NCBI RefSeq assembly: GCF_003346815.1
Contig: NZ_CP031217.1
Span: forward strand, 620,001 to 684,000
Reading direction: 5' to 3'
DNA length: 64,000 bases
Origin: Halarcobacter bivalviorum
GTDB taxonomy: Bacteria > Campylobacterota > Campylobacteria > Campylobacterales > Arcobacteraceae
Shown piece after piece: positions 1-64,000 of this stretch. The translations under genes and the position numbers were made by a program. Each line of letters begins with the position of its first letter. Position 1 is the first letter of the stretch. A model generated the notes under the pieces. The model saw only the letters and a program-made list of their open reading frames with translations, did no database searches and was not told the origin of the DNA.

Positions 1-12
1 GGTAGATAACTA

Positions 13-630
13 ATGGATAAAAAAGGTGCTATTTTAATTCTTTCAGGACCTAGTGGTTGTGGAAAGTCAACACTTTTAAAAAAAGTTTATGAAAATATTG
101 AAGATTACTATTTCTCTATTTCTACAACAACAAGAGAACCAAGAGAGGGTGAACAAAATGGTGTTGACTATTTCTTTGTAAGAAAAGAGGATTTTGAAGA
201 AGATATTAAAAATGGTCAATTTTTAGAGTGGGCAGAAGTTCATGGAAATTACTATGGAACTTCGTTAAAACCAATAAAAGAGGCTTTATCAGAAGGTAAA
301 TTAGTGATTTTTGATATTGATGTTCAAGGACATGAAATAGTAAGAAAAAAACTAGAAAAAGTAGTTACCTCTGTATTTATTACAACACCATCTTTAGATG
401 AGTTAGAAAGAAGATTAACTAATAGAGATACAGATACAAGTGCTGTAATTGCTAGAAGAATTGAAAATGCAAAATATGAAATCAAATCATTTCAAAAGTA
501 TGATTATTTTATTGAAAATGATGATTTAGAAAAAGCAAGTAATGAGCTAATCTCTATTGCAAAAATAGCTAGAATAAAATCTAAGCTATTTGACAAAGAT
601 GAGTTAATTAAGAACTGGTTAGGAAACTAG
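13..630 (+). CDS. gmk: Guanylate kinase
   Basis: This enzyme phosphorylates GMP to GDP with ATP, in purine nucleotide metabolism in the cytoplasm. The P-loop GPSGCGKST lies at residues 12-20 and the GMP-binding segment TTREPREGEQNGVDY follows at about 39-53, both typical of the family. The length of 205 aa is the usual one for a complete guanylate kinase. It starts with ATG and ends two bases before the stop of the convergent regulator at 633. Identification is certain. Confidence 0.97.
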   Translation: MDKKGAILILSGPSGCGKSTLLKKVYENIEDYYFSISTTTREPREGEQNGVDYFFVRKEDFEEDIKNGQFLEWAEVHGNYYGTSLKPIKEALSEGKLVIFDIDVQGHEIVRKKLEKVVTSVFITTPSLDELERRLTNRDTDTSAVIARRIENAKYEIKSFQKYDYFIENDDLEKASNELISIAKIARIKSKLFDKDELIKNWLGN

Positions 631-632
631 TC

Positions 633-2255
633 TTAATTAATCTGATCAAAACTTAAAGGTGCATCGAAGTAGTACCCTTGGCAGTAATCAACTCCAATTT
701 CTTTAATTTGATTATAAATTTCTTCACTTGAAACAAACTCTGCAACTGTTGCAAAACCGAATCTCTTAGCAAATTCTGTAATTGTTTTTACAATAATTTT
801 TTGATTTTCTGATGAATCAATATTTTTAATTAAACTACCATCTATTTTTACATATGAAATTTTTAAATTTACTAGCATATTAAAGTTTGAGTATCCAGCT
901 CCAAAGTCATCAACCCCAACATTACAACCATAAGATTTTACTTTTTCAATAAATTTAAATACTTCAGAAAAATCTGAAATCTCTTCTGATTCTAAAATTT
1001 CAAATTCTAAAAGATGTGCATGTTCTTTATTCTCTTCTATAACAGAGTAAATATAAGACATAGTATTATCACTTGCAATATCTTCAAAAGAGATATTTAC
1101 AGCTACTCTTTTTGCTTTTTTAATAATTAAATTAAAAGCCTCATTAATCATAATTTTTATGATATTAGGATAAAGCTTAGCTTTTTTTGCAATATCTAAA
1201 AATTGAAATGGACTAACAACAGTTCCATCATCTTCTATATATCTTATAAGTGCTTCATATTTATATACTTCTTTTGTCTGAGTATTTACAATTGGTTGAA
1301 AATACCCTCTAAAGTTATCATTTTTAACACCATTTTTAATCTTTTTAATCCATTTGATATTCTCTTCAAATGATTCTTGAATATTAAATGAATCATCATA
1401 AATAAGAATTGGTTCAAATTTTCTTCTTGCATAAGAGACAACTCTTTGTGCATATTTATAGGCATTGGCATTTTCACTTTTTGCAATACCAATTGTGATA
1501 TTTAAATCAATCTCATGTTCATCGATATAAACAGGATCTTCTTCTATATAATTTTCAAAACTTTTACATAGTTCATATAGGTCTTGAACATCTGTATTAA
1601 ATTCATTCGCTACAACTAAAAACTTATCAGCTTCAATTCTGTAAATTCTAAAATCTTCTTTATTAAAAAACTTTCTTAATGAATCAGCAAATTCAATTAA
1701 TACTTTATCTCCATTTGTTTCACCAAAAAGGTCATTAATAGTAGAAAATTTATCTATATTAATCATTGCCATTAGACCTTGCTCTGTTATCTCAAGATCT
1801 TTTTTTAGTTTATTTCTATTAGGAAGATGAGTTAAGTTATCAACATATAAATCTTTTAATTCATGGTACAGTAATGATTGACTCATTAGTTGAAGAAGTT
1901 TTTTCATATCAATAGGTTTTAATACATATTTATCAACACCTATATCAATTGCTTCTAATAAATATTCTGTATTTGAAAAAGCAGTAGCTACGATAATTGG
2001 AATGTTTGGATTGATTTTTTTAATCTCTCTAATCATTTCAAGGCCATTCATAATAGGCATATTTACATCAGTAATAATAATATCTATTTCTGATTCATGT
2101 TCTTTAAAAAGTTCTAACCCTTGCGCACCATTTTCAGCAACAAGTTGTTTTTTGGTAAAGCCTTTTAAGATATTAAGTGTTATTTCTCGTAATGCAGCTT
2201 CGTCCTCCGCATAAAGAATTGTTATATTTTTTAAAATTGCGACATTTTCTATCAT
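633..2255 (-). CDS. Response regulator with degenerate GGDEF and EAL phosphodiesterase domain
   Basis: The protein has three parts. A receiver domain spans residues 8-125, with acidic pocket E17/D18, phospho-acceptor D63 and K113. A GGDEF-like domain spans about 140-295. An EAL domain spans about 310-540. The cyclase signature is reduced to EADKF at 208-212, so it probably does not make c-di-GMP. The EAL domain keeps EALIR (334-338), DDFGAGYS (from 449), the K of VKIDGS and an AEF motif, so hydrolysis of c-di-GMP is likely. No membrane segment is seen. It is divergent from ccoI across an intergenic region with an imperfect inverted repeat. The kinase that controls it is not evident. Confidence 0.9.
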   Translation of the reverse strand: MIENVAILKNITILYAEDEAALREITLNILKGFTKKQLVAENGAQGLELFKEHESEIDIIITDVNMPIMNGLEMIREIKKINPNIPIIVATAFSNTEYLLEAIDIGVDKYVLKPIDMKKLLQLMSQSLLYHELKDLYVDNLTHLPNRNKLKKDLEITEQGLMAMINIDKFSTINDLFGETNGDKVLIEFADSLRKFFNKEDFRIYRIEADKFLVVANEFNTDVQDLYELCKSFENYIEEDPVYIDEHEIDLNITIGIAKSENANAYKYAQRVVSYARRKFEPILIYDDSFNIQESFEENIKWIKKIKNGVKNDNFRGYFQPIVNTQTKEVYKYEALIRYIEDDGTVVSPFQFLDIAKKAKLYPNIIKIMINEAFNLIIKKAKRVAVNISFEDIASDNTMSYIYSVIEENKEHAHLLEFEILESEEISDFSEVFKFIEKVKSYGCNVGVDDFGAGYSNFNMLVNLKISYVKIDGSLIKNIDSSENQKIIVKTITEFAKRFGFATVAEFVSSEEIYNQIKEIGVDYCQGYYFDAPLSFDQIN

Positions 2256-2275
2256 TAAGACTTACTCCATATATA

Positions 2276-2321
2276 TTACGATATAATATTATACTATATA
2301 TTAGATGAATATTATACGTAA
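2276..2321. promoter_or_regulatory. Imperfect inverted repeat in the divergent RR/ccoI promoter region
   Basis: TTACGATATAATATT (2276-2290) and AATATTATACGTAA (2308-2321) are inverted copies that differ by one bulged base. They sit between the divergent starts of the EAL regulator (2255) and ccoI (2352), and TATAAT-like boxes lie inside the arms. This could be an operator overlapping both promoters. The AT-rich arms make a chance match possible, and only the TTACG/CGTAA ends carry much information. Confidence 0.35.
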
Positions 2322-2351
2322 GAAATATATAATATTATTTTAGGAAATTTA

Positions 2352-4790
2352 GTGTCAAAGATAAAATGCGATCACTGTCATTTAGAGTTTGATGATAGTG
2401 TAATGATAAAAGAAAACAGTTTGAATTTTTGCTGTAAAGGTTGTCAAGGTGTTTATCATCTTTTAAAAGATGATGGCTTAGACTCTTTTTATGATAAGCT
2501 AGGAAATAAAACTATTACTCCTCCTATTGAAGTAGATGATGATATAAATAGATTTGATACTAAAAGTTTTGAAGAGATGTTTATTACTACAAATAGTGAT
2601 GGTTTTAAAGAGATTGATTTAATCATTGAAGGTATTCATTGTGCTGCTTGTATTTGGCTAAATGAGAAAGTACTTTATAATACAGATGGCATAGTAAGTG
2701 CTGAAATTAACTTTACAAATAATAAAGCAAAAATAGTATGGAATGATGATACTGTTAAATTATCTGATGTTATTAGAAAAATAAGAAGTATTGGATATAA
2801 CGCATATGCTTATGATGCTAGTGTTGCTGATGAACAAGCAGTAAAAGCAAAAAGAGATTATTTTATTCGTATGATGGTTGCAGTTTTTGCAAGTATGAAT
2901 ATTATGATGCTTTCTGTGGCAAAATATACTGGTTTCTTTACTGGAATGGATGAAGAGATTAGAACTTATGTTCATTTAGGGGAGTTTATTCTTGCAACTC
3001 CTGTTCTTTTTTATTCGGGATGGATATTTTTCCGTGGTGCATACTATGGTTTAAAAAATCGTATTTTAAATATGGACTTTTTAGTTAGTTCTGGAGCTTC
3101 TTTAACTTATATTTATTCACTTTTTATTCTTTTTGGAGCAAAAGGAGAGAGTTATTTTGATTCTGTTGCAATGATTATAACCTTTGTTCTTGTTGGAAAA
3201 TACTTAGAAGTAATCGGTAAAAAAAGTGCAGTAGATACTCTTGACAAAATTAAAGGAACACTACCATTAGAAGCTACAATTGTAGATAATGGAGTTAAAA
3301 AATCAATACCTTTAAATAGTATCAAAGTAGGGGATATTATAGAGTTAAGATCAGGTGAAAAAGTTTGTATTGATGGTTTAATAACTAGTGGAGAGGGAAA
3401 TTTTGACGAGTCAAGCTTAACAGGAGAATCTTTACCTGTATATAAAAAGATAGGTCAAAAAGTATTTAGTGGTACTATTAATAGTGATAGTGTTATTAGA
3501 TATGAAGCTATAAAAACTTATAAAGATTCAACTTTAAACTCTATTGTGACACTTCTTGAAGATTCACTAAGTTCTAAACCACAAATTGAACATAAAGCAA
3601 ATGAGGTTTCAAAAGGTTTTACTCTTACTATTCTTTCTTTATCTTTACTTACTTTTTTAGTTTGGTATTTTTTGGGAATAGATTTAGGTTTTGATTATGA
3701 GGGAACTAATCATTTTGAAAAATCATTTATTGTTGCAATTTCAGTAATTGTAATAGCTTGTCCTTGTGCTTTAGCTCTTGCTACACCAATTGCAAGTTTA
3801 GTTGGTATCTCAGAACTTGCAAAAAAAGGTCTTTTATTTAAAGAAGCAAAATATATTGAGTCTATGGCTAAAGCTGATACTTTAGTCTTGGATAAAACAG
3901 GAACAATTACAAAAGGTGAATTAAAAGTTAAAAAGATGAGAATCTTAGATGATAATATTCATAAACTAAATCTTTTATATTCACTTTTAGATTCTTCAAA
4001 TCATCCAGTTTCTAAATCAGTAAAAAAACATTTAGAGAAGAAATTTAGCCTTTTAAATAAAGAGATTTTTGATGTAAAAACTATAGAAGCAAAAGGAATA
4101 AATGCTAAATATAAAAATGTTGATGGTAAACTATTTCATCTTTTGGGTGGAAACATTGAATTATTAAGAGAAAATAATATTAGTTATAAATTTGATTCTT
4201 CAAATACAGTTTATTTATTTGCTATAAATAGAAGAGTTATTGCAACTTTTGAATTAGTTGATGAGATAAAAGAAGGTGCAAAAGAGCTTATTGAAGATGC
4301 TTATAATAATGGTTTAGAAGTTGTAATGCTAACAGGGGATAATGAAAGTGTTGCCTCTAAAGTTGCTTCTAAAGTAGGAATTAAAAATTTTGTTGCAGAA
4401 ATTAACCCTATAGAAAAAGCAAAATATATTGAGAGTTTAAAAGAAAAAGGAAAAGTTGTAATTATGGCAGGAGATGGAATAAATGATTCTATTGCTTTAG
4501 CTAAATCAGATGTGGCTATAGCAATGGGTAATTCTTCTGATATTACGATTTCTGTTTCAGATATAGTTTTACTAAATAACTCTTTAGAGAGTTTGTTAAA
4601 AGCCTTTAAAATTTCAAGAAGAACATATAAATTTATAAAACAGAATCTTACTTTATCTTTAGTATATAATGCAATTACTATACCTTTAGCTATGGCTGGA
4701 TTTGTAATACCTTTAGTTGCAGCTTTATCAATGAGTTTAAGTTCACTGTTAGTGGTTGCAAATTCTATGAGAATTAAACAAAAAGATTAA
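2352..4790 (+). CDS. ccoI: Copper-type P1B ATPase for cbb3 oxidase assembly
   Basis: This is a heavy-metal transporting P-type ATPase of 812 aa. An N-terminal cysteine cluster (C6, C9, C27, C28, C31) precedes a heavy-metal-associated domain with CAAC at 97-100. Membrane segments follow, with the CPC metal-transport motif at 470-472, the phosphorylation site DKTGT from 514 and the hinge motif GDGINDS near 707. The N-terminal cysteine cluster and the adjacent ccoS point to the CcoI/FixI type, which supplies copper for cytochrome cbb3 oxidase. The start is GTG with a GGAAATTTA stretch in front. The structural ccoNOQP genes are not in the window. Confidence 0.93.
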   Translation: MSKIKCDHCHLEFDDSVMIKENSLNFCCKGCQGVYHLLKDDGLDSFYDKLGNKTITPPIEVDDDINRFDTKSFEEMFITTNSDGFKEIDLIIEGIHCAACIWLNEKVLYNTDGIVSAEINFTNNKAKIVWNDDTVKLSDVIRKIRSIGYNAYAYDASVADEQAVKAKRDYFIRMMVAVFASMNIMMLSVAKYTGFFTGMDEEIRTYVHLGEFILATPVLFYSGWIFFRGAYYGLKNRILNMDFLVSSGASLTYIYSLFILFGAKGESYFDSVAMIITFVLVGKYLEVIGKKSAVDTLDKIKGTLPLEATIVDNGVKKSIPLNSIKVGDIIELRSGEKVCIDGLITSGEGNFDESSLTGESLPVYKKIGQKVFSGTINSDSVIRYEAIKTYKDSTLNSIVTLLEDSLSSKPQIEHKANEVSKGFTLTILSLSLLTFLVWYFLGIDLGFDYEGTNHFEKSFIVAISVIVIACPCALALATPIASLVGISELAKKGLLFKEAKYIESMAKADTLVLDKTGTITKGELKVKKMRILDDNIHKLNLLYSLLDSSNHPVSKSVKKHLEKKFSLLNKEIFDVKTIEAKGINAKYKNVDGKLFHLLGGNIELLRENNISYKFDSSNTVYLFAINRRVIATFELVDEIKEGAKELIEDAYNNGLEVVMLTGDNESVASKVASKVGIKNFVAEINPIEKAKYIESLKEKGKVVIMAGDGINDSIALAKSDVAIAMGNSSDITISVSDIVLLNNSLESLLKAFKISRRTYKFIKQNLTLSLVYNAITIPLAMAGFVIPLVAALSMSLSSLLVVANSMRIKQKD

Positions 4791-4802
4791 TGGGATAAAA
4801 AA

Positions 4803-5030
4803 ATGATAAATGATACTTTATTAATGATGTTAATTGTTGGACTTGTTGTATCTTTTGCTATTTTAGCAGTATTTATTTGGGGTGCAAAAGGCGGTCAATT
4901 TGATGATAGTAGAAAAATGATGGATGGATTACTTTTTGATGGTACAGATGATTTAAATGATGCTATTAAAAAAGAGGAAAAAGTAAAAAAAGCAAAAGAG
5001 GATAAAAAAAGTGAATCATCAAAAAAATGA
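4803..5030 (+). CDS. ccoS: cbb3-type cytochrome oxidase assembly protein CcoS
   Basis: This small protein of 75 aa has one N-terminal membrane segment (about residues 5-28), then the FIWGAKGGQFDD stretch typical of CcoS, and a charged lysine/glutamate-rich tail. CcoS is needed for cofactor insertion into cbb3 oxidase. It begins 12 bases after ccoI and is surely cotranscribed with it. The stop codon lies within the right arm of a terminator hairpin. Confidence 0.92.
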   Translation: MINDTLLMMLIVGLVVSFAILAVFIWGAKGGQFDDSRKMMDGLLFDGTDDLNDAIKKEEKVKKAKEDKKSESSKK

Positions 5031-5039
5031 TTCACTTTT
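5007..5039. terminator. Bidirectional terminator between ccoS and cytochrome c
   Basis: AAAAGTGAATCAT (5007-5019) pairs perfectly with ATGATTCACTTTT (5027-5039), giving a 13-bp stem and a 7-base loop. A-runs and T-runs on either side let it work for ccoS on the plus strand and the cytochrome gene on the minus strand. It overlaps the ccoS stop codon. Confidence 0.8.
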
Positions 5040-5056
5040 AATAAATAAAAAGCTAA

Positions 5057-5335
5057 TTAGAACGCAGCAATTTGCTTAGCTAAATCTTCAATATCAGCAT
5101 CAGAAAGTCTTGCAACTTGACCTTTCATAACACCTTTCATTGGTCCACCATAAGAACCATCTTTGTAACCTTTTAATGCAGCAACAGTTTTTTCAACTGG
5201 CCAACCTTTAATTACAGCAGATTTTCCTAAAGCAGGTTTTTCAGCAGCAGCTCCGTGACATCCAGCACATGGTGCCCAGTTTGCAGCCATTAAAGACGCA
5301 GCAGCAATCATTGTTCCTAAAACAATCTTTTTCAT
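5057..5335 (-). CDS. Small periplasmic c-type cytochrome
   Basis: The product is 92 aa, with a signal peptide (MKKIVLGTMIAAASLMAA) and a mature class I monoheme cytochrome of about 74 residues. The heme motif is CAGCH near residues 23-27. The methionines of the MKGVMKGQ segment are candidate axial ligands. Comparable small cytochromes of this phylum are thought to carry electrons in the periplasm to terminal oxidases, and the convergent ccoIS genes fit that. An AAGGAG ribosome site precedes the ATG. The electron partners cannot be told from the sequence. Confidence 0.9.
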   Translation of the reverse strand: MKKIVLGTMIAAASLMAANWAPCAGCHGAAAEKPALGKSAVIKGWPVEKTVAALKGYKDGSYGGPMKGVMKGQVARLSDADIEDLAKQIAAF

Positions 5336-5510
5336 TTATTCTCCTTAATTATAAAAGAATAAATTTTAGCAATTTATTCTTTTATTTAACTTATAAATTT
5401 CTTTAATATTTGATTATCTTCTTATTAAATATTATAACTTAGGATAATATTTCTTATGATTTTTATTCTAATTGTTTACAAATTACATTTCTCTCACTAT
5501 TCAATAAAAG

Positions 5511-8456
5511 CTATAAGATAGCTTTTATTGAGATAAGAAGAGGATTAAAGATATCTTCATACTCTTTTTTAGATAATTTAGGGTTTTCAAGTTTTTCTAA
5601 TAAAGAACAAATCTCATCTAAGGCAAGATTTAAACAAGAATTCTTTATATAATGTGCTTTTTGTGATATTGCTTCTTTATCATCTGCTTTTATTTTATCT
5701 TCTAATTCTTGCATATCTTGTAGAATATCTTTTTTAAATTTGTTTATTATTAGTATTGCTATATTTTCTGATACTCCTAATTTATCTATTATTTTAGTCA
5801 TATCTATTTCTTCTTTTTTTATCTCTTCTTCCTCTTTTTTAGGAAGGTATTTATCAAAAATCTTTTTTAACTCTTCTGTATTAATTGGTTTACTTAGATA
5901 ATCATTCATTCCTAAGTTAAGAAATCTCTCTTTATCTCCTTTTATTGCATTTGCTGTTAAGGCTATTATTGGTGTTTGTTTTAAGAGTTTCTCTTCTTCA
6001 TATATTCTTATTTGTTTAAAACTTTCTACTCCATCTAAGATTGGCATATTTATATCCATTAAGATTAAATCATATGAGTTATTTTTATACTCTTCTAGGG
6101 TTTTTAATCCATTCTCTTGTATTGAGTATTCTATATTCATACTATCTAAGATATAAGAGATTAATTCTTGATTTGCTTCATTATCTTCTGCTACTAATAC
6201 TTTTGCTTTATAGTTTGTTTTTATCTCTTCTTGTACTGTTTTTCTTTGTTTTGTTTTTCTTAGTAACTCTTGTAAAGAATCATTTACTTTTGATGCATAA
6301 AAGGGTAATACTAAAGCAAGTTCATTTGCTCTTACTTCGAACTCTTTTATCTCATTTTCATGTTCAAAAAGAATTAAGATTGGTATATCTTTATACTCTT
6401 CTCTCATTCTATTTAGATTCTCTTTTGTTTTATCACAAGAGCAGATTAGAATATCTGGTTTCTCACCTTCTTTTGTGATAGTTCCAAAGATATTTAGGTA
6501 TCTTTTTATATAGTGATATAAATCACTATCTTCTTTTGTTACTTTAAATTTCAATTGATTTAAAAAGCTTTTTGAGATATGTAGATTATCATCACAACTC
6601 TCTAATTCTAATTCAAAATAGAATTTACTTCCTTTTTGTTCTTCACTCTCTACTTTTAAAGTTGATCCTAAAGCTTGTACTATGTGAGAGCAGATACTTA
6701 GACCTAAACCTGTCCCTTCATATTCTCTATTTGATTTATTATCTACTTGTACGAAAGGTTTAAAGATATTATCTACTTTCTCTTTTGCTATTCCTATTCC
6801 GGTATCTTCTATTTCAAATCTTATTTTGCTTTTATTATTCTTTTCTTCTATAAGAGTTATATTTAAAGATACTTTCCCTTTTTCTGTAAACTTTATTGCA
6901 TTTGCTAGAAGGTTTGATAATACTTGTCTTAATCTTACTCCATCTGTATATACACATAATGGTATTTTATGGTCTATGTTAAAGATTAGGCTTATATGTT
7001 TTTGACTTGCTCTTTTTGAAAAGAGTTCTACTACATGTTCACTTATAAAATATAAGTCATTTTTTTCTATTGAAATCTCAAAGTTTCCACTCTCTATTTT
7101 GCTTATGTCTAGAATATCATTTATTATTGCTAATAATGAGCTTGCACTTGTTTGGATTATTTGTGCTTGTTTCTTATTTTCTACTGTTAACTCTTTTGAA
7201 TTACTTAGTATCTCTGAAAATCCTATTATTGCATTTAATGGTGTTCTTATCTCATGGCTCATATTTGCTAAGAATGTTGATTTCGCTTCATCCGCTTTTT
7301 GTGCTTTTAATTGAGCATCTACAATATCAGTAACATCTAACCTTATAGCCAAGAACTCTTCAATTTCATCTTGATAATTTAAAATAGGAACAATAGTTGA
7401 AGCTACATAATAAGCACTTCCATCTTTTGCTCTATTTTTAATTTGACCTTTCCAAACTTTTTTATCTAAAATTGTTTTCCATAAATCTTCAAAAACCTCT
7501 TTTGGCATATCTTTATCTCTTACGATATTGTGGTTTTTCCCAATAAGTTCTTCTTCTTTATATTTAGATATTTTTATAAATTCGTCATTTACAAAAGTGA
7601 TGATTCCTTTTTTATCTGTTTTTGAAACAATAGCACTAGAATCAACTGCTTTTTTATATTGATTTAGAAGTTTTACTGTATTTTGTAAAGTTTGAGTTCT
7701 ATCTTCTACTTTTTCTTCTAGTTTTCTTTTTGCATTTCTATGCTCTTTTTGTCTTTCAATTGAAACAACTGTATAGTGAACTCCTAAAATTAAGATAATT
7801 CCAATAAGAGAAGAGATTATTAAAATAATTTGATGACTTGTTAATAAAAAACTATTTTGCACAGGAATAGATACTTCAATAACTCCTCTAACATCTCCAA
7901 GTTTCCAATCATTTTTAGGAGTGTCAACTCTTGTATTATGGCAAGTTACACAAGATTGGTCATAAAATATATCTGCGATAGCTACTTTAAAAACTTTTTG
8001 ACCATTTTCTTCTATAGTTTTTCTAAAAATATCTGTAGGGTTTTTTATTAAGTAACTTAAAGACTCTTTTTCATAATCGCTTAGTACTCTGTCTTTTCTA
8101 TTTGGAAAAGGATAATTACTATACATTTTTATAATCATCTCTTTTTCTGTAATAAGATTACTTAAATCATGAACTAAAGTTGCAGGAAGAGGAATAACCC
8201 CTTTTTTATCATCATGGTTATAATTTATCTCTAATGAGCTAAACTCTTTTACTTCATCAATAATATGTGAAGTATAATAGCTTCTTACTTTTTTTAAAGT
8301 ATTAACCATTTGAATTGATTGTTTAGTCATCTCTTCAATTTTATTTTTATTTGAAAACTCAGGTAAAATAAAAGTAACTAAATATACTAAAATTAAACCA
8401 ATTACTAATATTGGGCCAATATATGGATTAAAAAAAAGGCTGAAAAGTTTTTTCAT
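5511..8456 (-). CDS. Hybrid histidine kinase with periplasmic heme-c type sensor domain
   Basis: The protein is 981 aa. Membrane segments at about 13-33 and 208-228 enclose a periplasmic region resembling the DUF3365/Tll0287 family, with the heme c attachment motif CVTCH at 169-173. A PAS domain follows (about 265-385), then a HisKA domain with H401 in SHEIRTPLN, an ATPase domain, a receiver domain with D801 and a C-terminal Hpt domain with H935 in KAHYIKNS. All phosphorelay residues are present. Its likely partner is the HD-GYP regulator whose stop lies 5 bases upstream of this start. Sensing of redox state or a gas through heme is an inference from CxxCH. Confidence 0.9.
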   Translation of the reverse strand: MKKLFSLFFNPYIGPILVIGLILVYLVTFILPEFSNKNKIEEMTKQSIQMVNTLKKVRSYYTSHIIDEVKEFSSLEINYNHDDKKGVIPLPATLVHDLSNLITEKEMIIKMYSNYPFPNRKDRVLSDYEKESLSYLIKNPTDIFRKTIEENGQKVFKVAIADIFYDQSCVTCHNTRVDTPKNDWKLGDVRGVIEVSIPVQNSFLLTSHQIILIISSLIGIILILGVHYTVVSIERQKEHRNAKRKLEEKVEDRTQTLQNTVKLLNQYKKAVDSSAIVSKTDKKGIITFVNDEFIKISKYKEEELIGKNHNIVRDKDMPKEVFEDLWKTILDKKVWKGQIKNRAKDGSAYYVASTIVPILNYQDEIEEFLAIRLDVTDIVDAQLKAQKADEAKSTFLANMSHEIRTPLNAIIGFSEILSNSKELTVENKKQAQIIQTSASSLLAIINDILDISKIESGNFEISIEKNDLYFISEHVVELFSKRASQKHISLIFNIDHKIPLCVYTDGVRLRQVLSNLLANAIKFTEKGKVSLNITLIEEKNNKSKIRFEIEDTGIGIAKEKVDNIFKPFVQVDNKSNREYEGTGLGLSICSHIVQALGSTLKVESEEQKGSKFYFELELESCDDNLHISKSFLNQLKFKVTKEDSDLYHYIKRYLNIFGTITKEGEKPDILICSCDKTKENLNRMREEYKDIPILILFEHENEIKEFEVRANELALVLPFYASKVNDSLQELLRKTKQRKTVQEEIKTNYKAKVLVAEDNEANQELISYILDSMNIEYSIQENGLKTLEEYKNNSYDLILMDINMPILDGVESFKQIRIYEEEKLLKQTPIIALTANAIKGDKERFLNLGMNDYLSKPINTEELKKIFDKYLPKKEEEEIKKEEIDMTKIIDKLGVSENIAILIINKFKKDILQDMQELEDKIKADDKEAISQKAHYIKNSCLNLALDEICSLLEKLENPKLSKKEYEDIFNPLLISIKAIL

Positions 8457-8461
8457 TTATA

Positions 8462-9502
8462 TTATTCCTGGAATGAATCGTGAATATCTTTGATTTTATC
8501 AATATTTTTTATAAATAATTCTACAATTTTGGGGTCAAAGTGTTTTCCACTCTCTTCTTTTAATAGATTTATAGCTTTTTCAAAAGGCCAAGCTTCTTTA
8601 TAAGGTCTATATGAGGTTAAAGCATCAAAAACGTCAACTACTGCAACAATTCTTCCATAAATATGAATATCTTCTGCTTGTAAGCCTTTTGGGTACCCTG
8701 TCCCATTAAATTTTTCATGATGAGTTAAAGCTATTATTGCACCAGCTTGTAAAAATTCACTTTGTGAGTCTTTAAGAATATCATAACCTATTTGAGCATG
8801 TTCTTTCATTCTTTCAAACTCAGCTTCATCTAGTTTTGCTGGTTTTAAAAGAATTTTATCTTCTATTCCAACTTTTCCTAAATCATGAAAAGGTGAAGCA
8901 TAAAACATTAATTCTTGCTCTTTTTCATCTAAACCATACTCTTGAGCAATAAGTTTTGAATAGTGAGCAACTCGTGCAACATGAGAAGCGGTTTCAGGAT
9001 CTTTATATTCGGCTGCTTTTCCTAAAATATTTAGAGTTTCATGCTCTCTTTTGATTAGTTTTTCTGTGGCTTTTTTAACTTCTTCTTCTAATAATTTAGC
9101 CCTATCTTCAATTAAAAGTCTATTTTGATAGCTTATTAAAAGATTTGTAACTCTTGCTTTAAATAGTACAGAATTAACGGGTTTACTTAAAAAGTCATTT
9201 ACTCCTGCTTTAAATGCATCTTTATGAATAGTTTCATCATCTCCTGCTGCTGTTACCATTACAATAGGAACTTTATCATTTTGTCTTCTAAATTCTTTAA
9301 TAAATTCTATACCATCAAGATTTGGCATCATATAATCAATTACTATCAAGTCTACATGATTTTGTAAAACATGCATTAGTGCTTCAAGTGGGTCTGAAAA
9401 ACTTTTTACTTTTAAGTTCATCTCCTCACAAATAGCTTCTATTAATAATAAATTATTTTCATTGTCATCAATTGATACAATTTGCAAGTTTTCAAAATCC
9501 AT
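8462..9502 (-). CDS. Response regulator with HD-GYP phosphodiesterase domain
   Basis: The product is 346 aa. The N-terminal receiver domain has D12/D13 and phospho-acceptor D56. A short coiled linker leads to an HD-GYP domain with HVARVAHYS, HDLGKVGI, HAQIGYDIL, HHEKFNGTGYPKG and DALTSYRPYK, so the metal ligands and the GYP signature are intact. HD-GYP proteins hydrolyse c-di-GMP. It is the first gene of a two-gene unit with the downstream hybrid kinase, suggesting that the kinase controls its activity. Confidence 0.92.
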   Translation of the reverse strand: MDFENLQIVSIDDNENNLLLIEAICEEMNLKVKSFSDPLEALMHVLQNHVDLIVIDYMMPNLDGIEFIKEFRRQNDKVPIVMVTAAGDDETIHKDAFKAGVNDFLSKPVNSVLFKARVTNLLISYQNRLLIEDRAKLLEEEVKKATEKLIKREHETLNILGKAAEYKDPETASHVARVAHYSKLIAQEYGLDEKEQELMFYASPFHDLGKVGIEDKILLKPAKLDEAEFERMKEHAQIGYDILKDSQSEFLQAGAIIALTHHEKFNGTGYPKGLQAEDIHIYGRIVAVVDVFDALTSYRPYKEAWPFEKAINLLKEESGKHFDPKIVELFIKNIDKIKDIHDSFQE

Positions 9503-9680
9503 AAAAAAGCCTTTAATTAATAAAAAATCTTTTTATTTTATAGTTATATAACTTAATATTATATTTCTACATAGGTCAGAAAAGTATCAAAAGTGTAATA
9601 TAAATATAGAGAGAATTATTTTAATATAAAAAAATAAAGAGATAAAAAGATAAAATTAGAAAAAAATTAAAGGATTTATC

Positions 9681-9848
9681 ATTAAACTTGAGCCCTGTAG
9701 ACACTGTAAAAGAGAGATTGAAACAAAAAAAAGACAATGTCCTTATTGTGGAACTTTAAATCCAACAGTTAAAATAAAAGAGATTGTAATAGGAATGGCT
9801 TTTGTTATTGCTATTATGTCAGTAGTAACTTATTTTGTGAATAATTAG
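9681..9848 (+). CDS. Tiny zinc-ribbon membrane protein with probable ATT start
   Basis: The reading frame encodes 55 residues beginning (M)KLEPCRHCKREIE, with CRHC and CPYC pairs forming a zinc ribbon and one C-terminal membrane segment (GMAFVIAIMSVVTYFV). There is no ATG, GTG or TTG in frame between the upstream stop at 9657-9659 and the cysteines. A Shine-Dalgarno AAAGGA at 9669-9674 sits 6 bases before ATT at 9681 (ATC at 9678 is the only close alternative). A perfect terminator directly after the stop supports a transcribed gene. Either it uses a rare ATT start, as infC and some other genes do, or the start codon has been lost. Function is unknown. Confidence 0.65.
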   Translation: MKLEPCRHCKREIETKKRQCPYCGTLNPTVKIKEIVIGMAFVIAIMSVVTYFVNN

Positions 9849-9866
9849 AACTATCTTCTAATTATT
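9840..9866. terminator. Bidirectional terminator between zinc-ribbon gene and rhomboid gene
   Basis: AATAATTAGAA (9840-9850) pairs perfectly with TTCTAATTATT (9856-9866), an 11-bp stem with loop CTATC. It overlaps the stop codons of both convergent genes. Its position supports the reality of the small gene that ends at 9848. Confidence 0.65.
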
Positions 9867-10393
9867 CCTATTAAAAACCCAATTCCTAAACCTATAAAAT
9901 GGGCATACCAAGCAATTGGAAGACCAATAAGTACAGGGGCTACTGAGATTATTAATACCCAAGTTATAATAGCTTTTCTTTGAAATCTATCTATATAAGC
10001 AATATATCCCATTAAGGCACAAATTGCTCCTGAAGCTCCTACAAGATTTACATAATTATCAATATAATAGATATATAAAAAACTAAGAATAGATGTTATA
10101 AGACCTGCGATAAAATAAGAGATTATAAACTCTTTTTTCCCTCTATAAAGTTCGATTGCATTTCCAAATTGATATAAAACAAACATATTCATAGCAAGGT
10201 GACCTAATCCTCCATGTGCAAACATTGTAGTAAGAGGTTGCCAATAAAAATCAGCTTCTACAAAGTACATATTAAGACCTAGATATAAACCACCATAAGA
10301 GATATTTGTTTGGATGAGATACATTACAATAGTTATTGCAATAGTGATATTTGTAAGTGTAAAGTTTGACCTAGTTTTGAACATAATTTTCAT
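9851..10393 (-). CDS. Rhomboid family intramembrane serine protease
   Basis: The product is 180 aa with about six membrane segments. The family motifs are HGGLGHLAMNMF (H60, H65, N69), the catalytic serine S121 in GASGA and the catalytic histidine H165 in YAHFIG, so it should be active. Rhomboids cut membrane proteins within the bilayer; the substrate is unknown. Its start overlaps the end of the upstream single-pass membrane protein gene by 23 bases, and both follow lon on the same strand, so the three are probably one operon. Confidence 0.92.
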   Translation of the reverse strand: MKIMFKTRSNFTLTNITIAITIVMYLIQTNISYGGLYLGLNMYFVEADFYWQPLTTMFAHGGLGHLAMNMFVLYQFGNAIELYRGKKEFIISYFIAGLITSILSFLYIYYIDNYVNLVGASGAICALMGYIAYIDRFQRKAIITWVLIISVAPVLIGLPIAWYAHFIGLGIGFLIGIIRR

Positions 10394-10940
10394 ATACCTT
10401 TATAGAGCACTGGATTCTTTCTTTAATTGCATTTTTATACATAAATTGAAAATCACTTTGCATAAAAAAAATCTCTTTTGAATTGATTCTAAAAGAGACT
10501 AAAACTTTTCCTGCACTTAGCTCATTTTTATTATTCTCTATTATTTCATATTTTATCTTTAAATACTTTTGTAACTCATTTTTAGCTTGAACATTAATTA
10601 GTTTTTTAATCTCTTCATCTGCTTCTTTTAAAGTAATTACATTCTCAATTTTTGAGTCTTTCTCTTTTTTTATAAAAGAGCCTTCTATTTTGTAATAACC
10701 TTTTTTTATTGCATTGTGCGACTTCTTTAAGAGTTCATGATTTTTTATTCTAACTTTGCTAGAAGTCTCTTCTTGACAAGGAAGTTTTTCTACTTTAGAT
10801 ACAGGGATTTCTTCTTTAGGTTTTTCAACTATAAAAGTAGAGTATAAAACAATTGATATAGAGATCATAACAATTGTTGCAAAGGTAAAAAGATTATTTA
10901 TGATGATACTATCATTAGCTCTTGTTCTTTTTACCTTCAT
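10371..10940 (-). CDS. Single-pass membrane protein of unknown function
   Basis: I do not recognise this 189-aa protein. A membrane segment lies at about residues 18-38 (LFTFATIVMISISIVLYSTFIV). The rest, probably periplasmic, is lysine- and glutamate-rich, with two cysteines (in PCQEE and in IQCSIK). It starts 4 bases after the lon stop and overlaps the rhomboid start by 23 bases. That tight coupling suggests a shared role in membrane protein quality control, but the sequence shows no direct sign of it. Confidence 0.75.
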   Translation of the reverse strand: MKVKRTRANDSIIINNLFTFATIVMISISIVLYSTFIVEKPKEEIPVSKVEKLPCQEETSSKVRIKNHELLKKSHNAIKKGYYKIEGSFIKKEKDSKIENVITLKEADEEIKKLINVQAKNELQKYLKIKYEIIENNKNELSAGKVLVSFRINSKEIFFMQSDFQFMYKNAIKERIQCSIKVYENYVQN

Positions 10941-10944
10941 TTTT

Positions 10945-13362
10945 TTAGATTAATGCTTCTTTTAAAACATCTTCTATTGTATCAACAGCTTTAATTTCCA
11001 TATTCTCTTTTACTTCATTAGGGATTTCATCTAAATCTCTTTGATAGTTTTTTCTTGGAATTAAAGCTAAACTCATTTTTGCTTTATGAGCAGCAATAAG
11101 TTTCTCTTTTAGACCACCAATTGGAAGAACTTTTCCTGTTAAAGTTAGCTCTCCTGTCATAGCAATATTAGCTTTAACTTCACGGTTACTTAAAATTGAA
11201 GCAATTGTTGTTGCCATAGTTATTCCTGCACTAGGGCCATCTTTAGGTGTTGCTCCTTCTGGAATATGTAAGTGAATATCATATCTTTTGTAGATTTCAC
11301 TTGGGTCTACTTTAACTTTATCTTCAAGCTCTTTTGCTGTTTTAGGAATAAGCTCTTGGTCTATTTTTAATTTTTTATTATCAATTAAAAGCTTTACTAC
11401 AGAATAAGAGATTTTAGAAGATTCTTTCATAACTTCTCCCATATTTCCAGTAACACTTAAGATACCTTTTCCTTTAAGTTTAACTGCTTCAGTTTTTAAA
11501 ACATCTCCACCTACAGCAGTCCAAGCTAAACCATTTGTAACTCCAATAGAATTTTTCTTTTCAGCTGGGTCTATTTCAAAGATTGGATTATCTAAAAACT
11601 CTTTTAGATTTTTATTTGAAATAGTTACTTTCTTTAAATCTGGATTTTTTAGAAGTTTTTTAACAGTTTTTCTAAAAATCTTTGCAAAAACTCTTCTTAA
11701 ATTTCTAACTCCAGCTTCTCTTGTATATTTAGAGATAATAGCTTCTATTGTAGCTTTTGATAAAGAGATTTCACTTCTTTTTAATCCATGTTTTTCTAAC
11801 TCTTGTGGAATTAGATAATCTTTTGCAATATGATATTTCTCATTTGGAGTATATGAAGAGATTTCAATAAACTCCATTCTATCTCTTAGTGCTGCCGGAA
11901 TTCTTCTTGCGTCATTTGCAGTTGCAACAAAAATACATTGAGATAAATCAATAGCAAAATTTAAATAAAGGTCTCTAAACTCATTGTTTTGCTCAGGGTC
12001 TAAAACCTCTAACATAACAGCTGTTGGGTCACCTCTATGGTTTGCACCTAACTTATCTATCTCATCAAGAACAACAACAGGATTCATAGTTTTAGCATCA
12101 CAAATACCTTTTACTATTCTTCCTGGCATAGCTCCAACATAAGTTCTTCTATGTCCTCTTAGTTCATTAACATCTTCCATTCCACCAAGAGCAACTCTCA
12201 CAAGTGGTCTTTTTAAAGCTTGTGAAATAGAGTTTGCAAGTGAAGTTTTACCAACACCTGGAGGTCCTACAAAACAAAGAACAGTACCTTTTGATTTAAG
12301 GTTTTCAATATTTCTTTTTTCAAGCAATTCTTTTACTGCAAAGTACTCAGAAATTCTCTCTTTTGGTTTTTCTAAAGAGTAGTGGTCTTCATTTAATTGC
12401 TCTTCAACACTTTTTACTGAAATATCACCTTGAGCATATTTTCCAAAAGGAATTTCTAAAACATTTTCAATATAAGTTTGTAAAAGAGCACTATCTGGTG
12501 AATCTTGGTGCATTCTACTTAATTTATCAATTTGTTTTTTTGTCTCTTTAAAACCATCTTTTGGCATAAAAGGTTTTAGTTTTTTAAGTTTTCTTCTATA
12601 AACTTTTAGTTCAGACTCTTTTTGATTGTCTGTACCTAACTCTTTTTGAATAGCTTTAATTTGCTCTTTTAAGAAATAGTCTTTATGTGTTTTTTCAATT
12701 TTTGAGTTTACTTTTTGAGTAATCTCTTTTTGTATTTTTAAACTCTCAATCTCTTTTTTAATTGTTTCAATGATATTTAAAAGTCTTTGCTCTAAATTTG
12801 TCTCAGCAAAAAGTCTATAAGCTTCATCTTTTTTAACTTTTAAAACAGAAGAGATTAAATCAGCAATTCTTGTAGCATCATTATTTTCTTCAATTGTTTT
12901 AATTAAATCTGCAGGAAATTTAGAGTTAATTGCTGATAATTTTTTTACTTGTTCTCTTAAAACATCAATAATTGATTCAATACTATCTTGTGAAAATTCT
13001 TCATTTTCTAATTTATCTACAAGTGCAAAAGTTGAATTTTCTTCATTAAATTCAGATATCCTACCTTTTGCTAATCCTTGAAAAAGGATTTTTATTTTTC
13101 CATCTGGTAAAGATACTTTTCTCATGATATTTCCGATTACTCCAACATCATAGAAACTATCTTTATCTCTTTTCCCCTCATGTCCAGGTTTACTAACAGT
13201 TACAAGTACAAGTTTATTATGCTCAATAGAATGCTCTACTGCTTTTAAGTTCTCTTCACTTCCTAAAAACAATGGAGCAATCATAAATGGATATAAAAAT
13301 ACTTCATCTTCAACTATTAAAGGTATTTCTTGTGGAAAAGAATCATAATTCTCTAATTCCAT
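10945..13362 (-). CDS. lon: ATP-dependent protease Lon
   Basis: The product is 805 aa, the normal length for Lon. An N-terminal substrate-binding domain leads through a coiled linker to an AAA+ module with Walker A GPPGVGKTS and Walker B VVLDEIDKLG. The C-terminal protease domain has the catalytic serine S711 in DGPSAGIT and the lysine of GGLKEK, about residue 754. Lon degrades misfolded and regulatory proteins in the cytoplasm. bamD lies upstream on the same strand, an order also found in Campylobacter and Helicobacter. Confidence 0.98.
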   Translation of the reverse strand: MELENYDSFPQEIPLIVEDEVFLYPFMIAPLFLGSEENLKAVEHSIEHNKLVLVTVSKPGHEGKRDKDSFYDVGVIGNIMRKVSLPDGKIKILFQGLAKGRISEFNEENSTFALVDKLENEEFSQDSIESIIDVLREQVKKLSAINSKFPADLIKTIEENNDATRIADLISSVLKVKKDEAYRLFAETNLEQRLLNIIETIKKEIESLKIQKEITQKVNSKIEKTHKDYFLKEQIKAIQKELGTDNQKESELKVYRRKLKKLKPFMPKDGFKETKKQIDKLSRMHQDSPDSALLQTYIENVLEIPFGKYAQGDISVKSVEEQLNEDHYSLEKPKERISEYFAVKELLEKRNIENLKSKGTVLCFVGPPGVGKTSLANSISQALKRPLVRVALGGMEDVNELRGHRRTYVGAMPGRIVKGICDAKTMNPVVVLDEIDKLGANHRGDPTAVMLEVLDPEQNNEFRDLYLNFAIDLSQCIFVATANDARRIPAALRDRMEFIEISSYTPNEKYHIAKDYLIPQELEKHGLKRSEISLSKATIEAIISKYTREAGVRNLRRVFAKIFRKTVKKLLKNPDLKKVTISNKNLKEFLDNPIFEIDPAEKKNSIGVTNGLAWTAVGGDVLKTEAVKLKGKGILSVTGNMGEVMKESSKISYSVVKLLIDNKKLKIDQELIPKTAKELEDKVKVDPSEIYKRYDIHLHIPEGATPKDGPSAGITMATTIASILSNREVKANIAMTGELTLTGKVLPIGGLKEKLIAAHKAKMSLALIPRKNYQRDLDEIPNEVKENMEIKAVDTIEDVLKEALI

Positions 13363-13393
13363 ATATATTAACTCCTAAAATTTATTTAATTTT

Positions 13394-14065
13394 TTAAAAA
13401 ATATTTTTTTCAAAAGGATATTTGTATAAAGGCATCTCTACTGGCTCAATCTCTTTTGGATCAACCCAAGACTCTTTTACTTTCTCTTCATAGTACTTAG
13501 CTGCTTTAGGTTTATCAATTCTTTTATATAAATCAGCAATCTCTTTATCTAAAGAGGCTTTTGCCATATATAATCTTGCATTCATTGTATTTACTAAAGG
13601 CATATATTTAGAGTTTGAAAAAAGATTTTTATACTCTTCAATCTCTTTAATTGTGTCTTCAATTAATTGTTGATCTCTTAGTTCGTTTGAAAAACCTAAG
13701 AAGTTTGCTTTAATTTTTAAATATCTTACATAATCAATATTTTTACTTAGTGCAAATCTTTTAATATATTCATCTAAATAGAAATTAGCTAATTGATACT
13801 CTTCATTATCAATATGTGCATTAGCTAAAATTAAAAGTGCAGTTGGGATTAAAGGTGAGTTTCTATGCTCACTTTCTAAAGAAGTATATACGTCATCAGC
13901 TTCTTCTAAGTAGCCCGTAGAAATCTGGTTCAGCATCTCATTATACCAATATAATGCAGGTTTGTCATACTCTTGTACTCTATCAGATTTTTGTGAACAA
14001 GCAGTTAACATAAAACCTAAACCAATAATTAATACAAAATTCTTGAACTTTAATTTGTTAATCAT
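13394..14065 (-). CDS. bamD: Outer membrane assembly lipoprotein BamD
   Basis: The product is 223 aa. The signal sequence ends in the lipobox LTAC with C23, followed by tetratricopeptide-like helices (for example the ALYWYNEMLNQI and FYLDEYIKRF segments). BamD (ComL) is the lipoprotein partner of BamA in outer membrane protein insertion. The gene lies directly upstream of lon, as in Campylobacter, with a 31-base gap, and they may be cotranscribed. The assignment rests on the lipobox, the TPR pattern, the length and the neighbours. Confidence 0.9.
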   Translation of the reverse strand: MINKLKFKNFVLIIGLGFMLTACSQKSDRVQEYDKPALYWYNEMLNQISTGYLEEADDVYTSLESEHRNSPLIPTALLILANAHIDNEEYQLANFYLDEYIKRFALSKNIDYVRYLKIKANFLGFSNELRDQQLIEDTIKEIEEYKNLFSNSKYMPLVNTMNARLYMAKASLDKEIADLYKRIDKPKAAKYYEEKVKESWVDPKEIEPVEMPLYKYPFEKNIF

Positions 14066-14166
14066 TTGAATTATCCTTTGTCATAAAGCAAGTATTTTAT
14101 CTTATGTATCCTTGCTATTTTCTTACTTTTTATTATTTTATTTTTCTAATATTATATTTAATTAGT

Positions 14167-14172
14167 TATAAT
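14167..14172 (+). promoter_or_regulatory. Candidate -10 box for proC
   Basis: TATAAT at 14167-14172 lies 29 bases before the proC ATG, with an AAAGG ribosome site in between. No -35 match is seen, which is common in this phylum, where the sigma-70 promoters rely mostly on the -10 box. Confidence 0.5.
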
Positions 14173-14201
14173 AAATGAAATAATTTTTAAAGGTCGCCAA
14201 A

Positions 14202-14966
14202 ATGAAATTAACACTTATAGGAAATGGCTTCATGGCACAAGCGCTGGCAAGAGGACTTGTGAATAACTTTGAAGTAGAGATTATTGGAAGAGATGAAAAA
14301 AAATTAAATGATATTAAAACTAAAATTCCAAATATAGAAGTTAAAGTAATGAGTGATGCTGAAAATATTACAGATAAGAATATCATCTTTTGTGTAAAAC
14401 CATATGCATTACAAAGTGTTGCTGCAAGATTAGAAGGTCAAGCAAATATACTTTTTTCAATCCTTGCAGGAACTACAATTGATAACTTAAAAAAACAGAT
14501 AAAATCAAAATTTTATATTAGAAGTATGCCAAATGTTGCAGCTTCTGTATTGGGTTCTATGACTACAATTACAGGGGATAAGGAAGCAAAAAACTTAGCT
14601 TTAGAGCTATTTAATCATATTGGAAAAACTGTTTGGGTTAATACTGAAAATCAATTAGATATTGCAACAGCAGTTGCAGGTAGTGGACCTGCTTTTTTAA
14701 GTTTAGTTGCAGAGAGTTTAAGTGATGGAGCTGTAAAAGCTGGACTAGAAAGAAATATTAGTAATGAACTTGTACATGGTCTATTTTCAGGATATGCAAA
14801 ACTTTTAGAAAATAACCATCCTGCAATTATTAAAGATTCAGTAATGAGTCCTGGTGGTACAACTGCTGCAGGAATGGGAAAACTAGAAGAGGGTGCTGTT
14901 AGAGACTCAATGATAAAAGCAATTGAAGCTGCCTATGAAAAAGCTTGCGAAATCGGAAAAAAATAG
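14202..14966 (+). CDS. proC: Pyrroline-5-carboxylate reductase
   Basis: This enzyme makes proline from pyrroline-5-carboxylate with NAD(P)H. The N-terminal nucleotide-binding fold shows IGNGFMAQALARGL in place of the usual IGxGxMxxA. The C-terminal signature runs from VAGSGPAFLSL through to the SPGGTTAAG segment. The length of 254 aa is normal. The gene follows bamD divergently and is overlapped at its 3' end by a pseudopilin-like gene, an arrangement that resembles proC-ctsT in Campylobacter jejuni. Confidence 0.96.
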   Translation: MKLTLIGNGFMAQALARGLVNNFEVEIIGRDEKKLNDIKTKIPNIEVKVMSDAENITDKNIIFCVKPYALQSVAARLEGQANILFSILAGTTIDNLKKQIKSKFYIRSMPNVAASVLGSMTTITGDKEAKNLALELFNHIGKTVWVNTENQLDIATAVAGSGPAFLSLVAESLSDGAVKAGLERNISNELVHGLFSGYAKLLENNHPAIIKDSVMSPGGTTAAGMGKLEEGAVRDSMIKAIEAAYEKACEIGKK

Positions 14967-15240
14967 TTTTACTTTACTTGAAACAATAATAAGTATTCTT
15001 CTTTTATCAATTATTATAAGTGGATTTTCTAATATCTCCTCTTATGATAATTTTGATGAAGAGTATATACTTCTAAATAAAATAGAAAACTCCTTTACTC
15101 TTTCCTCTTATGATTCAACATATATTAAAAATAATCAAAAACTTACTCTTAAAATTAATGATATAGAAGAAAAAGATATAAACATAAAAAAGATTGAATA
15201 TAGTAATGAAAAAATAAGGCTTTTTAAATATGAATTATAA
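14935..15240 (+). CDS. Pseudopilin-like protein, possibly CtsT-type competence factor
   Basis: The product is 101 aa from the ATG at 14935, overlapping the end of proC by 32 bases. The N-terminus has a prepilin-type signature: a basic leader, then FTLLETIISILLLSIIISGF, where processing before F and the conserved glutamate at +5 are as in type IV pilins. The remaining 70 residues are short and lysine-rich, smaller than a normal pilin head. In Campylobacter jejuni the gene after proC is ctsT, needed for natural transformation, so a DNA-uptake role is plausible. There is no good ribosome site, so it probably depends on translational coupling. Confidence 0.65.
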   Translation: MKKLAKSEKNSFTLLETIISILLLSIIISGFSNISSYDNFDEEYILLNKIENSFTLSSYDSTYIKNNQKLTLKINDIEEKDINIKKIEYSNEKIRLFKYEL

Positions 15241-15589
15241 AAATATTAAAAGAGCTTTTTCTTTACTGGAACTTGTTTTTGTAATTTTAATAGGTTCAAT
15301 TATAGTTTTTTATTCAACAATTTATACAAAAGAGTTATATGAAAATCAAGTGCATAATCAAGAGTTAGCAATGATGAAATTAGATTTAAACTCTGCTAAG
15401 ATAATTATAGAAAAAAATTTGCCATCTTCAAAAAACAAATTACTTTATAAAGAAGATAAACTTTTTTATGAGAATAGTATTCTTTTAGAAAGAGTAAGCT
15501 CTTTTTCAATGATTCAAAATGCAAATATATTAAAAATAAAAATTGAACTTGATAAAAAGATTGTTCAAGAGTGGAGTTTTGTTTTATGA
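15230..15589 (+). CDS. Prepilin-type N-cleavage protein
   Basis: The product is 119 aa. MNYKNIKRAFSLLELVFVIL is a clear prepilin signature, with the leader ending in KRA before FSLLE and then a hydrophobic helix to about residue 29. The globular part is small. It overlaps the preceding pseudopilin-like gene by 11 bases and the next gene by 4, so the three form a tightly coupled unit. It may be a minor pseudopilin of a DNA-uptake or secretion machine. The assembly ATPase and the prepilin peptidase are not in the window. Confidence 0.75.
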   Translation: MNYKNIKRAFSLLELVFVILIGSIIVFYSTIYTKELYENQVHNQELAMMKLDLNSAKIIIEKNLPSSKNKLLYKEDKLFYENSILLERVSSFSMIQNANILKIKIELDKKIVQEWSFVL

Positions 15590-15918
15590 AAAAATCTTTT
15601 ATTCTCTTTTCTGTAATTATTTTATTGTTTGTTTTTTCTCTTTTAATGATAAAAATCTATGAAACAAAAAGTATAAACTCTTTAAATATAGTAAATCAAT
15701 ATAAATATATACAAGCAAAAAATCATCTACTATTTTTAGAAGAGTATCTTAGAAGTTTAAATGATTTCTCCTCTTTATCTAAACTAGAAATTGAGGATAA
15801 AGATTATAAGATTATTGCTTTTATTTCATCTAAAGAGAGCTTATATGAAATTGAATTAATAGTAAAAGCTTTTGAGCATAATGTAAGAGTTCATAAAAGT
15901 TTTACTGTAAGTAAATAA
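15586..15918 (+). CDS. Small membrane-anchored protein of the pseudopilin cluster
   Basis: The product is 110 aa from the ATG at 15586. That ATG overlaps the preceding stop as ATGA and has a GTGGAG ribosome site. The N-terminus MKKSFILFSVIILLFVFSLL is a membrane anchor without the glutamate at +5, as in some minor pseudopilins of the GspK/PilX kind. The remainder is a short alpha/beta-like stretch. I do not recognise a family; the operon position suggests that it works with the two pseudopilin-like proteins before it. Confidence 0.6.
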   Translation: MKKSFILFSVIILLFVFSLLMIKIYETKSINSLNIVNQYKYIQAKNHLLFLEEYLRSLNDFSSLSKLEIEDKDYKIIAFISSKESLYEIELIVKAFEHNVRVHKSFTVSK

Positions 15919-15980
15919 AATCACTTTATGACTTTTTCATATGCAATTAAGTAAACTTCTGCTTTAAAATTAAAACTTTC

Positions 15981-16006
15981 TTATAAAAATCATGTAATTT
16001 TTATAA
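15981..16006. promoter_or_regulatory. Hairpin in the leader of the antiporter gene
   Basis: TTATAAAAAT (15981-15990) pairs perfectly with ATTTTTATAA (15997-16006) around loop CATGTA, 22 bases before the ATG of the antiporter gene. No T-run follows, so it is not a standard terminator for the pseudopilin genes. It may be an operator or an RNA leader element. AT-rich chance pairing cannot be excluded. Confidence 0.35.
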
Positions 16007-16027
16007 AACTAAAACGAAGGACAAAGT

Positions 16028-17353
16028 ATGAACTCTGTAATAATTGCAGTTAGTTTAATGGTCTTACTTTCATTAGTAAGAGTAAATATCGTTATTGCTT
16101 TAATTGTTGGGGCAATAGTTGGTGGTCTAAGTGCTGGCTTAGACATAAATGAAACAATAAAAGCCTTTAACAATGGTCTAGGAAATGGAGCAACAATAGC
16201 ATTAAGTTATGCAATGCTTGGAACTTTTGCTGTAGCAATTTCTAAATCAGGAATTACTGACTTATTGTCAAATATGATTATAAGAAAAGTAGGTAAGGGT
16301 GAGTCTACATTACAATTCATTTATATAAAATATTTGATGCTAACACTTATTTTATTAGCTGCAATTTCTTCTCAAAATATTGTTCCTGTACATATTGCAT
16401 TTATTCCAATTTTAATACCACCTCTTTTACACTCAATGGCAAAATTAGAGATTGATAGAAGAGTAGTTGCTTGTGTTATCACTTTCGGTTTAGTAGCAAC
16501 TTATATGTTTTTACCAGTTGGTTTTGGAGGAATTTTCTTAAATGAAATTTTATTAAAAAACTTAGTTGATAATGGTGTTTCTGCTATTTCTGGACAACTT
16601 CCTATGGCTATGGCAGTACCAGTTTTTGGTATGTTCTTAGGTCTATTAGTAGCTATATTTTTTACATATAAAAAGAAAAGAAAATATGATATTAGTAAGA
16701 TTTTAGAAATTGAATCTGAATCAAAAGAGATTAACTATTTTCATGTTGCAATTGCTCTTGTTTCTGTAATTACAGCTTTAGGACTTCAATTATATACAAA
16801 CTCAATTATTTTAGGTTCTCTTGCAGGTTTTATAATCTTTATTGTTGCTGGTGTTATTAAAGCTGACCAAACTCAAGACTTTTTTGCAAAAGGTCTTAAA
16901 ATGATGGGAATGATTGGTTTTATTATGATTGCAGCAAATGGTTTTGCAAGTGTTATAAATGCAACTGGTGGAGTTGAAACTTTAGTTAAATCAGTAGTTG
17001 ATATTATTGGAGATAATAAATCTTTAGCAGTTCTTCTAATGCTTTTAGTTGGTCTATTTATTACAATGGGAATTGGTTCATCTTTCTCAACTATTCCTAT
17101 TATTGCAACTATTTATGCACCTTTATGTTTACAATTAGATTTTTCAGTGATGGCAACAATTACTATTATTGGAACAGCAGCTGCTTTAGGAGATGCTGGA
17201 AGTCCAGCTTCTGATAGTACACTTGGACCTACATCAGGATTAAATGTAGATGGACAACATGATCATATCTGGGATTCAGTTGTACCAACATTCTTACACT
17301 ACAATATTCCATTAATTATTTTTGGATGGATTGCAGCTGTTTATATTTTTTAA
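16028..17353 (+). CDS. Na+/H+ antiporter family membrane protein (NhaC-like)
   Basis: The product is 441 aa with about twelve hydrophobic segments spread over its length. The C-terminal motif [19 protein letters not shown] and the half-way loops fit the Na+/H+ antiporter family related to NhaC and YuiF, within the ion transporter superfamily. Family members exchange sodium for protons, and some have been reported to take up amino acids, so the substrate is uncertain. The start has a GAAGGA ribosome site. It is convergent with rdgB across a strong terminator. Confidence 0.82.
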
Positions 17354-17380
17354 ATAAAAGTAGGATTTTCCTACTTTTAT
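17354..17380. terminator. Bidirectional terminator between antiporter gene and rdgB
   Basis: ATAAAAGTAGGA (17354-17365) pairs perfectly with TCCTACTTTTAT (17369-17380) around a TTT loop. The 12-bp stem lies between the convergent stops and overlaps the rdgB stop. Confidence 0.8.
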
Positions 17381-17967
17381 AAAATTACCTCTAAAACTTT
17401 TTTAGCCAAGTTTAAAGCCTTACTTCTATGTGAAAATGCTTTTTTTATTTCACTAGGAAGCTCTCCTAAAGTTTTATCAAAACCATTGGGAATAAACATT
17501 GGGTCATAACCAAAACCACCATCACCTATCTCTTTATTTATAACTTTTCCATACATCCATCCATGTACGCTATAAGTGAAACCTTTATATACAATTGCTA
17601 TACAAGCTGTATAATAAGCTTCTGTCTCTTCTAAGTCTTTTTCATTTAGTTTTGAGATAAGTTTTGCATTGTTTTCTTTATCATTTGCATTCTCTCCTGC
17701 ATATCTTGCAGAGTAAATACCTGGTTCATTATTTATTGCAGGAACAGTAATCCCACTATCGTCAGAGATTACAATTGCATCTTCATCTGCAATTTTTTGA
17801 TAAATTTCTTGAGCTTTTTTTACAGCATTTCCTTGAAAAGAGTCTTTATCTTCAACAACTTCATAATCTCCAATTAGCTCTTTAAAAGTTAATACTTCTT
17901 CATTTGGTAAGAGTTTTTTGAACTCATCAATTTTACCTTTATTTCCCGTAGCTAAAATAATTCTCAC
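17377..17967 (-). CDS. rdgB: Non-canonical purine NTP pyrophosphatase
   Basis: The product is 196 aa of the Ham1/RdgB family, which removes dITP, ITP and XTP from the nucleotide pool. The family motifs are ATGNKGKIDEF at the N-terminus, ISDDSGI in the middle, GGFGYDPMFIP and the C-terminal AFSHRSKAL. The start is GTG at 17965-17967, with AAAGGA 8 bases in front. The length is normal and the call is secure. Confidence 0.95.
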   Translation of the reverse strand: MRIILATGNKGKIDEFKKLLPNEEVLTFKELIGDYEVVEDKDSFQGNAVKKAQEIYQKIADEDAIVISDDSGITVPAINNEPGIYSARYAGENANDKENNAKLISKLNEKDLEETEAYYTACIAIVYKGFTYSVHGWMYGKVINKEIGDGGFGYDPMFIPNGFDKTLGELPSEIKKAFSHRSKALNLAKKVLEVIL

Positions 17968-18031
17968 ACTTTTTCCTTTTAACGTCTTATTAACTTTATT
18001 GATATATAATCTTGCTTTATTTTAAATACTT

Positions 18032-19357
18032 ATGGGATTATATATGATTAAATCTATTTTACCTCTTAGTCTAATTATATCGTTTAGATTTTTTGGACTT
18101 TTTATTGTTTTACCTGTTTTATCAGTTTATGCTATTAATCTTTATGGAGCAACTACAACTTTAGTTGGGATTGTTATTGGGGGTTATGCTTTAACTCAAA
18201 TGATTTTTCAAGTTCCATTTGGTGTAATGAGTGATAAATTAGGAAGAAAAGGTACAATTATTACAGGACTTTTATTATTTGCAATTGGTTCAATTTTTTG
18301 TGCAATTGCAAATGATATTTTAATGTTAATGGTTGGAAGATTTCTACAAGGTGCAGGAGCAATTGGAGCAGTTGTTACTGCTATGATTAGTGACTTAGTA
18401 AAAGAAGAACAAAGACCAAAAGCAATGGCTACAATGGGAATGTTTATTGGAATGAGTTTCGCTGCTTCTATGATACTTGGACCAACAATCTCTTCTTTTT
18501 CAGGAGTTCCTACTCTATTTTATTTAACAGCTGTAATTGCTTTAGTTTCAATTGTAGTATTAGTAAAAATGGTTCCAAACCCTCCAAAAATTACACATAC
18601 ATATAAACAAAAAATGATTGTTTCAGATGTATTATTAAATCCAAATTTAATAAAAATGAATATCACTAACTTTTTACAAAAAGGTTTAATGACTTTTGCT
18701 TTTATGATTATTCCAATGGTTTTAATCAACAATTATGAATGGCAAATGAGTGATTTATGGAAAGTTTATCTTCCTGCAATGATTTTTGGATTTCTTGCAA
18801 TGGCTCCTGCTGCAATATTAGCAGAAAAAAAGGGTAAATTTAAAGAAATTCTTGCAATTGGTATTGTATTTTTTGCAGTTTCATATTTATTAATTGGACT
18901 TAGTGCAGGGTATGTTTTATTTATTGTAGGTGTTGTTATTTTCTTTATTGGATTTAATATGCATGAGCCTATTATGCAATCTCTTGCTTCAAAGTTTGCA
19001 AAAGTTCATCAAAGAGGATTAGTATTAGGAATCTTCAATTCTTTTGGTTATCTAGGAACTTTCTTAGGTGGAGTTTTAGGTGGTATTTTCTTTGAAGATG
19101 TGGGACTTACTACAATTGTTTACACGATTGCAGTTGTATGTTTAATCTGGATTATATTAATTCTTACTATGCCAAATCCTGCAAAGAAAAAACTAATGTA
19201 TATTGAGATAAATAATGATTATAGAAACAATATGCATAAATTAGATACAATATCTGCTATAGATGAGTGGTATATTAATGATACTGAAAATTTATTAATT
19301 GTAAAATATGATAATGATAAGATAGATGAAGAGGCAATTTTACACAACTTAAAATAG
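18032..19357 (+). CDS. MFS transporter with C-terminal YAM-like domain (YajR-like)
   Basis: The product is 441 aa with twelve membrane segments and the MFS loop motif FGVMSDKLGRKG. It has an extra cytoplasmic tail of about 55 residues (from YIEINNDYR to the end), predicted to alternate strand-helix-strand. Length and pattern fit the ferredoxin-like YAM domain of E. coli YajR, a drug:H+ antiporter-like transporter of unknown substrate. A TATAAT at 18005-18010 may be the promoter. The ATG at 18044 is an alternative start. The pair that follows, lapG/lapD, begins 21 bases after the stop. Confidence 0.88.
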   Translation: MGLYMIKSILPLSLIISFRFFGLFIVLPVLSVYAINLYGATTTLVGIVIGGYALTQMIFQVPFGVMSDKLGRKGTIITGLLLFAIGSIFCAIANDILMLMVGRFLQGAGAIGAVVTAMISDLVKEEQRPKAMATMGMFIGMSFAASMILGPTISSFSGVPTLFYLTAVIALVSIVVLVKMVPNPPKITHTYKQKMIVSDVLLNPNLIKMNITNFLQKGLMTFAFMIIPMVLINNYEWQMSDLWKVYLPAMIFGFLAMAPAAILAEKKGKFKEILAIGIVFFAVSYLLIGLSAGYVLFIVGVVIFFIGFNMHEPIMQSLASKFAKVHQRGLVLGIFNSFGYLGTFLGGVLGGIFFEDVGLTTIVYTIAVVCLIWIILILTMPNPAKKKLMYIEINNDYRNNMHKLDTISAIDEWYINDTENLLIVKYDNDKIDEEAILHNLK

Positions 19358-19378
19358 CCAATTTTAAAAGGAGAGATA

Positions 19379-20026
19379 GTGAAGAATAAATATTTATTAA
19401 TTTTTATTGCTATTTCTTTTTTTATCTCTTTTATTACTGCAGAAAACTTATTTAATATCTCTTCTGAAAAACTTGACAAAGTTTCTAAAAAATATGGTAA
19501 AAAAGCTGTTCAGCGAGTTCAACTTTGGGATAAAGTCATTGAAAAAGCAAAGGGACAGGATATTCTTTACCAATTAAAATATGTGAATGATTTTTTTAAT
19601 AAAGTAAAATATCTAAGAGATAGTGATCATTGGGGACAAAATGATTACTGGGCATCTCCTTTTGAGTTCTTAGGAACAGGAGCTGGAGATTGTGAAGATT
19701 ATGCAATTGCAAAATATTTTACGCTTAGACAATTAGGTGTTCCTGATGAAAAATTAAGAATTACCTATGTTAAGTTAAAACAAAGAGGAACTAAATATGA
19801 GCAAGCTCATATGGTATTAACTTATTATCACAAACCAACATCAACACCAATTGTTTTAGACAATGTTAATAAAAAATTAAAATTAGCTTCAAAAAGACCT
19901 GATTTAACTCCTGTATATAGTTTTAATGCAAATGGCTTATGGCAAGCAAAAAACAAAGGAAGAACTTCAGTTAAAGTTGGAGAGAACAATCTAAAAAATT
20001 GGAAATCTATGATGAGTAGAATTTAA
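19379..20026 (+). CDS. lapG: Periplasmic transglutaminase-like cysteine protease, LapG type
   Basis: The product is 215 aa with a signal or anchor segment at residues 4-20 and the bacterial transglutaminase-like cysteine protease fold. The catalytic triad is visible: C105 in GAGDCEDYA, H144 in YEQAHMVL and D161 in IVLDNV. LapG cuts large surface adhesins to release biofilm cells and is held inactive by LapD when c-di-GMP is high. The start is GTG with a GGAGAG ribosome site. lapD follows after 10 bases, which makes the assignment firm. No adhesin gene is within reach. Confidence 0.92.
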   Translation: MKNKYLLIFIAISFFISFITAENLFNISSEKLDKVSKKYGKKAVQRVQLWDKVIEKAKGQDILYQLKYVNDFFNKVKYLRDSDHWGQNDYWASPFEFLGTGAGDCEDYAIAKYFTLRQLGVPDEKLRITYVKLKQRGTKYEQAHMVLTYYHKPTSTPIVLDNVNKKLKLASKRPDLTPVYSFNANGLWQAKNKGRTSVKVGENNLKNWKSMMSRI

Positions 20027-20036
20027 AGGAGAATCG

Positions 20037-22256
20037 ATGTCTTTATCAAAACAGTTGTATTTAATTATAACTTTTATATTTTTTGTAATTTTTACTGGTA
20101 ATTTTATTATTAGTATTAAAAACACAAAAGAGTATTTAGAAATTGAATCACAAACAAAAGCACAAGATACAGCAACATCATTAGGAATGAGTCTAAGACC
20201 TCTTATTAAAGATAAAAATGACCCTGAAATTGAAACTATTATAAAAGCAATCTCAAATAGAGGTTTTTATAAAGAGATTAGATTAGAAGATAGTGATTTT
20301 GTAATCTCAGATGATTATTTACTAAGTACAATTAATAGTAATTATCCAAGTGATTGGAGAATAAAAAGAGTATCTATTCTTAATAAATTTGGTACTTTAG
20401 AGAAAGTTCAATTAGATAGTGATTTAGATAAACAACTTTTAAAATTAGAGAATGAAGAATTAGATTTATCTTTAGATAATAAAGGAACTCAAAATAAGTA
20501 TAGATTTATTCCTAAAAAAGAGTATCTTAATGGTGGAAAAATAGATTTTAACCTTACAATTAGACAAGAAGATAAAATTGTAGAGAGAAAAATAACTTTA
20601 GATATTAAAAAAGTGATTGTTCAAGAAAAAAGAGAAGTTAAATTTGATTATGTACCTTCTTGGTTTGTAAATTTAATCTCTTTTAATTTAGAAGAAAAAT
20701 CTAGTGAAATTTCAGATGGCTGGAAAAAATCAGCAATTATTTATGTAAGTCCAAATCCAGGTGAAGCTTATGCAAAACTTTATGAACAAGCAAAAAGTTC
20801 AATTATGTATGCAGTTATTGCCTTTTTAGGTTCAATGCTTCTTCTTTTTATTTTTGTACAATATTTATTAAAACCATTAAAGAAAATAGAAAAACTAGCA
20901 AAATCTATTGCACAAGGGAAGTTTGAAACAATTTCTGAACTACCTTTAACTACTGAGATAAAACATGTTTCAATAGCTATGAATGATATGTCAAGAAAAA
21001 TCGAATCTATTATTAATAAGTTAAATAAAAATCTTGAAGTTTTATCAAAAAAACTATCACAAGACGAGCTTACAAAACTAGCATTAAGACCAACTTTTGA
21101 AACAGATATGAAAGAGATGTTTATTCAAAAAAGTAGTGGATATATTTTAAAAATTAAAATTCATTCACTTGGTTCTTATGCAAAAACTCATACAAATAGC
21201 GAGATAAATAGTTTTATTATAGATTTTGCAAATATTTTAAAAAATATTTCGATAATTGAAAATCAGAATATTAAAGCAACAGCATATAGATTTTTTGGCT
21301 CTGAATTCATGCTTTTAATAAAGAAATGTAATGAAGATTGTGCAAAAGAAGTTTGTAAAAGATTAAAAAATGACTTTGAAGCATTAAGAAAAAAATATGG
21401 TTTAGATGAGGTAGCACATATAGGAGGGACTCCTTTTAATAAATATGGTACTACTCCTGAGATGTTAGAAGCTGCAACAGAAGCTTATGAAAAAGCAAAA
21501 TTAATTGGACCAAATGAATTCTTTTTAAGAAATAATGATGATCTGACAAGAGATATGGAAGAGTGGAGAAATTTAGTATTTGATATTATTGATAATAAAA
21601 AGTTTAATGTAGATTATATTAATGAAACATATAGTTTTGAAAATAGTAATAAACTTCTAATGCAAGAAGCTTTCACAAGTGCAAGAGATAAAGATGATAA
21701 AAATATACCAATTGGAACATTTGTTTCAATTGCAGAAAAGTACGAAAAAGTAGTAGATTTTGATAAAGCAGTTATTCAAAAGGTTATAGAGTATATAACA
21801 GTAAATAGTTTGACAAATGATATTATGATTAATTTATCATTACAAACAATTTCAAATAATAACTTTTTACTTTGGTTAAAAGAGGTAGTTGAAAGAAATA
21901 AAGCAATCTCTTCACAACTTATTTTTTCAGTTACTGCATATGCAGTTGCAAAAGATATTGATGTGTTTAAAAAGTTTTGTGATGAAATCCATGGCATAGG
22001 TGCAAAAATAATTGTAAAAAGATTTGAAAGTAAATTTATCTCTTTAGAGAGTTTAAAAGATTTTAATCTTGATTATATAAGGTTAGCAAGAGAATATACT
22101 TCAAATATTAGTTTAGATAGTGCAAAACAAAGTTTTGTAGAGTCTATTCAAGAATTAGCAACTCTTTTAAATATTCAAGTATATTGTGAAAATGTACAAA
22201 GTGATGAAGATTTTAATTGTGTAAAAAATTTAAAACTTACAGGAGCAAGTAGATAA
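20037..22256 (+). CDS. lapD: LapD-type c-di-GMP receptor with degenerate GGDEF and EAL domains
   Basis: The product is 739 aa. A membrane segment at about 8-28, a periplasmic domain of about 225 residues, a second membrane segment at about 256-276 and a HAMP region are followed by GGDEF and EAL domains. The cyclase motif has become FGSEF (near 419) and the EAL motif reads EAF without the downstream catalytic acidic residues. It should therefore bind rather than make or break c-di-GMP. This is the LapD design: signal-bound EAL makes the periplasmic domain capture LapG. The C-terminus ends in LTGASR. Confidence 0.92.
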   Translation: MSLSKQLYLIITFIFFVIFTGNFIISIKNTKEYLEIESQTKAQDTATSLGMSLRPLIKDKNDPEIETIIKAISNRGFYKEIRLEDSDFVISDDYLLSTINSNYPSDWRIKRVSILNKFGTLEKVQLDSDLDKQLLKLENEELDLSLDNKGTQNKYRFIPKKEYLNGGKIDFNLTIRQEDKIVERKITLDIKKVIVQEKREVKFDYVPSWFVNLISFNLEEKSSEISDGWKKSAIIYVSPNPGEAYAKLYEQAKSSIMYAVIAFLGSMLLLFIFVQYLLKPLKKIEKLAKSIAQGKFETISELPLTTEIKHVSIAMNDMSRKIESIINKLNKNLEVLSKKLSQDELTKLALRPTFETDMKEMFIQKSSGYILKIKIHSLGSYAKTHTNSEINSFIIDFANILKNISIIENQNIKATAYRFFGSEFMLLIKKCNEDCAKEVCKRLKNDFEALRKKYGLDEVAHIGGTPFNKYGTTPEMLEAATEAYEKAKLIGPNEFFLRNNDDLTRDMEEWRNLVFDIIDNKKFNVDYINETYSFENSNKLLMQEAFTSARDKDDKNIPIGTFVSIAEKYEKVVDFDKAVIQKVIEYITVNSLTNDIMINLSLQTISNNNFLLWLKEVVERNKAISSQLIFSVTAYAVAKDIDVFKKFCDEIHGIGAKIIVKRFESKFISLESLKDFNLDYIRLAREYTSNISLDSAKQSFVESIQELATLLNIQVYCENVQSDEDFNCVKNLKLTGASR

Positions 22257-22268
22257 ATTATCTACTTG
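22246..22268. terminator. Bidirectional terminator between lapD and the LRV-like gene
   Basis: CAAGTAGATAA (22246-22256) and TTATCTACTTG (22258-22268) form an 11-bp inverted repeat. It covers the lapD stop and lies against the stop of the convergent gene. The T-tracts are short, so strength is uncertain. Confidence 0.6.
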
Positions 22269-22583
22269 TTATACTAAACTACATGATGAACATGTATTAT
22301 GATATTGAAGTTCATCAATAGAACAAACTACACAAGGGTCATTTGATTGAACAACTCTTTTTGCAGAATAGTTATTGTGTCTTGTTGCCCAATAAGATAC
22401 ATTTGAAGCTGAATCAATTGCTAATTTATTTACAATTGGTGTAGTTATATTTTCATTTTTTGCAACACATCTTCTTACTGTAATAAAAATATTATCTGCA
22501 AGATTTGTTAGTGTGTCTTGACAATTACTAGTTTTTGCTAGTTTTATTAATTCTAATTCATTTAACCTATTTAAATTACTCAT
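22269..22583 (-). CDS. Small cysteine-rich protein with leucine-rich-repeat-variant-like repeats
   Basis: The product is 104 aa. Residues 23-46 (LTNLADNIFITVRRCVAKNE) and 47-72 (IVNKLAIDSASNVSYWATRH) look like two 24-residue repeats of the LRV (leucine-rich repeat variant) kind, with the L-A-D...VR..VA.N pattern. The tail carries CVVC (84-87) and CSSC (98-101), which could bind zinc or an iron-sulfur cluster. LRV proteins known from Azotobacter carry an iron-sulfur site at the other end. An AAGGAC ribosome site precedes the ATG. Function is unknown. Confidence 0.65.
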   Translation of the reverse strand: MSNLNRLNELELIKLAKTSNCQDTLTNLADNIFITVRRCVAKNENITTPIVNKLAIDSASNVSYWATRHNNYSAKRVVQSNDPCVVCSIDELQYHNTCSSCSLV

Positions 22584-22945
22584 AATATTTGTCCTTCTTT
22601 TTGAAATAATTTTGTCAATCTTAACAGAAAAAAATAAGATTACATAATTTATACATATCTAAAAAAATAATTTATAAAGATAGTAAAATAGAAAAGTTTT
22701 TGTTTTTTTAGCATTTGGTAATAATAAAAAATAATTTTGTAATAAAATCATATATTTTTTATATTGTTACGAAATAGCACAAAAATAATTGATAAAAAAT
22801 AAATAAGTTATTAGTTGATTTATATTTTTTCATAAAGCTATTAATATCTTATAAAATATAGATATATTTAAAAAAAAGATAAAATGTTAATACAGCATTA
22901 ATAATTATAAAATATAATACTTTCTTTTAATCATCGAGGTAATAA
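22584..22945. other. AT-rich intergenic region with the RND promoter
   Basis: This 362-base stretch between the LRV-like gene and the RND gene is mostly A and T and has no credible reading frame or RNA gene. A TATAAT at 22913-22918 lies 27 bases before the RND start, and a GAGG ribosome site is at 22936-22939. The ribosome site and presumably the promoter of the LRV-like gene lie at the left edge. I see nothing else in it. Confidence 0.5.
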
Positions 22946-25900
22946 ATGTTTGAAAGTTTTTTAAGGTTTTTTGTTAATAACTCAAGAATGAATTATACAC
23001 TTTTTGTTTTAGTTTTTTTAGTTGGAATCTGGTCATATAATAATACAGCAAAAGAGATTTTCCCTAGTTTTGAATTAGAGATGATTTCTGTAAATGGTTC
23101 TTATGCAGGAGCTTCTGTTGATATACTTGATAAGATGGCAGTAACAGAGATAGAAGATAACCTTAAAAATCTTGATAGTGTTGATGTTATGACAACAGTT
23201 ATAAGCCCTAGTAGTTTTACAATTATTGTGGAACTAAAAAAAGGTAAAGACAAATATAATGAAGCAAATAAAATAAAAGATATTATCACTTTAGTAAAAA
23301 GTGATTTGCCCTCTGATATGGATGAACCTTCTGTCAATGTCTTAGATAGAACAAGAACTCTATTAGATATTTCACTTACTTCGAAACAACTAACTCTTGA
23401 CCAACTTAAACCTCTTGCAAGTGATTTAAAAAGTGAACTATTAACAATTACTGGAATTAATGATGTAACAATTTATGGTGATTCAGATGAGTATTATGAG
23501 ATTTTAATTGATGATAAAAAAGTAGAAGCTTTAGGTATTAATAAAAGTGAACTTTTTAATGCAATCTCTACTATTTCTTATATCTTTCCTGTAGGAAAGA
23601 TAGAGGATAGTAGAAAACACTATTATATTTCAACTTATAATGGAGAAAAAAGTGCAGAGAAGTTTGCAAAAACTCTTATAAGAGTAGGGGAAACAAATTT
23701 ATATCTTTCTGATGTTGCCCAAATTGCTAAAAAGTATGAAGATTCATCTACTTTATATTCATTTAATGGGAAAAATGCCTTATCTTTAAAAGTTGAACAA
23801 AATAATACAGCAGATGCAATTAGATTAACTGAACAAATAAAATCTATGCTTCCAAAGCTTAATGCAGATAATCCAAAGGTTCAAATAGAAATTGCTGATG
23901 ATAATAGTGAAAGAATTAGAGATAGACTTAATATTGTAGTATCAAATATTATGTTAGGAATTATCTTAATTACAATCTTAGTAATGCTTTTAATTAACTT
24001 TAGAATGTCTTTTATTATTGCAGTTGGTATTCCTACTTCTTTTGTAATTGCTGCTGTTTATATGTATCTATCAGGTTATACAATAAATATGATTTCACTT
24101 GTTGGAGTATTAATTGCGATTGGTATTGTAGTTGATGATGCTATTGTTGTAAGTGAAAATATTCAACAACATATTGAAGAGGGCTATCCTCCTAAAGAAG
24201 CTGCTGTAATGGGTGCAAAAGAGATGGTAAAACCAGTAACAGTTGCTTCTATTACTACATTATTCTCTTTTTTACCTATTTTAATGATTAGTGGAACTAT
24301 GGGAGAAGTTATTAAACTTATTCCAATTGCTTTATCTGCTTTAGTTGTAGCTTCATTAATTGAATCATTTATCTTTTTACCTATTCATGCAGCACATGTA
24401 TTAAAAAATGGTTCAAAGGTAACTTCATGGGAAAAAGCAAACAATATCTATAACTCAATTTTGCACTTTTTTATGGATTGGAAAAAGAGTTTCTTAACTA
24501 TTTTTATTATCTTAGTTCCTATTCTTACTTTTATGGAGATAAAAAGTTCAAAATTTCAAATCTTTCCAAAATTTGATGCGAGTGATGTAAAAATCACAAT
24601 AAAAGCAAATGAAAATACAAAATTAGAAGAGGCTTTTGCAATTGTTCAAGCAATTGAAAGTGACTTAATAGCAAAACAAGATAAGTTTTTTATTAGAAGT
24701 ATAGATTCTGTTGCTGGATTTAGAAGAGATAGTGCAGATAATACAGAGAGATTTCCTTATGTAATGTATATGACTTTAGAGCTACAAAAAAGAAAAGAAG
24801 CAAATATTTTAGATAAGTATATAACTCCTTATTTAAGTTTTTATTATGATGATGAGGGAAGAACAAGAACTCAAAGCTCTAAAGAGATAGCTAAAAATTT
24901 AAAAAAATATTTAGTTGAAGCTGATTATAAAACTAAATATAACTTAGAAGAGATTGCTGTAGTAGAGAGAAAAGTTGGACCTGTAAAAGCTGATATAAAA
25001 ATAGGTTTAATCTCAAACGATAATGAAAAAATCATAAGTTCTATTGAAAAACTTGAAAAAGCAATGCTTCAGTTAGATGGAATGAAATCAGTTGCAAACT
25101 CTTTAAAATTTGGAATTGATGAAATTAAATTAAAAGTAAATAATTATGGACAACAATTAGGTTTAGATGAGGCATATATTGGTTCATATCTTTCTAATAT
25201 GTATCTATTAAAGAAAAAAGCAGTAACTTTTGATGCGAACTCTATGCTTGATATAAAAATCCAAAGTGTAAATAAAGATAATTTTGATGAGTTTAGAACA
25301 ACTCAAATTCCATTAAAAGATGGAACTTTTGTTGCATTAAATGAGGTTGCAGAATTTAGAATTATAAAAGGTTTTGAGCAACTTATTAAAGATAATGCAC
25401 TTAAAAACTTTTATGTATATGGACAAGTTGATCCTGATATTTTAACAGCAGGGGAAGCAATCGAAAAGATAAAACCTATTTTAGATGAGGTAGAAAAAAG
25501 TGGTATAAAACTTGTTTTTAAAGGAGAAGAAGAGAAAAAAAGAGATTTAAAAAATGATATGATTTTAGCTAGTGGTTTAGCAATTATTTTAATCATGTTA
25601 TCAATGCTTTATCTATTTAACTCTTTTAGAGAAACATTTATTCTTATGTCAGTTATTCCTTTCTCTATTTTAGGAGTATTAATAGGACATAAAGTTATGG
25701 GTCTAAATCTCTCTATGCCTTCAGTAATTGGTATGCTTGGGCTTGCTGGAGTTGTTATTAATGATGGTATTATTATGATGACATATTTAAAAAAGGCAAA
25801 AACTTTACATGAAGTATTTATTCGTGCAACAAAAAGATTTAGACCAATTATTCTTACTACAATAACAACTTTAATAGGTATGAGTTCATTAATCTTTTTT

Positions 25901-26035
25901 CCAACAGGACAAGCTGTGATTTTTCAACCTATTGCAATAGGACTTGGCTTTGGTCTTTTATGGGGAACAATTCTAAATCTTATCTATCTTCCTGTAATTT
26001 ATTCAATCTCTCACAAGCTAAAGAAAGATTGTTAA
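22946..26035 (+). CDS. RND family efflux transporter, inner membrane pump
   Basis: The product is 1029 aa with the RND layout: one membrane segment near the N-terminus, a large periplasmic loop, six segments (about 330-480), a second large loop and six more segments. The motif GIVVDDAIVVSENIQQH with paired aspartates in the fourth segment is the proton relay of AcrB-like pumps. It stands alone, with no periplasmic adaptor or TolC-like gene adjacent, so the partners must be elsewhere. The substrate (drugs, metals or lipids) cannot be told. Confidence 0.93.
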   Translation: MFESFLRFFVNNSRMNYTLFVLVFLVGIWSYNNTAKEIFPSFELEMISVNGSYAGASVDILDKMAVTEIEDNLKNLDSVDVMTTVISPSSFTIIVELKKGKDKYNEANKIKDIITLVKSDLPSDMDEPSVNVLDRTRTLLDISLTSKQLTLDQLKPLASDLKSELLTITGINDVTIYGDSDEYYEILIDDKKVEALGINKSELFNAISTISYIFPVGKIEDSRKHYYISTYNGEKSAEKFAKTLIRVGETNLYLSDVAQIAKKYEDSSTLYSFNGKNALSLKVEQNNTADAIRLTEQIKSMLPKLNADNPKVQIEIADDNSERIRDRLNIVVSNIMLGIILITILVMLLINFRMSFIIAVGIPTSFVIAAVYMYLSGYTINMISLVGVLIAIGIVVDDAIVVSENIQQHIEEGYPPKEAAVMGAKEMVKPVTVASITTLFSFLPILMISGTMGEVIKLIPIALSALVVASLIESFIFLPIHAAHVLKNGSKVTSWEKANNIYNSILHFFMDWKKSFLTIFIILVPILTFMEIKSSKFQIFPKFDASDVKITIKANENTKLEEAFAIVQAIESDLIAKQDKFFIRSIDSVAGFRRDSADNTERFPYVMYMTLELQKRKEANILDKYITPYLSFYYDDEGRTRTQSSKEIAKNLKKYLVEADYKTKYNLEEIAVVERKVGPVKADIKIGLISNDNEKIISSIEKLEKAMLQLDGMKSVANSLKFGIDEIKLKVNNYGQQLGLDEAYIGSYLSNMYLLKKKAVTFDANSMLDIKIQSVNKDNFDEFRTTQIPLKDGTFVALNEVAEFRIIKGFEQLIKDNALKNFYVYGQVDPDILTAGEAIEKIKPILDEVEKSGIKLVFKGEEEKKRDLKNDMILASGLAIILIMLSMLYLFNSFRETFILMSVIPFSILGVLIGHKVMGLNLSMPSVIGMLGLAGVVINDGIIMMTYLKKAKTLHEVFIRATKRFRPIILTTITTLIGMSSLIFFPTGQAVIFQPIAIGLGFGLLWGTILNLIYLPVIYSISHKLKKDC

Positions 26036-26042
26036 GAGTTAA

Positions 26043-26089
26043 TTAAGAGAATAAAAATATAATAAAGTAAAATATTTTTAAGCTCTTAA
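26043..26089. promoter_or_regulatory. Interrupted inverted repeat with -10 box upstream of the 26101 gene
   Basis: TTAAGAG (26043-26049) and CTCTTAA (26083-26089) enclose a second pair, AAAAATAT (26053-26060) and ATATTTTT (26072-26079). A TATAAT box lies in between at 26058-26063. An AAAGGA ribosome site follows immediately. It could be a weak hairpin after the RND gene or an operator around the promoter of the next gene. Confidence 0.35.
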
Positions 26090-26100
26090 AGGAAAATAAA

Positions 26101-26811
26101 ATGCAACTTTCACCTTCTTATGCAAAACATGTTGAAATAGTAAAAGAACTTAAAATGCATAGTGACTTTACTGCTACAAGAGCAGAATATAAAGATGATT
26201 TTGAAAAAATTTATGCAGAAGCTAAAGATAGTAGAGTAAACCTTTCTAGTGCAAAAGAGTTTTTAAACTCTCTTAGTGAAGAGGAGTTATCAACTATTCA
26301 ATACTATGTAGGCTTAGCAGACCCAATAAAAACCAATAGTTTATCAAATGAAGGTGCTTATAACTTATTAGTACATCATTATGAAAGATTTGATTTTGAC
26401 CAAAATGGAACAACAGATGTGGGGTTAGCACAAACTGCTAGTATGATTCCTGTAAATATGCCAGATACGGAAAAGAAAGCTTTAGTTGCCTCTTTAAATG
26501 AGATGGAAGAAGGGGAAAGATTTAAAGCTATGTTTTTAATAGGTTTACCAGATAGAATAATTATTGATAATAATGGTGAATTTAAACCTGTTTATGATGA
26601 TACAGTTAAAGATTATAATACTATTTTAAAAATGTTTGATAGGATATTAAATCCTGAGCCAATGTCATATACTTCTCCTGAATTAAAATCAGTTTTCTCA
26701 AAATTTAAAGACCTATTTGAAAAGTATTATGAAGAACAAAAAAAGTTAGAAGAGACTTATAAAGCAGAATCAAATCTTAACGCTCAAGCAATAAAAGCAA
26801 AACTTTCTTAA
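26101..26811 (+). CDS. Hypothetical cytoplasmic protein
   Basis: I do not recognise this 236-aa protein. It has no signal peptide or membrane segment and is mostly helical and acidic. A DFDQNGTTDVG stretch (about residues 99-109) looks like a calcium-binding EF-hand loop, but no second loop is obvious. The C-terminal 40 residues (FKDLFEKYYEEQKKLEETYK) probably form a coiled coil. It has its own ribosome site and probably its own promoter. There is no functional clue from the neighbours. Confidence 0.75.
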   Translation: MQLSPSYAKHVEIVKELKMHSDFTATRAEYKDDFEKIYAEAKDSRVNLSSAKEFLNSLSEEELSTIQYYVGLADPIKTNSLSNEGAYNLLVHHYERFDFDQNGTTDVGLAQTASMIPVNMPDTEKKALVASLNEMEEGERFKAMFLIGLPDRIIIDNNGEFKPVYDDTVKDYNTILKMFDRILNPEPMSYTSPELKSVFSKFKDLFEKYYEEQKKLEETYKAESNLNAQAIKAKLS

Positions 26812-26835
26812 AATCTAACACCAATTTATTCAAAA

Positions 26836-26874
26836 ATAGTGCTATAATTTTTCCTTTTAAGGAAATAGCACTAT
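26836..26874 (+). promoter_or_regulatory. Promoter and inverted repeat at the start of the TSUP gene
   Basis: ATAGTGCTAT (26836-26845) and ATAGCACTAT (26865-26874) are perfect inverted copies, and an inner TTCC/GGAA pair lies between them. TATAAT overlaps the left arm (26842-26847). The right arm overlaps the ATG at 26873, and the inner stem covers the AAGGAAA ribosome site. In a read-through transcript the hairpin would hide the ribosome site; as DNA it could be an operator over the -10 box. Confidence 0.5.
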
Positions 26875-27640
26875 GGAATTTTTAGATAATATAACTACTA
26901 CATGGATTTTAATTTTTATTTTAACAGGTTTTATAGCTGGATATATTGATGCCATTGCAGGTGGAGGTGGAATGATTCAAGTTCCAGTACTTTTATTTAG
27001 TGGTATTCCTCCTGTTTTTGTACTTGCTTGTAATAAAGTAGCTTCTGTTTTAGGTGTATCGATGGCAACAATAAAATATGCAATGAGCAAAAAAATATCT
27101 TGGAAAGTTGTTGGTATTGCAATTATTCCTTGTCTTATAGCTTCATATATTGGAAGTTCTTTAGTAATGTATGTACCTGATGTAGTTATTCAATGGGCAA
27201 TTTTATTAGCAATTCCTGTAGCACTTTTTTTTATGTTAAAAAAGAGTAAAGCAATAAAAGAAGAGAAAACAGAGGTAAATAAAAAGAATATTATTCTTGC
27301 AACTGCACCTATAGGTTTTTATGATGGTTTATTAGGTCCTGGAACAGGAACTTATTTAACTATCTCAATGAAAAAGTTTTTACATCTTGATTATTTAGTT
27401 TCTACTGCTTCAACAAAACCCTTAAACTTTGCTACAAATGTTGGTTCTGTATTTGCTTTTTTCTTTGCTGGTAAAATAATCTGGTTAGTAGCTCTTCCTA
27501 TGGGCTTAGCTAATATTGCAGGTTCTTATGTGGGAAGTCATTATGCTATAAAAGGTGGAGAAGAGTTTATTAAAAAGGTACTAATTACAGTACTTATTTT
27601 TATGCTTTTAGCAAATGTGATTAAGATAATAGTCTCTTAA
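26873..27640 (+). CDS. TSUP (TauE/SafE) family membrane transporter
   Basis: The product is 255 aa with about eight membrane segments. Both repeats of the family are visible: GFIAGYIDAIAGGGGMIQVP in the first half and GFYDGLLGPGTGTYLTIS in the second. These transporters move sulfite, sulfoacetate or related organosulfur anions outward or inward; the substrate here is unknown. The gene has its own -10 box and lies convergent to the Ada-like gene. Confidence 0.9.
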   Translation: MEFLDNITTTWILIFILTGFIAGYIDAIAGGGGMIQVPVLLFSGIPPVFVLACNKVASVLGVSMATIKYAMSKKISWKVVGIAIIPCLIASYIGSSLVMYVPDVVIQWAILLAIPVALFFMLKKSKAIKEEKTEVNKKNIILATAPIGFYDGLLGPGTGTYLTISMKKFLHLDYLVSTASTKPLNFATNVGSVFAFFFAGKIIWLVALPMGLANIAGSYVGSHYAIKGGEEFIKKVLITVLIFMLLANVIKIIVS

Positions 27641-27649
27641 TCCTTTTGT

Positions 27650-28495
27650 TTATTGTTTATTTTTGATTGCCTCATATGCAACAAGGATTTTCTTTCTTTC
27701 TATTCCCCATCTATATCCTGTCATAGCTCCACTTTTTCCTAATACCCTATGACATGGGATTAAAAACCCAATAGGATTAGACCCAATAGCACTAGCAACA
27801 GCTCTTACAGCTTTTGGATTATTTAAGTATTTAGCTACATCAGCATAAGTCGTAATTGAGCCATCAGGAATATTTATAAGTGCTTTCCAAACATTGATTT
27901 GGAAGTTTGTACCTTTAACATAAAGATTAAATTTTTTATCTTTTTTTATAAAAATACTATTTAATATCTCATCCGCACTTTTATTATCTTCTTGTAACTT
28001 TGCATTTGCCCAAACCTCTTTAAATCTAGTATAAACAGACTCTTTTGTAGCTTCATCATAAAAACCTAAGTAGCAAATTCCTCTTTTTGTTGTAGCTACA
28101 ATTGCATTTCCAAAAGGAGTATTCCCATAACCATAAGTTATTTGAACATTTTGACCTAACTCTTTATACTCTTTAGGTGTTACTCCAATTATATTTACAA
28201 ATAAATCATGAAGTCTACTTGGACTTGAAAGACCAATATCTAAAGCACTATCTAAAATAGATTTTGATTCTTTTAAATGCTCTTTTGCATAATTTAAAGT
28301 AACAGATTGTAAAAACTGTATTGGAGTTACTCCAACATACTCTTTAAATACACGAATAAGATGGTATTTACTCATTCCTATATATTGGGCAATTGTATCG
28401 ATTGAGGGTTGTTCTTTGAAGTTTTCATCAATATATTTTATAACTTTTTCAATTCTTTTATAATTTTCATTTTTTTCTAAAAGTTTATTTTCCAT
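27650..28495 (-). CDS. AraC-type regulator fused to methylated-DNA cysteine methyltransferase
   Basis: The product is 281 aa. An AraC-type double helix-turn-helix domain (about 15-113) is followed by an alkyltransferase domain (about 118-280) with the acceptor cysteine C248 in IPCHRV and the later RWGIERKKILVAYE segment. It resembles E. coli Ada without the N-terminal phosphotriester-repair domain and its zinc cysteines. It should repair O6-alkylguanine by suicide transfer. Whether methylation also switches its DNA binding is unknown, because the domain that does so in Ada is missing. Confidence 0.92.
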   Translation of the reverse strand: MENKLLEKNENYKRIEKVIKYIDENFKEQPSIDTIAQYIGMSKYHLIRVFKEYVGVTPIQFLQSVTLNYAKEHLKESKSILDSALDIGLSSPSRLHDLFVNIIGVTPKEYKELGQNVQITYGYGNTPFGNAIVATTKRGICYLGFYDEATKESVYTRFKEVWANAKLQEDNKSADEILNSIFIKKDKKFNLYVKGTNFQINVWKALINIPDGSITTYADVAKYLNNPKAVRAVASAIGSNPIGFLIPCHRVLGKSGAMTGYRWGIERKKILVAYEAIKNKQ

Positions 28496-28555
28496 AAAAT
28501 ACCTTGATGCTTTGTGTTAAAGTGGTAGTATTATACCACTTTAACTCTCAAAATA

Positions 28556-29818
28556 TTAGTAAGTAGGGTTATTATAGATAACAAAGTTATTAGCTAAATC
28601 TTTAAGCTCTAACTTGATTTGCTCTTGTAAATCAGTATTATTAATATCATCTAAAATATCAGCAATCTTATTTGCAATGAATTCGAACTCTTTCTCTTTC
28701 ATTCCACGTGCAGTTAATGCAGGAGAACCAATTCTTACACCACTTGTAACAAATGGACTTCTTGTCTCACCTGGTACTGTATTCTTATTTACTGTTATCC
28801 CTGCATTTTGTAATGCTGCATCTGCATCTTTCCCTGAAAAATCTTTATTTAAAAAGCTTACTAATACTAAGTGATTATCTGTTCCACCTGATACAATATC
28901 ATATCCTCTTGAAACTAATACCTCTCCTAGTTTTTTTGCATTTGCTTTTACTTGTTTTGCATACTCTTTCCATGATGGATCTAAAATCTCTTTAAAGGCT
29001 ACTGCTTTTGCTGCTATTACATGTACTAATGGCCCACCTTGTAATCCTGGGAAAATAGCTGAATTGATTTTCTTTGCAATCTCTTCATCATTTGTCATAA
29101 TCATACCACCTCTTGGACCTCTTAAAGTCTTATGAGTTGTAGTTGTTACAACATCTGCATATGGAAATGGAGATTGGTGCTCTCCTGCTGCTACTAATCC
29201 TGCAATGTGTGCAATATCTGCAAATAAAATAGCTCCTACTTCATCAGCTATCTCTTTAAATCTTTTAAAATCAATCTCTCTTGCATATGCTGAAGCACCA
29301 CATACTATGATTTTTGGTTGTACGATTTTTGCAATATCTAATACTCTATCATAGTTAATTCTACCATCTAGTTCTACTCCATAATAGAAGGCTTGATAGT
29401 TTTTCCCTGAAAATGATGGTTTTGAACCATGAGTTAAGTGTCCACCATGAGATAAATCCATACCTAAAATTTTATCTCCTGCTTGTAATAATGCTGCATA
29501 TACTGCACCATTAGCTTGGCTTCCTGAATGTGGTTGAACATTTGCATAAGAACATCCAAAAATTTCACAAGCTCTATCTATAGCTAATTGCTCTGCTTTG
29601 TCAGCAAACTCACATCCACCATAATATCTTTTATATGGATAACCTTCTGCATATTTGTTTGTAAATACAGAACCCATTGCTTCCATTACTGCTGCACTTG
29701 TGAAGTTCTCACTTGCTATCATCTCTAAGTGTGTTGTTTGTCTCTCTAACTCTGCTTCTATGATATCATAGATCTCTTTATCTGCTTGCTCTAATCTTGC
29801 CTCTGTTACGTAGCTCAT
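28556..29818 (-). CDS. glyA: Serine hydroxymethyltransferase
   Basis: The product is 420 aa, the full length for GlyA, which converts serine and tetrahydrofolate to glycine and methylene-tetrahydrofolate. The PLP-lysine motif is [13 protein letters not shown]. Other family segments are [25 protein letters not shown] and the [15 protein letters not shown] near the C-terminus. An AGAGGTGA ribosome site precedes the ATG. The call is secure. Confidence 0.98.
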
Positions 29819-29901
29819 AGTCTCACCTCTTAAAAAATTTTAAGAAGTATAACACAAAGAAAAATTTATAACAATCCAGATATTGCTAAAATTAAATTTT
29901 A

Positions 29902-30663
29902 TTATATAAATAAGAAGAATACTGCATCAAGTGCAAGTTTTTTTGGCTCTTCACCTAAGGCATATAAGCTATTTTCAACATTATAAATCATTTGGGTTAA
30001 AATCACTTCAAAAGTAAAATTTGAACGGCTAAGTAAGTTTTCTTTACCATTTTTTATAAAAGCTAAATTTTTAATATCATCATATGAAATTTCTTCATTA
30101 TTATTTAGTTTTTTTTCAAGCTCAATCTGCCAATTGTTTTGCCAAGTTAAAAATAGATATTCATTATTTAAATCTCTATCTACTTTTATTTTCCACTTTA
30201 AAATTTGAAGATTTTTATGTAGTTTATGAAGTTTCTCTTTTTCATACTCTAAAGCTATTATTTTATGTCCACTTTTTATATCATAAGCTTCATATAAAGA
30301 GTAATAAAGTCCTAAAATTAAGTAATCATTTCTAGCAGAAATAAAATCTTTACTAAAAGCTAGTTGTAAATAGTCTTTATAGTTTTCAAGAATTCTATTC
30401 TTATATTTTAAGTGTAATGTTTTTTCAGAGTTTATAATTAAATCATAAATTTTTTGTTCTAAAGCTTTGTCATAGGCTTTAGGATTTCTTTTATCAAGTT
30501 TTTGTTTAAATGAGATTAAAAGTTTTTGACTTTTTTGATAGTCTCTTTTAATTATATTTGCTGAATCAGATTGAAATACATTTTTTACATCATCTTGCTT
30601 AGGCATACATCCTGTAAAAAAAAGTGTAAATAATATAATTAATAAAAAACTTTTAAATCCCAT
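29902..30663 (-). CDS. Putative lipoprotein of unknown function
   Basis: The product is 253 aa. A signal sequence ends in the lipobox FTGC (C19), so it is probably lipidated and periplasmic. The mature part is helical and lysine-rich (for example DYQKSQKLLISFKQKL), with tyrosine-rich segments in the middle. I do not recognise a family. It starts 24 bases after the valS stop and is probably cotranscribed with it. Confidence 0.8.
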   Translation of the reverse strand: MGFKSFLLIILFTLFFTGCMPKQDDVKNVFQSDSANIIKRDYQKSQKLLISFKQKLDKRNPKAYDKALEQKIYDLIINSEKTLHLKYKNRILENYKDYLQLAFSKDFISARNDYLILGLYYSLYEAYDIKSGHKIIALEYEKEKLHKLHKNLQILKWKIKVDRDLNNEYLFLTWQNNWQIELEKKLNNNEEISYDDIKNLAFIKNGKENLLSRSNFTFEVILTQMIYNVENSLYALGEEPKKLALDAVFFLFI

Positions 30664-30687
30664 CTATTACCTTTTAGTTAAAGGCTA

Positions 30688-33321
30688 TTAAGAAATAGCT
30701 TTTAACTCATTTTCAATTTTTTCTAGTTTTGTTTTTGCATCTTCTAATGCTTGTTTATTTTCTGCAACAACTGCCTCTGGTGCATTTGCTACAAATCTCT
30801 CATTTGAAAGCATTCCATTTAGTTTTGCAACTTCTTTTTCTACTTTCTCTTTTTGTTTTGTTAGTTTATCAATGATTGGACTCATATCAATCTCTGAAGT
30901 TGGTAAATAAACCTCTAAGTTATCTGATACATCAGTAATAGAGTTCTCAACTTTAGCACTTACAAACTCAATTTCTTCAACTTTTGCTAACTTTTCAATA
31001 AATGGTTTTGCTAATTGTGTATCAATTTTAGAGTCTAATTTGATATATGCTTTAGCAATTTTTGAGTTACCCATATCAATAATAACTTTTGCTCTTCTTA
31101 ATGCTGTAATTGCTTCTTCAATAATAGCAAACATAGCTTCAGTCTCTTTATCTTGTTTTATATCTTTAGGGAAGTTTGTTACCATTAAAGATTTTGCTCC
31201 ATCATCTAAAGAAGTTCCCGATAATCTATGATATAAGAAATCAGAAATAAATGGCATAAATGGAGAAACAAGTTTTAATGTCTCTTTGAAAATAGCTCCT
31301 AATTCAGAGATAGACTCTTTTGAAGCTTTTGAATACTCAATTCCCCAGTCACAAAACTCTGTCCATACAAATTTATATAAAATTGATGCTGCTTCATTGA
31401 ATTTAAATGTCTCTAAAGCCTCTCTTACATCTTCTACTGCTTTTGAAAGTCTTGATTGCATATACTTTCCAAGTGCTGTATTGATTTCAATATCTTTTAA
31501 ATCTGCAAAAGTATCAACATTTAATGTTAAGAAATTAGCTGCGTTATAAAGTTTATTTGTAAAGTTTCTAAACTGCTCTAAGTTTTTAGCACCTAGTTTA
31601 ATATCTCTACCTTGAACTGCTAAGAATGCAAGCGTAAATCTAATAATATCAGCTGAATGTTCTTCAACCATATCAAGTGGGTCAATTACATTTCCTTTTG
31701 ATTTAGACATTTTAGCTCCATGCTCATCTCTTACAAGTGCGTGCATATAAATATCTTTAAAAGGTAATTTACCTTGGAAATGATCCCCCATCATCATCAT
31801 TCTCGCAACCCAGAAGAACATAATATCAAATCCAGTAATTAATAAAGAGTTTGGATAGAAATCTTTCATATCCTCTTTTTCATTATAAAGTTCTGGAAGT
31901 TTTCCATTATTTCCCCATCCTAATGGAGACATAGCCCATAAAGCAGAAGAGAACCAAGTATCTAATACATCAGGGTCTTGTGTATAGTGTTTATTCCCAC
32001 ATTTAGGGCAAGCTTCTGGCTCATCATTTTTATCTGCCCATTGATGATTACAAGAATCACAAGTAAATACAGGAATTCTATGTCCCCACCATAATTGTCT
32101 TGAGATGCACCAAGGTCTTAATTCATCCATCCATGCAGTATATGAATTAATCCAATGTGCTGGGTGGAAATTATTATGTGCTTTTGTTTTTTCAATTGAA
32201 CTTTGTGCTACTTTTTCAGATAAGAACCACTGTTGAGAAATAAAAGGTTCAACAATATTTTTACATCTATAACAGTGTCCCACTTGATGATTATGTTCAT
32301 CAATTTTTACAATATAACCTTCTTCTTGAAGTTTTTTAACGATAGGTTCTCTTGCTTCTAGTCTCTCTAAACCTGCAAACTCTCCACAGTATTCATTTAA
32401 AATACCTTTTTCATCAAATACTTTAATAAATTCTAAATCGTGTCTTTTTCCAACTTCATAGTCATTTTGGTCATGTGCAGGAGTTACTTTAACAACACCT
32501 GTTCCAAACTCCATATCAACATGAGAGTCTGTAATAACTTTTATTTTTCTATCTGTTAGTGGAAGTAATACTTCTTTTCCTACAATATCTTTATATCTTT
32601 CATCTTCTGGATGTACCATAATAGCAGTATCCCCAAAATATGTTTCAGGTCTTGTTGTTGCTACTTGTACTTCTCCACTTCCATCAGCAAATTTATAAAT
32701 CATATGATAAAATTTACCATTTATCTCTTCATGCTCAACTTCAATATCAGAAAGTGCTCCATCGTGTGTACACCAATTTACCATATAGTTATTTTGAGTA
32801 ATATAACCTTCATTGTATAAAGATACAAAAGCCTCTTTTACAGCTTCTTGTAAACCTTCATCCATAGTAAATCTTTCTCTTTTCCAAGCAGGAGTAACAC
32901 CAAGTTTTCTCATTTGGTGAACTATATTTCCACCAGAAGTCTCTTTTTGTAGCCAAGCTCTCTCTAAAAATTTTTCTCTACCTATCTCTTCTTTTGTTGT
33001 ACCTTCAGCTAATAATTGTTTTTCAACAACATTTTGAGTAGCAATACCAGCATGATCAGTTCCAGGTTGCCATAGAGTTTTATAGCCATCCATTCTTTTA
33101 AATCTAGTAATAATATCTTGTAAAGTAAATGTAAGAGCATGTCCAATATGTAAGCTTCCTGTTACATTTGGAGGAGGCATCATGATAGAGAAAGTTTTTG
33201 GCTTTCCATTTTCATCAAATTCTTGAATCTCTTTGTTTCCATCAATTTCAAAATAACCTCTATCTTCCCAGATTTTATAAAAGTTATCTTCTACTTTTGT
33301 TGGTTCGTATTTTCCGCTCAT
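30688..33321 (-). CDS. valS: Valyl-tRNA synthetase
   Basis: The product is 877 aa, a class I aminoacyl-tRNA synthetase. The HIGH motif appears as PPNVTGSLHIGHAL near the N-terminus and the KMSKS motif as GAKMSKSKGNV in the second half. TTRPETYFGDTA marks the editing domain. A C-terminal coiled coil (from about 810) is typical of ValRS. A zinc-like CDSC...CPKC module lies near the middle. Secure. Confidence 0.98.
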   Translation of the reverse strand: MSGKYEPTKVEDNFYKIWEDRGYFEIDGNKEIQEFDENGKPKTFSIMMPPPNVTGSLHIGHALTFTLQDIITRFKRMDGYKTLWQPGTDHAGIATQNVVEKQLLAEGTTKEEIGREKFLERAWLQKETSGGNIVHQMRKLGVTPAWKRERFTMDEGLQEAVKEAFVSLYNEGYITQNNYMVNWCTHDGALSDIEVEHEEINGKFYHMIYKFADGSGEVQVATTRPETYFGDTAIMVHPEDERYKDIVGKEVLLPLTDRKIKVITDSHVDMEFGTGVVKVTPAHDQNDYEVGKRHDLEFIKVFDEKGILNEYCGEFAGLERLEAREPIVKKLQEEGYIVKIDEHNHQVGHCYRCKNIVEPFISQQWFLSEKVAQSSIEKTKAHNNFHPAHWINSYTAWMDELRPWCISRQLWWGHRIPVFTCDSCNHQWADKNDEPEACPKCGNKHYTQDPDVLDTWFSSALWAMSPLGWGNNGKLPELYNEKEDMKDFYPNSLLITGFDIMFFWVARMMMMGDHFQGKLPFKDIYMHALVRDEHGAKMSKSKGNVIDPLDMVEEHSADIIRFTLAFLAVQGRDIKLGAKNLEQFRNFTNKLYNAANFLTLNVDTFADLKDIEINTALGKYMQSRLSKAVEDVREALETFKFNEAASILYKFVWTEFCDWGIEYSKASKESISELGAIFKETLKLVSPFMPFISDFLYHRLSGTSLDDGAKSLMVTNFPKDIKQDKETEAMFAIIEEAITALRRAKVIIDMGNSKIAKAYIKLDSKIDTQLAKPFIEKLAKVEEIEFVSAKVENSITDVSDNLEVYLPTSEIDMSPIIDKLTKQKEKVEKEVAKLNGMLSNERFVANAPEAVVAENKQALEDAKTKLEKIENELKAIS

Positions 33322-33403
33322 TAAAATTTCCTATTAGTTTAAGTCATTTTTTTATTTAAAATATTCGCGATTATATCTAAAAAAGGTTTTATTTAAGGTA
33401 ATA

Positions 33404-33712
33404 CTATAAAAAGCTTTTATTCTCATTTCTTAATTGAGTTAGGCTTGAAATATTCAATTTAGGTATTTTTCTTTGTACATTCAGTTTTTCAAGTAAAAAA
33501 TTTAATTTTGAAATATTTGTTTTGATTTGAAGTAGATAAGAATTTAGTTTTTTAATATGTGTTTCATCAGAGTTCTTGGCTTTTAAAAGTTCATTTAGAG
33601 TAAGTTGTTCTCTTACTTTTTCATCTTTTAAAATTTTTTTTATTCTTCTTATATCATTTTGATTTGAATTATTATCTAGTAGTTTTTTAATTGAATAGTT
33701 GCTTTTTAGCAT
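33404..33712 (-). CDS. Small helical protein of unknown function
   Basis: The product is 102 aa, basic and almost wholly helical, with leucine heptads (LLDNNSNQNDIRRIKKIL and LNSYLLQIKTNISKLNFLLE), so it is probably a coiled coil. There is no signal peptide, membrane segment or cysteine. An AGGGA ribosome site precedes the ATG. It lies alone between valS and the helicase gene. I do not recognise it. Confidence 0.65.
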   Translation of the reverse strand: MLKSNYSIKKLLDNNSNQNDIRRIKKILKDEKVREQLTLNELLKAKNSDETHIKKLNSYLLQIKTNISKLNFLLEKLNVQRKIPKLNISSLTQLRNENKSFL

Positions 33713-33792
33713 AATATTTTTCCCTCAAATTCTCTAACGGAAATATATTAGCTAAAAAATGTCACATCTTTGTCACGTATTTAAGTAAAGTT

Positions 33793-35841
33793 TTATTCTT
33801 CAGGATGCTCTTTTTTTATAAGACCAGCTTCTTTTAAAAATGGAGAATAAACAAAATCAAGTTTTTTAATCTTGTCATATTTTGCAAAACTAAGGTATAA
33901 AACATCTTTTGCTCTTGTTACTGCTACATAAAAAAGTCTTCTCTCTTCTTCGATACTTCCACCTTTACTCATAAGTTTTCTATTTGGAAATCTTCCATCC
34001 ATAAGGTCTATAACAAATACTTCTTTAAACTCTAAACCTTTTGAAGCATGAACTGAAAGAAGATTTACTCCTTCTCCTTCACTCATCTCTCCACCACCTA
34101 AAATCATAGAGTTTACAAATTTAGAAAGGTCTTGAAAATTTCTTGCAAGATTTCTTAAAAGCATCACTTTTCTATTTATTTTAGCAAGAGCTTTTGTTTT
34201 TTGAATTATATTTACATTTCCATCTTTTTGTGTAGCTCTTTTAGTAGCTAAAGACTCTTTTAGTCTTGAATACATCATTGATGAAGTAACTGAAGATACT
34301 AAAGAATCAGGCACTTTAGTTCTTCTAATTTGCTTCATTAGAAGATAGAAGTCATATAAATATTTTGCTCCATCAACAGAAAGTTTTGGATGCTTTAAAA
34401 TAGGATTTGATAAAAAGGCTTCTTCAAAACCACAATCTTTAAATTTTGAAACACTTCCAAGTTCTATAAAATCATCAAAAAGACCTAGCTGAATATTTTT
34501 TACACGATTTGATTGATAAGGATTATTTATGCTTGAATCAGGAGTAAATAGACCTTTAAATACATCTCCATGACCTAATTTTACTAAGGCATCAAAAATA
34601 TCTTTTGCAATAGCTTTTCCAATACCTTTTCCATGTTCTAAAACATGAATAAAAGCCATCATATCATTGTGAGAGAGTTGCATTACTAAGATATCAAGTA
34701 CAAATTTAATCTCAACAGAATCAAAAAATGACATTCCACCTTTTCTTTTTGCTGGAATTCCATATTCTCTTAAGTTTGCTTCAATTCCATCTGCACTAGA
34801 GTTATTCCTAAAAATAATAGCTATATCACTATGTGAAGTTGAACTTTGAGAAATCTTTTCTGCAATATGATGATATTGAGCAAAAAGTTCAGTAAATTCC
34901 AATAATTTTGGAGGAATTGAAACATCAGTTCTCATTACTTGAAGTTGTTTTTCATAGATTCTTTCATTATGTTCTATAACTTTTGTGGCAAGGTCTAAAA
35001 TAGGTTTACTAGAACGATAATTCTTTCTTAACGTATATACTTTTGAACCTGGATATCTTGTAGAAAAAGTTGAAATAATTCCAATATCTGAACCATTAAA
35101 AGCATAAATACTCTGATCATAATCTCCTACACAAAATAGAGATTTTGGTCTAAAAGAATCAAGTAATCTTCCTTGTAAAGGGTTTGTATCTTGATATTCA
35201 TCCACTAAGATTTCTTTAAAATCAAACTCTTCTTCTTTTAAAGTATCAAGCATAATAGTAAGTAAGTCATCAAAATTTGCATAACCATATTTACTTTTTA
35301 GCTCATTAAACTCTAAAACAACATCTTCATAAATAGCTGTATATAATTCATGGTCTGGATTTTTATTTTTAATCCAGTCTTCAAAACTTTCACCTTCATT
35401 AGAGTTTAGATATAGTGAATACATATCATACAAATATCCACCATCATAAGGATTTACTCCATCTTCTCTTTCATAAAATACTCTTTTTTCATATAAAGAT
35501 TTAAAAAGAGTTTTTAATTCATTTGGTTGTTTAAGTGTAATATTTTTATTTAATTGTTTTAATAATTTATATGAAACTGAGTGAAAAGTTCCTGCCATAA
35601 TTTTTGCTGCCATATCTTTTCCAAAAAATTTAGCAACTCTTTGTACCATCTCTGCAGCAGCTTTATTTGTAAAAGTTAATAATAAAATTTCATCTGGTTG
35701 TACACCATTATTGATTAAGTTTGCAATTCTTCCAACAATAGTTGAGGTTTTACCTGTTCCTGCACTAGCAATAATAAGATTAAAGCCTTTTTCACAGGTT
35801 GCAGCTTCGAGTTGTTCTTTATTTAAATTAGATAGGGGCAT
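33793..35841 (-). CDS. UvrD/Rep-type ATP-dependent DNA helicase
   Basis: The product is 682 aa, a superfamily 1A helicase. Walker A is ASAGTGKT at 25-32, motif II is VDEYQDTNP near 218, and motif III is GDYDQSIYAFNGSD. The late motifs are LSVHASKGLEFKEVFVIDL and YVAVTRAKDVLYL. Such helicases unwind DNA 3' to 5' in repair and restart. It is of the usual length and complete, and could be Rep, PcrA or UvrD. A structured RNA gene appears to lie just upstream of it. Confidence 0.93.
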   Translation of the reverse strand: MPLSNLNKEQLEAATCEKGFNLIIASAGTGKTSTIVGRIANLINNGVQPDEILLLTFTNKAAAEMVQRVAKFFGKDMAAKIMAGTFHSVSYKLLKQLNKNITLKQPNELKTLFKSLYEKRVFYEREDGVNPYDGGYLYDMYSLYLNSNEGESFEDWIKNKNPDHELYTAIYEDVVLEFNELKSKYGYANFDDLLTIMLDTLKEEEFDFKEILVDEYQDTNPLQGRLLDSFRPKSLFCVGDYDQSIYAFNGSDIGIISTFSTRYPGSKVYTLRKNYRSSKPILDLATKVIEHNERIYEKQLQVMRTDVSIPPKLLEFTELFAQYHHIAEKISQSSTSHSDIAIIFRNNSSADGIEANLREYGIPAKRKGGMSFFDSVEIKFVLDILVMQLSHNDMMAFIHVLEHGKGIGKAIAKDIFDALVKLGHGDVFKGLFTPDSSINNPYQSNRVKNIQLGLFDDFIELGSVSKFKDCGFEEAFLSNPILKHPKLSVDGAKYLYDFYLLMKQIRRTKVPDSLVSSVTSSMMYSRLKESLATKRATQKDGNVNIIQKTKALAKINRKVMLLRNLARNFQDLSKFVNSMILGGGEMSEGEGVNLLSVHASKGLEFKEVFVIDLMDGRFPNRKLMSKGGSIEEERRLFYVAVTRAKDVLYLSFAKYDKIKKLDFVYSPFLKEAGLIKKEHPEE

Positions 35842-35910
35842 TTAGTTTATATTCTTTAGTAGTATTTTCATTGGGCGAATATTAGCATAATGATACTTAT
35901 TTTTTGAGCA

Positions 35911-35943
35911 AAAAAAAAGCTCCCAAGGAGAAGGAGCTTTTTT
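35911..35943 (-). terminator. Strong intrinsic terminator upstream of the helicase gene
   Basis: On the minus strand GCTCC-TTCTCCTTG-GGAGC forms the core of an 11-bp stem (arms at 35933-35943 and 35913-35923), followed by eight Ts at 35918-35911. It lies about 70 bases upstream of the helicase start and so must end a transcript that begins before the helicase gene. It could also act on the plus strand with a six-T run. Confidence 0.8.
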
Positions 35944-36025
35944 ACACACAAGGAAATAAGTTTTGGAAAACTTTAAAAAAATTCGCAATTTTAAAGTAAG
36001 AAGTTTCGCAATCTTCTTAATCCAT
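35911..36025 (-). ncRNA. Candidate small regulatory RNA with pyrimidine-rich terminator loop
   Basis: Read on the minus strand, a -10-like TATAAT (complement of 36032-36037) precedes about 115 bases that fold into successive hairpins. First comes TAAGAAG/CTTCTTA (35997-36003 with 36013-36019), then CTTTAAAA/TTTTAAAG (35971-35978 with 35989-35996). Last is a terminator with stem AAAAAAGCTCC/GGAGCTTTTTT and eight Ts. The first two loops both show TTGCGAA. The terminator loop is TTCTCCTTG. A pyrimidine-rich terminator loop is the target-binding part of the Helicobacter RNA RepG, so this could be a functional analogue. No protein is encoded. Confidence 0.45.
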
Positions 36026-36120
36026 AAGAAAATTATAATAGATGAGTATTAACTAAAGTAAAATAAAAAGTTAACAAAGAGTTAATGTGAGAGTTTTTTT
36101 ATTAATTTATTGAGTTTTTT

Positions 36121-36149
36121 AGAGTAAAGCTAGCTGCTTTACTCTTTTT
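36121..36149 (+). terminator. Hairpin 3' of the superoxide reductase gene, T-run on the plus strand
   Basis: AGAGTAAAGC (36121-36130) pairs perfectly with GCTTTACTCT (36136-36145) around TAGCT, followed by TTTT. It starts 16 bases past the end of the minus-strand reductase gene. In that direction it is followed by As rather than Us, so it is a typical terminator only for plus-strand transcription, where no gene is evident. Confidence 0.5.
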
Positions 36150-36161
36150 GCTTTGTAAAGA

Positions 36162-36548
36162 TTACTCAGCTACAGACACTTCAACAGGAGTTGATTCCCA
36201 AATACCGTGTTTAGTACAGTATCCGTGAGCAACTAGATTTAATTTTTTAGAAGTTGGAATAATAGTAAAAGTTGTAGTGTTGTGTGCTTTTACATTTCCT
36301 AAAGTTCCAGGAACATAAGTAGCTTTAGCTAATAAAGTCTCTCCATTAAATAATGAAACAGATTCAATATAGTGATCAAAATCATCTGGATGAGTATATT
36401 CATTTCCCATTTTAACAGTTACTTCAAAAGGCTCACCTTTTGTAGCAGTTTCATTACAGTGGATAAATGGCGAGTGTCTATCAATTAAATCTTTTTTTGC
36501 TTCTCTTTCTACAGTATCTATATCAACATATTTGTTAATTTTTGGCAT
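36162..36548 (-). CDS. Superoxide reductase (neelaredoxin type)
   Basis: The product is 128 aa with the single-iron desulfoferrodoxin fold and no N-terminal rubredoxin-like iron site. The iron ligands can be placed: H25 (DRHSP), H53 and H59 (THPDDFDHYI), C111 and H114 (GYCTKHGIWES). Superoxide reductases reduce superoxide to peroxide without making oxygen. The usual EKHVP loop is DRHSP here, so the glutamate and lysine near the iron are replaced by aspartate and arginine. Good AAGGAGA ribosome site. Confidence 0.88.
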   Translation of the reverse strand: MPKINKYVDIDTVEREAKKDLIDRHSPFIHCNETATKGEPFEVTVKMGNEYTHPDDFDHYIESVSLFNGETLLAKATYVPGTLGNVKAHNTTTFTIIPTSKKLNLVAHGYCTKHGIWESTPVEVSVAE

Positions 36549-36574
36549 TTCTTCTCCTTAATATATAATGGCGT

Positions 36575-36580
36575 ATTATA
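36575..36580 (-). promoter_or_regulatory. Candidate -10 box for the superoxide reductase gene
   Basis: The minus strand reads TATAAT here, 26 bases before the reductase ATG, with AAGGAGA in between. No -35 match is seen. Confidence 0.45.
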
Positions 36581-36632
36581 CAGAAAAATAATTAAAATAG
36601 AAAGCAAGAACAATTATGATATTATCACGCTT

Positions 36633-37457
36633 ATGAATAAAGAAGACTTTTTTATAAAACAATTTATTAGTAATACTAAACTTATTGGTGATGATGGTGC
36701 AGTAATAGGTAAATGGGTATATAGCAATGATGCTTTTTTTGAAAATGTACACTTTAAAAAAGAGTGGATGAGTTTAAAGCAAATTGCGAGAAAAGCAATG
36801 CTTGTAAATATATCTGATGCAATTGCAATGAATGCAAAACCAAAGTATGCCTTATTAACTGTTGCTATTCCAAAAGATTATACAAAGAGTGATTTAAAAA
36901 GTTTAGCAAAGGGTTTTAAAGAGGTTGCAAAAGAGTTTAATTTAGAAATCATAGGTGGAGATACAATTTCAAATGAGAAGCTTGATATCTCTGTAACAAT
37001 TATTTCAAAAACAAAAAAACCAATTTTACGAAGTGGAATAAAAAAAGATGATTTACTCTGTTATACAGGAACTTTGGGAACTTCAAAAAGAGATTTAGAA
37101 AAACTTTTCAAGAAAGAAAAGCTTTCAAAAGAGTCAAAATTTATAAGACCAAAACTTCATGGAGAGTTTTTTTATAAAATTTCAAAATATGTAAATGCCT
37201 CTATGGATATTTCAGATGGTCTATTTTTTGAACTTGAAAGAATGTCTAAACAAAGTAGTGTAGGTTTTGAGTTTTTTTATAAAATTGATAAAGAGATAGG
37301 TTGTTCAGGAGAAGAGTATGAATTACTTTTTTCTTTTGAAGAAAAATATAAAGAGAAAATAGAAAAAATAGCTAAAAAATATGATGTACCTTTAACTATA
37401 TTTGCAAAAGCTGTAAAGGGTAAATATAGTTGTGAGTGTGCAAATCATCATTTTTAA
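36633..37457 (+). CDS. thiL: Thiamine-monophosphate kinase
   Basis: The product is 274 aa of the ThiL/PurM-like superfamily. It phosphorylates thiamine monophosphate to the active diphosphate cofactor. The motifs are GDDGAVIG (19-26), VNISDAIAMNAKP, IGGDTISNEKLDISVT and MDISDGLFFEL. It is shorter than E. coli ThiL (about 325 aa), as seems common in this phylum. truD follows after 31 bases. Confidence 0.92.
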   Translation: MNKEDFFIKQFISNTKLIGDDGAVIGKWVYSNDAFFENVHFKKEWMSLKQIARKAMLVNISDAIAMNAKPKYALLTVAIPKDYTKSDLKSLAKGFKEVAKEFNLEIIGGDTISNEKLDISVTIISKTKKPILRSGIKKDDLLCYTGTLGTSKRDLEKLFKKEKLSKESKFIRPKLHGEFFYKISKYVNASMDISDGLFFELERMSKQSSVGFEFFYKIDKEIGCSGEEYELLFSFEEKYKEKIEKIAKKYDVPLTIFAKAVKGKYSCECANHHF

Positions 37458-37488
37458 TATAATTGGGATACATATAAAAGGATAATTA

Positions 37489-38553
37489 TTGGAAGAGTTA
37501 CAAAGGTATTTAAACCATTCAAAAATAGATGTTGTATTTAAACAAAGTAAAGATGATTTTGTAGTAACAGAGATACCTCTTTATGAGTTTAGTGGAGAGG
37601 GAGACCATCTAATTGTTAAATTTAGAAAGAAAGATTTAACAACTTGGGATGCAGTTAGAATATTTTCTGAACATTTAGGTTGTAAGAGTAGAGATATAGG
37701 ATATGCAGGTCTAAAAGATAAAAATGCAATGACTATTCAACATATTTCTATTCCTAAAGAGTTTGAAGAAAAATTAAATAATTTTAACCATGAGCAAATA
37801 AAAATATTAGAAGTAACAAAACATAATAATAAAATTAGAGTAGGGCATTTAAAAGGTAATAGGTTTTTTATTAGATTAAAAAGAGTTAATTTAATAGATG
37901 CTAAAAAAATAGAACAAGCTGTAGAAAGTATTGTATCTTTTGGTATGCCAAATTATTTCGGTTTTCAAAGATTTGGAATTGATGGAGATAATTATAAAAA
38001 AGGTGAAGCTATTATAAAAGGTGAGTTAAAAGAGAGAAATAGAAAACTAAAACAGATGTTTATAAACTCTTATCAAAGTTATATTTTTAATAACTGGCTT
38101 TCAAAAAGAATAGAGATTTCAAAACTTGTGGACTCTTTTAAGGCAAATGAAATTTATGAGAAACTTCAACTACCTTTAGATGTTGTAAAAGAGATGAAAC
38201 AACAAGAACACCCTTTCAAACTTATTCCAGGAGACTTAATGAGTCATTATCCTTATGGAAAAATTTTTCATGTAGAAAATTTAAAAGAAGAGGCTGAAAA
38301 GTTTTTTGCAAGAGATAGAGTTGCAACTGGTCTTCTTTGTGGGAAGAGAGTTAAAAAAGCAGAAGGATTAGCTTCTGAAATAGAAAAAGAGTTTGATTTT
38401 GATACTAAAGAGGATGGAAGTAGAAGGTTTGCATGGGTTTTTCCTGAAGAAGTAGAGACAGAATATAAAGAAGAAAAGAATTGGATGGAGTTACAATTTA
38501 CTCTTCCAAAAGGTTCTTATGCAACTGAATTTATTGCTGAGGTAATTCATTAA
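37489..38553 (+). CDS. truD: tRNA pseudouridine(13) synthase
   Basis: The product is 354 aa. TruD converts U13 of certain tRNAs to pseudouridine. The catalytic aspartate D77 is in GYAGLKDKNAMT, and the later NYFGFQRFG and GDLMSHYPYGK segments are typical. The start is TTG at 37489, preceded by AAAGGA at good distance. It probably shares a transcript with thiL. Confidence 0.95.
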   Translation: MEELQRYLNHSKIDVVFKQSKDDFVVTEIPLYEFSGEGDHLIVKFRKKDLTTWDAVRIFSEHLGCKSRDIGYAGLKDKNAMTIQHISIPKEFEEKLNNFNHEQIKILEVTKHNNKIRVGHLKGNRFFIRLKRVNLIDAKKIEQAVESIVSFGMPNYFGFQRFGIDGDNYKKGEAIIKGELKERNRKLKQMFINSYQSYIFNNWLSKRIEISKLVDSFKANEIYEKLQLPLDVVKEMKQQEHPFKLIPGDLMSHYPYGKIFHVENLKEEAEKFFARDRVATGLLCGKRVKKAEGLASEIEKEFDFDTKEDGSRRFAWVFPEEVETEYKEEKNWMELQFTLPKGSYATEFIAEVIH

Positions 38554-38648
38554 AATATCTTTTTTATGGTTATAAATAATTAATTACTCATAACATTATT
38601 AAGGAAAAATAAGATACACTTTTCTTACTTTTGTTAAAAGGTTATATT

Positions 38649-39014
38649 ATGACGTACGAGGATCTAATAAAGGACTTGTGTGATGTAATTAAAGAATCAG
38701 AGAATAATGCAGTTTCTATTTATGAAAATTTAGAGAATGTAGAAAACCTTATTTCTGAACTTGATATTCCATTACATAAAGCAAGAAAGGTTCAAGAACT
38801 GATTTCTAATTCTTTCGGTCTATTACAGCACCAAGACTTACATAGACAAAAAATTGAAAGAGTTGTAAATCATGTTTGTGAAACAAACAATATTGACTCA
38901 AGTGAGTATAATATTGCTTCTTCTGCTAAACATATATCAGGAAATGAGTCTTGTGATGTAGTTTCTGATGATGAGTTGGAAGCATTAATTAAAAGTATGC
39001 AGACAGCTAACTAA
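38649..39014 (+). CDS. CheZ-like chemotaxis phosphatase
   Basis: The product is 121 aa from the ATG at 38649, which has AAAGG 7 bases in front; a TTG at 38631 would add six residues. The long helical region contains LQHQDLHRQKIERV, where D63 and Q67 match the catalytic Asp and Gln (spacing four) of CheZ, the phosphatase that dephosphorylates CheY. The tail DDELEALIKSM resembles the CheY-binding C-terminal peptide of CheZ. It is much shorter than E. coli CheZ (214 aa). It is convergent with a chemoreceptor gene, in line with the role. Confidence 0.75.
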   Translation: MTYEDLIKDLCDVIKESENNAVSIYENLENVENLISELDIPLHKARKVQELISNSFGLLQHQDLHRQKIERVVNHVCETNNIDSSEYNIASSAKHISGNESCDVVSDDELEALIKSMQTAN

Positions 39015-39043
39015 AATAAAAAGGTTTTTTAAACCTTTTTATT
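39015..39043. terminator. Bidirectional terminator between cheZ-like and chemoreceptor genes
   Basis: AATAAAAAGGTTT (39015-39027) pairs perfectly with AAACCTTTTTATT (39031-39043) around TTT. The 13-bp stem has T-runs on both strands and overlaps the chemoreceptor stop. Confidence 0.85.
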
Positions 39044-41228
39044 TATTCTTACAAGCTTCTTTTTTTAGCTTATTAAGTGTTCCAAATATTCTTAAAGATT
39101 CAATCTCTACTGCTTTAGCTTTTTCATTTAATACTTCATTAGCAGCTTTAGCAGCATTTGCATCTACAAGCTCTTGAAGTTTATTTTTTAGGCTTATATT
39201 TAATTTTTCTAGTTCTTCAATTGCTGTGTAATCACAATTTGGATTAATTTCTAAATACTCTTTAATCCATATAGATACTGTGTCACAACAAGATGTATTC
39301 CATTTTTCATATTTACCTAGTTTTGAATAGATACTATCTTTTAATTCAAGAACATCTACTTTTAATTTTGCAGTATCATATACTAAATCTACATTACAAA
39401 CTTCTTCTCTAGCTTCTTGTAAGAAACTAGCTCTTGAAGCAGCAGTAACTAAAGAATTAGACATATCAGCAATATTTGTTGACATTTTAGAAATTTGTTC
39501 TGCAACTTGTGCATTTTGTTGAGTTGCTTGGTCTAATAAACTAACTGCGTCATTAATTTGAACAATTCCTCTTTCTTGCTCTTTTGAAGCATTTGATACT
39601 TGCTCAATTTTTTCAATAGTTGATTTGATATTTTGATTTAACTCTTCATAACCAGTAATCATATTATCAGAAATTTGTTTACCATCATTTGCTTTTTGAG
39701 TAGCTCTTTCAACTAATTCTTTAATCTCTTTAGCAGCTTCTGCTGATCTACTTGCTAAGTTTCTAACTTCAGCAGCAACAACAGCAAATCCTTTACCTGC
39801 TTCACCAGCAGTTGCAGCTTCAACAGCAGCATTTAATGAAAGAATATTTGTTTGGAATGCAATTTGGTCTATAACTTCGATTGCTTCATTAATAGATGTT
39901 ACTTGCGCATTGATGTCATCCATTGCAACTGCTGTTTCATTTGCTAATGAATGTCCATTTTGTGCAGATTTAGTAACTGAGTTAGCTAAATTAGACATCT
40001 CTACCGAAGCTTCCGTATTACCTTTGATATTTGCAGTAATTTGCTCTAGTGCAGCAGCTGTCTCTTCTAATGATGCTGCTTGTTGAGATGATGATGTCGA
40101 AAGTTTATTTGAAGCAGTTGATAATGTATGAGTACTCTCTTTTAAAGAGTCTCCTGTATTCATAATCATTGCTAAAATTTCCGATGTATTATTTCCAACA
40201 AGTTTAATACCAGCAGCAAGTGAACCTAAATCTCCATAGATTCCTTTATCATTAATCTTATAATCAAATTTTGATTCAGAATAGTTTTTAAGAGTTAAAT
40301 TAATTCTATCAAGAGTCTCTTTTGTATGATTAATCATTGTATTTAATTTATTTTTTAAATCTTCAACATAAGGGTTTGCAGCTGTTGAATGTACTTGATA
40401 TACAAAGAAACCATTTCCAGTTTTCTCTAAAATATCATTTGCTTCTTCTATAACTATTTCATCTTTTTTCAATCCTTCTCTTACTTTATCCATATAAGAG
40501 TTAAATAGATTTGCCACTTCTCCTATTTCATCTTTTGATTGAACTTCTAATTTGATACTTGGGTCATTTGATTTAAGTAGATTTTCAAAACCATCTTTTA
40601 ATGTTCCAATAGGTTTTGTAGCTCTTTTTACAATTATAAAAATTAAACCAATAGTAATCCATCCAAATATTGTAGAACTAGTTAAGATTTCTATCACTAA
40701 AGTACTGATTTTTTCATCAGATTCAGCAAGTGAAAAAGTAAGGTCCATAATACCAATAATATCACCTTCTTTTTGATTTGCATGACACATTAGACATTCT
40801 TGTGCAGCAATCATAGGTTTAATCATTCTTAAGTTATGACCTTCTGCATCATCAGTCTCTAAGAGTTGGCTTTCTTTTGATTTAAACGATTTTAAAATAT
40901 CTGGGTCAGTAGTAAACTTTGCACCAGGTTCATACATATCAATAAGAGGTTGACTTTTTGCAATTATAAGTTTTTTTACACCTTCTATTTGTCTTGCATC
41001 ATCTTCTGCTTGTTTAATTGTTTCAGGAACACCCGTGTTCATTGCATTTCTTAAACTTTGAAATACCGCAGTATTTAACATATCTAAATTCTTTTTAGTT
41101 GTTGCAATGGAGTCTTCTCTTACTTGTTCAGTAGTCATATATGTTACAATTAAGCTCGAAAGAGACATTAAAATAAATAGTGAAACTATTATTTTATTAC
41201 TTATTTTTTTTGTTATCAAATCAATCAT
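39039..41228 (-). CDS. Methyl-accepting chemotaxis protein with periplasmic CxxCH motif
   Basis: The product is 729 aa from the ATG at 41226-41228 ([10 protein letters not shown]). The open frame runs 79 codons further upstream, into ruvA, without chemoreceptor character. Membrane segments at about 11-31 and 178-200 enclose a periplasmic domain with CLMCH at 145-149, a heme c motif. A HAMP domain (about 201-255), a linker and the MCP signalling domain with its conserved hairpin tip ([20 protein letters not shown]) follow. The C-terminal 90 residues resemble a zinc-binding CZB domain but lack its histidines. The DUF3365-like sensor of the kinase at 5511 is similar. Confidence 0.92.
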
Positions 41229-41323
41229 CAACACAACCTTGATATTAAGCTTCAATATTATATAATGAATATTATTTATTGTATATAAAAAGCAATTAAA
41301 ATTTAGAATTTTGAAAGAAAATG

Positions 41324-41887
41324 ATGATAATAGGTATTGAAGGAAGTATTGAAAAAAAGGAACCAACGCATCTACATGTAAATGTAAATGGTCTAATTTA
41401 TGAGGTTTTTGTATCTGTAAACTGTAGTTCAAAAATTGCTGATAAGAGAGTAAAACTTCATACAACTCATATTATTAGAGAAGATTCTCAAACTCTTTAT
41501 GGCTTTTTAGATCCAAACGAAAAAAAATTATTTGATACTGTAATTAAGATAAATGGAGTAGGTCCAAAAGTAGCATTAGCTATCTGTTCTACTTTTACTC
41601 CAGGTTCATTTGCACAAATTGTTAGTGAAAATGATGTATCAATGTTAAAAAGAGTTCCAGGTATTGGTCCAAAAGGAGCAAGTAGAATTTTAGTGGAATT
41701 ATCAGGATTTATAGTTGAAGATGCTTCTGCTGATTCTATTTCAGGTTCCAATGCTACTTTAGAAGCAGCTCTTGCCTTAGAATCATTAGGTTTCAAAAAA
41801 GATGTAGTATCAAAAGTTCTAAAAGCTTGTACAGGTACAAATACAAGTGATTTAGTAAAACAAGCACTTAAACAATTACAAAAATAG
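41324..41887 (+). CDS. ruvA: Holliday junction branch migration protein RuvA
   Basis: The product is 187 aa from the second of two adjacent ATGs (MIIGIEGSI), which has the better distance to GAAAG; the first ATG at 41321 adds one residue. The OB-fold N-terminus, the helix-hairpin-helix motifs ([12 protein letters not shown] and [13 protein letters not shown]) and the C-terminal RuvB-binding domain are all present. RuvA binds four-way junctions and loads RuvB. The next gene, ddl, follows after 137 bases with hairpins between. Confidence 0.96.
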
Positions 41888-41905
41888 TAATAGAATATTA
41901 AGATA

Positions 41906-41923
41906 AAAGCAATTCGTTGCTTT
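41906..41923 (+). terminator. Hairpin with TTCG tetraloop after ruvA
   Basis: AAAGCAA (41906-41912) and TTGCTTT (41917-41923) enclose the very stable TTCG loop, followed by CTTTAG. It is 18 bases after the ruvA stop. The T-run is short, so termination may be partial. A second hairpin, AGGATTT/AAATCCT, lies at about 41946-41964 before ddl. Confidence 0.5.
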
Positions 41924-42024
41924 CTTTAGAGTTTTTATACTTTTAAGGATTTTTTATAAATCCTGCTAAAAAGTAGTTATTATGAAATGGTCCCTTTTAA
42001 ATGGGACATTTAAAAGGAGATAAG

Positions 42025-43059
42025 TTGAAAATAGGAATAGTTTTTGGTGGTAAATCATATGAACATGAAATTTCAATTGTTTCAGCAATTGCTATGAAAG
42101 ATGTTTTAAAAGATGAGTTAGTTTATATTTTTTGTGATACAAACAGAGAGTTTTATCATATTCCAACAGATAAAATTAAATCAAAACTATTTAGTAGTGG
42201 TGAATATAAAAAATGTGATATTTTAAACTTCTCTAAGGAAGGTTTCTCTAAAAAAGCTATGTTTGGAGTAAAACCTTTTGACCTTGATGTTGTTTTAAAT
42301 ATTACTCATGGAGGAGATGGAGAAGATGGACTTCTAGCTTCTTTATTTGAGTTTGCAAATATTCCTTATATTGGTCCTAGAAAAGGTGCTTGTAGTGTAA
42401 GTTTCAATAAGTTTTTAACTAAAGGTTATGCTCAAAGTGTAGGTGTAAAAGCTATTGATTATAAATACTTCACTAAAAATGATAAAGTAGAAATCCACTC
42501 TTTCCCTGTAATTATTAAACCTGTAACTTTAGGTAGTTCTATTGGAGTTTCAATTGTAAAATCTCAAGAAGAATTAGATTATGCCCTTGATGTAGCTTTT
42601 GAATTTGATGAAGCAGTAATTGTTGAGCCATTTATTTCTGGAATCAAAGAGTATAACTTAGCAGGTACAAAAGTAAATGGAGAGTTTGTCTTCTCAATAA
42701 TTGAAGAACCACAAAAAGCAGAGTTTTTAGACTTTGATAAAAAATATTTAGATTTTACTAGAACATCACAAGCTTTAGAAGCTAATATTAGTGAAGAGCT
42801 TAAAGATAGAATAAGAGACTCTTTTAAAGCAATCTATAATAACACTTTTGAGGGTTCACTTATTAGATGTGATTTCTTTGTACAAGAGGATGAAGTATAT
42901 TTAAATGAGATAAACCCAATCCCTGGTTCTATGGCAAATTATCTATTTGAAGATTTTAATTTAGTATTAACTTCTCTTGCTAAATCTTTACCAAAACAAA
43001 AAGATATTAAAATTACATACGAATATGTAAATAAAATCCAAGCATCAAAAGGTAAATAA
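42025..43059 (+). CDS. ddl: D-alanine--D-alanine ligase
   Basis: The product is 344 aa from the TTG at 42025 (MKIGIVFGGKSYEHEIS), preceded by AAAAGGAGA at good distance; the ATG at 42001 lies before that ribosome site. The enzyme joins two D-alanines for peptidoglycan. The ATP-grasp motifs GGDGEDGLLAS, KPVTLGSSIGVS and NEINPIPGSM are present. It heads the ddl-hydrolase-murF unit, an order found in Helicobacter pylori. Confidence 0.95.
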   Translation: MKIGIVFGGKSYEHEISIVSAIAMKDVLKDELVYIFCDTNREFYHIPTDKIKSKLFSSGEYKKCDILNFSKEGFSKKAMFGVKPFDLDVVLNITHGGDGEDGLLASLFEFANIPYIGPRKGACSVSFNKFLTKGYAQSVGVKAIDYKYFTKNDKVEIHSFPVIIKPVTLGSSIGVSIVKSQEELDYALDVAFEFDEAVIVEPFISGIKEYNLAGTKVNGEFVFSIIEEPQKAEFLDFDKKYLDFTRTSQALEANISEELKDRIRDSFKAIYNNTFEGSLIRCDFFVQEDEVYLNEINPIPGSMANYLFEDFNLVLTSLAKSLPKQKDIKITYEYVNKIQASKGK

Positions 43060-43060
43060 T

Positions 43061-43780
43061 TTGGCTTCTAAAAGCATTGAAGTTTTAGATAGAAAATTTG
43101 ATATTTCTTATGAGATAGTTAACCCAAATCAAAAGAAGGATATTGTTATCCTTCATGGTTGGGGTTCAAATAAAGAGATTATGAAACAAGCTTTTGGAAG
43201 ATACTTACATGAGTTTAGACATATATATATTGATATGCCAGGTTTTGGTAAGAGTTCAAATAATTATGTTCTTACTACAAAAGATTATTCACTAATTATA
43301 AAAAAATTTATAGAGACTTTGAATACAAATGTTGTAGCAATAGCAGGACACTCATTTGGTGGAAAAGTTGCAACACTTATGAATCCTGAAAATCTTATAC
43401 TTTTAAGTACAGCTGGAATTTTAGAAGAAAAAAGCCTAAAAGTAAAAACAAAAATCTGTTTTGCAAAAATCTTTAATAAATTAGGTCTTAGAAAAATTAC
43501 TAAATCATTTAGAAGTGATGATGTAAAGCAGATGAGTCACGAGATGTATGAGACCTTTAAAAATGTAGTTGATGAAGATTTTACTTTTATTTTTGAATCT
43601 TTTGAAAAAAATGCTATGATTTTTTGGGGGAAAGCAGATACTGCTACAACACTTCCTGCTGGAGAAAAAATCCACAAGCTTATAAAAAATAGTAGTTTTA
43701 CTGCCTATGAAGGTGACCACTATTTCTTTTTAAAGCATGCAAAAGATATTTGTGAAAAAATTGAAAATGGACTGAAATAA
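43061..43780 (+). CDS. Alpha/beta hydrolase in the ddl-murF operon
   Basis: The product is 239 aa of the alpha/beta hydrolase fold. HGWG near 32-35 forms the oxyanion part. The nucleophile is S98 in GHSFGG. An aspartate in WGKADTAT and a histidine in EGDHYFF complete a likely triad. The start is TTG at 43061, one base after the ddl stop, and the stop overlaps the murF ATG. A homologue sits between ddl and murF in Helicobacter pylori too. A cell-wall role is suggested by position only; the substrate is unknown. Confidence 0.85.
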   Translation: MASKSIEVLDRKFDISYEIVNPNQKKDIVILHGWGSNKEIMKQAFGRYLHEFRHIYIDMPGFGKSSNNYVLTTKDYSLIIKKFIETLNTNVVAIAGHSFGGKVATLMNPENLILLSTAGILEEKSLKVKTKICFAKIFNKLGLRKITKSFRSDDVKQMSHEMYETFKNVVDEDFTFIFESFEKNAMIFWGKADTATTLPAGEKIHKLIKNSSFTAYEGDHYFFLKHAKDICEKIENGLK

Positions 43781-45228
43781 TGGAAATATTAGAATACTTT
43801 TATATATTTACACATGTTTTACTAATCATGTCTTTAGGTTGGTATTTAATTACAAATTTACAATGGTATAACTATAAGTTAGAAAGAGTAATCTTCAAAC
43901 ATCATAAATGGCAGTGGCATATCACATATTTTGCCTCTCCTGTTGTACTGTTTCATCTTTTACCTGATTTATATTTCTCTATCTATTTTTATTTAATATA
44001 TATGACAAGTTTTGTTCTTTGGAATAAAAAACTTGATAGGGCTTTAGTTTTAACTTCAAGAGTTAAAAGATTTTTATCTGTACTTTTATTTGTAACTTTT
44101 GCCCTACATTTATTATGTATTTTAAGTGAATCTTGTCATGCAACAGCTATTTTTGTACCTATTATTTTAACTCTTGGTATTACATACTTAATAGAAAAGA
44201 TGTTTTTTATCTCTTTTAAACACAAAGGAAAACAACGACTTCAAGCAATTCCTAACTTAAGAACTATAGCTATTACTGCTTCATATGGAAAGACTTCTAT
44301 TAAAAACTATTTATATCATGTATTAAAAAGAAAATATAAAGTATATAAAACTCCAAGGTCTGTAAATACAATTGCAGGAATTGTACTTGATGTAAATAGA
44401 GATTTACCTCTTGATACACAAATCTATATTGCTGAAGCAGGGGCAAGACAAGAGGGAGATATTGAAGAGATTACTATGTATTTAGAACCTCAATATTGTA
44501 TTTTAGGAAGTGTTGGAGAACAGCATATTGAATACTTTAAAACTATAGAAAATATTATTCATACTAAAATGGAAATATTAAGGTCTCCAAAAATGGTAAG
44601 AGGTTTTGTACATGAATCAGTTCCTTTAAAACAAGATTATGAAGAGATTACAAAATTTCCTGATAATCTAAACGTAACTATGTCAAATCTTGATGGTATT
44701 TGGTTTGATATCTTAATTGATGGAGAACAACAACATTTCCATGCACCAGTTCTTGGAAGTTTTAATGCCATAAATCTTACAGCTGTAATCCTTGTAGCAT
44801 ATGAACTTGGTATGACTATAGATGAGATAAAACTTGCAATAAAAGATTTACCACAAGTAGAACATAGACTTCAAAAAATAGAAGCTGGTGGAAAGATAAT
44901 CATTGATGATAGTTTTAATGGAAATCTTGAAGGTATGCTTGAAGCTATAAATATTTGTACTAAGCATGAAGGAAGAAAAGTTATTATCACTCCAGGTCTA
45001 GTGGAATCAACTTCTGAAGCAAATATTTTACTTGCAAAAGAGATAAATGAAAAGTTTGATTTAGCAATTATTACAGGGGAGTTAAACTCTCATCTTTTAA
45101 GTTCAAATATTGATGAAGATAAAGTATTTGTATTAAAAGATAAATCAAAACTTGAAGAGACTTTAGCCTCTGTTACAAAAGCAGGAGATTTAATCCTTTT
45201 TGCAAATGATGCACCTAATTTTATATAA
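43780..45228 (+). CDS. murF: UDP-N-acetylmuramoyl-tripeptide--D-alanyl-D-alanine ligase
   Basis: The product is 482 aa. The first 140 residues contain several hydrophobic segments, an N-terminal membrane-like extension that E. coli MurF lacks. The Mur ligase domain follows with the P-loop ITASYGKTSIKNYL, a GARQEGDIEE segment in the substrate region, LGSFNAINLTAVI and DDSFNGNLEGM. MurF adds D-Ala-D-Ala, made by the upstream Ddl, to the peptidoglycan precursor. The stop lies in a hairpin. Confidence 0.93.
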   Translation: MEILEYFYIFTHVLLIMSLGWYLITNLQWYNYKLERVIFKHHKWQWHITYFASPVVLFHLLPDLYFSIYFYLIYMTSFVLWNKKLDRALVLTSRVKRFLSVLLFVTFALHLLCILSESCHATAIFVPIILTLGITYLIEKMFFISFKHKGKQRLQAIPNLRTIAITASYGKTSIKNYLYHVLKRKYKVYKTPRSVNTIAGIVLDVNRDLPLDTQIYIAEAGARQEGDIEEITMYLEPQYCILGSVGEQHIEYFKTIENIIHTKMEILRSPKMVRGFVHESVPLKQDYEEITKFPDNLNVTMSNLDGIWFDILIDGEQQHFHAPVLGSFNAINLTAVILVAYELGMTIDEIKLAIKDLPQVEHRLQKIEAGGKIIIDDSFNGNLEGMLEAINICTKHEGRKVIITPGLVESTSEANILLAKEINEKFDLAIITGELNSHLLSSNIDEDKVFVLKDKSKLEETLASVTKAGDLILFANDAPNFI

Positions 45229-45244
45229 GCAAATGCTTATATAA
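45221..45244. terminator. Perfect inverted repeat over the murF stop
   Basis: TTATATAAGCA (45221-45231) and TGCTTATATAA (45234-45244) form an 11-bp perfect repeat around two bases, so about 10 pairs form with a 4-base loop. It includes the murF stop codon at 45226-45228. No T-run follows, so termination strength is doubtful. Confidence 0.4.
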
Positions 45245-45259
45245 AATTAAATGAATAAG

Positions 45260-45271
45260 GAATAGTGAACA
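45260..45271 (+). repeat. Left inverted repeat of the four-helix-bundle cassette
   Basis: GAATAGTGAACA here is the exact reverse complement of TGTTCACTATTC at 45650-45661. It ends directly before the ATG of the four-helix-bundle gene and includes most of its leader. In RNA the two copies would pair and enclose the whole gene. Confidence 0.7.
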
Positions 45272-45625
45272 ATGAATAATGTTTTGAAAAATAAATCTTA
45301 TGACTTTGCTCTTAGAATTGTAAATTTAACTAAATATTTACAAGAAGAGAAAAAAGAGTTTATTTTATCAAAACAGATACTAAGAAGTGGTACAGCAATT
45401 GGTGCACTAATAGCAGAGTCAGAGTATGCTCAATCAAAGTCTGACTTTATTTCTAAATTACATATTTCTATTAAAGAAGCAAATGAAACTAACTATTGGT
45501 TAAATTTATTAAAAGACTCTTCATACATAAATGATAAAATGCATAAAAGTATAAGTCCTGATTTAACAGAGTTGTTAAAAATATTAACTTCAAGTATAAA
45601 AACTGCTAAGGAAAACAATGTTTAA
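45272..45625 (+). CDS. Four-helix-bundle protein (23S rRNA intervening-sequence / S23 family)
   Basis: The product is 117 aa, of the TIGR02436-like four-helix-bundle family. The pattern SYDFALRIVNLTKYL, the KQILRSGTAIGALIAESEYA core and the FISKLHISIKEANETNYWL segment are typical. Members occur in intervening sequences of 23S rRNA genes and as scattered single genes; their function is not established. It lies between murF and the HIT gene and lacks a good ribosome site, since the repeat occupies the leader. Inverted repeats on both sides suggest a transferred cassette. Confidence 0.88.
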   Translation: MNNVLKNKSYDFALRIVNLTKYLQEEKKEFILSKQILRSGTAIGALIAESEYAQSKSDFISKLHISIKEANETNYWLNLLKDSSYINDKMHKSISPDLTELLKILTSSIKTAKENNV

Positions 45626-45637
45626 TTTAAAATATTA

Positions 45638-45665
45638 TTCACTATTCACTGTTCACTATTCATTT
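45638..45665 (+). repeat. Tandem heptamers and right inverted repeat
   Basis: Four 7-base units follow each other: TTCACTA, TTCACTG, TTCACTA and a degenerate TTCATTT. TGTTCACTATTC within them (45650-45661) is the inverted copy of the left repeat at 45260-45271. Another partial match, ATTATTCA at 45634-45641, mirrors the TGAATAAT at 45273-45280. Confidence 0.7.
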
Positions 45666-45685
45666 ATTTTTCAAGGAAAAATATA

Positions 45686-46174
45686 ATGGAACACCTATAC
45701 GCACCTTGGCGATACTCTTATGTTAGTGAAGAAAAAATAGAAGGGTGTGTGTTCTGTCATATAGCAAAAAACAAAGATGAAGAGAAATATCAAGTTCTTT
45801 TTTACGATGAGTTATGTTATGTAGTTATGAATAAGTTTCCTTACTCTCCAGGGCATATGATGGTAATTCCATATTTTCATACTGATAAGATAGAAGAGTT
45901 AGAAGAAGAGATTTGGATGAGAGTTTCAAAAAGAGCTAGACAAGCAGTAAAACTATTAAAAGAAGTTATGCCTTGTGAAGGTGTAAATATAGGTATGAAC
46001 TTAGGTAAAGCTGCAGGTGCTGGAATAGAACAGCATGTACATTATCATGTACTTCCTAGATGGATAGGAGATACAAATTTTATCTCTACTGTTGGGGGAA
46101 CAAGAGTTTACCCTGCCGAGTTTGATGAGATATTTAATAAACTAAAAGCTAATGCTTCAAAGTATTTTGAATAA
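45686..46174 (+). CDS. HIT family nucleotide hydrolase
   Basis: The product is 162 aa. The histidine triad is H117, H119 and H121 in HVHYHVLPRW, so it should hydrolyse or transfer nucleotide phosphates. C21 and C24 in CVFCHI may bind zinc together with a histidine. It is close to the Fhit/Ap4A-hydrolase branch by its N-terminal YAPWRYSYV segment. The gene follows murF in Helicobacter pylori as well. AAGGA precedes the ATG, and def follows after 17 bases. Confidence 0.93.
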   Translation: MEHLYAPWRYSYVSEEKIEGCVFCHIAKNKDEEKYQVLFYDELCYVVMNKFPYSPGHMMVIPYFHTDKIEELEEEIWMRVSKRARQAVKLLKEVMPCEGVNIGMNLGKAAGAGIEQHVHYHVLPRWIGDTNFISTVGGTRVYPAEFDEIFNKLKANASKYFE

Positions 46175-46191
46175 AAATAAAAGAGATCTAA

Positions 46192-46725
46192 ATGTTTTTC
46201 AAACAAAAAGAGTGTGAGATAGCAAAACTTGGTGAAAAAGTTTTAAGAGAAAAAGCCAAGGAAGTAGAGAATATAAACTCAAAAGAGATATTAACTGTTA
46301 TAAAGAAAATGCTTGATTGTGTAAAGAGAAGTAGGGGAGTTGGTCTTGCCGCTCCTCAAATCTTTGAAAGTTATCAAATACTTATAATCTCTTCACACCC
46401 AAATGATAGGTATCCAAATGCTCCACTTATGGAAGATGAGATACTTATTAATCCCAAAATTATAAATAAATCAGAAATCATAGAAAAAGATTGGGAAGGT
46501 TGTTTGAGTATTCCAGGTATTAGAGCTTTAGTTCCTAGGCATAAAACTATAGAAGTTGAATATACAAAATTAGATGGTACAAAAGCAAAAGTTGTTTTTG
46601 AAGACTTTGTAGCAAGAATATTTCAACATGAATATGATCATTTAATAGGAAAAGTTTATTTAGATAGAGTCGAAGACTCTAAAGAGATAGTTTCAGAAGA
46701 GGTCTATTTTAAAACTATAAAGTAG
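46192..46725 (+). CDS. def: Peptide deformylase
   Basis: The product is 177 aa. The three family motifs are present: GVGLAAPQ (49-56), EGCLSIPG with the metal ligand C104, and QHEYDH with H146, E147 and H150. Deformylase removes the formyl group from new proteins. The N-terminus MFFKQKECEIAKLGEKVLREKA is slightly longer than usual, and an SSHPNDRYPNAPLME insert follows the first motif. It may be the only or a second copy. Confidence 0.93.
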   Translation: MFFKQKECEIAKLGEKVLREKAKEVENINSKEILTVIKKMLDCVKRSRGVGLAAPQIFESYQILIISSHPNDRYPNAPLMEDEILINPKIINKSEIIEKDWEGCLSIPGIRALVPRHKTIEVEYTKLDGTKAKVVFEDFVARIFQHEYDHLIGKVYLDRVEDSKEIVSEEVYFKTIK

Positions 46726-46745
46726 TAAGAATTACTCTTTCTACT

Positions 46746-47012
46746 TTAATGTTCACTATGTTCTTCAATCATTTTATTGATTTTTTCAAGAATCTCTTTT
46801 GCTTGTTCATCTTCTATTTTATTTTCATCAATTGCTAAAAGAATATTTTGAAGTTCTACTAAAAAAGACTCCATGTCTCTTACTTCTTCTAGTGTCTCAT
46901 CTGTTTGTTCATTATTTTCAATAAGTTTATGTAAATCTTCAATATAGTTTTCAACTTCAGGTATCATGGTATTTGTAACAAGTTCATATAACTCTTTTTT
47001 TATTTCTGACAT
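46746..47012 (-). CDS. Small acidic helical protein
   Basis: The product is 88 aa, strongly acidic (many E and D) and wholly helical, without cysteine, signal peptide or membrane segment. AAAGGGACAAA before the ATG is a good ribosome site. I do not recognise it. It is convergent with def and divergent from the ridA gene. Confidence 0.65.
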   Translation of the reverse strand: MSEIKKELYELVTNTMIPEVENYIEDLHKLIENNEQTDETLEEVRDMESFLVELQNILLAIDENKIEDEQAKEILEKINKMIEEHSEH

Positions 47013-47118
47013 TTTGTCCCTTTTTCTATTTTAATTATTATATCTTTATATATTCAATACTTAGGTTAACTTTAACATAGGATGATATACTTTTAAATAA
47101 AAGTTTTTAGGACACAAA

Positions 47119-47466
47119 ATGATTACTAGAAAAATAATAAATGAAAAAATGAGCAGAATTGTAGAACACAACGGTACGATTTATTTTGCTGGAATTGTAT
47201 CTGATGATAAAGAGTTAGATATTAAAATTCAAGCTAAAAGAGCTTTAGAAATAGCAGAAGAGAGATTTAAAGAAGCAGGAACAGATAAACATCACTTACT
47301 TAGAGCAGAGATTTGCCTAAAAGATATTTATAGAGATTTTGATGCTTTTAATGAAGTTTGGAAGGCTTGGATTTCTGATGAAAAACCTGCAAGAGCTTGT
47401 GTTGAAGCAAATATGGCAAGTCATAATACTCTTGTAGAGATTATCTTTACAGCAGCTAAAAAATAA
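47119..47466 (+). CDS. RidA family protein
   Basis: The product is 115 aa of the YjgF/YER057c/UK114 (Rid) family. RidA proteins deaminate reactive enamine/imine intermediates from PLP enzymes. The N-terminal region NGTIYFAGIVSDD and the C-terminal EKPARACVEANMASHNTLVEIIFTA match the family, including the R-A-C-V-E pattern. The gene is followed after 5 bases by a small membrane protein gene. Confidence 0.88.
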   Translation: MITRKIINEKMSRIVEHNGTIYFAGIVSDDKELDIKIQAKRALEIAEERFKEAGTDKHHLLRAEICLKDIYRDFDAFNEVWKAWISDEKPARACVEANMASHNTLVEIIFTAAKK

Positions 47467-47471
47467 CTAAG

Positions 47472-47936
47472 ATGTTTGAAGTTATCTATAAGTATCTAAC
47501 AATTGTTTTTCTAATAGTATTAATGTTTTTATTAACATATACTGCCTATGAGTTTTATATAGGTTCTATCTCTGTTGATACTATTTTTATACATAAAGTA
47601 GCAGGAATAGCTCTACTTGTGGTAACTTTAATACATATTATAATAAGAAGAAAAAAATTAAAAAAACTAACTCAAGAGTTTTTCAATATCTTTTCTAAAA
47701 ATAAAAAAGTTACCCTTGATAGTGATATGGATAAATTGCTTGATTCTTTAGAAACAAAAAACCTAGAAGAACTTTGTACTATTTTTGATTTGGAGTTTGA
47801 AGAGCTTGAAATAGTATTTAAAAAACATAAACTTTTAATTAGTTCAAAAGAACAAACTTTAGAAGAGATTGCCAAATCCAACTCATATAAAACTTTTCCT
47901 ATAATAGTAAAAATAATAGAGTATAAAGCAAGATAG
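47472..47936 (+). CDS. Small membrane protein with cytoplasmic helical tail
   Basis: The product is 154 aa. Membrane segments lie at about 9-30 and 40-60, with HKVAGIALLVVTLIHIIIRRKK having two histidines as in membrane heme-b proteins, though this is only a resemblance. The cytoplasmic half is acidic and helical. I do not recognise it. It follows the ridA-like gene by 5 bases, and a terminator hairpin comes right after it. Confidence 0.7.
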   Translation: MFEVIYKYLTIVFLIVLMFLLTYTAYEFYIGSISVDTIFIHKVAGIALLVVTLIHIIIRRKKLKKLTQEFFNIFSKNKKVTLDSDMDKLLDSLETKNLEELCTIFDLEFEELEIVFKKHKLLISSKEQTLEEIAKSNSYKTFPIIVKIIEYKAR

Positions 47937-47952
47937 AAGATTATTCTATCTT
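47930..47952 (+). terminator. Terminator after the small membrane protein gene
   Basis: AAGATAGAA (47930-47938) pairs perfectly with TTCTATCTT (47944-47952) around GATTA, followed by TAAT. It overlaps the end of the gene at 47472. Confidence 0.6.
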
Positions 47953-48038
47953 TAATAAAATAAACTATATATAAATTTTTTTAAAATATATACTTTTCTT
48001 TTGTATGATTTCATCATATGTTTTTAAAGGATACTTCT

Positions 48039-49289
48039 ATGAAAAAAGATGTAATTGTTATTGGTGGTGGTATAGTTGGACTTATGTGTGCTTACAATCT
48101 TCATAAAAGAGGACGACAAGTTACTGTAATAGATGAAGGTACTATTGAAAATGCAACCTCTTTTGGAAATGCTGGACTCTTATCTGCTTTTGATAAAACA
48201 CCTTTAAGTTACCCAAATGTAGTATCGAATACTTTAAAACTGATGTTAAAAGGTCAATCTCCTGTTATCTTTCATCCAGGCTTAGATTTAAAACTATATA
48301 GATGGTTATATAAATTTGTACAAAGTGCAAATGAAGTTCGTACCAAAAAGACAATGATGCTTTTTGAAAAGTATGGACAAATCTCTCTTGATATCTATAA
48401 AGATTTAGTTTATAAAGAGGGTATAGATTTTGATTTTCATCATAAAGGTATGCTTTCAGTATTTACTCAAAAACACACCTATAAAGAGAAGCTTGAAAAA
48501 TATAATTATATAGATGAAGAAGATAGATTTGAAATTTTTGATGAAGCAAAAATTAAAGAGTATCTTCCTTTTGCCAATGATAAAATAGAAGGGGCAATTT
48601 TATTTAAAAAAAATGCTCACATAGACCCAAAAAAATTGATGCTTGGACTTAAAAAGTATCTAAAAGAGTCTGGAGTAGAGTTTATATTAAATGAAGAGAT
48701 TACAGATATAAAATATGAAAACAATAAAGTAAAATATATACTCTCTCAAAATAGAAATTTTTATGAAGCCGAAACTTTTGTTATGTCAACGGGTTATAAA
48801 ACCAACTTAGCAAAAAAAGGAAATAAAGAACTAATGCTAACACCTGCAAAAGGATATAGTATTACTTTTAATATGCCTAAAGAATTAAAACCCAAAACAT
48901 CTACACTATTTAATGATTTATTTATTGTTATGACCCCAAGGTTCAATGACGTAAGATTAACTTCTAAATTAGAACTTGGAAGTGATGACCCAACTGTAGT
49001 ACAAAGACAAATAGATAGTATCAAAAGAAACTTCAAAGAGTATAGTATTCCTTTTGAGATGAAAGATGAAGTGACTTGGACAGGATTTAGACCTCTTACT
49101 CCCAATGATATTCCACTTATAGGAAGAGATGAAAACTATTCTAATCTTATTTATGCCATGGGCTTAGGTTGGCTTGGAATGACTTTTGCTCCTTCAATTG
49201 GAGAAATAATTGGGGATTTAGTTGAGTTCAACCAAACAAATGCAAAAAATGATGACATACTTTTATTTTCAGGATTTTATCAATATTAA
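48039..49289 (+). CDS. FAD-dependent D-amino acid dehydrogenase-like oxidoreductase
   Basis: The product is 416 aa from the ATG at 48039, which has AAAGGA 7 bases in front; the ATG at 48018 precedes that site. The dinucleotide-binding motif VIGGGIVGLMCAYNLHKRG opens the protein, and the FAD-domain end GLGWLGMTFAPSIGEIIGDL closes it. It belongs to the DAO/DadA family, which oxidises D-amino acids and passes electrons to the respiratory chain. The exact substrate cannot be told. An R-x-LTP motif (FRPLTPND) is present. Confidence 0.9.
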   Translation: MKKDVIVIGGGIVGLMCAYNLHKRGRQVTVIDEGTIENATSFGNAGLLSAFDKTPLSYPNVVSNTLKLMLKGQSPVIFHPGLDLKLYRWLYKFVQSANEVRTKKTMMLFEKYGQISLDIYKDLVYKEGIDFDFHHKGMLSVFTQKHTYKEKLEKYNYIDEEDRFEIFDEAKIKEYLPFANDKIEGAILFKKNAHIDPKKLMLGLKKYLKESGVEFILNEEITDIKYENNKVKYILSQNRNFYEAETFVMSTGYKTNLAKKGNKELMLTPAKGYSITFNMPKELKPKTSTLFNDLFIVMTPRFNDVRLTSKLELGSDDPTVVQRQIDSIKRNFKEYSIPFEMKDEVTWTGFRPLTPNDIPLIGRDENYSNLIYAMGLGWLGMTFAPSIGEIIGDLVEFNQTNAKNDDILLFSGFYQY

Positions 49290-49354
49290 TATAGCTTAAC
49301 ACTTTTTTAGTACCTTTTCTTAATATACTTTTCTTTATATAAAGAGGTATTCAA

Positions 49355-50440
49355 ATGAGTGTTAATAATATTAATTTAATGTATGTAGAAGATGATGAAG
49401 TTGTAAATGAAACTATTTCTACGCTATTAAGAAAACTTAATTATAGTGTCTATAACTTTCTTAATGGAGAAGATGCTTATAACTTTTTTAAAGAGAATAG
49501 AGTTGATTTAGTTATCTCTGATATTGATATGCCAAAGATGAATGGTATAGAACTTGTAAAAAAAATTAAAGGTATTAATAAAAAAACTCCTATTATCTTT
49601 ACAACAGCAGTAAGTGATGAAAAGTATTTATTAGATTCTATTAATTTAGGAATTGATAAGTTTATGAAAAAACCTATCGATTGTATTATTTTAAAAGAGA
49701 ATATAGATTCTATCTTAAAGCCATACTTCCTTGAATTAGAAAACAAAAGAAAAGAAGAGATAATAAAAGAACAAGCAAAAGATATTCTTATTGCAAAGAC
49801 TGTCTCTATGATTTCTCATCAATGGAGACAACCTCTTTCTAGAATAGGTTCAATAGCAAGCAAACTTAGAATATATTCTCAAATGAATAAATTAACAGAT
49901 GATATTTTAACTACAAACTTAGAAAATATAGAAAAAGAAAATACCTATTTATCTTCTACTATTAATAAATTTAATACTCTCTTAGAACGTAAAAGTACAA
50001 GAGATTTCTCTTTAACAGAGTTGTTTAAAGATGTCATAAAAGATGAAATAAAACTTGATATACAAAGTAATCTTCATATAAAAAGTGATTATGAAGAGTT
50101 TAAAAATATTATTAAAAGTATAATTAAAAACTCATATGAACAGTTCGAAAAAAATAGTATAAATAAGAGAAAAATTTTAATAACTTCATATCAAGATAAT
50201 GATTTTCTTAATATAAAAATTTGTGATAATGCAGGTGGTATTGAAGCTGAAACTTTAGAAAATGTATTTGATTTATATCATTCAGATAAATCATTAAATG
50301 GGCGAGGCTTAGGACTTTTCCTTTCAAAAGTATCACTAATGCTTTTAGTAAATGCACAAATAAGTTTAGAAAACATGGAAATAGAAAAAGAAAAAGGAGT
50401 TTGTGTAAAAATCAAAATACCAAATATGTATGTAAGTTAA
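49355..50440 (+). CDS. Hybrid protein with N-terminal receiver and histidine kinase domain
   Basis: The product is 361 aa. A receiver domain (about 5-125) has D13/D14 and phospho-acceptor D56. A kinase core has the phospho-acceptor H155 in MISHQWRQPLSRIG and an ATPase domain with IKSIIKNSYEQF (N-box), DNAGGI (G1) and NGRGLGLFLSK (G2). The order REC-kinase suggests that it receives phosphate from another kinase or acts as a soluble signalling hub. No transmembrane segment is present. Its partner is unknown. Confidence 0.9.
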   Translation: MSVNNINLMYVEDDEVVNETISTLLRKLNYSVYNFLNGEDAYNFFKENRVDLVISDIDMPKMNGIELVKKIKGINKKTPIIFTTAVSDEKYLLDSINLGIDKFMKKPIDCIILKENIDSILKPYFLELENKRKEEIIKEQAKDILIAKTVSMISHQWRQPLSRIGSIASKLRIYSQMNKLTDDILTTNLENIEKENTYLSSTINKFNTLLERKSTRDFSLTELFKDVIKDEIKLDIQSNLHIKSDYEEFKNIIKSIIKNSYEQFEKNSINKRKILITSYQDNDFLNIKICDNAGGIEAETLENVFDLYHSDKSLNGRGLGLFLSKVSLMLLVNAQISLENMEIEKEKGVCVKIKIPNMYVS

Positions 50441-50443
50441 AAC

Positions 50444-50695
50444 TTACACACTTGCTTTGTAGTACATAATAGCTGCAACAGCCATAAAAAATATACCAAG
50501 TAAAATAAGATTAGTAGCTTTTTCTTTTTTTATAAGTGCTTCATCTACTTCAAATACTGCTACTGATTTTAATGCTCCATTTTCAAGATAGTTTAAAAAC
50601 TTATAACCTTTCTTAGAGTACTTTTTCTTTATCTTTTCTAACTCTTTTTCTCTTTGTTCTTTTGAGAAACCACCTACAACAATTTGTTTCTTCAT
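50444..50695 (-). CDS. Small C-tail anchored membrane protein
   Basis: The product is 83 aa from the ATG at 50693-50695. That ATG has AAGGA in front; the frame continues upstream without a matching ribosome site. The N-terminal half is charged (KEQREKELEKIKKKYSKKG), and the C-terminus is a single hydrophobic segment (NLILLGIFFMAVAAIMYY). I do not recognise a family. It is convergent with the REC-kinase. Confidence 0.7.
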   Translation of the reverse strand: MKKQIVVGGFSKEQREKELEKIKKKYSKKGYKFLNYLENGALKSVAVFEVDEALIKKEKATNLILLGIFFMAVAAIMYYKASV

Positions 50696-50862
50696 AATTT
50701 TAAAATTCCTTAAAACTTTTTTATGAAGTATACTATAAAAAGTTGTAATCAATCTGTAGCCATTAACTTTAGAATTACTTAAAAGATATAGTAAAACATA
50801 CATAGTTATCCTTTTTAAAAGGAAATAAAATAGTTAAAAAAAACATCAAAACCCCATAATAC

Positions 50863-50891
50863 TTGACATTTAACTAAGATTAAGTTATAAT
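50863..50891 (+). promoter_or_regulatory. Perfect consensus promoter of the S10 operon
   Basis: TTGACA at 50863-50868 and TATAAT at 50886-50891 are separated by exactly 17 bases. It lies 67 bases upstream of rpsJ. This is a full sigma-70 consensus, rare in this phylum, where most promoters have no -35 box, and it fits the strong expression required of ribosomal protein genes. Confidence 0.9.
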
Positions 50892-50958
50892 CCGCGTCCA
50901 TAAAAATGGTTAGAGTGCCTTTTTTGGTATATCTAACGAGTTCTTTAAAGGAAAATAC

Positions 50959-51273
50959 ATGGAAAAAATTAGATTAAAGCTTAAAGCTTATGATCACAGA
51001 GTTTTAGACAGAAGTGTTGCTTCAATTGTTGAAGCTGTTAAGAGAACTGGTGCAGAGTTAAGAGGTCCAATTCCTCTTCCAACTAAAATCAGAAAGTATA
51101 CAGTTCTTAAAGGTCCTCACGTAAACAAGGATTCAAGAGAGCAATTTGAAATCAGAGTTCACTCAAGAATGATTGATATCATTGCTGCGACTCCTGATAC
51201 TGTAGATTCATTAATGAAACTTGACTTAGCTCCTGAAGTTGATGTTGAAGTTAGATCAATGGGTCAAGAATAA
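50959..51273 (+). CDS. rpsJ: 30S ribosomal protein S10
   Basis: The product is 104 aa. The family pattern [20 protein letters not shown] at the N-terminus and the [20 protein letters not shown] loop identify S10, which also serves as NusE in antitermination. It is the first gene of the long ribosomal run that begins at the consensus promoter. Confidence 0.98.
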
Positions 51274-51290
51274 TAAAGAAAGGGTAATAA

Positions 51291-51866
51291 ATGGAATTTA
51301 TCGTAGAAAAAATCGGTATGAGTAGAACTGTTTCAGTTCCTGCAACACCTGTTACACTTTTAAAAGTTCTTGATACTAAAGTATGTGACGTAAATGAGGG
51401 TGTAGCACTTGTTTCATATAGCAAAGGGAAGAAATTCAACAAAGCTATTGAAGGTCAACAAAAAAAATATGGTTTAAGCAAAGAGTTTAATAGATTTGCA
51501 ACAATTAATGTAGCAAATTCTGAAGCTGGTGATTTAGATGTTTCTGGATTAACTGAAGCTGCTGTTTTAAAAACAACTTTTAAAACAAAAGGTAGAGGTT
51601 TCCAAGGTGGGGTTAAAAGATGGAACTTCGCTGGTGGTAGAGCATCTCACGGACACAGAATGGGTAGAAGAGTAGGTTCTATCGGTAACTGTGAATGGCC
51701 AGGTAGAGTTATGCCAGGTAAGAAAATGCCAGGACAATACGGAAATACAAATGTAACTGTTAAAAATGAAGTTATTTCATTCGATGCAGAAACAGGTATA
51801 TTAGTTGTAAAAGGTTCAGTATCTGGACCAAATGGTGGATTAGGAAAAGTAAGGATTGCTAAATGA
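51291..51866 (+). CDS. rplC: 50S ribosomal protein L3
   Basis: The product is 191 aa, somewhat shorter than E. coli L3 (209). [22 protein letters not shown] is the conserved L3 centre and [11 protein letters not shown] the tip loop. Its stop overlaps the rplD start by four bases. Confidence 0.97.
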
Positions 51867-52453
51867 GTAACGCAGTTGCAGTAAAGACAAACGAGTTACC
51901 AGAGTCTTTCAAAGATATTAACTCACACAATTTATATTTATATGTTAAATCTTACTTAGCAGCGCAAAGAGCAAACACTGCTAGAGTAAAAAACAGATCT
52001 GAAGTAAGCGGTGGTGGTAAAAAACCTAAAGCTCAAAAAGGTTCTGGTGGAGCTAGATGGGGTTCTAAAAGATCACCATTATTCGTTGGTGGGGGTCAAG
52101 TATTTGGACCTACTAAGAGAAACTACAACCAAAAAATCAATAAGAAGCAAAAAGCTTTAGCATTAAACTTTGCTATTAACGCTCATGCTGAAAATGGTTC
52201 TTTATTTGTAGCTGATTCTATCAAAGTTGAGTCAGGTAAAACTAAAGATGCGGTTTCAATTATCAACCAATTAAATCAAAGAGATACTTTAATCATCGTT
52301 GATTCAATTGAAGAGAAAACATATTTAGCGTTCAGAAACGTTAAAAACTGTTATGTTATTGAAAAACAAGAAATTAATGCATATTTAATTTCTGCATATC
52401 ACTCAGTACTAGTTGAGAAATCAGTACTTGAATCATTAACAAAAGAGGCGTAA
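51863..52453 (+). CDS. rplD: 50S ribosomal protein L4
   Basis: The product is 196 aa. The loop [20 protein letters not shown] and the following [20 protein letters not shown] are the conserved L4 exit-tunnel region. In E. coli L4 also regulates the S10 operon; whether it does here is unknown. Confidence 0.97.
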
Positions 52454-52454
52454 G

Positions 52455-52736
52455 ATGGCAGATATTACAGATATTAAAGCAATATTATATACAGAAAAGA
52501 CAATCGAGCTTCAAGAAAATGGTGTAATCGTTGTTCAAACTAGTCCAAGAATGACTAAAAACGGTTTAAAAGAAGTTTTTAAAGAGTATTTTGGAGTAAC
52601 TCCAGCAAAAGTTAACTCTTTAAGACAAGATGGTAAAGTTAAAAGATTTAGAGGAAGACCTGGAAGAAGACCAGACTTCAAAAAATTCTATGTTACATTA
52701 CCTGAGGGCGCTGAAATAGCGAACCTATCAGCTTAA
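52455..52736 (+). CDS. rplW: 50S ribosomal protein L23
   Basis: The product is 93 aa. The pattern [12 protein letters not shown], the [20 protein letters not shown] region and [19 protein letters not shown] fit L23, which forms part of the tunnel exit and docks trigger factor. Confidence 0.97.
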
Positions 52737-52747
52737 GGAGATTATAG

Positions 52748-53575
52748 ATGGCAATTAAAAAATTTAGACCAATAACTCCTGCAAGAAGATTCATGTCTGT
52801 TATGGATACTTCTGATATTACTTCTAAACCAACAGTTAGATCTTTACTTGTTAGAGTAAAAGCTTCAGCTGGTAGAAATAATAACGGTAGAATTACATCT
52901 AGACACAAAGAAGCAGGTGCTAAGAAACTATATAGAATTATTGATTTCAAAAGAAACAAATTTGGTATCGAAGGTACTGTATCTACTATTGAGTACGATC
53001 CGTACAGAAACTGTAGAATTTGTTTAGTAACTTACTCTGATGGTGATAAAAGATATATCTTACAACCTTCTGGATTAAAAGTAGGTGATAAAGTTGCTGC
53101 TGCTGAGTCTGGATTAGATATCGTAGCTGGTAATGCAATGAAATTAATCAACATCCCTGTTGGTACAATGGTTCACAATATTGAGATGAAACCAGGAAAA
53201 GGTGGTCAAATCGCTAGATCTGCTGGTGGTTACGCACAAATCATGGGTAGAGAAGACAAATATGTAATTATGAGACTTCCATCTGGTGAAATGAGAAAAA
53301 TCTTAGGTGTTTGTATGGCAACAATTGGTGTTGTTGGAAACGAAGATTTCTCTAATATGGTTATCGGTAAAGCTGGTAGAACTAGACACCTTGGTATTAG
53401 ACCACAAACTAGAGGTTCTGCAATGAACCCAATTGATCACCCACACGGTGGAGGTGAAGGTAAAACTAACTCAGGTAGACATCCAGTTACTCCTTGGGGT
53501 ATGCCAACTAAAGGTTATAAAACTAGAAAGAAAAAAGCTAGTGATAAATTAATCATTTCAAGAAGAAAGAAGTAA
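52748..53575 (+). CDS. rplB: 50S ribosomal protein L2
   Basis: The product is 275 aa. [20 protein letters not shown] and the C-terminal [20 protein letters not shown] (peptidyl-transferase centre) are diagnostic. The ribosome site AAGGAG precedes the ATG. Confidence 0.99.
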
Positions 53576-53584
53576 GGGTTTAAG

Positions 53585-53863
53585 ATGGCAAGATCAGTAA
53601 AAAAAGGTCCATTTGTAGACGCACACTTAATGAAAAAAGTTATCAAAGCTGTTGAAGCTAATGATAAAAAACCAATTAAAACTTGGTCAAGAAGATCAAT
53701 GATTTTACCTGATATGATTGGTTTAACTTTCAATGTGCATAACGGTAGAAACTTTGTTCCAGTGTTAGTAACTGAAAATCACGTAGGATACAAATTAGGT
53801 GAATTTGCACCAACTAGAACATTCAAAGGGCACAAAGGCTCTGTACAGAAGAAGGTAGGATAA
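53585..53863 (+). CDS. rpsS: 30S ribosomal protein S19
   Basis: The product is 92 aa. [19 protein letters not shown] and the [20 protein letters not shown] segment are diagnostic of S19, a protein of the small-subunit head. Confidence 0.98.
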
Positions 53864-53864
53864 G

Positions 53865-54197
53865 ATGGCTAAAGCAGTATTAAAATTTATTAGACTTTCA
53901 CCTACAAAAGCAAGACTTATCGCAAGAGAAGTTCAAGGTATGAATGCAGAATATGCAATTGCTTCATTAGAGTTTACTCCTAATAAAGCAGCAGGGATTA
54001 TTTCAAAAGTTATCGCTTCAGCTGTAGCTAATGCTGGTTTAGAGCCAGAAGATGCAGTAATTACAAGCGCTAGAGTAGATAAAGGACCAGTTCTTAAAAG
54101 ATTTACTCCTAGAGCAAGAGGAAGTGCGTCACCAAAACATAAACCAACTGCACACATCATGATTGAAGTTGCTGCTGCATCTAAAGGAGACAAGTAA
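53865..54197 (+). CDS. rplV: 50S ribosomal protein L22
   Basis: The product is 110 aa. [17 protein letters not shown] and the extended loop with [19 protein letters not shown] are typical of L22. The loop in other bacteria is the site of macrolide resistance changes; none is judged here. Confidence 0.97.
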
Positions 54198-54898
54198 TGG
54201 GTCAAAAAGTTAATCCAATAGGTTTAAGATTAGGTATCAACAGAAACTGGGAATCAAGATGGTTTCCAAAGTTTTCAAACATGCCAGCAAATGTTGCTGA
54301 AGATGACAAAATCAGAAAATACGTTAAGAAAGAGTTATACTATGCAGGTATTGCTCAAACTATCGTAGAAAGAACTGCTAAGAAAGTTAGAGTTACTATT
54401 GTTGCTGCTAGACCAGGTATCATTATTGGTAAAAAAGGTGCAGACGTAGAAAAACTAAAAGATAATCTTTCTAAATTAGTTGGAAAAGATATTGCAGTTA
54501 ATATTAAAGAAGAGAGAAAACCACAACTTTCTGGACAATTAGCAGCTGAAAATGTTGCTCAACAATTAGAAAGAAGAGTTGCCTTCAGAAGAGCTATGAA
54601 AAGAGTTATGCAAAACGCTCTTAAATCTGGTGCTAAAGGTATTAAAGTTTCTGTTTCTGGTAGACTTGGTGGAGCTGAAATGGCTAGAACTGAGTGGTAT
54701 TTAGAAGGTAGAGTTCCTTTACATACTTTAAGAGCTAGAATTGATTATGGTTTCGCTGAAGCACATACAACTTATGGTTGTATTGGTATTAAAGTTTGGA
54801 TCTTCAAAGGTGAAGTACTAGCTAAAGGTATTCCTGCTGAAAAAGATACAACTTCTAAACCACAAAAGAGAAGACCATCTAAAAGAAGAGGTAAATAA
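54197..54898 (+). CDS. rpsC: 30S ribosomal protein S3
   Basis: The product is 233 aa. [20 protein letters not shown], the KH motif [19 protein letters not shown] and [20 protein letters not shown] are diagnostic. Its ATG overlaps the rplV stop by one base. Confidence 0.98.
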
Positions 54899-54900
54899 TC

Positions 54901-55326
54901 ATGTTAATGCCTAAAAGAACAAAATACAGAAAGCAAATGAAGGGTCGAAATAGAGGTAAATCTATGAGAGCTAACTCTTTAGCTTATGGTGAATTTGGAA
55001 TCAAAGCTGTTGAGCATGGTAGAATTGACTCTAGACAAATCGAAGCTGCTAGGATTGCTATGACAAGAGCAATCAAAAGACAAGGTAAAGTATGGATTAT
55101 GGTATTCCCACACAAACCTTTAACTAAAAGACCACTAGAAGTGAGAATGGGTAAAGGTAAAGGTCCTATTGACAAGTGGGTTATGAATATTAAGCCAGGT
55201 AGAGTGTGCTTTGAGATGGCTGGTGTTTCTGAAGATTTAGCAAGAAATGCATTATCTCTAGCTCAACATAAGTTACCATTCAAAACTAAAATTGTAAGTA
55301 GAGAAAGTGAAAATGAACTATACTGA
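54901..55326 (+). CDS. rplP: 50S ribosomal protein L16
   Basis: The product is 141 aa. [20 protein letters not shown] and [20 protein letters not shown] are diagnostic of L16. The end overlaps the rpmC start by 14 bases. Confidence 0.98.
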
Positions 55327-55504
55327 TTTAAAAGATAAAAGCTTACAAGAGCTAAACGAGATGTTAAAAGAGAAAAAGGTGCTTCTTTTTGAATTAAAAG
55401 CTAAGCTAAAAACTATGCAGTTAACTAATACTTCTGAATTAAGAGTGGCTAAAAAAGATATCGCTAAAATTCAAACAGCTATTACTGCAGCAAAAGCTAA
55501 CTAA
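55313..55504 (+). CDS. rpmC: 50S ribosomal protein L29
   Basis: The product is 63 aa from the ATG at 55313 ([18 protein letters not shown]). A GTG at 55307 in frame is a possible but less likely start, because AGAAAG fits the ATG better. The pattern matches L29, with two antiparallel helices. Confidence 0.95.
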
Positions 55505-55515
55505 GGATCTAAAGT

Positions 55516-55767
55516 ATGACACATAAAAGAGAGATTCAAGGTGTAGTGGTAAGAAAATCTGGAGATAAAACTGCTTCTGTATTAGTTACAAGATATGTTT
55601 TACACCCAAAATATCACAAGACTGTAAAAAGATTTAAAAAGTACTTAGTTCATGATGAGAGAAATGAGTTAAATGAAGGTGACACTGTAATTGCTATTGA
55701 GTGTAGACCATTATCAAAAACAAAATCTTTCAGATTAAAGACAATTGTAGCTACAGGAGTTAAATAA
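55516..55767 (+). CDS. rpsQ: 30S ribosomal protein S17
   Basis: The product is 83 aa. [20 protein letters not shown] and [19 protein letters not shown] are typical of S17. The stop overlaps the rplN start by one base. Confidence 0.97.
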
Positions 55768-56135
55768 TGATTCAAAGTTTTACTAGATTAAACGTAGCTG
55801 ATAACACTGGTGCAAAAGAGATCATGTGTATCAAAGTTCTTGGTGGTTCTAAGAGAAGATATGCATCTGTTGGTGATGTAATTGTTGCTTCAGTTAAGAA
55901 AGCTTTACCAACTGGTAAAGTTAAAAAAGGTCAAGTTGTTAAAGCAGTTATCGTAAGAACTCACAAAGAAGTTCAAAGAGAAAATGGTTCATTAATTAGA
56001 TTTGATGACAATGCTGCTGTTATTCTTGATGCTAAAAAAGAACCAATTGGAACAAGAATTTTTGGACCTGTTGCAAGAGAAGTTAGATACTCAGGTTTCA
56101 TGAAAATTGTTTCACTTGCTCCGGAGGTATTATAA
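55767..56135 (+). CDS. rplN: 50S ribosomal protein L14
   Basis: The product is 122 aa. [20 protein letters not shown] and the C-terminal [20 protein letters not shown] identify L14, a well-conserved protein of the large subunit. Confidence 0.98.
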
Positions 56136-56136
56136 T

Positions 56137-56376
56137 ATGGCTGTTAAATTAAAAATTAAAAAAGGTGATACTGTAAAAATTATCGCTGGTGATGACAAGG
56201 GTAAAACTGGAGAAGTTTTAGCTGTATTACCAAAAGTAAACAAAGTAATCGTTAAAGATTGTAAAGTTGCTAAAAAAACAGTTAAGCCAGATCAAGAGAA
56301 AAACCCTGAAGGTGGTTTTGTAAACAAAGAGATGCCTATTGATATCTCAAATGTAGCAAAAGTAGAAGGTGAGTAA
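56137..56376 (+). CDS. rplX: 50S ribosomal protein L24
   Basis: The product is 79 aa from the ATG at 56137, which follows a strong GGAGG site; the frame stays open further upstream, inside rpl[21 protein letters not shown] is the KOW motif. It is shorter than E. coli L24 (104 aa), as is often seen in this phylum. Confidence 0.96.
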
Positions 56377-56377
56377 G

Positions 56378-56926
56378 ATGGCAAACAGATTACAAGAAAG
56401 ATACAAAGCTGAAATTAAACCAACTTTAGAAACTGAGTTCCCAAAGAACAAAACGTTAACTGCTAGATTAGATAAAGTAGTTATCTCTGTAGGTGCTGGT
56501 GAAGCTATGAAAGATAGTAAGTTAATGCAAAGTATGCAAGATACTATCTCTTTAATTGCTGGTCAAAGAGCAGTTAAAGTTATTGCTAAGAAATCAGTTG
56601 CTGGTTTTAAAGTAAGAGAAGGTATGCCTGTAGGAGTTAAAGTAACTCTAAGAGGTGAAAGAATGTATGCATTCTTAGATAAATTATGTTCTATTGCATT
56701 ACCAAGAGTAAAAGACTTTAGAGGTCTTAACAGAAATGGTTTTGATGGTCAAGGTAACTTTAACTTTGGTCTTGATGAACAATTAATGTTCCCAGAAGTT
56801 GTTTATGATGATATCATCAAAACTCATGGTATGAATATTTCAATTTCAACAACTGCTAATGATGATGCTGAAGCTTACAGATTATTAGAACTTGTTGGAG
56901 TTCCATTTACTAAAGGAAGAGCGTAA
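56378..56926 (+). CDS. rplE: 50S ribosomal protein L5
   Basis: The product is 182 aa from the ATG at 56378 ([13 protein letters not shown]), with AGAAGG in front. [20 protein letters not shown] and [20 protein letters not shown] are diagnostic. L5 binds 5S rRNA. Confidence 0.97.
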
Positions 56927-57111
56927 TGGCAAAGAAATCTATGATTGCTAAACAAAAGAGAACTCCTAAGTTCTCTTCAAGAGCATATACAAGATGTTCT
57001 GTGTGTGGTAGACCACACTCTGTATACAGAGATTTCGGTCTTTGTAGAGTTTGTTTAAGAAAAATGGCTAACGAGGGATTACTTCCTGGCGTTAAAAAAT
57101 CTAGTTGGTAG
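56926..57111 (+). CDS. rpsN: 30S ribosomal protein S14, zinc-binding type
   Basis: The product is 61 aa, the short zinc-binding (type Z) form. The pairs CSVC and CRVC in [20 protein letters not shown] bind zinc. Many proteobacteria use the longer cysteine-free form. The ATG overlaps the rplE stop by one base. Confidence 0.98.
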
Positions 57112-57124
57112 GAGAATAAAAGCT

Positions 57125-57523
57125 ATGATGAATGATATTATCGCAGATGCTTTAACTAGAATTAGAAATGCTGCAATGAGAAAATTAGAAGTTGCAACAT
57201 TATTACATTCTAATACAGTAGTAGGAATTTTAAATGTACTTGAAAAGAAAGAGTATATTGAAGGATTCAAAGTAGTTGATGGTGAAAACAATAAAAAAAC
57301 TATTCAAGTTACATTAAAATATGATGACAACGAAAGATCTGTTATCAATGAAATTAAAAGAGTTTCTACTCCAGGAAGAAGAGTTTATAAAAACGCTTCT
57401 GAAATTAAATCTTTCAAAAATGGATATGGTACAATCATTGTTTCTACAAACAAAGGTGTTATCGCTAACGATGAAGCATTCGCTGCAAACGTTGGTGGTG
57501 AAGTACTATGTACTGTATGGTAG
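57125..57523 (+). CDS. rpsH: 30S ribosomal protein S8
   Basis: The product is 132 aa from the first of two adjacent ATGs, which is nearer to the AGGAG site. [18 protein letters not shown] and the C-terminal [11 protein letters not shown] are diagnostic of S8, which in E. coli represses the spc operon. Confidence 0.97.
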
Positions 57524-57532
57524 GAGAGTGTA

Positions 57533-58066
57533 ATGTCTAGAATTGGAAAAAAACCTATCGCTATCCCAAGTGGATTAGAAGTAACAGTTGATGGAACTGT
57601 TGTTAACGTTAAAAAAGGAAATAATGTAATTCCTGTTGAAACTCACGGAAGAGTTGAAGTAGAAGTAGCTGATAATCAAGTTGTTTTATCTAAAGTTGGT
57701 GAAACTAAAGAATCAGCAGCTTTCTGGGGAACTTATAGAGCTTTAATTAACAATGCTGTAACTGGTTTATCTGAAGGTTTTGCTAAATCTTTAGAAATCA
57801 ACGGTGTTGGTTATAGAGCAGCAGTTAAAGGTAAAGTATTAGAATTACAATTAGGATACTCTCACCCAATTAACTATGATATTCCAGAGGGATTAGAAGT
57901 TACTGTTGAAAAAAACATTATCCATGTAAAAGGTGCTGATAAACAACAAGTTGGTCAAGCGGCTGCAATTATTAGAGGCTTTAGAAAACCTGAACCATAT
58001 AAAGGTAAAGGTGTTAAGTATACTGACGAGCATATCGTTAGAAAAGCTGGTAAAACTGCTAAGTAA
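57533..58066 (+). CDS. rplF: 50S ribosomal protein L6
   Basis: The product is 177 aa. [20 protein letters not shown] and the C-terminal [20 protein letters not shown] are diagnostic of L6. Confidence 0.98.
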
Positions 58067-58076
58067 GGTGTGAAAT

Positions 58077-58439
58077 ATGAGTAGAACAAAAGATATAGCA
58101 AAAAAGAACTCTTTAAGAATCATTAGAAAAAAAAGAGTTAGAGGAAGCATCGCAAAAGGTACTGCTGAAACACCTAGAGTTTCTGTTTTTAAATCAAACA
58201 GATATTTAAGTGCACAAGCAATTAATGATATTGCTGGTGTTACATTAGCAGCAGTTAATTCTAAAGCATTAAACTTAAGTGCAAGTAGAGAAAATGCAGT
58301 AAAAGTAGCAGCAGAGTTTGCTGAAAAACTAAAAGCTGCAGGAATTGAAAAAGTAGTATTTGATAGAAACGGATACCTTTATCACGGTGTAGTTGCAGCA
58401 TTTGCTGATGGACTTAGAGAAAATGGTATCAAATTATAA
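58077..58439 (+). CDS. rplR: 50S ribosomal protein L18
   Basis: The product is 120 aa. The pattern PRVSVFKSNRYLSAQAIND and the C-terminal DRNGYLYHGVVAAFADGLRE identify L18, which binds 5S rRNA with L5. Confidence 0.97.
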   Translation: MSRTKDIAKKNSLRIIRKKRVRGSIAKGTAETPRVSVFKSNRYLSAQAINDIAGVTLAAVNSKALNLSASRENAVKVAAEFAEKLKAAGIEKVVFDRNGYLYHGVVAAFADGLRENGIKL

Positions 58440-58445
58440 GGGTTA

Positions 58446-58892
58446 ATGATGGCAGCAGTAAATAGAGAAGATTTTCAAGAAGCAATCGTTAAAATCGGAA
58501 GAGTAACAAAAGTTGTAAAAGGTGGTAGAAGATTCAGATTTACAGCTTTAGTTGTTGTTGGAGATAAAAACGGTACAGTTGGATTTGGTACAGGAAAAGC
58601 GAAAGAGGTTCCTGATGCAATTAAAAAAGCTTTAGATGATGCATTCAAATCTTTAGTAAAAGTTAATATTCATGGTACAACAATTGCACATGATATTCAA
58701 CATAAATACAATTCAAGTGTTATTTTATTAAAGCCAGCTCCTGAAGGTTCGGGTCTTATTGCAGGTGGTGCAGCAAGACCAGTTCTTGAGCTTTCTGGAG
58801 TTAAAGATATTGTTGCAAAATCTTTAGGTTCAAATAATCCAAACAACCTTGTACAAGCTACAGTTGAAGCATTAGCAAGAATTAAAGGATAA
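58446..58892 (+). CDS. rpsE: 30S ribosomal protein S5
   Basis: The product is 148 aa (the ATG at 58449 would remove one residue). [20 protein letters not shown] and the [20 protein letters not shown] stretch are diagnostic of S5, a fidelity protein. Confidence 0.98.
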
Positions 58893-58893
58893 G

Positions 58894-59295
58894 ATGATGG
58901 CATTAGATAACTTACAACCAGCAGCTGGTAGTACAAAAGACATTAAAAGAGTAGGTAGAGGTCAAGGTTCAGGAATGGGTAAGACTGCTACTAGAGGTCA
59001 AAAAGGTCAAAAATCTAGATCTGGTTATAAGATCAAGAGACACTTTGAAGGTGGTCAAATGCCACTTCAAAAAAGAACTCCAAAAATTGGATTTACTTCA
59101 AGAGTTACTAAACCTTACTCAATTAACGTTGATAAAGTAAAAAAAGTTGCAGAACTTGAAGAGATTACAGTTGAATCTATTAAAACAGTTTACAAACTTT
59201 CTAAGAGTGTTACAAAAGTTAAACTAGTTGGTTCATCTGCAAAAGATTTAGCATCTAAAATTAAAGACGAAAACGTAACAACTACTGGAAAATAA
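58894..59295 (+). CDS. rplO: 50S ribosomal protein L15
   Basis: The product is 133 aa (the ATG at 58897 is an equal alternative start). [20 protein letters not shown] and [17 protein letters not shown] are diagnostic. E. coli L30, usually upstream, has no counterpart between rpsE and here. Confidence 0.97.
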
Positions 59296-59297
59296 TT

Positions 59298-60560
59298 ATG
59301 AGTAAAGATCTAATAAATAAGATTCTTATTACATTAGGTTTTATTCTACTTTACAGGTTACTGGCATATGTGCCAGTTCCTGGAGTGAATATTGACGTAG
59401 TTAAAGAATTCTTCGATTCAAATGCAAATAACGCATTAGGTCTTGTAAACATGTTTAGTGGTAATGCAGTTGAAAGACTGTCTATTATCTCACTTGGTAT
59501 TATGCCATACATTACAGCTTCAATTATTATGGAGCTTCTAGCAGCAACTTTCCCCGCACTTGGTAAAATGAAAAAAGAGAGAGATGGTATGCAAAAATAT
59601 ATGCAAATCATCAGATATACAACTATTGTTATTACATTAATTCAATCAATTGGTGTATCAATGGGTCTAAATTCATTAACTGGTCAAAGTGGACAAAGTG
59701 CTATTTCTATTGATATGAATACATTTGTTGCAGTTTCTGCAATTTCTATGTTAACTGGTACTATGCTTCTTATGTGGATTGGTGAACAAATCACACAAAA
59801 AGGTATAGGTAACGGTATTTCATTAATTATCTTCGCTGGTATTGTTTCTGCAATTCCAAGTGCAATTGGTGGAACTATTGATTTAGTTAACAATGGACAA
59901 ATGAACTTCTTAACTGTAATTGCAATTTTAGTAATTATTCTAGCAACTGTTGGAGCAATTATTTATGTTGAATTAGGTGAAAGAAGAGTTCCAGTATCAT
60001 ATTCAAGAAAAGTAATGATGCAAGCTCAAAACAAAAGAGTTATGAACTATATACCAATTAAAGTTAATTTATCTGGAGTTATTCCAGCTATTTTTGCATC
60101 AGCAATTTTAATGTTCCCTGCTACAGTTTTACAAGGTAGTCAAAATAAATATCTTGTTGCTATTGCAGATTATTTAAGTCCTACATCTTATACATTTAAT
60201 GTATTTATGTTTTTATTTGTAGTTTTCTTTGCTTTCTTCTATGCATCAATTACATTTAATGCAAAAGATATTGCAGAAAACTTAAAAAAACAAGGTGGAT
60301 TTATTCCAGGTGTTAGACCAGGAGCATCTACATCAGAGTTTTTAAATGAAACAGCAAGTAGACTTACATTCTGGGGAGCTATTTATTTAGGTCTTATTTC
60401 TACAGTGCCTTGGTTACTAGTAAAAGCAATGGGTGTACCTTTCTATTTTGGAGGGGTTGCGGTACTTATTGTTGTTCAAGTAGCAATTGATACTATGAGA
60501 AAGATTGAAGCTCAACAGTATATGAATAAATATGAAACATTAAGTGCAGTTGGACTTTAA
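59298..60560 (+). CDS. secY: Preprotein translocase subunit SecY
   Basis: The product is 420 aa with ten membrane segments, the channel of the Sec translocon. GLVNMFSGNAVERLSIISLG near the N-terminus, the LGERRVPVSYSRKVM loop and the KKQGGFIPGVRPG loop are family hallmarks. It follows rplO by two bases, the standard position. Confidence 0.98.
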   Translation: MSKDLINKILITLGFILLYRLLAYVPVPGVNIDVVKEFFDSNANNALGLVNMFSGNAVERLSIISLGIMPYITASIIMELLAATFPALGKMKKERDGMQKYMQIIRYTTIVITLIQSIGVSMGLNSLTGQSGQSAISIDMNTFVAVSAISMLTGTMLLMWIGEQITQKGIGNGISLIIFAGIVSAIPSAIGGTIDLVNNGQMNFLTVIAILVIILATVGAIIYVELGERRVPVSYSRKVMMQAQNKRVMNYIPIKVNLSGVIPAIFASAILMFPATVLQGSQNKYLVAIADYLSPTSYTFNVFMFLFVVFFAFFYASITFNAKDIAENLKKQGGFIPGVRPGASTSEFLNETASRLTFWGAIYLGLISTVPWLLVKAMGVPFYFGGVAVLIVVQVAIDTMRKIEAQQYMNKYETLSAVGL

Positions 60561-60564
60561 TAAC

Positions 60565-61326
60565 ATGGCTATTCCATTAAGAAAACCAAATGAAATAGAA
60601 AAACTTCGTACAGCAAGTCTTGCTGTTGCGAAGACTCTAAAATATCTAGAAGAAAATGTTAAACCTGGTATGACTTTATTAGAAGTTGATGCTATGGGTG
60701 AAAAATATTTAAGAGACCTTGGTGCTAGACCATCTTTTAAAGGGCTTTACGGCTTTCCTGGTGCAATCTGCACATCTTTAAATGAAGTTATTATTCATGG
60801 TATCCCTGATGACACTGTATTAAAAGAAGGTGACATTTTAGGACTTGATATTGGATCTGAAATAGATGGTTGGTATGGTGATGCAGCTATTACTATGCCT
60901 ATTGGTAAGATATCAAAAGAAGATGAAGATTTAATTGCTTGCTCGAAAGATGCACTGTATTATGCCATTGATATTATTGAAGAAGGTATGAGATTTAAAG
61001 AACTTTCAAAAGCAATAGAAGATTTTATTGTAGAAAGAGGGTATCAACCTTTAGTTAGATTTTGTGGACATGGTATTGGTAAAAAACCACATGGTGAACC
61101 AGAAATTCCTAACTATATAACAGGTACAAATACTAAATCTGGACCAAAGATTAAAAATGGAATGGTGTTTTGTATTGAACCTATGATTTGTCAAGAAGGA
61201 AGAGAACCAGTTATTTTAGAAAATGAGTGGGATGTCGTTTCTGAAGATGGAAAAAGAGGTAGTCATTATGAACATACAGTTGCTGTAGTAGACGGAAAAG
61301 CAGTAATTTTAAGCAAAGTAGATTGA
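60565..61326 (+). CDS. map: Type I methionine aminopeptidase
   Basis: The product is 253 aa from the ATG at 60565 (MAIPLRKPNEIEKLR); the open frame begins a little earlier inside secY. The metal ligands are visible in the DIGSEIDGWYGDAA segment, the FCGHGIGKKPH segment, the EP of FCIEPMIC and the YEHT of SHYEHTVAVV. It removes the first methionine of proteins. Confidence 0.97.
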   Translation: MAIPLRKPNEIEKLRTASLAVAKTLKYLEENVKPGMTLLEVDAMGEKYLRDLGARPSFKGLYGFPGAICTSLNEVIIHGIPDDTVLKEGDILGLDIGSEIDGWYGDAAITMPIGKISKEDEDLIACSKDALYYAIDIIEEGMRFKELSKAIEDFIVERGYQPLVRFCGHGIGKKPHGEPEIPNYITGTNTKSGPKIKNGMVFCIEPMICQEGREPVILENEWDVVSEDGKRGSHYEHTVAVVDGKAVILSKVD

Positions 61327-61344
61327 GTAAACTTAGGAGAAAAA

Positions 61345-61563
61345 GTGGCAAAGAATGATGTAATAGTAATTGATGGTAAAGTTATTGAGGCTCTACCTAA
61401 TGCTATGTTTAGAGTTGAATTAGATAATGGTCATGTAGTTTTATGTCATATCTCAGGAAAAATGAGAATGCACTACATTAAAATTTTACCTGGTGATAAA
61501 GTTAAGGTAGAAATTACACCTTACTCACTAGATAAGGGTAGAATTACTCACAGATACAAGTAA
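61345..61563 (+). CDS. infA: Translation initiation factor IF-1
   Basis: The product is 72 aa, the S1-fold factor IF-1. The start is GTG at 61345 with AGGAGA in front. [20 protein letters not shown] and [20 protein letters not shown] are diagnostic. The gene ends this operon before a strong terminator; rpmJ, rpsM and the rest of the alpha operon do not follow. Confidence 0.98.
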
Positions 61564-61568
61564 TTTAC

Positions 61569-61605
61569 AAAGAGATAATAAAATAAGATTTATTATCTCT
61601 TTTTT
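61569..61605 (+). terminator. Strong terminator of the ribosomal protein run
   Basis: AAAGAGATAATAAA (61569-61582) pairs perfectly with TTTATTATCTCTTT (61589-61602) around ATAAGA, followed by TTT. It begins 6 bases after the infA stop and ends the long S10-spc transcript. Confidence 0.88.
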
Positions 61606-61609
61606 ATGT

Positions 61610-61639
61610 TATACTTTAAAAAAATTGCTTTAAAGTATA
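61610..61639. promoter_or_regulatory. Inverted repeat directly upstream of the diguanylate cyclase gene
   Basis: TATACTTTAAA (61610-61620) and TTTAAAGTATA (61629-61639) are a perfect 11-bp inverted repeat around AAAATTGC. Its right end overlaps the AGGA ribosome site by one base and it stops 5 bases before the ATG. TATACT in the left arm may itself be a -10 box. It could be an operator or a translation-blocking hairpin. Confidence 0.5.
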
Positions 61640-61644
61640 GGATA

Positions 61645-62898
61645 ATGAACGATATAATCAATATTATAAGCTTAACCTTAGATAGTCTTAATAAACAAAA
61701 AAAAATAGCAAACCCTACAAATTTTGAAACAGAATTCTATAAACAATTACAAAAAACAGATTTAATCCTTGAAGAGACTGAAGAGATTAAAGAAATTGTT
61801 TCAAAGCTAAGTACTACAGAAAAAAAACAATTAACAAGTGATATAACTACTTTTAGAGAATTATCTTTAATTCTTTCTCAAAGAGTTTCTAATCAAACAA
61901 TCAGAGAGTTTTTAAAAGACTTTTCATATTTTATCTCTTCTTCTATTGATAAAACAATGAAAGAGGATATTGACAAAGTTTGTCTTGATATTGCAAAAAA
62001 TCCAGAAACCTTAATGGATAGTGAAGTTTTAAGAGAGCTAAGAAAGCTAACTGATAGAAGAATTAATAATGATAAAAAACTTTTTAAAGAAAAAACAAGT
62101 GATGTTAAGAAATTAATAGGTTTTCTTGGAGAATATATAAATAAGTTTTTAGTAAATCATACTTCAACTTATTCTGATATTTCTAAATTGAAAGAGGAGA
62201 TTTATTCTCTTGAACTCTCCGAGTCCTCTTTAAAAGATTTAGAACAAATTAAAAGTGATCTAATCTCATCAATTGATAAATTTGAAACTTCTTTAGTAAA
62301 AACAGAAAAAAATATAATTAAAAATCAATTAGAATGTAATAATCTTTATGAGCAAATTGAAGAGTTACAACATAATCTTGATAAAGCAGAAGAAGAAAAA
62401 TCAATTGATTTTTTAACCAATGTTTTAACAAGAAGAGCCTATGCTGTTGAGATTGAGCGGTTAGAAAATGAATTTAAAATTTATGATTCAAACTATGCTT
62501 TAGTTTTTTATGATATTGATCACTTTAAAGAGATAAATGATATGCATGGACATGATTGTGGAGATTCTGTTCTTTCTACTTTTGCACAAATTCTTAAAAA
62601 CCTTACTCGTACAGGGGATATAATTGCTAGATATGGGGGAGAAGAGTTTATTTCTATAGTAAATTATAAAAATAAAATGGAAATAAAAAACTATTTAAGA
62701 AGAGTAAAAAATATTATTTCAAATAATAGATTTGTATATAATGATATTAAAATCAATGTTAAATTCTCAGCAGGTGTAGCATATAGAAAAAATTATAACT
62801 CTTATGAAGAGACAATTAAAAAAGCTGATGAATTATTATATACTGCAAAATCTAAGGGTAGAAATAAAATTATAATAGATAATGGGGAAGAAGTTTAA
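61645..62898 (+). CDS. Cytoplasmic diguanylate cyclase with N-terminal coiled-coil region
   Basis: The product is 417 aa from the ATG at 61645; the open frame upstream begins inside the inverted repeat. Residues 1-255 are helical with long coiled coils. The C-terminal GGDEF domain has the active signature GGEEF at 331-335 and the inhibitory-site RxxD at 322-325 (RTGD), so it should make c-di-GMP and be feedback-inhibited by it. There is no membrane segment. The N-terminal domain is not one I can name. Confidence 0.92.
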   Translation: MNDIINIISLTLDSLNKQKKIANPTNFETEFYKQLQKTDLILEETEEIKEIVSKLSTTEKKQLTSDITTFRELSLILSQRVSNQTIREFLKDFSYFISSSIDKTMKEDIDKVCLDIAKNPETLMDSEVLRELRKLTDRRINNDKKLFKEKTSDVKKLIGFLGEYINKFLVNHTSTYSDISKLKEEIYSLELSESSLKDLEQIKSDLISSIDKFETSLVKTEKNIIKNQLECNNLYEQIEELQHNLDKAEEEKSIDFLTNVLTRRAYAVEIERLENEFKIYDSNYALVFYDIDHFKEINDMHGHDCGDSVLSTFAQILKNLTRTGDIIARYGGEEFISIVNYKNKMEIKNYLRRVKNIISNNRFVYNDIKINVKFSAGVAYRKNYNSYEETIKKADELLYTAKSKGRNKIIIDNGEEV

Positions 62899-63052
62899 AC
62901 GAAGTAAAAAGGCTTTTGTTCGCGTTAAAAACCTCTCTCTTCGTATTATGGTATTATCATAGCACTTTTTTAGTAAAAAGTCATCTTTTTTACAAAAAAA
63001 TTTAATTATAAGAACAAATTTATTCAAAAGAAGTTTTTTTGTACAATTGCGT

Positions 63053-63718
63053 ATGACAAAAGTAATTAAAAATAGAATTTTATCTCAGTTACATTTTTTA
63101 AAATCAATCGGATATGAATATCATGAAAGTGTAAAAGCTTTTAATAAAGAGATTGTAGAAGACTCTTTACCTAATGATATTAATAGTTTAGAACAAATTG
63201 TAAACAATTGTTACTTATGTGAATTATCAAAATCAAGAAAAAATGTTTTATTCTCTTATGGAAATACAGTAGCAGATATTATGTTTTTAATTGATGAGCC
63301 AACTACAAGTGAAGATGAATTGAACTCTTTTTATGTTGGAAAAGCAGGAGAACAGTTAGCAAAAATGATTGAAAATGTATTGCCTTTAAAAAAAGAGGAT
63401 GTATATATAACAAGTTTAGTTAAGTGTAAAAGCTATAATGGATTTGAATCAACACACTTTAATAGTTGTAGTTCTTATTTATATAAGCAGATTGATTTAG
63501 TAAAACCTAAATTAATAGTTACACTAGGAGATAAAGCTTATCAGTTTCTTTGTAAAGATAAAACACCTTTTTATCAGATACGAGGTAAGTTAATGAATTT
63601 TAAAAATTACGATGTATTACCAACATATAGCCCTGGTTTTCTTTTAAGAAATCCATCTTTTAAAAAAGAGGCTTTTTTAGATATGTTGAAGATTAAATCG
63701 ATTTTGGAGTCAAATTGA
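63053..63718 (+). CDS. Divergent uracil-DNA glycosylase, family 4-like
   Basis: The product is 221 aa from the ATG at 63053. The four cysteines C53, C56, C125 and C139 fit the iron-sulfur pattern of family 4 enzymes, and SFYVGKAGEQLAKMIE and LVTLGDKAYQFL-like segments match. The motif GEAPG, however, is IDEPT (80-84) and the late HP motif is YSPGFLLRNP with serine at 193, so two active-site motifs are changed. It may be inactive or have changed substrate. A lipoprotein gene overlaps its stop. Confidence 0.8.
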   Translation: MTKVIKNRILSQLHFLKSIGYEYHESVKAFNKEIVEDSLPNDINSLEQIVNNCYLCELSKSRKNVLFSYGNTVADIMFLIDEPTTSEDELNSFYVGKAGEQLAKMIENVLPLKKEDVYITSLVKCKSYNGFESTHFNSCSSYLYKQIDLVKPKLIVTLGDKAYQFLCKDKTPFYQIRGKLMNFKNYDVLPTYSPGFLLRNPSFKKEAFLDMLKIKSILESN

Positions 63719-64000
63719 AAAATATAATTTTAATAGCATTACTTGGTTTTTTAATTGTAGGTTGTGCCCCAAAGGGTAAAGTAACTACGTCTCAAAAACA
63801 AGATGTTTATCAACCAACTTATGAAAAGCCTTCAGAAATAGAAGAAGATGCAGTAGTTCAAATACCTGTAGTTCCCGATGAAAAAGGAGCAAATAAAATT
63901 GCAGTATTATACCCTTCTAAAGTAGTAGGAAAATATGCAAAATCAACGGTAAATGCCATAATTGCATATTTAATTTATAATAATAAAGAGTTTGAAGTAA
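63715..64000 (+). CDS. Lipoprotein, 5' part (cut by the window end)
   Basis: The frame opens at TTG 63715, overlapping the glycosylase stop by 4 bases, with GGAG upstream, and runs to the window end without a stop (95 codons). The signal sequence ends in the lipobox LIVGC (C17). The mature part KIAVLYPSKVVGKYAKSTVN suggests a periplasmic-binding-like fold, such as that of the LppC/LpoA penicillin-binding protein activators. That last call is tentative. No end is visible. Confidence 0.75.
   Translation, partial: MKNIILIALLGFLIVGCAPKGKVTTSQKQDVYQPTYEKPSEIEEDAVVQIPVVPDEKGANKIAVLYPSKVVGKYAKSTVNAIIAYLIYNNKEFEV

Follow-up and report, generated by a model that had tools for sequence, protein, structure and literature searches.

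MicA/RybB-type small RNAs (sRNAs), which act under sigma-E, serve the envelope-stress response by repressing ompA-like mRNA at its ribosome-binding site, alongside induction of degP. Several described systems share parts of this arrangement. In Enterobacteria, the tandem sibling sRNAs OmrA and OmrB stand under an OmpR-type two-component system and target outer-membrane and TonB-receptor mRNAs (PMC4211561, in excerpt). The ChvR sRNA of Caulobacter crescentus is also two-component-controlled, acts independently of Hfq and represses a TonB-dependent receptor through two pairing sites (PMC6237742, in excerpt). Within Campylobacterota, the RepG sRNA of Helicobacter pylori pairs through its C/U-rich terminator loop with a G-repeat in tlpB (PMC8295292, in excerpt), and the CprRS system of Campylobacter jejuni influences htrA and other envelope genes (PMC4518328, in excerpt). 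Here we describe a locus, and a family of related loci, that is best read against these systems.

Within a window of 64,000 nt from Halarcobacter bivalviorum (contig NZ_CP031217.1), the stretch 35910..36025 on the minus strand most likely encodes a small regulatory RNA, judging from its sequence, with a predicted transcript of ~116 nt that we designate class A. Its start, A36025, was placed from the position of the -10 box (TATAAT, 36032..36037, minus), itself recognised in an alignment of copies. Hairpin 1 (35997..36019, minus), located by folding and stem fitting, reads TAAGAAG(ATTGCGAAA)CTTCTTA and presents GCGAA in its loop (36009..36005). Hairpin 2 (35970..35997, minus), which has its outermost base in common with hairpin 1, reads ACTTTAAAA(TTGCGAATTT)TTTTAAAGT and presents the same motif (35986..35982). 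It is followed by a predicted seed, UUUCCUUGUGUG (35945..35956, minus), which could pair with ribosome-binding sites, and by a rho-independent terminator (35910..35943, minus), whose stem and loop differ between copies and whose loop in this copy is TTCTCCTTG. The two hairpins, -10-like box and terminator described in the initial annotation are therefore all present, on the minus strand at ~36025..35910. Some details of that description needed correction: nine Ts, rather than eight, come after the terminator stem; the loop motif, given there as a common TTGCGAA, does recur, but the core kept in relatives is GCGAA; and the terminator loop of this copy is not conserved.

The minus-strand fold of 35911-36025 has a z-score of -2.87, and none of 200 dinucleotide shuffles folds as well. 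Owing to the hairpins, the plus strand of the same interval also folds well (z = -2.70, 2/200 shuffles), and direction was therefore assigned from the promoter, conservation and the longer of the two U tracts (nine Ts versus six). A simple terminator scan did not list the sRNA terminator at 35910..35943, and a promoter scan returned a count no higher than that of shuffled sequence (5 versus a mean of 4.0). The support for both terminator and promoter therefore comes from the fold and from the alignment of 27 copies. A search with Rfam 15 gave no family at gathering score within the window.

A DNA search of 60 relatives found matches with E ≤ 3.4e-14 in all 16 genomes of the genus, which is probably Halarcobacter, several of them with extra copies. 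Among the 44 genomes outside the genus, only one (G027) fell below 1e-4, at two adjacent places; the others gave weak matches. An iterated profile, run over the loci retrieved from these genomes and over the window, collected 27 copies at E < 1e-10, of which two are in G027 and 25 in the genus; as the genomes are related, these copy counts, like the target counts below, are not independent. The G027 locus (L048, G027:C1:601779-602112) carries tandem class A-like copies from another genus, with the exact seed and a first loop of GCGGA or ACGGA.

In the alignment of the 27 copies, the operator described below, the TATAAT box, the GCGAA loops and the seed are conspicuous, and the terminator loop is not. 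The 10-mer UUUCCUUGUG of the seed is present in 27/27 copies and the 12-mer in 24. In this set, gathered by DNA similarity, 23/27 copies keep GCGAA at hairpin 1 and 26/27 at the place of hairpin 2; the motif is missing at one of these places or both in L045, L046 and the two G027 copies, one of which lacks it at both. The copies hold no conserved reading frame, as many alignment indels have lengths not divisible by three. Because indels misalign the hairpins, RNAalifold applied to the MAFFT alignment recovered only the terminator; hairpins were instead fitted round each GCGAA and compared with shuffled controls. A stand-alone structured sRNA gene, which the initial annotation had put forward as an independent unit, is strongly supported. 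The expectation stated there, of stems varying round a constant loop, was largely borne out by the GCGAA counts given above and by the stem pairing among siblings given below.

The seed is on average 64% unpaired over class A and 81% in this copy, compared with 39% for the whole RNAs. In the 2.68 Mb genome, three sites carry its complement, ACACAAGGAAA: one is the sRNA gene itself, and the other two are ribosome-binding sites, of mlaA and of a TonB receptor gene. Across the 16 genomes there are 71 hits, compared with 27 for the reversed sequence, and 25 of the 71 are the sRNA genes themselves. We inspected 45 of the 46 non-sRNA sites (leaving out G002:C1:1147590), and 18 lie 4-7 nt before an ATG: seven at prs, five at TonB receptor genes, four at mlaA and two at ompA-like genes. 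The target families were checked on examples, which gave MlaA (PF04333), OmpA (PF00691), PRPP synthetase and, in four of five receptor genes, the TonB plug domain. The shorter ACAAGGAAA before ATG showed no enrichment (227 versus 316 reversed, 16 genomes), and the targets are separated only by the longer ACACAAGGAAA and by full duplexes.

Orthologous leaders were gathered by protein and scored against each species' own seed. At a threshold of -14 kcal/mol, which was chosen after a first look at the data, duplexes formed with 15/16 ompA-like, 13/16 prs and 10/15 mlaA leaders (one mlaA gene start was not found), compared with 1/175 background leaders, which were scored with the seed of this genome. 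Five sets of orthologous control leaders (uvrD, degP, its regulator, its kinase and the class B neighbour) gave 0/71. After exclusion of genomes that already show a ACACAAGGAAA site, the counts are 13/14 for ompA, 6/9 for prs and 6/11 for mlaA, and the ompA-like count under another start rule is 14/16. In the mlaA set, five of the 15 leaders are weaker than -14 kcal/mol, two reaching only -5.6 and -7.4 kcal/mol, and for two of the ten positives (G014 and G013) 5 and 2 of 200 shuffled seeds are equally good. The prs gene, which adjoins the ompA-like gene, is not an envelope gene, a point against the envelope-stress reading. What emerges, in the form of complementarity, is a conserved unpaired seed that matches the ribosome-binding sites of unlinked genes.

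Upstream of the -10 box lies an operator (36048..36085, minus) of four TTAA(C/T)-like half-sites spaced by 11 bp, ending 10 nt before the box. The half-sites stand at about -48, -37, -26 and -15 relative to the -10 box, and their columns are in register in 24/27 promoters, three rows being shifted by the choice of anchor. An 11-bp half-site period is typical of OmpR/PhoB-type regulators. The pattern of operator plus -10 box is matched with at most two mismatches in 27/27 copies and with at most one in 26/27. A slightly stricter pattern has three exact places in this genome and matches the 36048..36085 site with one mismatch. At up to three mismatches, operator plus -10 box gave 14 hits in this genome versus 7 for the reversed pattern, all three exact hits being forward; the operator sought without the -10 box showed no enrichment there (50 versus 65 reversed). 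Over the whole genus, a search at up to two mismatches gave 89 hits versus 6 for the reversed pattern.

Genes other than sRNAs also carry the operator. Among them are an LTXXQ (Spy-like) gene with its own regulator and kinase, its Pfam match being just under the cut-off, and degP/htrA, for which the order box-degP-response regulator-kinase is found in 15/16 genus genomes, all 15 loci having been read; G009 showed no such box. In these operons, degP encodes a protease of the Do family, and its partners are a regulator with receiver and OmpR-type DNA-binding domains and a kinase whose ArsS-family match exceeds the cut-off. The 11-bp repeat operator of the sRNA genes resembles that of these degP-regulator-kinase operons, and by this resemblance control of the sRNA family would fall to an OmpR-type envelope-stress regulator, most likely that of the degP/htrA operon. 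Whereas the sRNA boxes are TTAAC, those of degP are mostly TTTAC-like, and this genome has two further response-regulator genes that adjoin similar boxes; for these two reasons we infer the identity of the regulator rather than read it from the boxes. Boxes were also seen before a TonB receptor gene and an EF-hand gene flanking an ExbB-ExbD-TonB cluster (L342 and L351, the genes of the latter identified by eye), and operator-like boxes with two mismatches stand before lipid A phosphoethanolamine transferase genes (L093, G000:C1:2671321, and L347, G010:C3).

The operator search of this genome led to a second sRNA, class B (C1:1769548, L059). It shares the class A promoter, carries GCGAA twice, once in a hairpin, and has a terminator and an anti-Shine-Dalgarno segment of its own (AUCUCCUUU). 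In 9/16 genus genomes, class B DNA is recognisable at one shared locus, upstream of the same gene; the search tally of 11 includes two extra matches, in G009 (another sibling class) and G014 (a different terminator). The pattern of promoter plus two GCGAA motifs occurs in 16/16 genus genomes (39 places) and in 3/88 other genomes of the family, and its reversed form gave two matches in all 104 genomes. Of the three matches outside the genus, G060 and G077 have the full architecture and G103 is an apparent chance match. The pattern also placed B-like siblings in G007, G008 and G014, and manual sorting gave at least three further classes (in G009; in G014, G002 and G011; and in G002). The sibling classes thereby appear to number at least five, sharing promoter and GCGAA motifs and differing in seed.

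Among 43 distinct siblings, a stem of at least 6 pairs is formed in 39 at hairpin 1 and in 31 at hairpin 2, compared with 12% and 8% of mononucleotide shuffles; this set was gathered by a pattern that requires two GCGAA motifs, and its loop is constant by construction. The stems themselves diverge (UGAGUAA, UUAAGAAG, AUUAGGAAG, CUUAAGAAUG). The motif is not universal: GTGAA takes its place, or it is absent, in the sRNA-like sequences that begin at the operator hits L343, L346 and L348. The sequence at L343 (G001:C21:3139) has a GTGAA first loop and follows an operator and -10 box that match exactly, and at L346 (G010:C1) and L348 (G012:C93) the class B locus keeps operator and -10 box with no GCGAA in the first hairpin. 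A match in Obscuribacterales (L056) looks like chance and was set aside. Among 148 leaders of this genome, none stood out as a target of the class B seed (UCUCC); its best matches were two leaders of genes that are cytochrome-like by eye (L085, G000:C1:1401930), at -15.2 and -13.2 kcal/mol.

Because the GCGAA loops recur in siblings with different seeds, the comparison argues for a shared role of these loops. The motif is on average 85% unpaired across class A, and only 56% and 66% unpaired at its two places in this copy. A search for Hfq (PF17209) found it in 0/16 genus genomes, with 5/14 control genomes positive. The complement of the loop, UUCGC, is found in 16/447 leaders, compared with at most 9 for each of 29 other arrangements of the same letters, in a sample that is biased because many of the 447 leaders were fetched for their seed match. 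Nine of the 16 are uvrD leaders from related genomes, in which the motif overlaps the promoter, and the remainder comprise four mlaA leaders, two TonB receptor leaders and one ribosomal protein gene assigned by eye. UUCGC stands shortly upstream of the seed site in the four mlaA leaders and further upstream in the two TonB receptor leaders; in mlaA of G011 and G002 (UUCGCACACACAAAACACACAAGG) the loop complement is beside the seed site. As a loop partner, UUCGC beside the mlaA seed site is suggestive, not decisive. A conserved TTCGCC was further observed at the uvrD promoter (~35872-35884, minus; uvrD leaders L029-L033, L042, L052 and L055), probably located before the transcription start.

One reading of these loops is that the GCGAA hairpin forms a handle common to a whole Hfq-less sRNA regulon, either as the site of a protein that substitutes for Hfq or as a kissing loop to UUCGC in target leaders. 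We hold this tentatively, as somewhat likelier to be wrong than right. Two points weigh on that estimate and, slightly, on the main proposal below: part of the loop constancy among the 43 siblings follows from how they were gathered, and the leaders examined for UUCGC are a biased sample.

Taken together, the conserved gene, promoter and operator, the structure and the complementarity can be read directly in the DNA. With good though not full confidence, we propose that class A is a trans-acting sRNA that is induced by an OmpR-type envelope-stress regulator and lowers outer-membrane protein synthesis without Hfq; its transcription, the stress signal and repression are what we infer from these features. 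An OmpR-type regulator, most likely the degP/htrA-linked one, would bind the TTAA(C/T) repeats and, under envelope stress, activate transcription of the sRNA. In the folded RNA, the seed would stay free beside the terminator and the two hairpins with their GCGAA loops. Through UUUCCUUGUGUG it would pair with the mRNAs of an OmpA-family protein, MlaA, TonB receptors and PRPP synthetase, covering their ribosome-binding sites. Such pairing would block translation and reduce the outer-membrane protein load, and the sibling classes, with the same promoter and loops, would bring other anti-Shine-Dalgarno seeds to bear.

A different use of the same RNA would be as a sponge, in the manner of CsrB, which is a sponge RNA for CsrA: the GCGAA loops would sequester an RNA-binding protein and the seed would be secondary. 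The recurrence of the loops in sibling classes with differing seeds and their accessibility across class A fit such a role, but each RNA offers two motifs only and its best conserved part is the seed, which matches leaders; we regard a sponge as unlikely.

The setting of the gene raises another alternative, a cis-acting leader or attenuator of the downstream uvrD/pcrA-like helicase gene (33793..35841, minus), which directly follows a class A copy in 16/16 genus genomes. The upstream neighbour is less constant: here it is a desulfoferrodoxin-family gene (36162..36548, minus), found in the same place in 1/15 relatives' loci and hence in two genomes, and elsewhere it is another gene, often chemotaxis-receptor-like. 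A plus-strand terminator-like hairpin (36121-36145) was noted between the desulfoferrodoxin gene and the sRNA promoter, although both of these read on the minus strand. Despite the fixed position beside uvrD, the extra class A copies L043, L044, L046 and L047 adjoin other genes, between the sRNA and uvrD lie a full terminator and, by eye, a promoter-like stretch, and the class A seed reaches -14 kcal/mol with 0/16 uvrD leaders, which leaves a leader function very improbable.

We give equally little credence to RepG-like action through the terminator loop, the regulator suggested in the initial annotation. The loops here (UUCUCCUUG) and in sibling B (UUCUCCUU) speak for it, but that loop is not the same across the 27 copies, all of which keep UUUCCUUGUG outside the terminator, and the 20 nt after the seed, comprising the terminator 5' stem and loop, reach -14 kcal/mol with 0/32 ompA and prs leaders. 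Least probable of all is a mobile or repetitive DNA element spreading between genes: copies are tandem and dispersed, up to four of class A in one genome (G008), but the position is fixed in 16 genomes, operator, -10 box and seed are conserved, stems change yet stay paired, and target genes hold matching sites. On these grounds the leader, RepG and repeat-element readings were rejected.

By comparison of genomes this is a real sRNA family of marine relatives of Campylobacter, absent from Rfam 15 in the window. The sRNAs of Campylobacterota are not known to depend on Hfq, for which the search here covered this genus, and the family bears on the question of how such sRNAs find their targets; what makes it most valuable is a GCGAA hairpin that recurs in a genus where no Hfq was found. 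The family offers many natural variants of one scaffold, with recurring loops, changing seeds, a candidate regulator and a short target list, so that the role of the loop, the regulator and the targets can be tested directly. If the proposal is true, it would add an envelope-stress sRNA arm acting on outer-membrane proteins beyond those studied in more depth in enteric bacteria and Alphaproteobacteria. For Arcobacter sp. L, intergenic regions have been analysed and most left unnamed (PMC6429828, in excerpt). Among the matches listed in a search of open-licence PMC literature, no paper treats a GCGAA sRNA family, and overlap with those unnamed regions is possible.

By its features, the family should work like the envelope-stress sRNAs, and no known sequence family tested includes it. 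The degP-regulator-kinase layout, likened by operon layout and family hits, recalls the htrA-cprR-cprS order of C. jejuni; the excerpted text of PMC4518328 names no sRNA of the CprRS regulon. As in RepG, class A has a C/U-rich segment, but its terminator loop is not conserved as the comparison with the excerpted RepG description would have it. Compared with MicA/RybB-type sRNAs, the switch here resembles an activator box of OmpR type rather than a sigma factor, and no Hfq was found in the 16 genomes. ChvR, compared by its excerpted description, is a single sRNA with one reported target, whereas the Halarcobacter family is multi-copy with several predicted targets. The likeness to OmrA/OmrB, as described in the excerpted source, consists in tandem sibling sRNAs and in outer-membrane and TonB-receptor targets (here predicted); the 11-bp repeat operator may point to OmpR-type control as well. 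Class A differs from that pair in having no Rfam match in the window, constant GCGAA hairpins and an Hfq gene in 0/16 genomes, and it bears its seed between hairpin 2 and the terminator, with predicted targets that include ompA, mlaA and prs.
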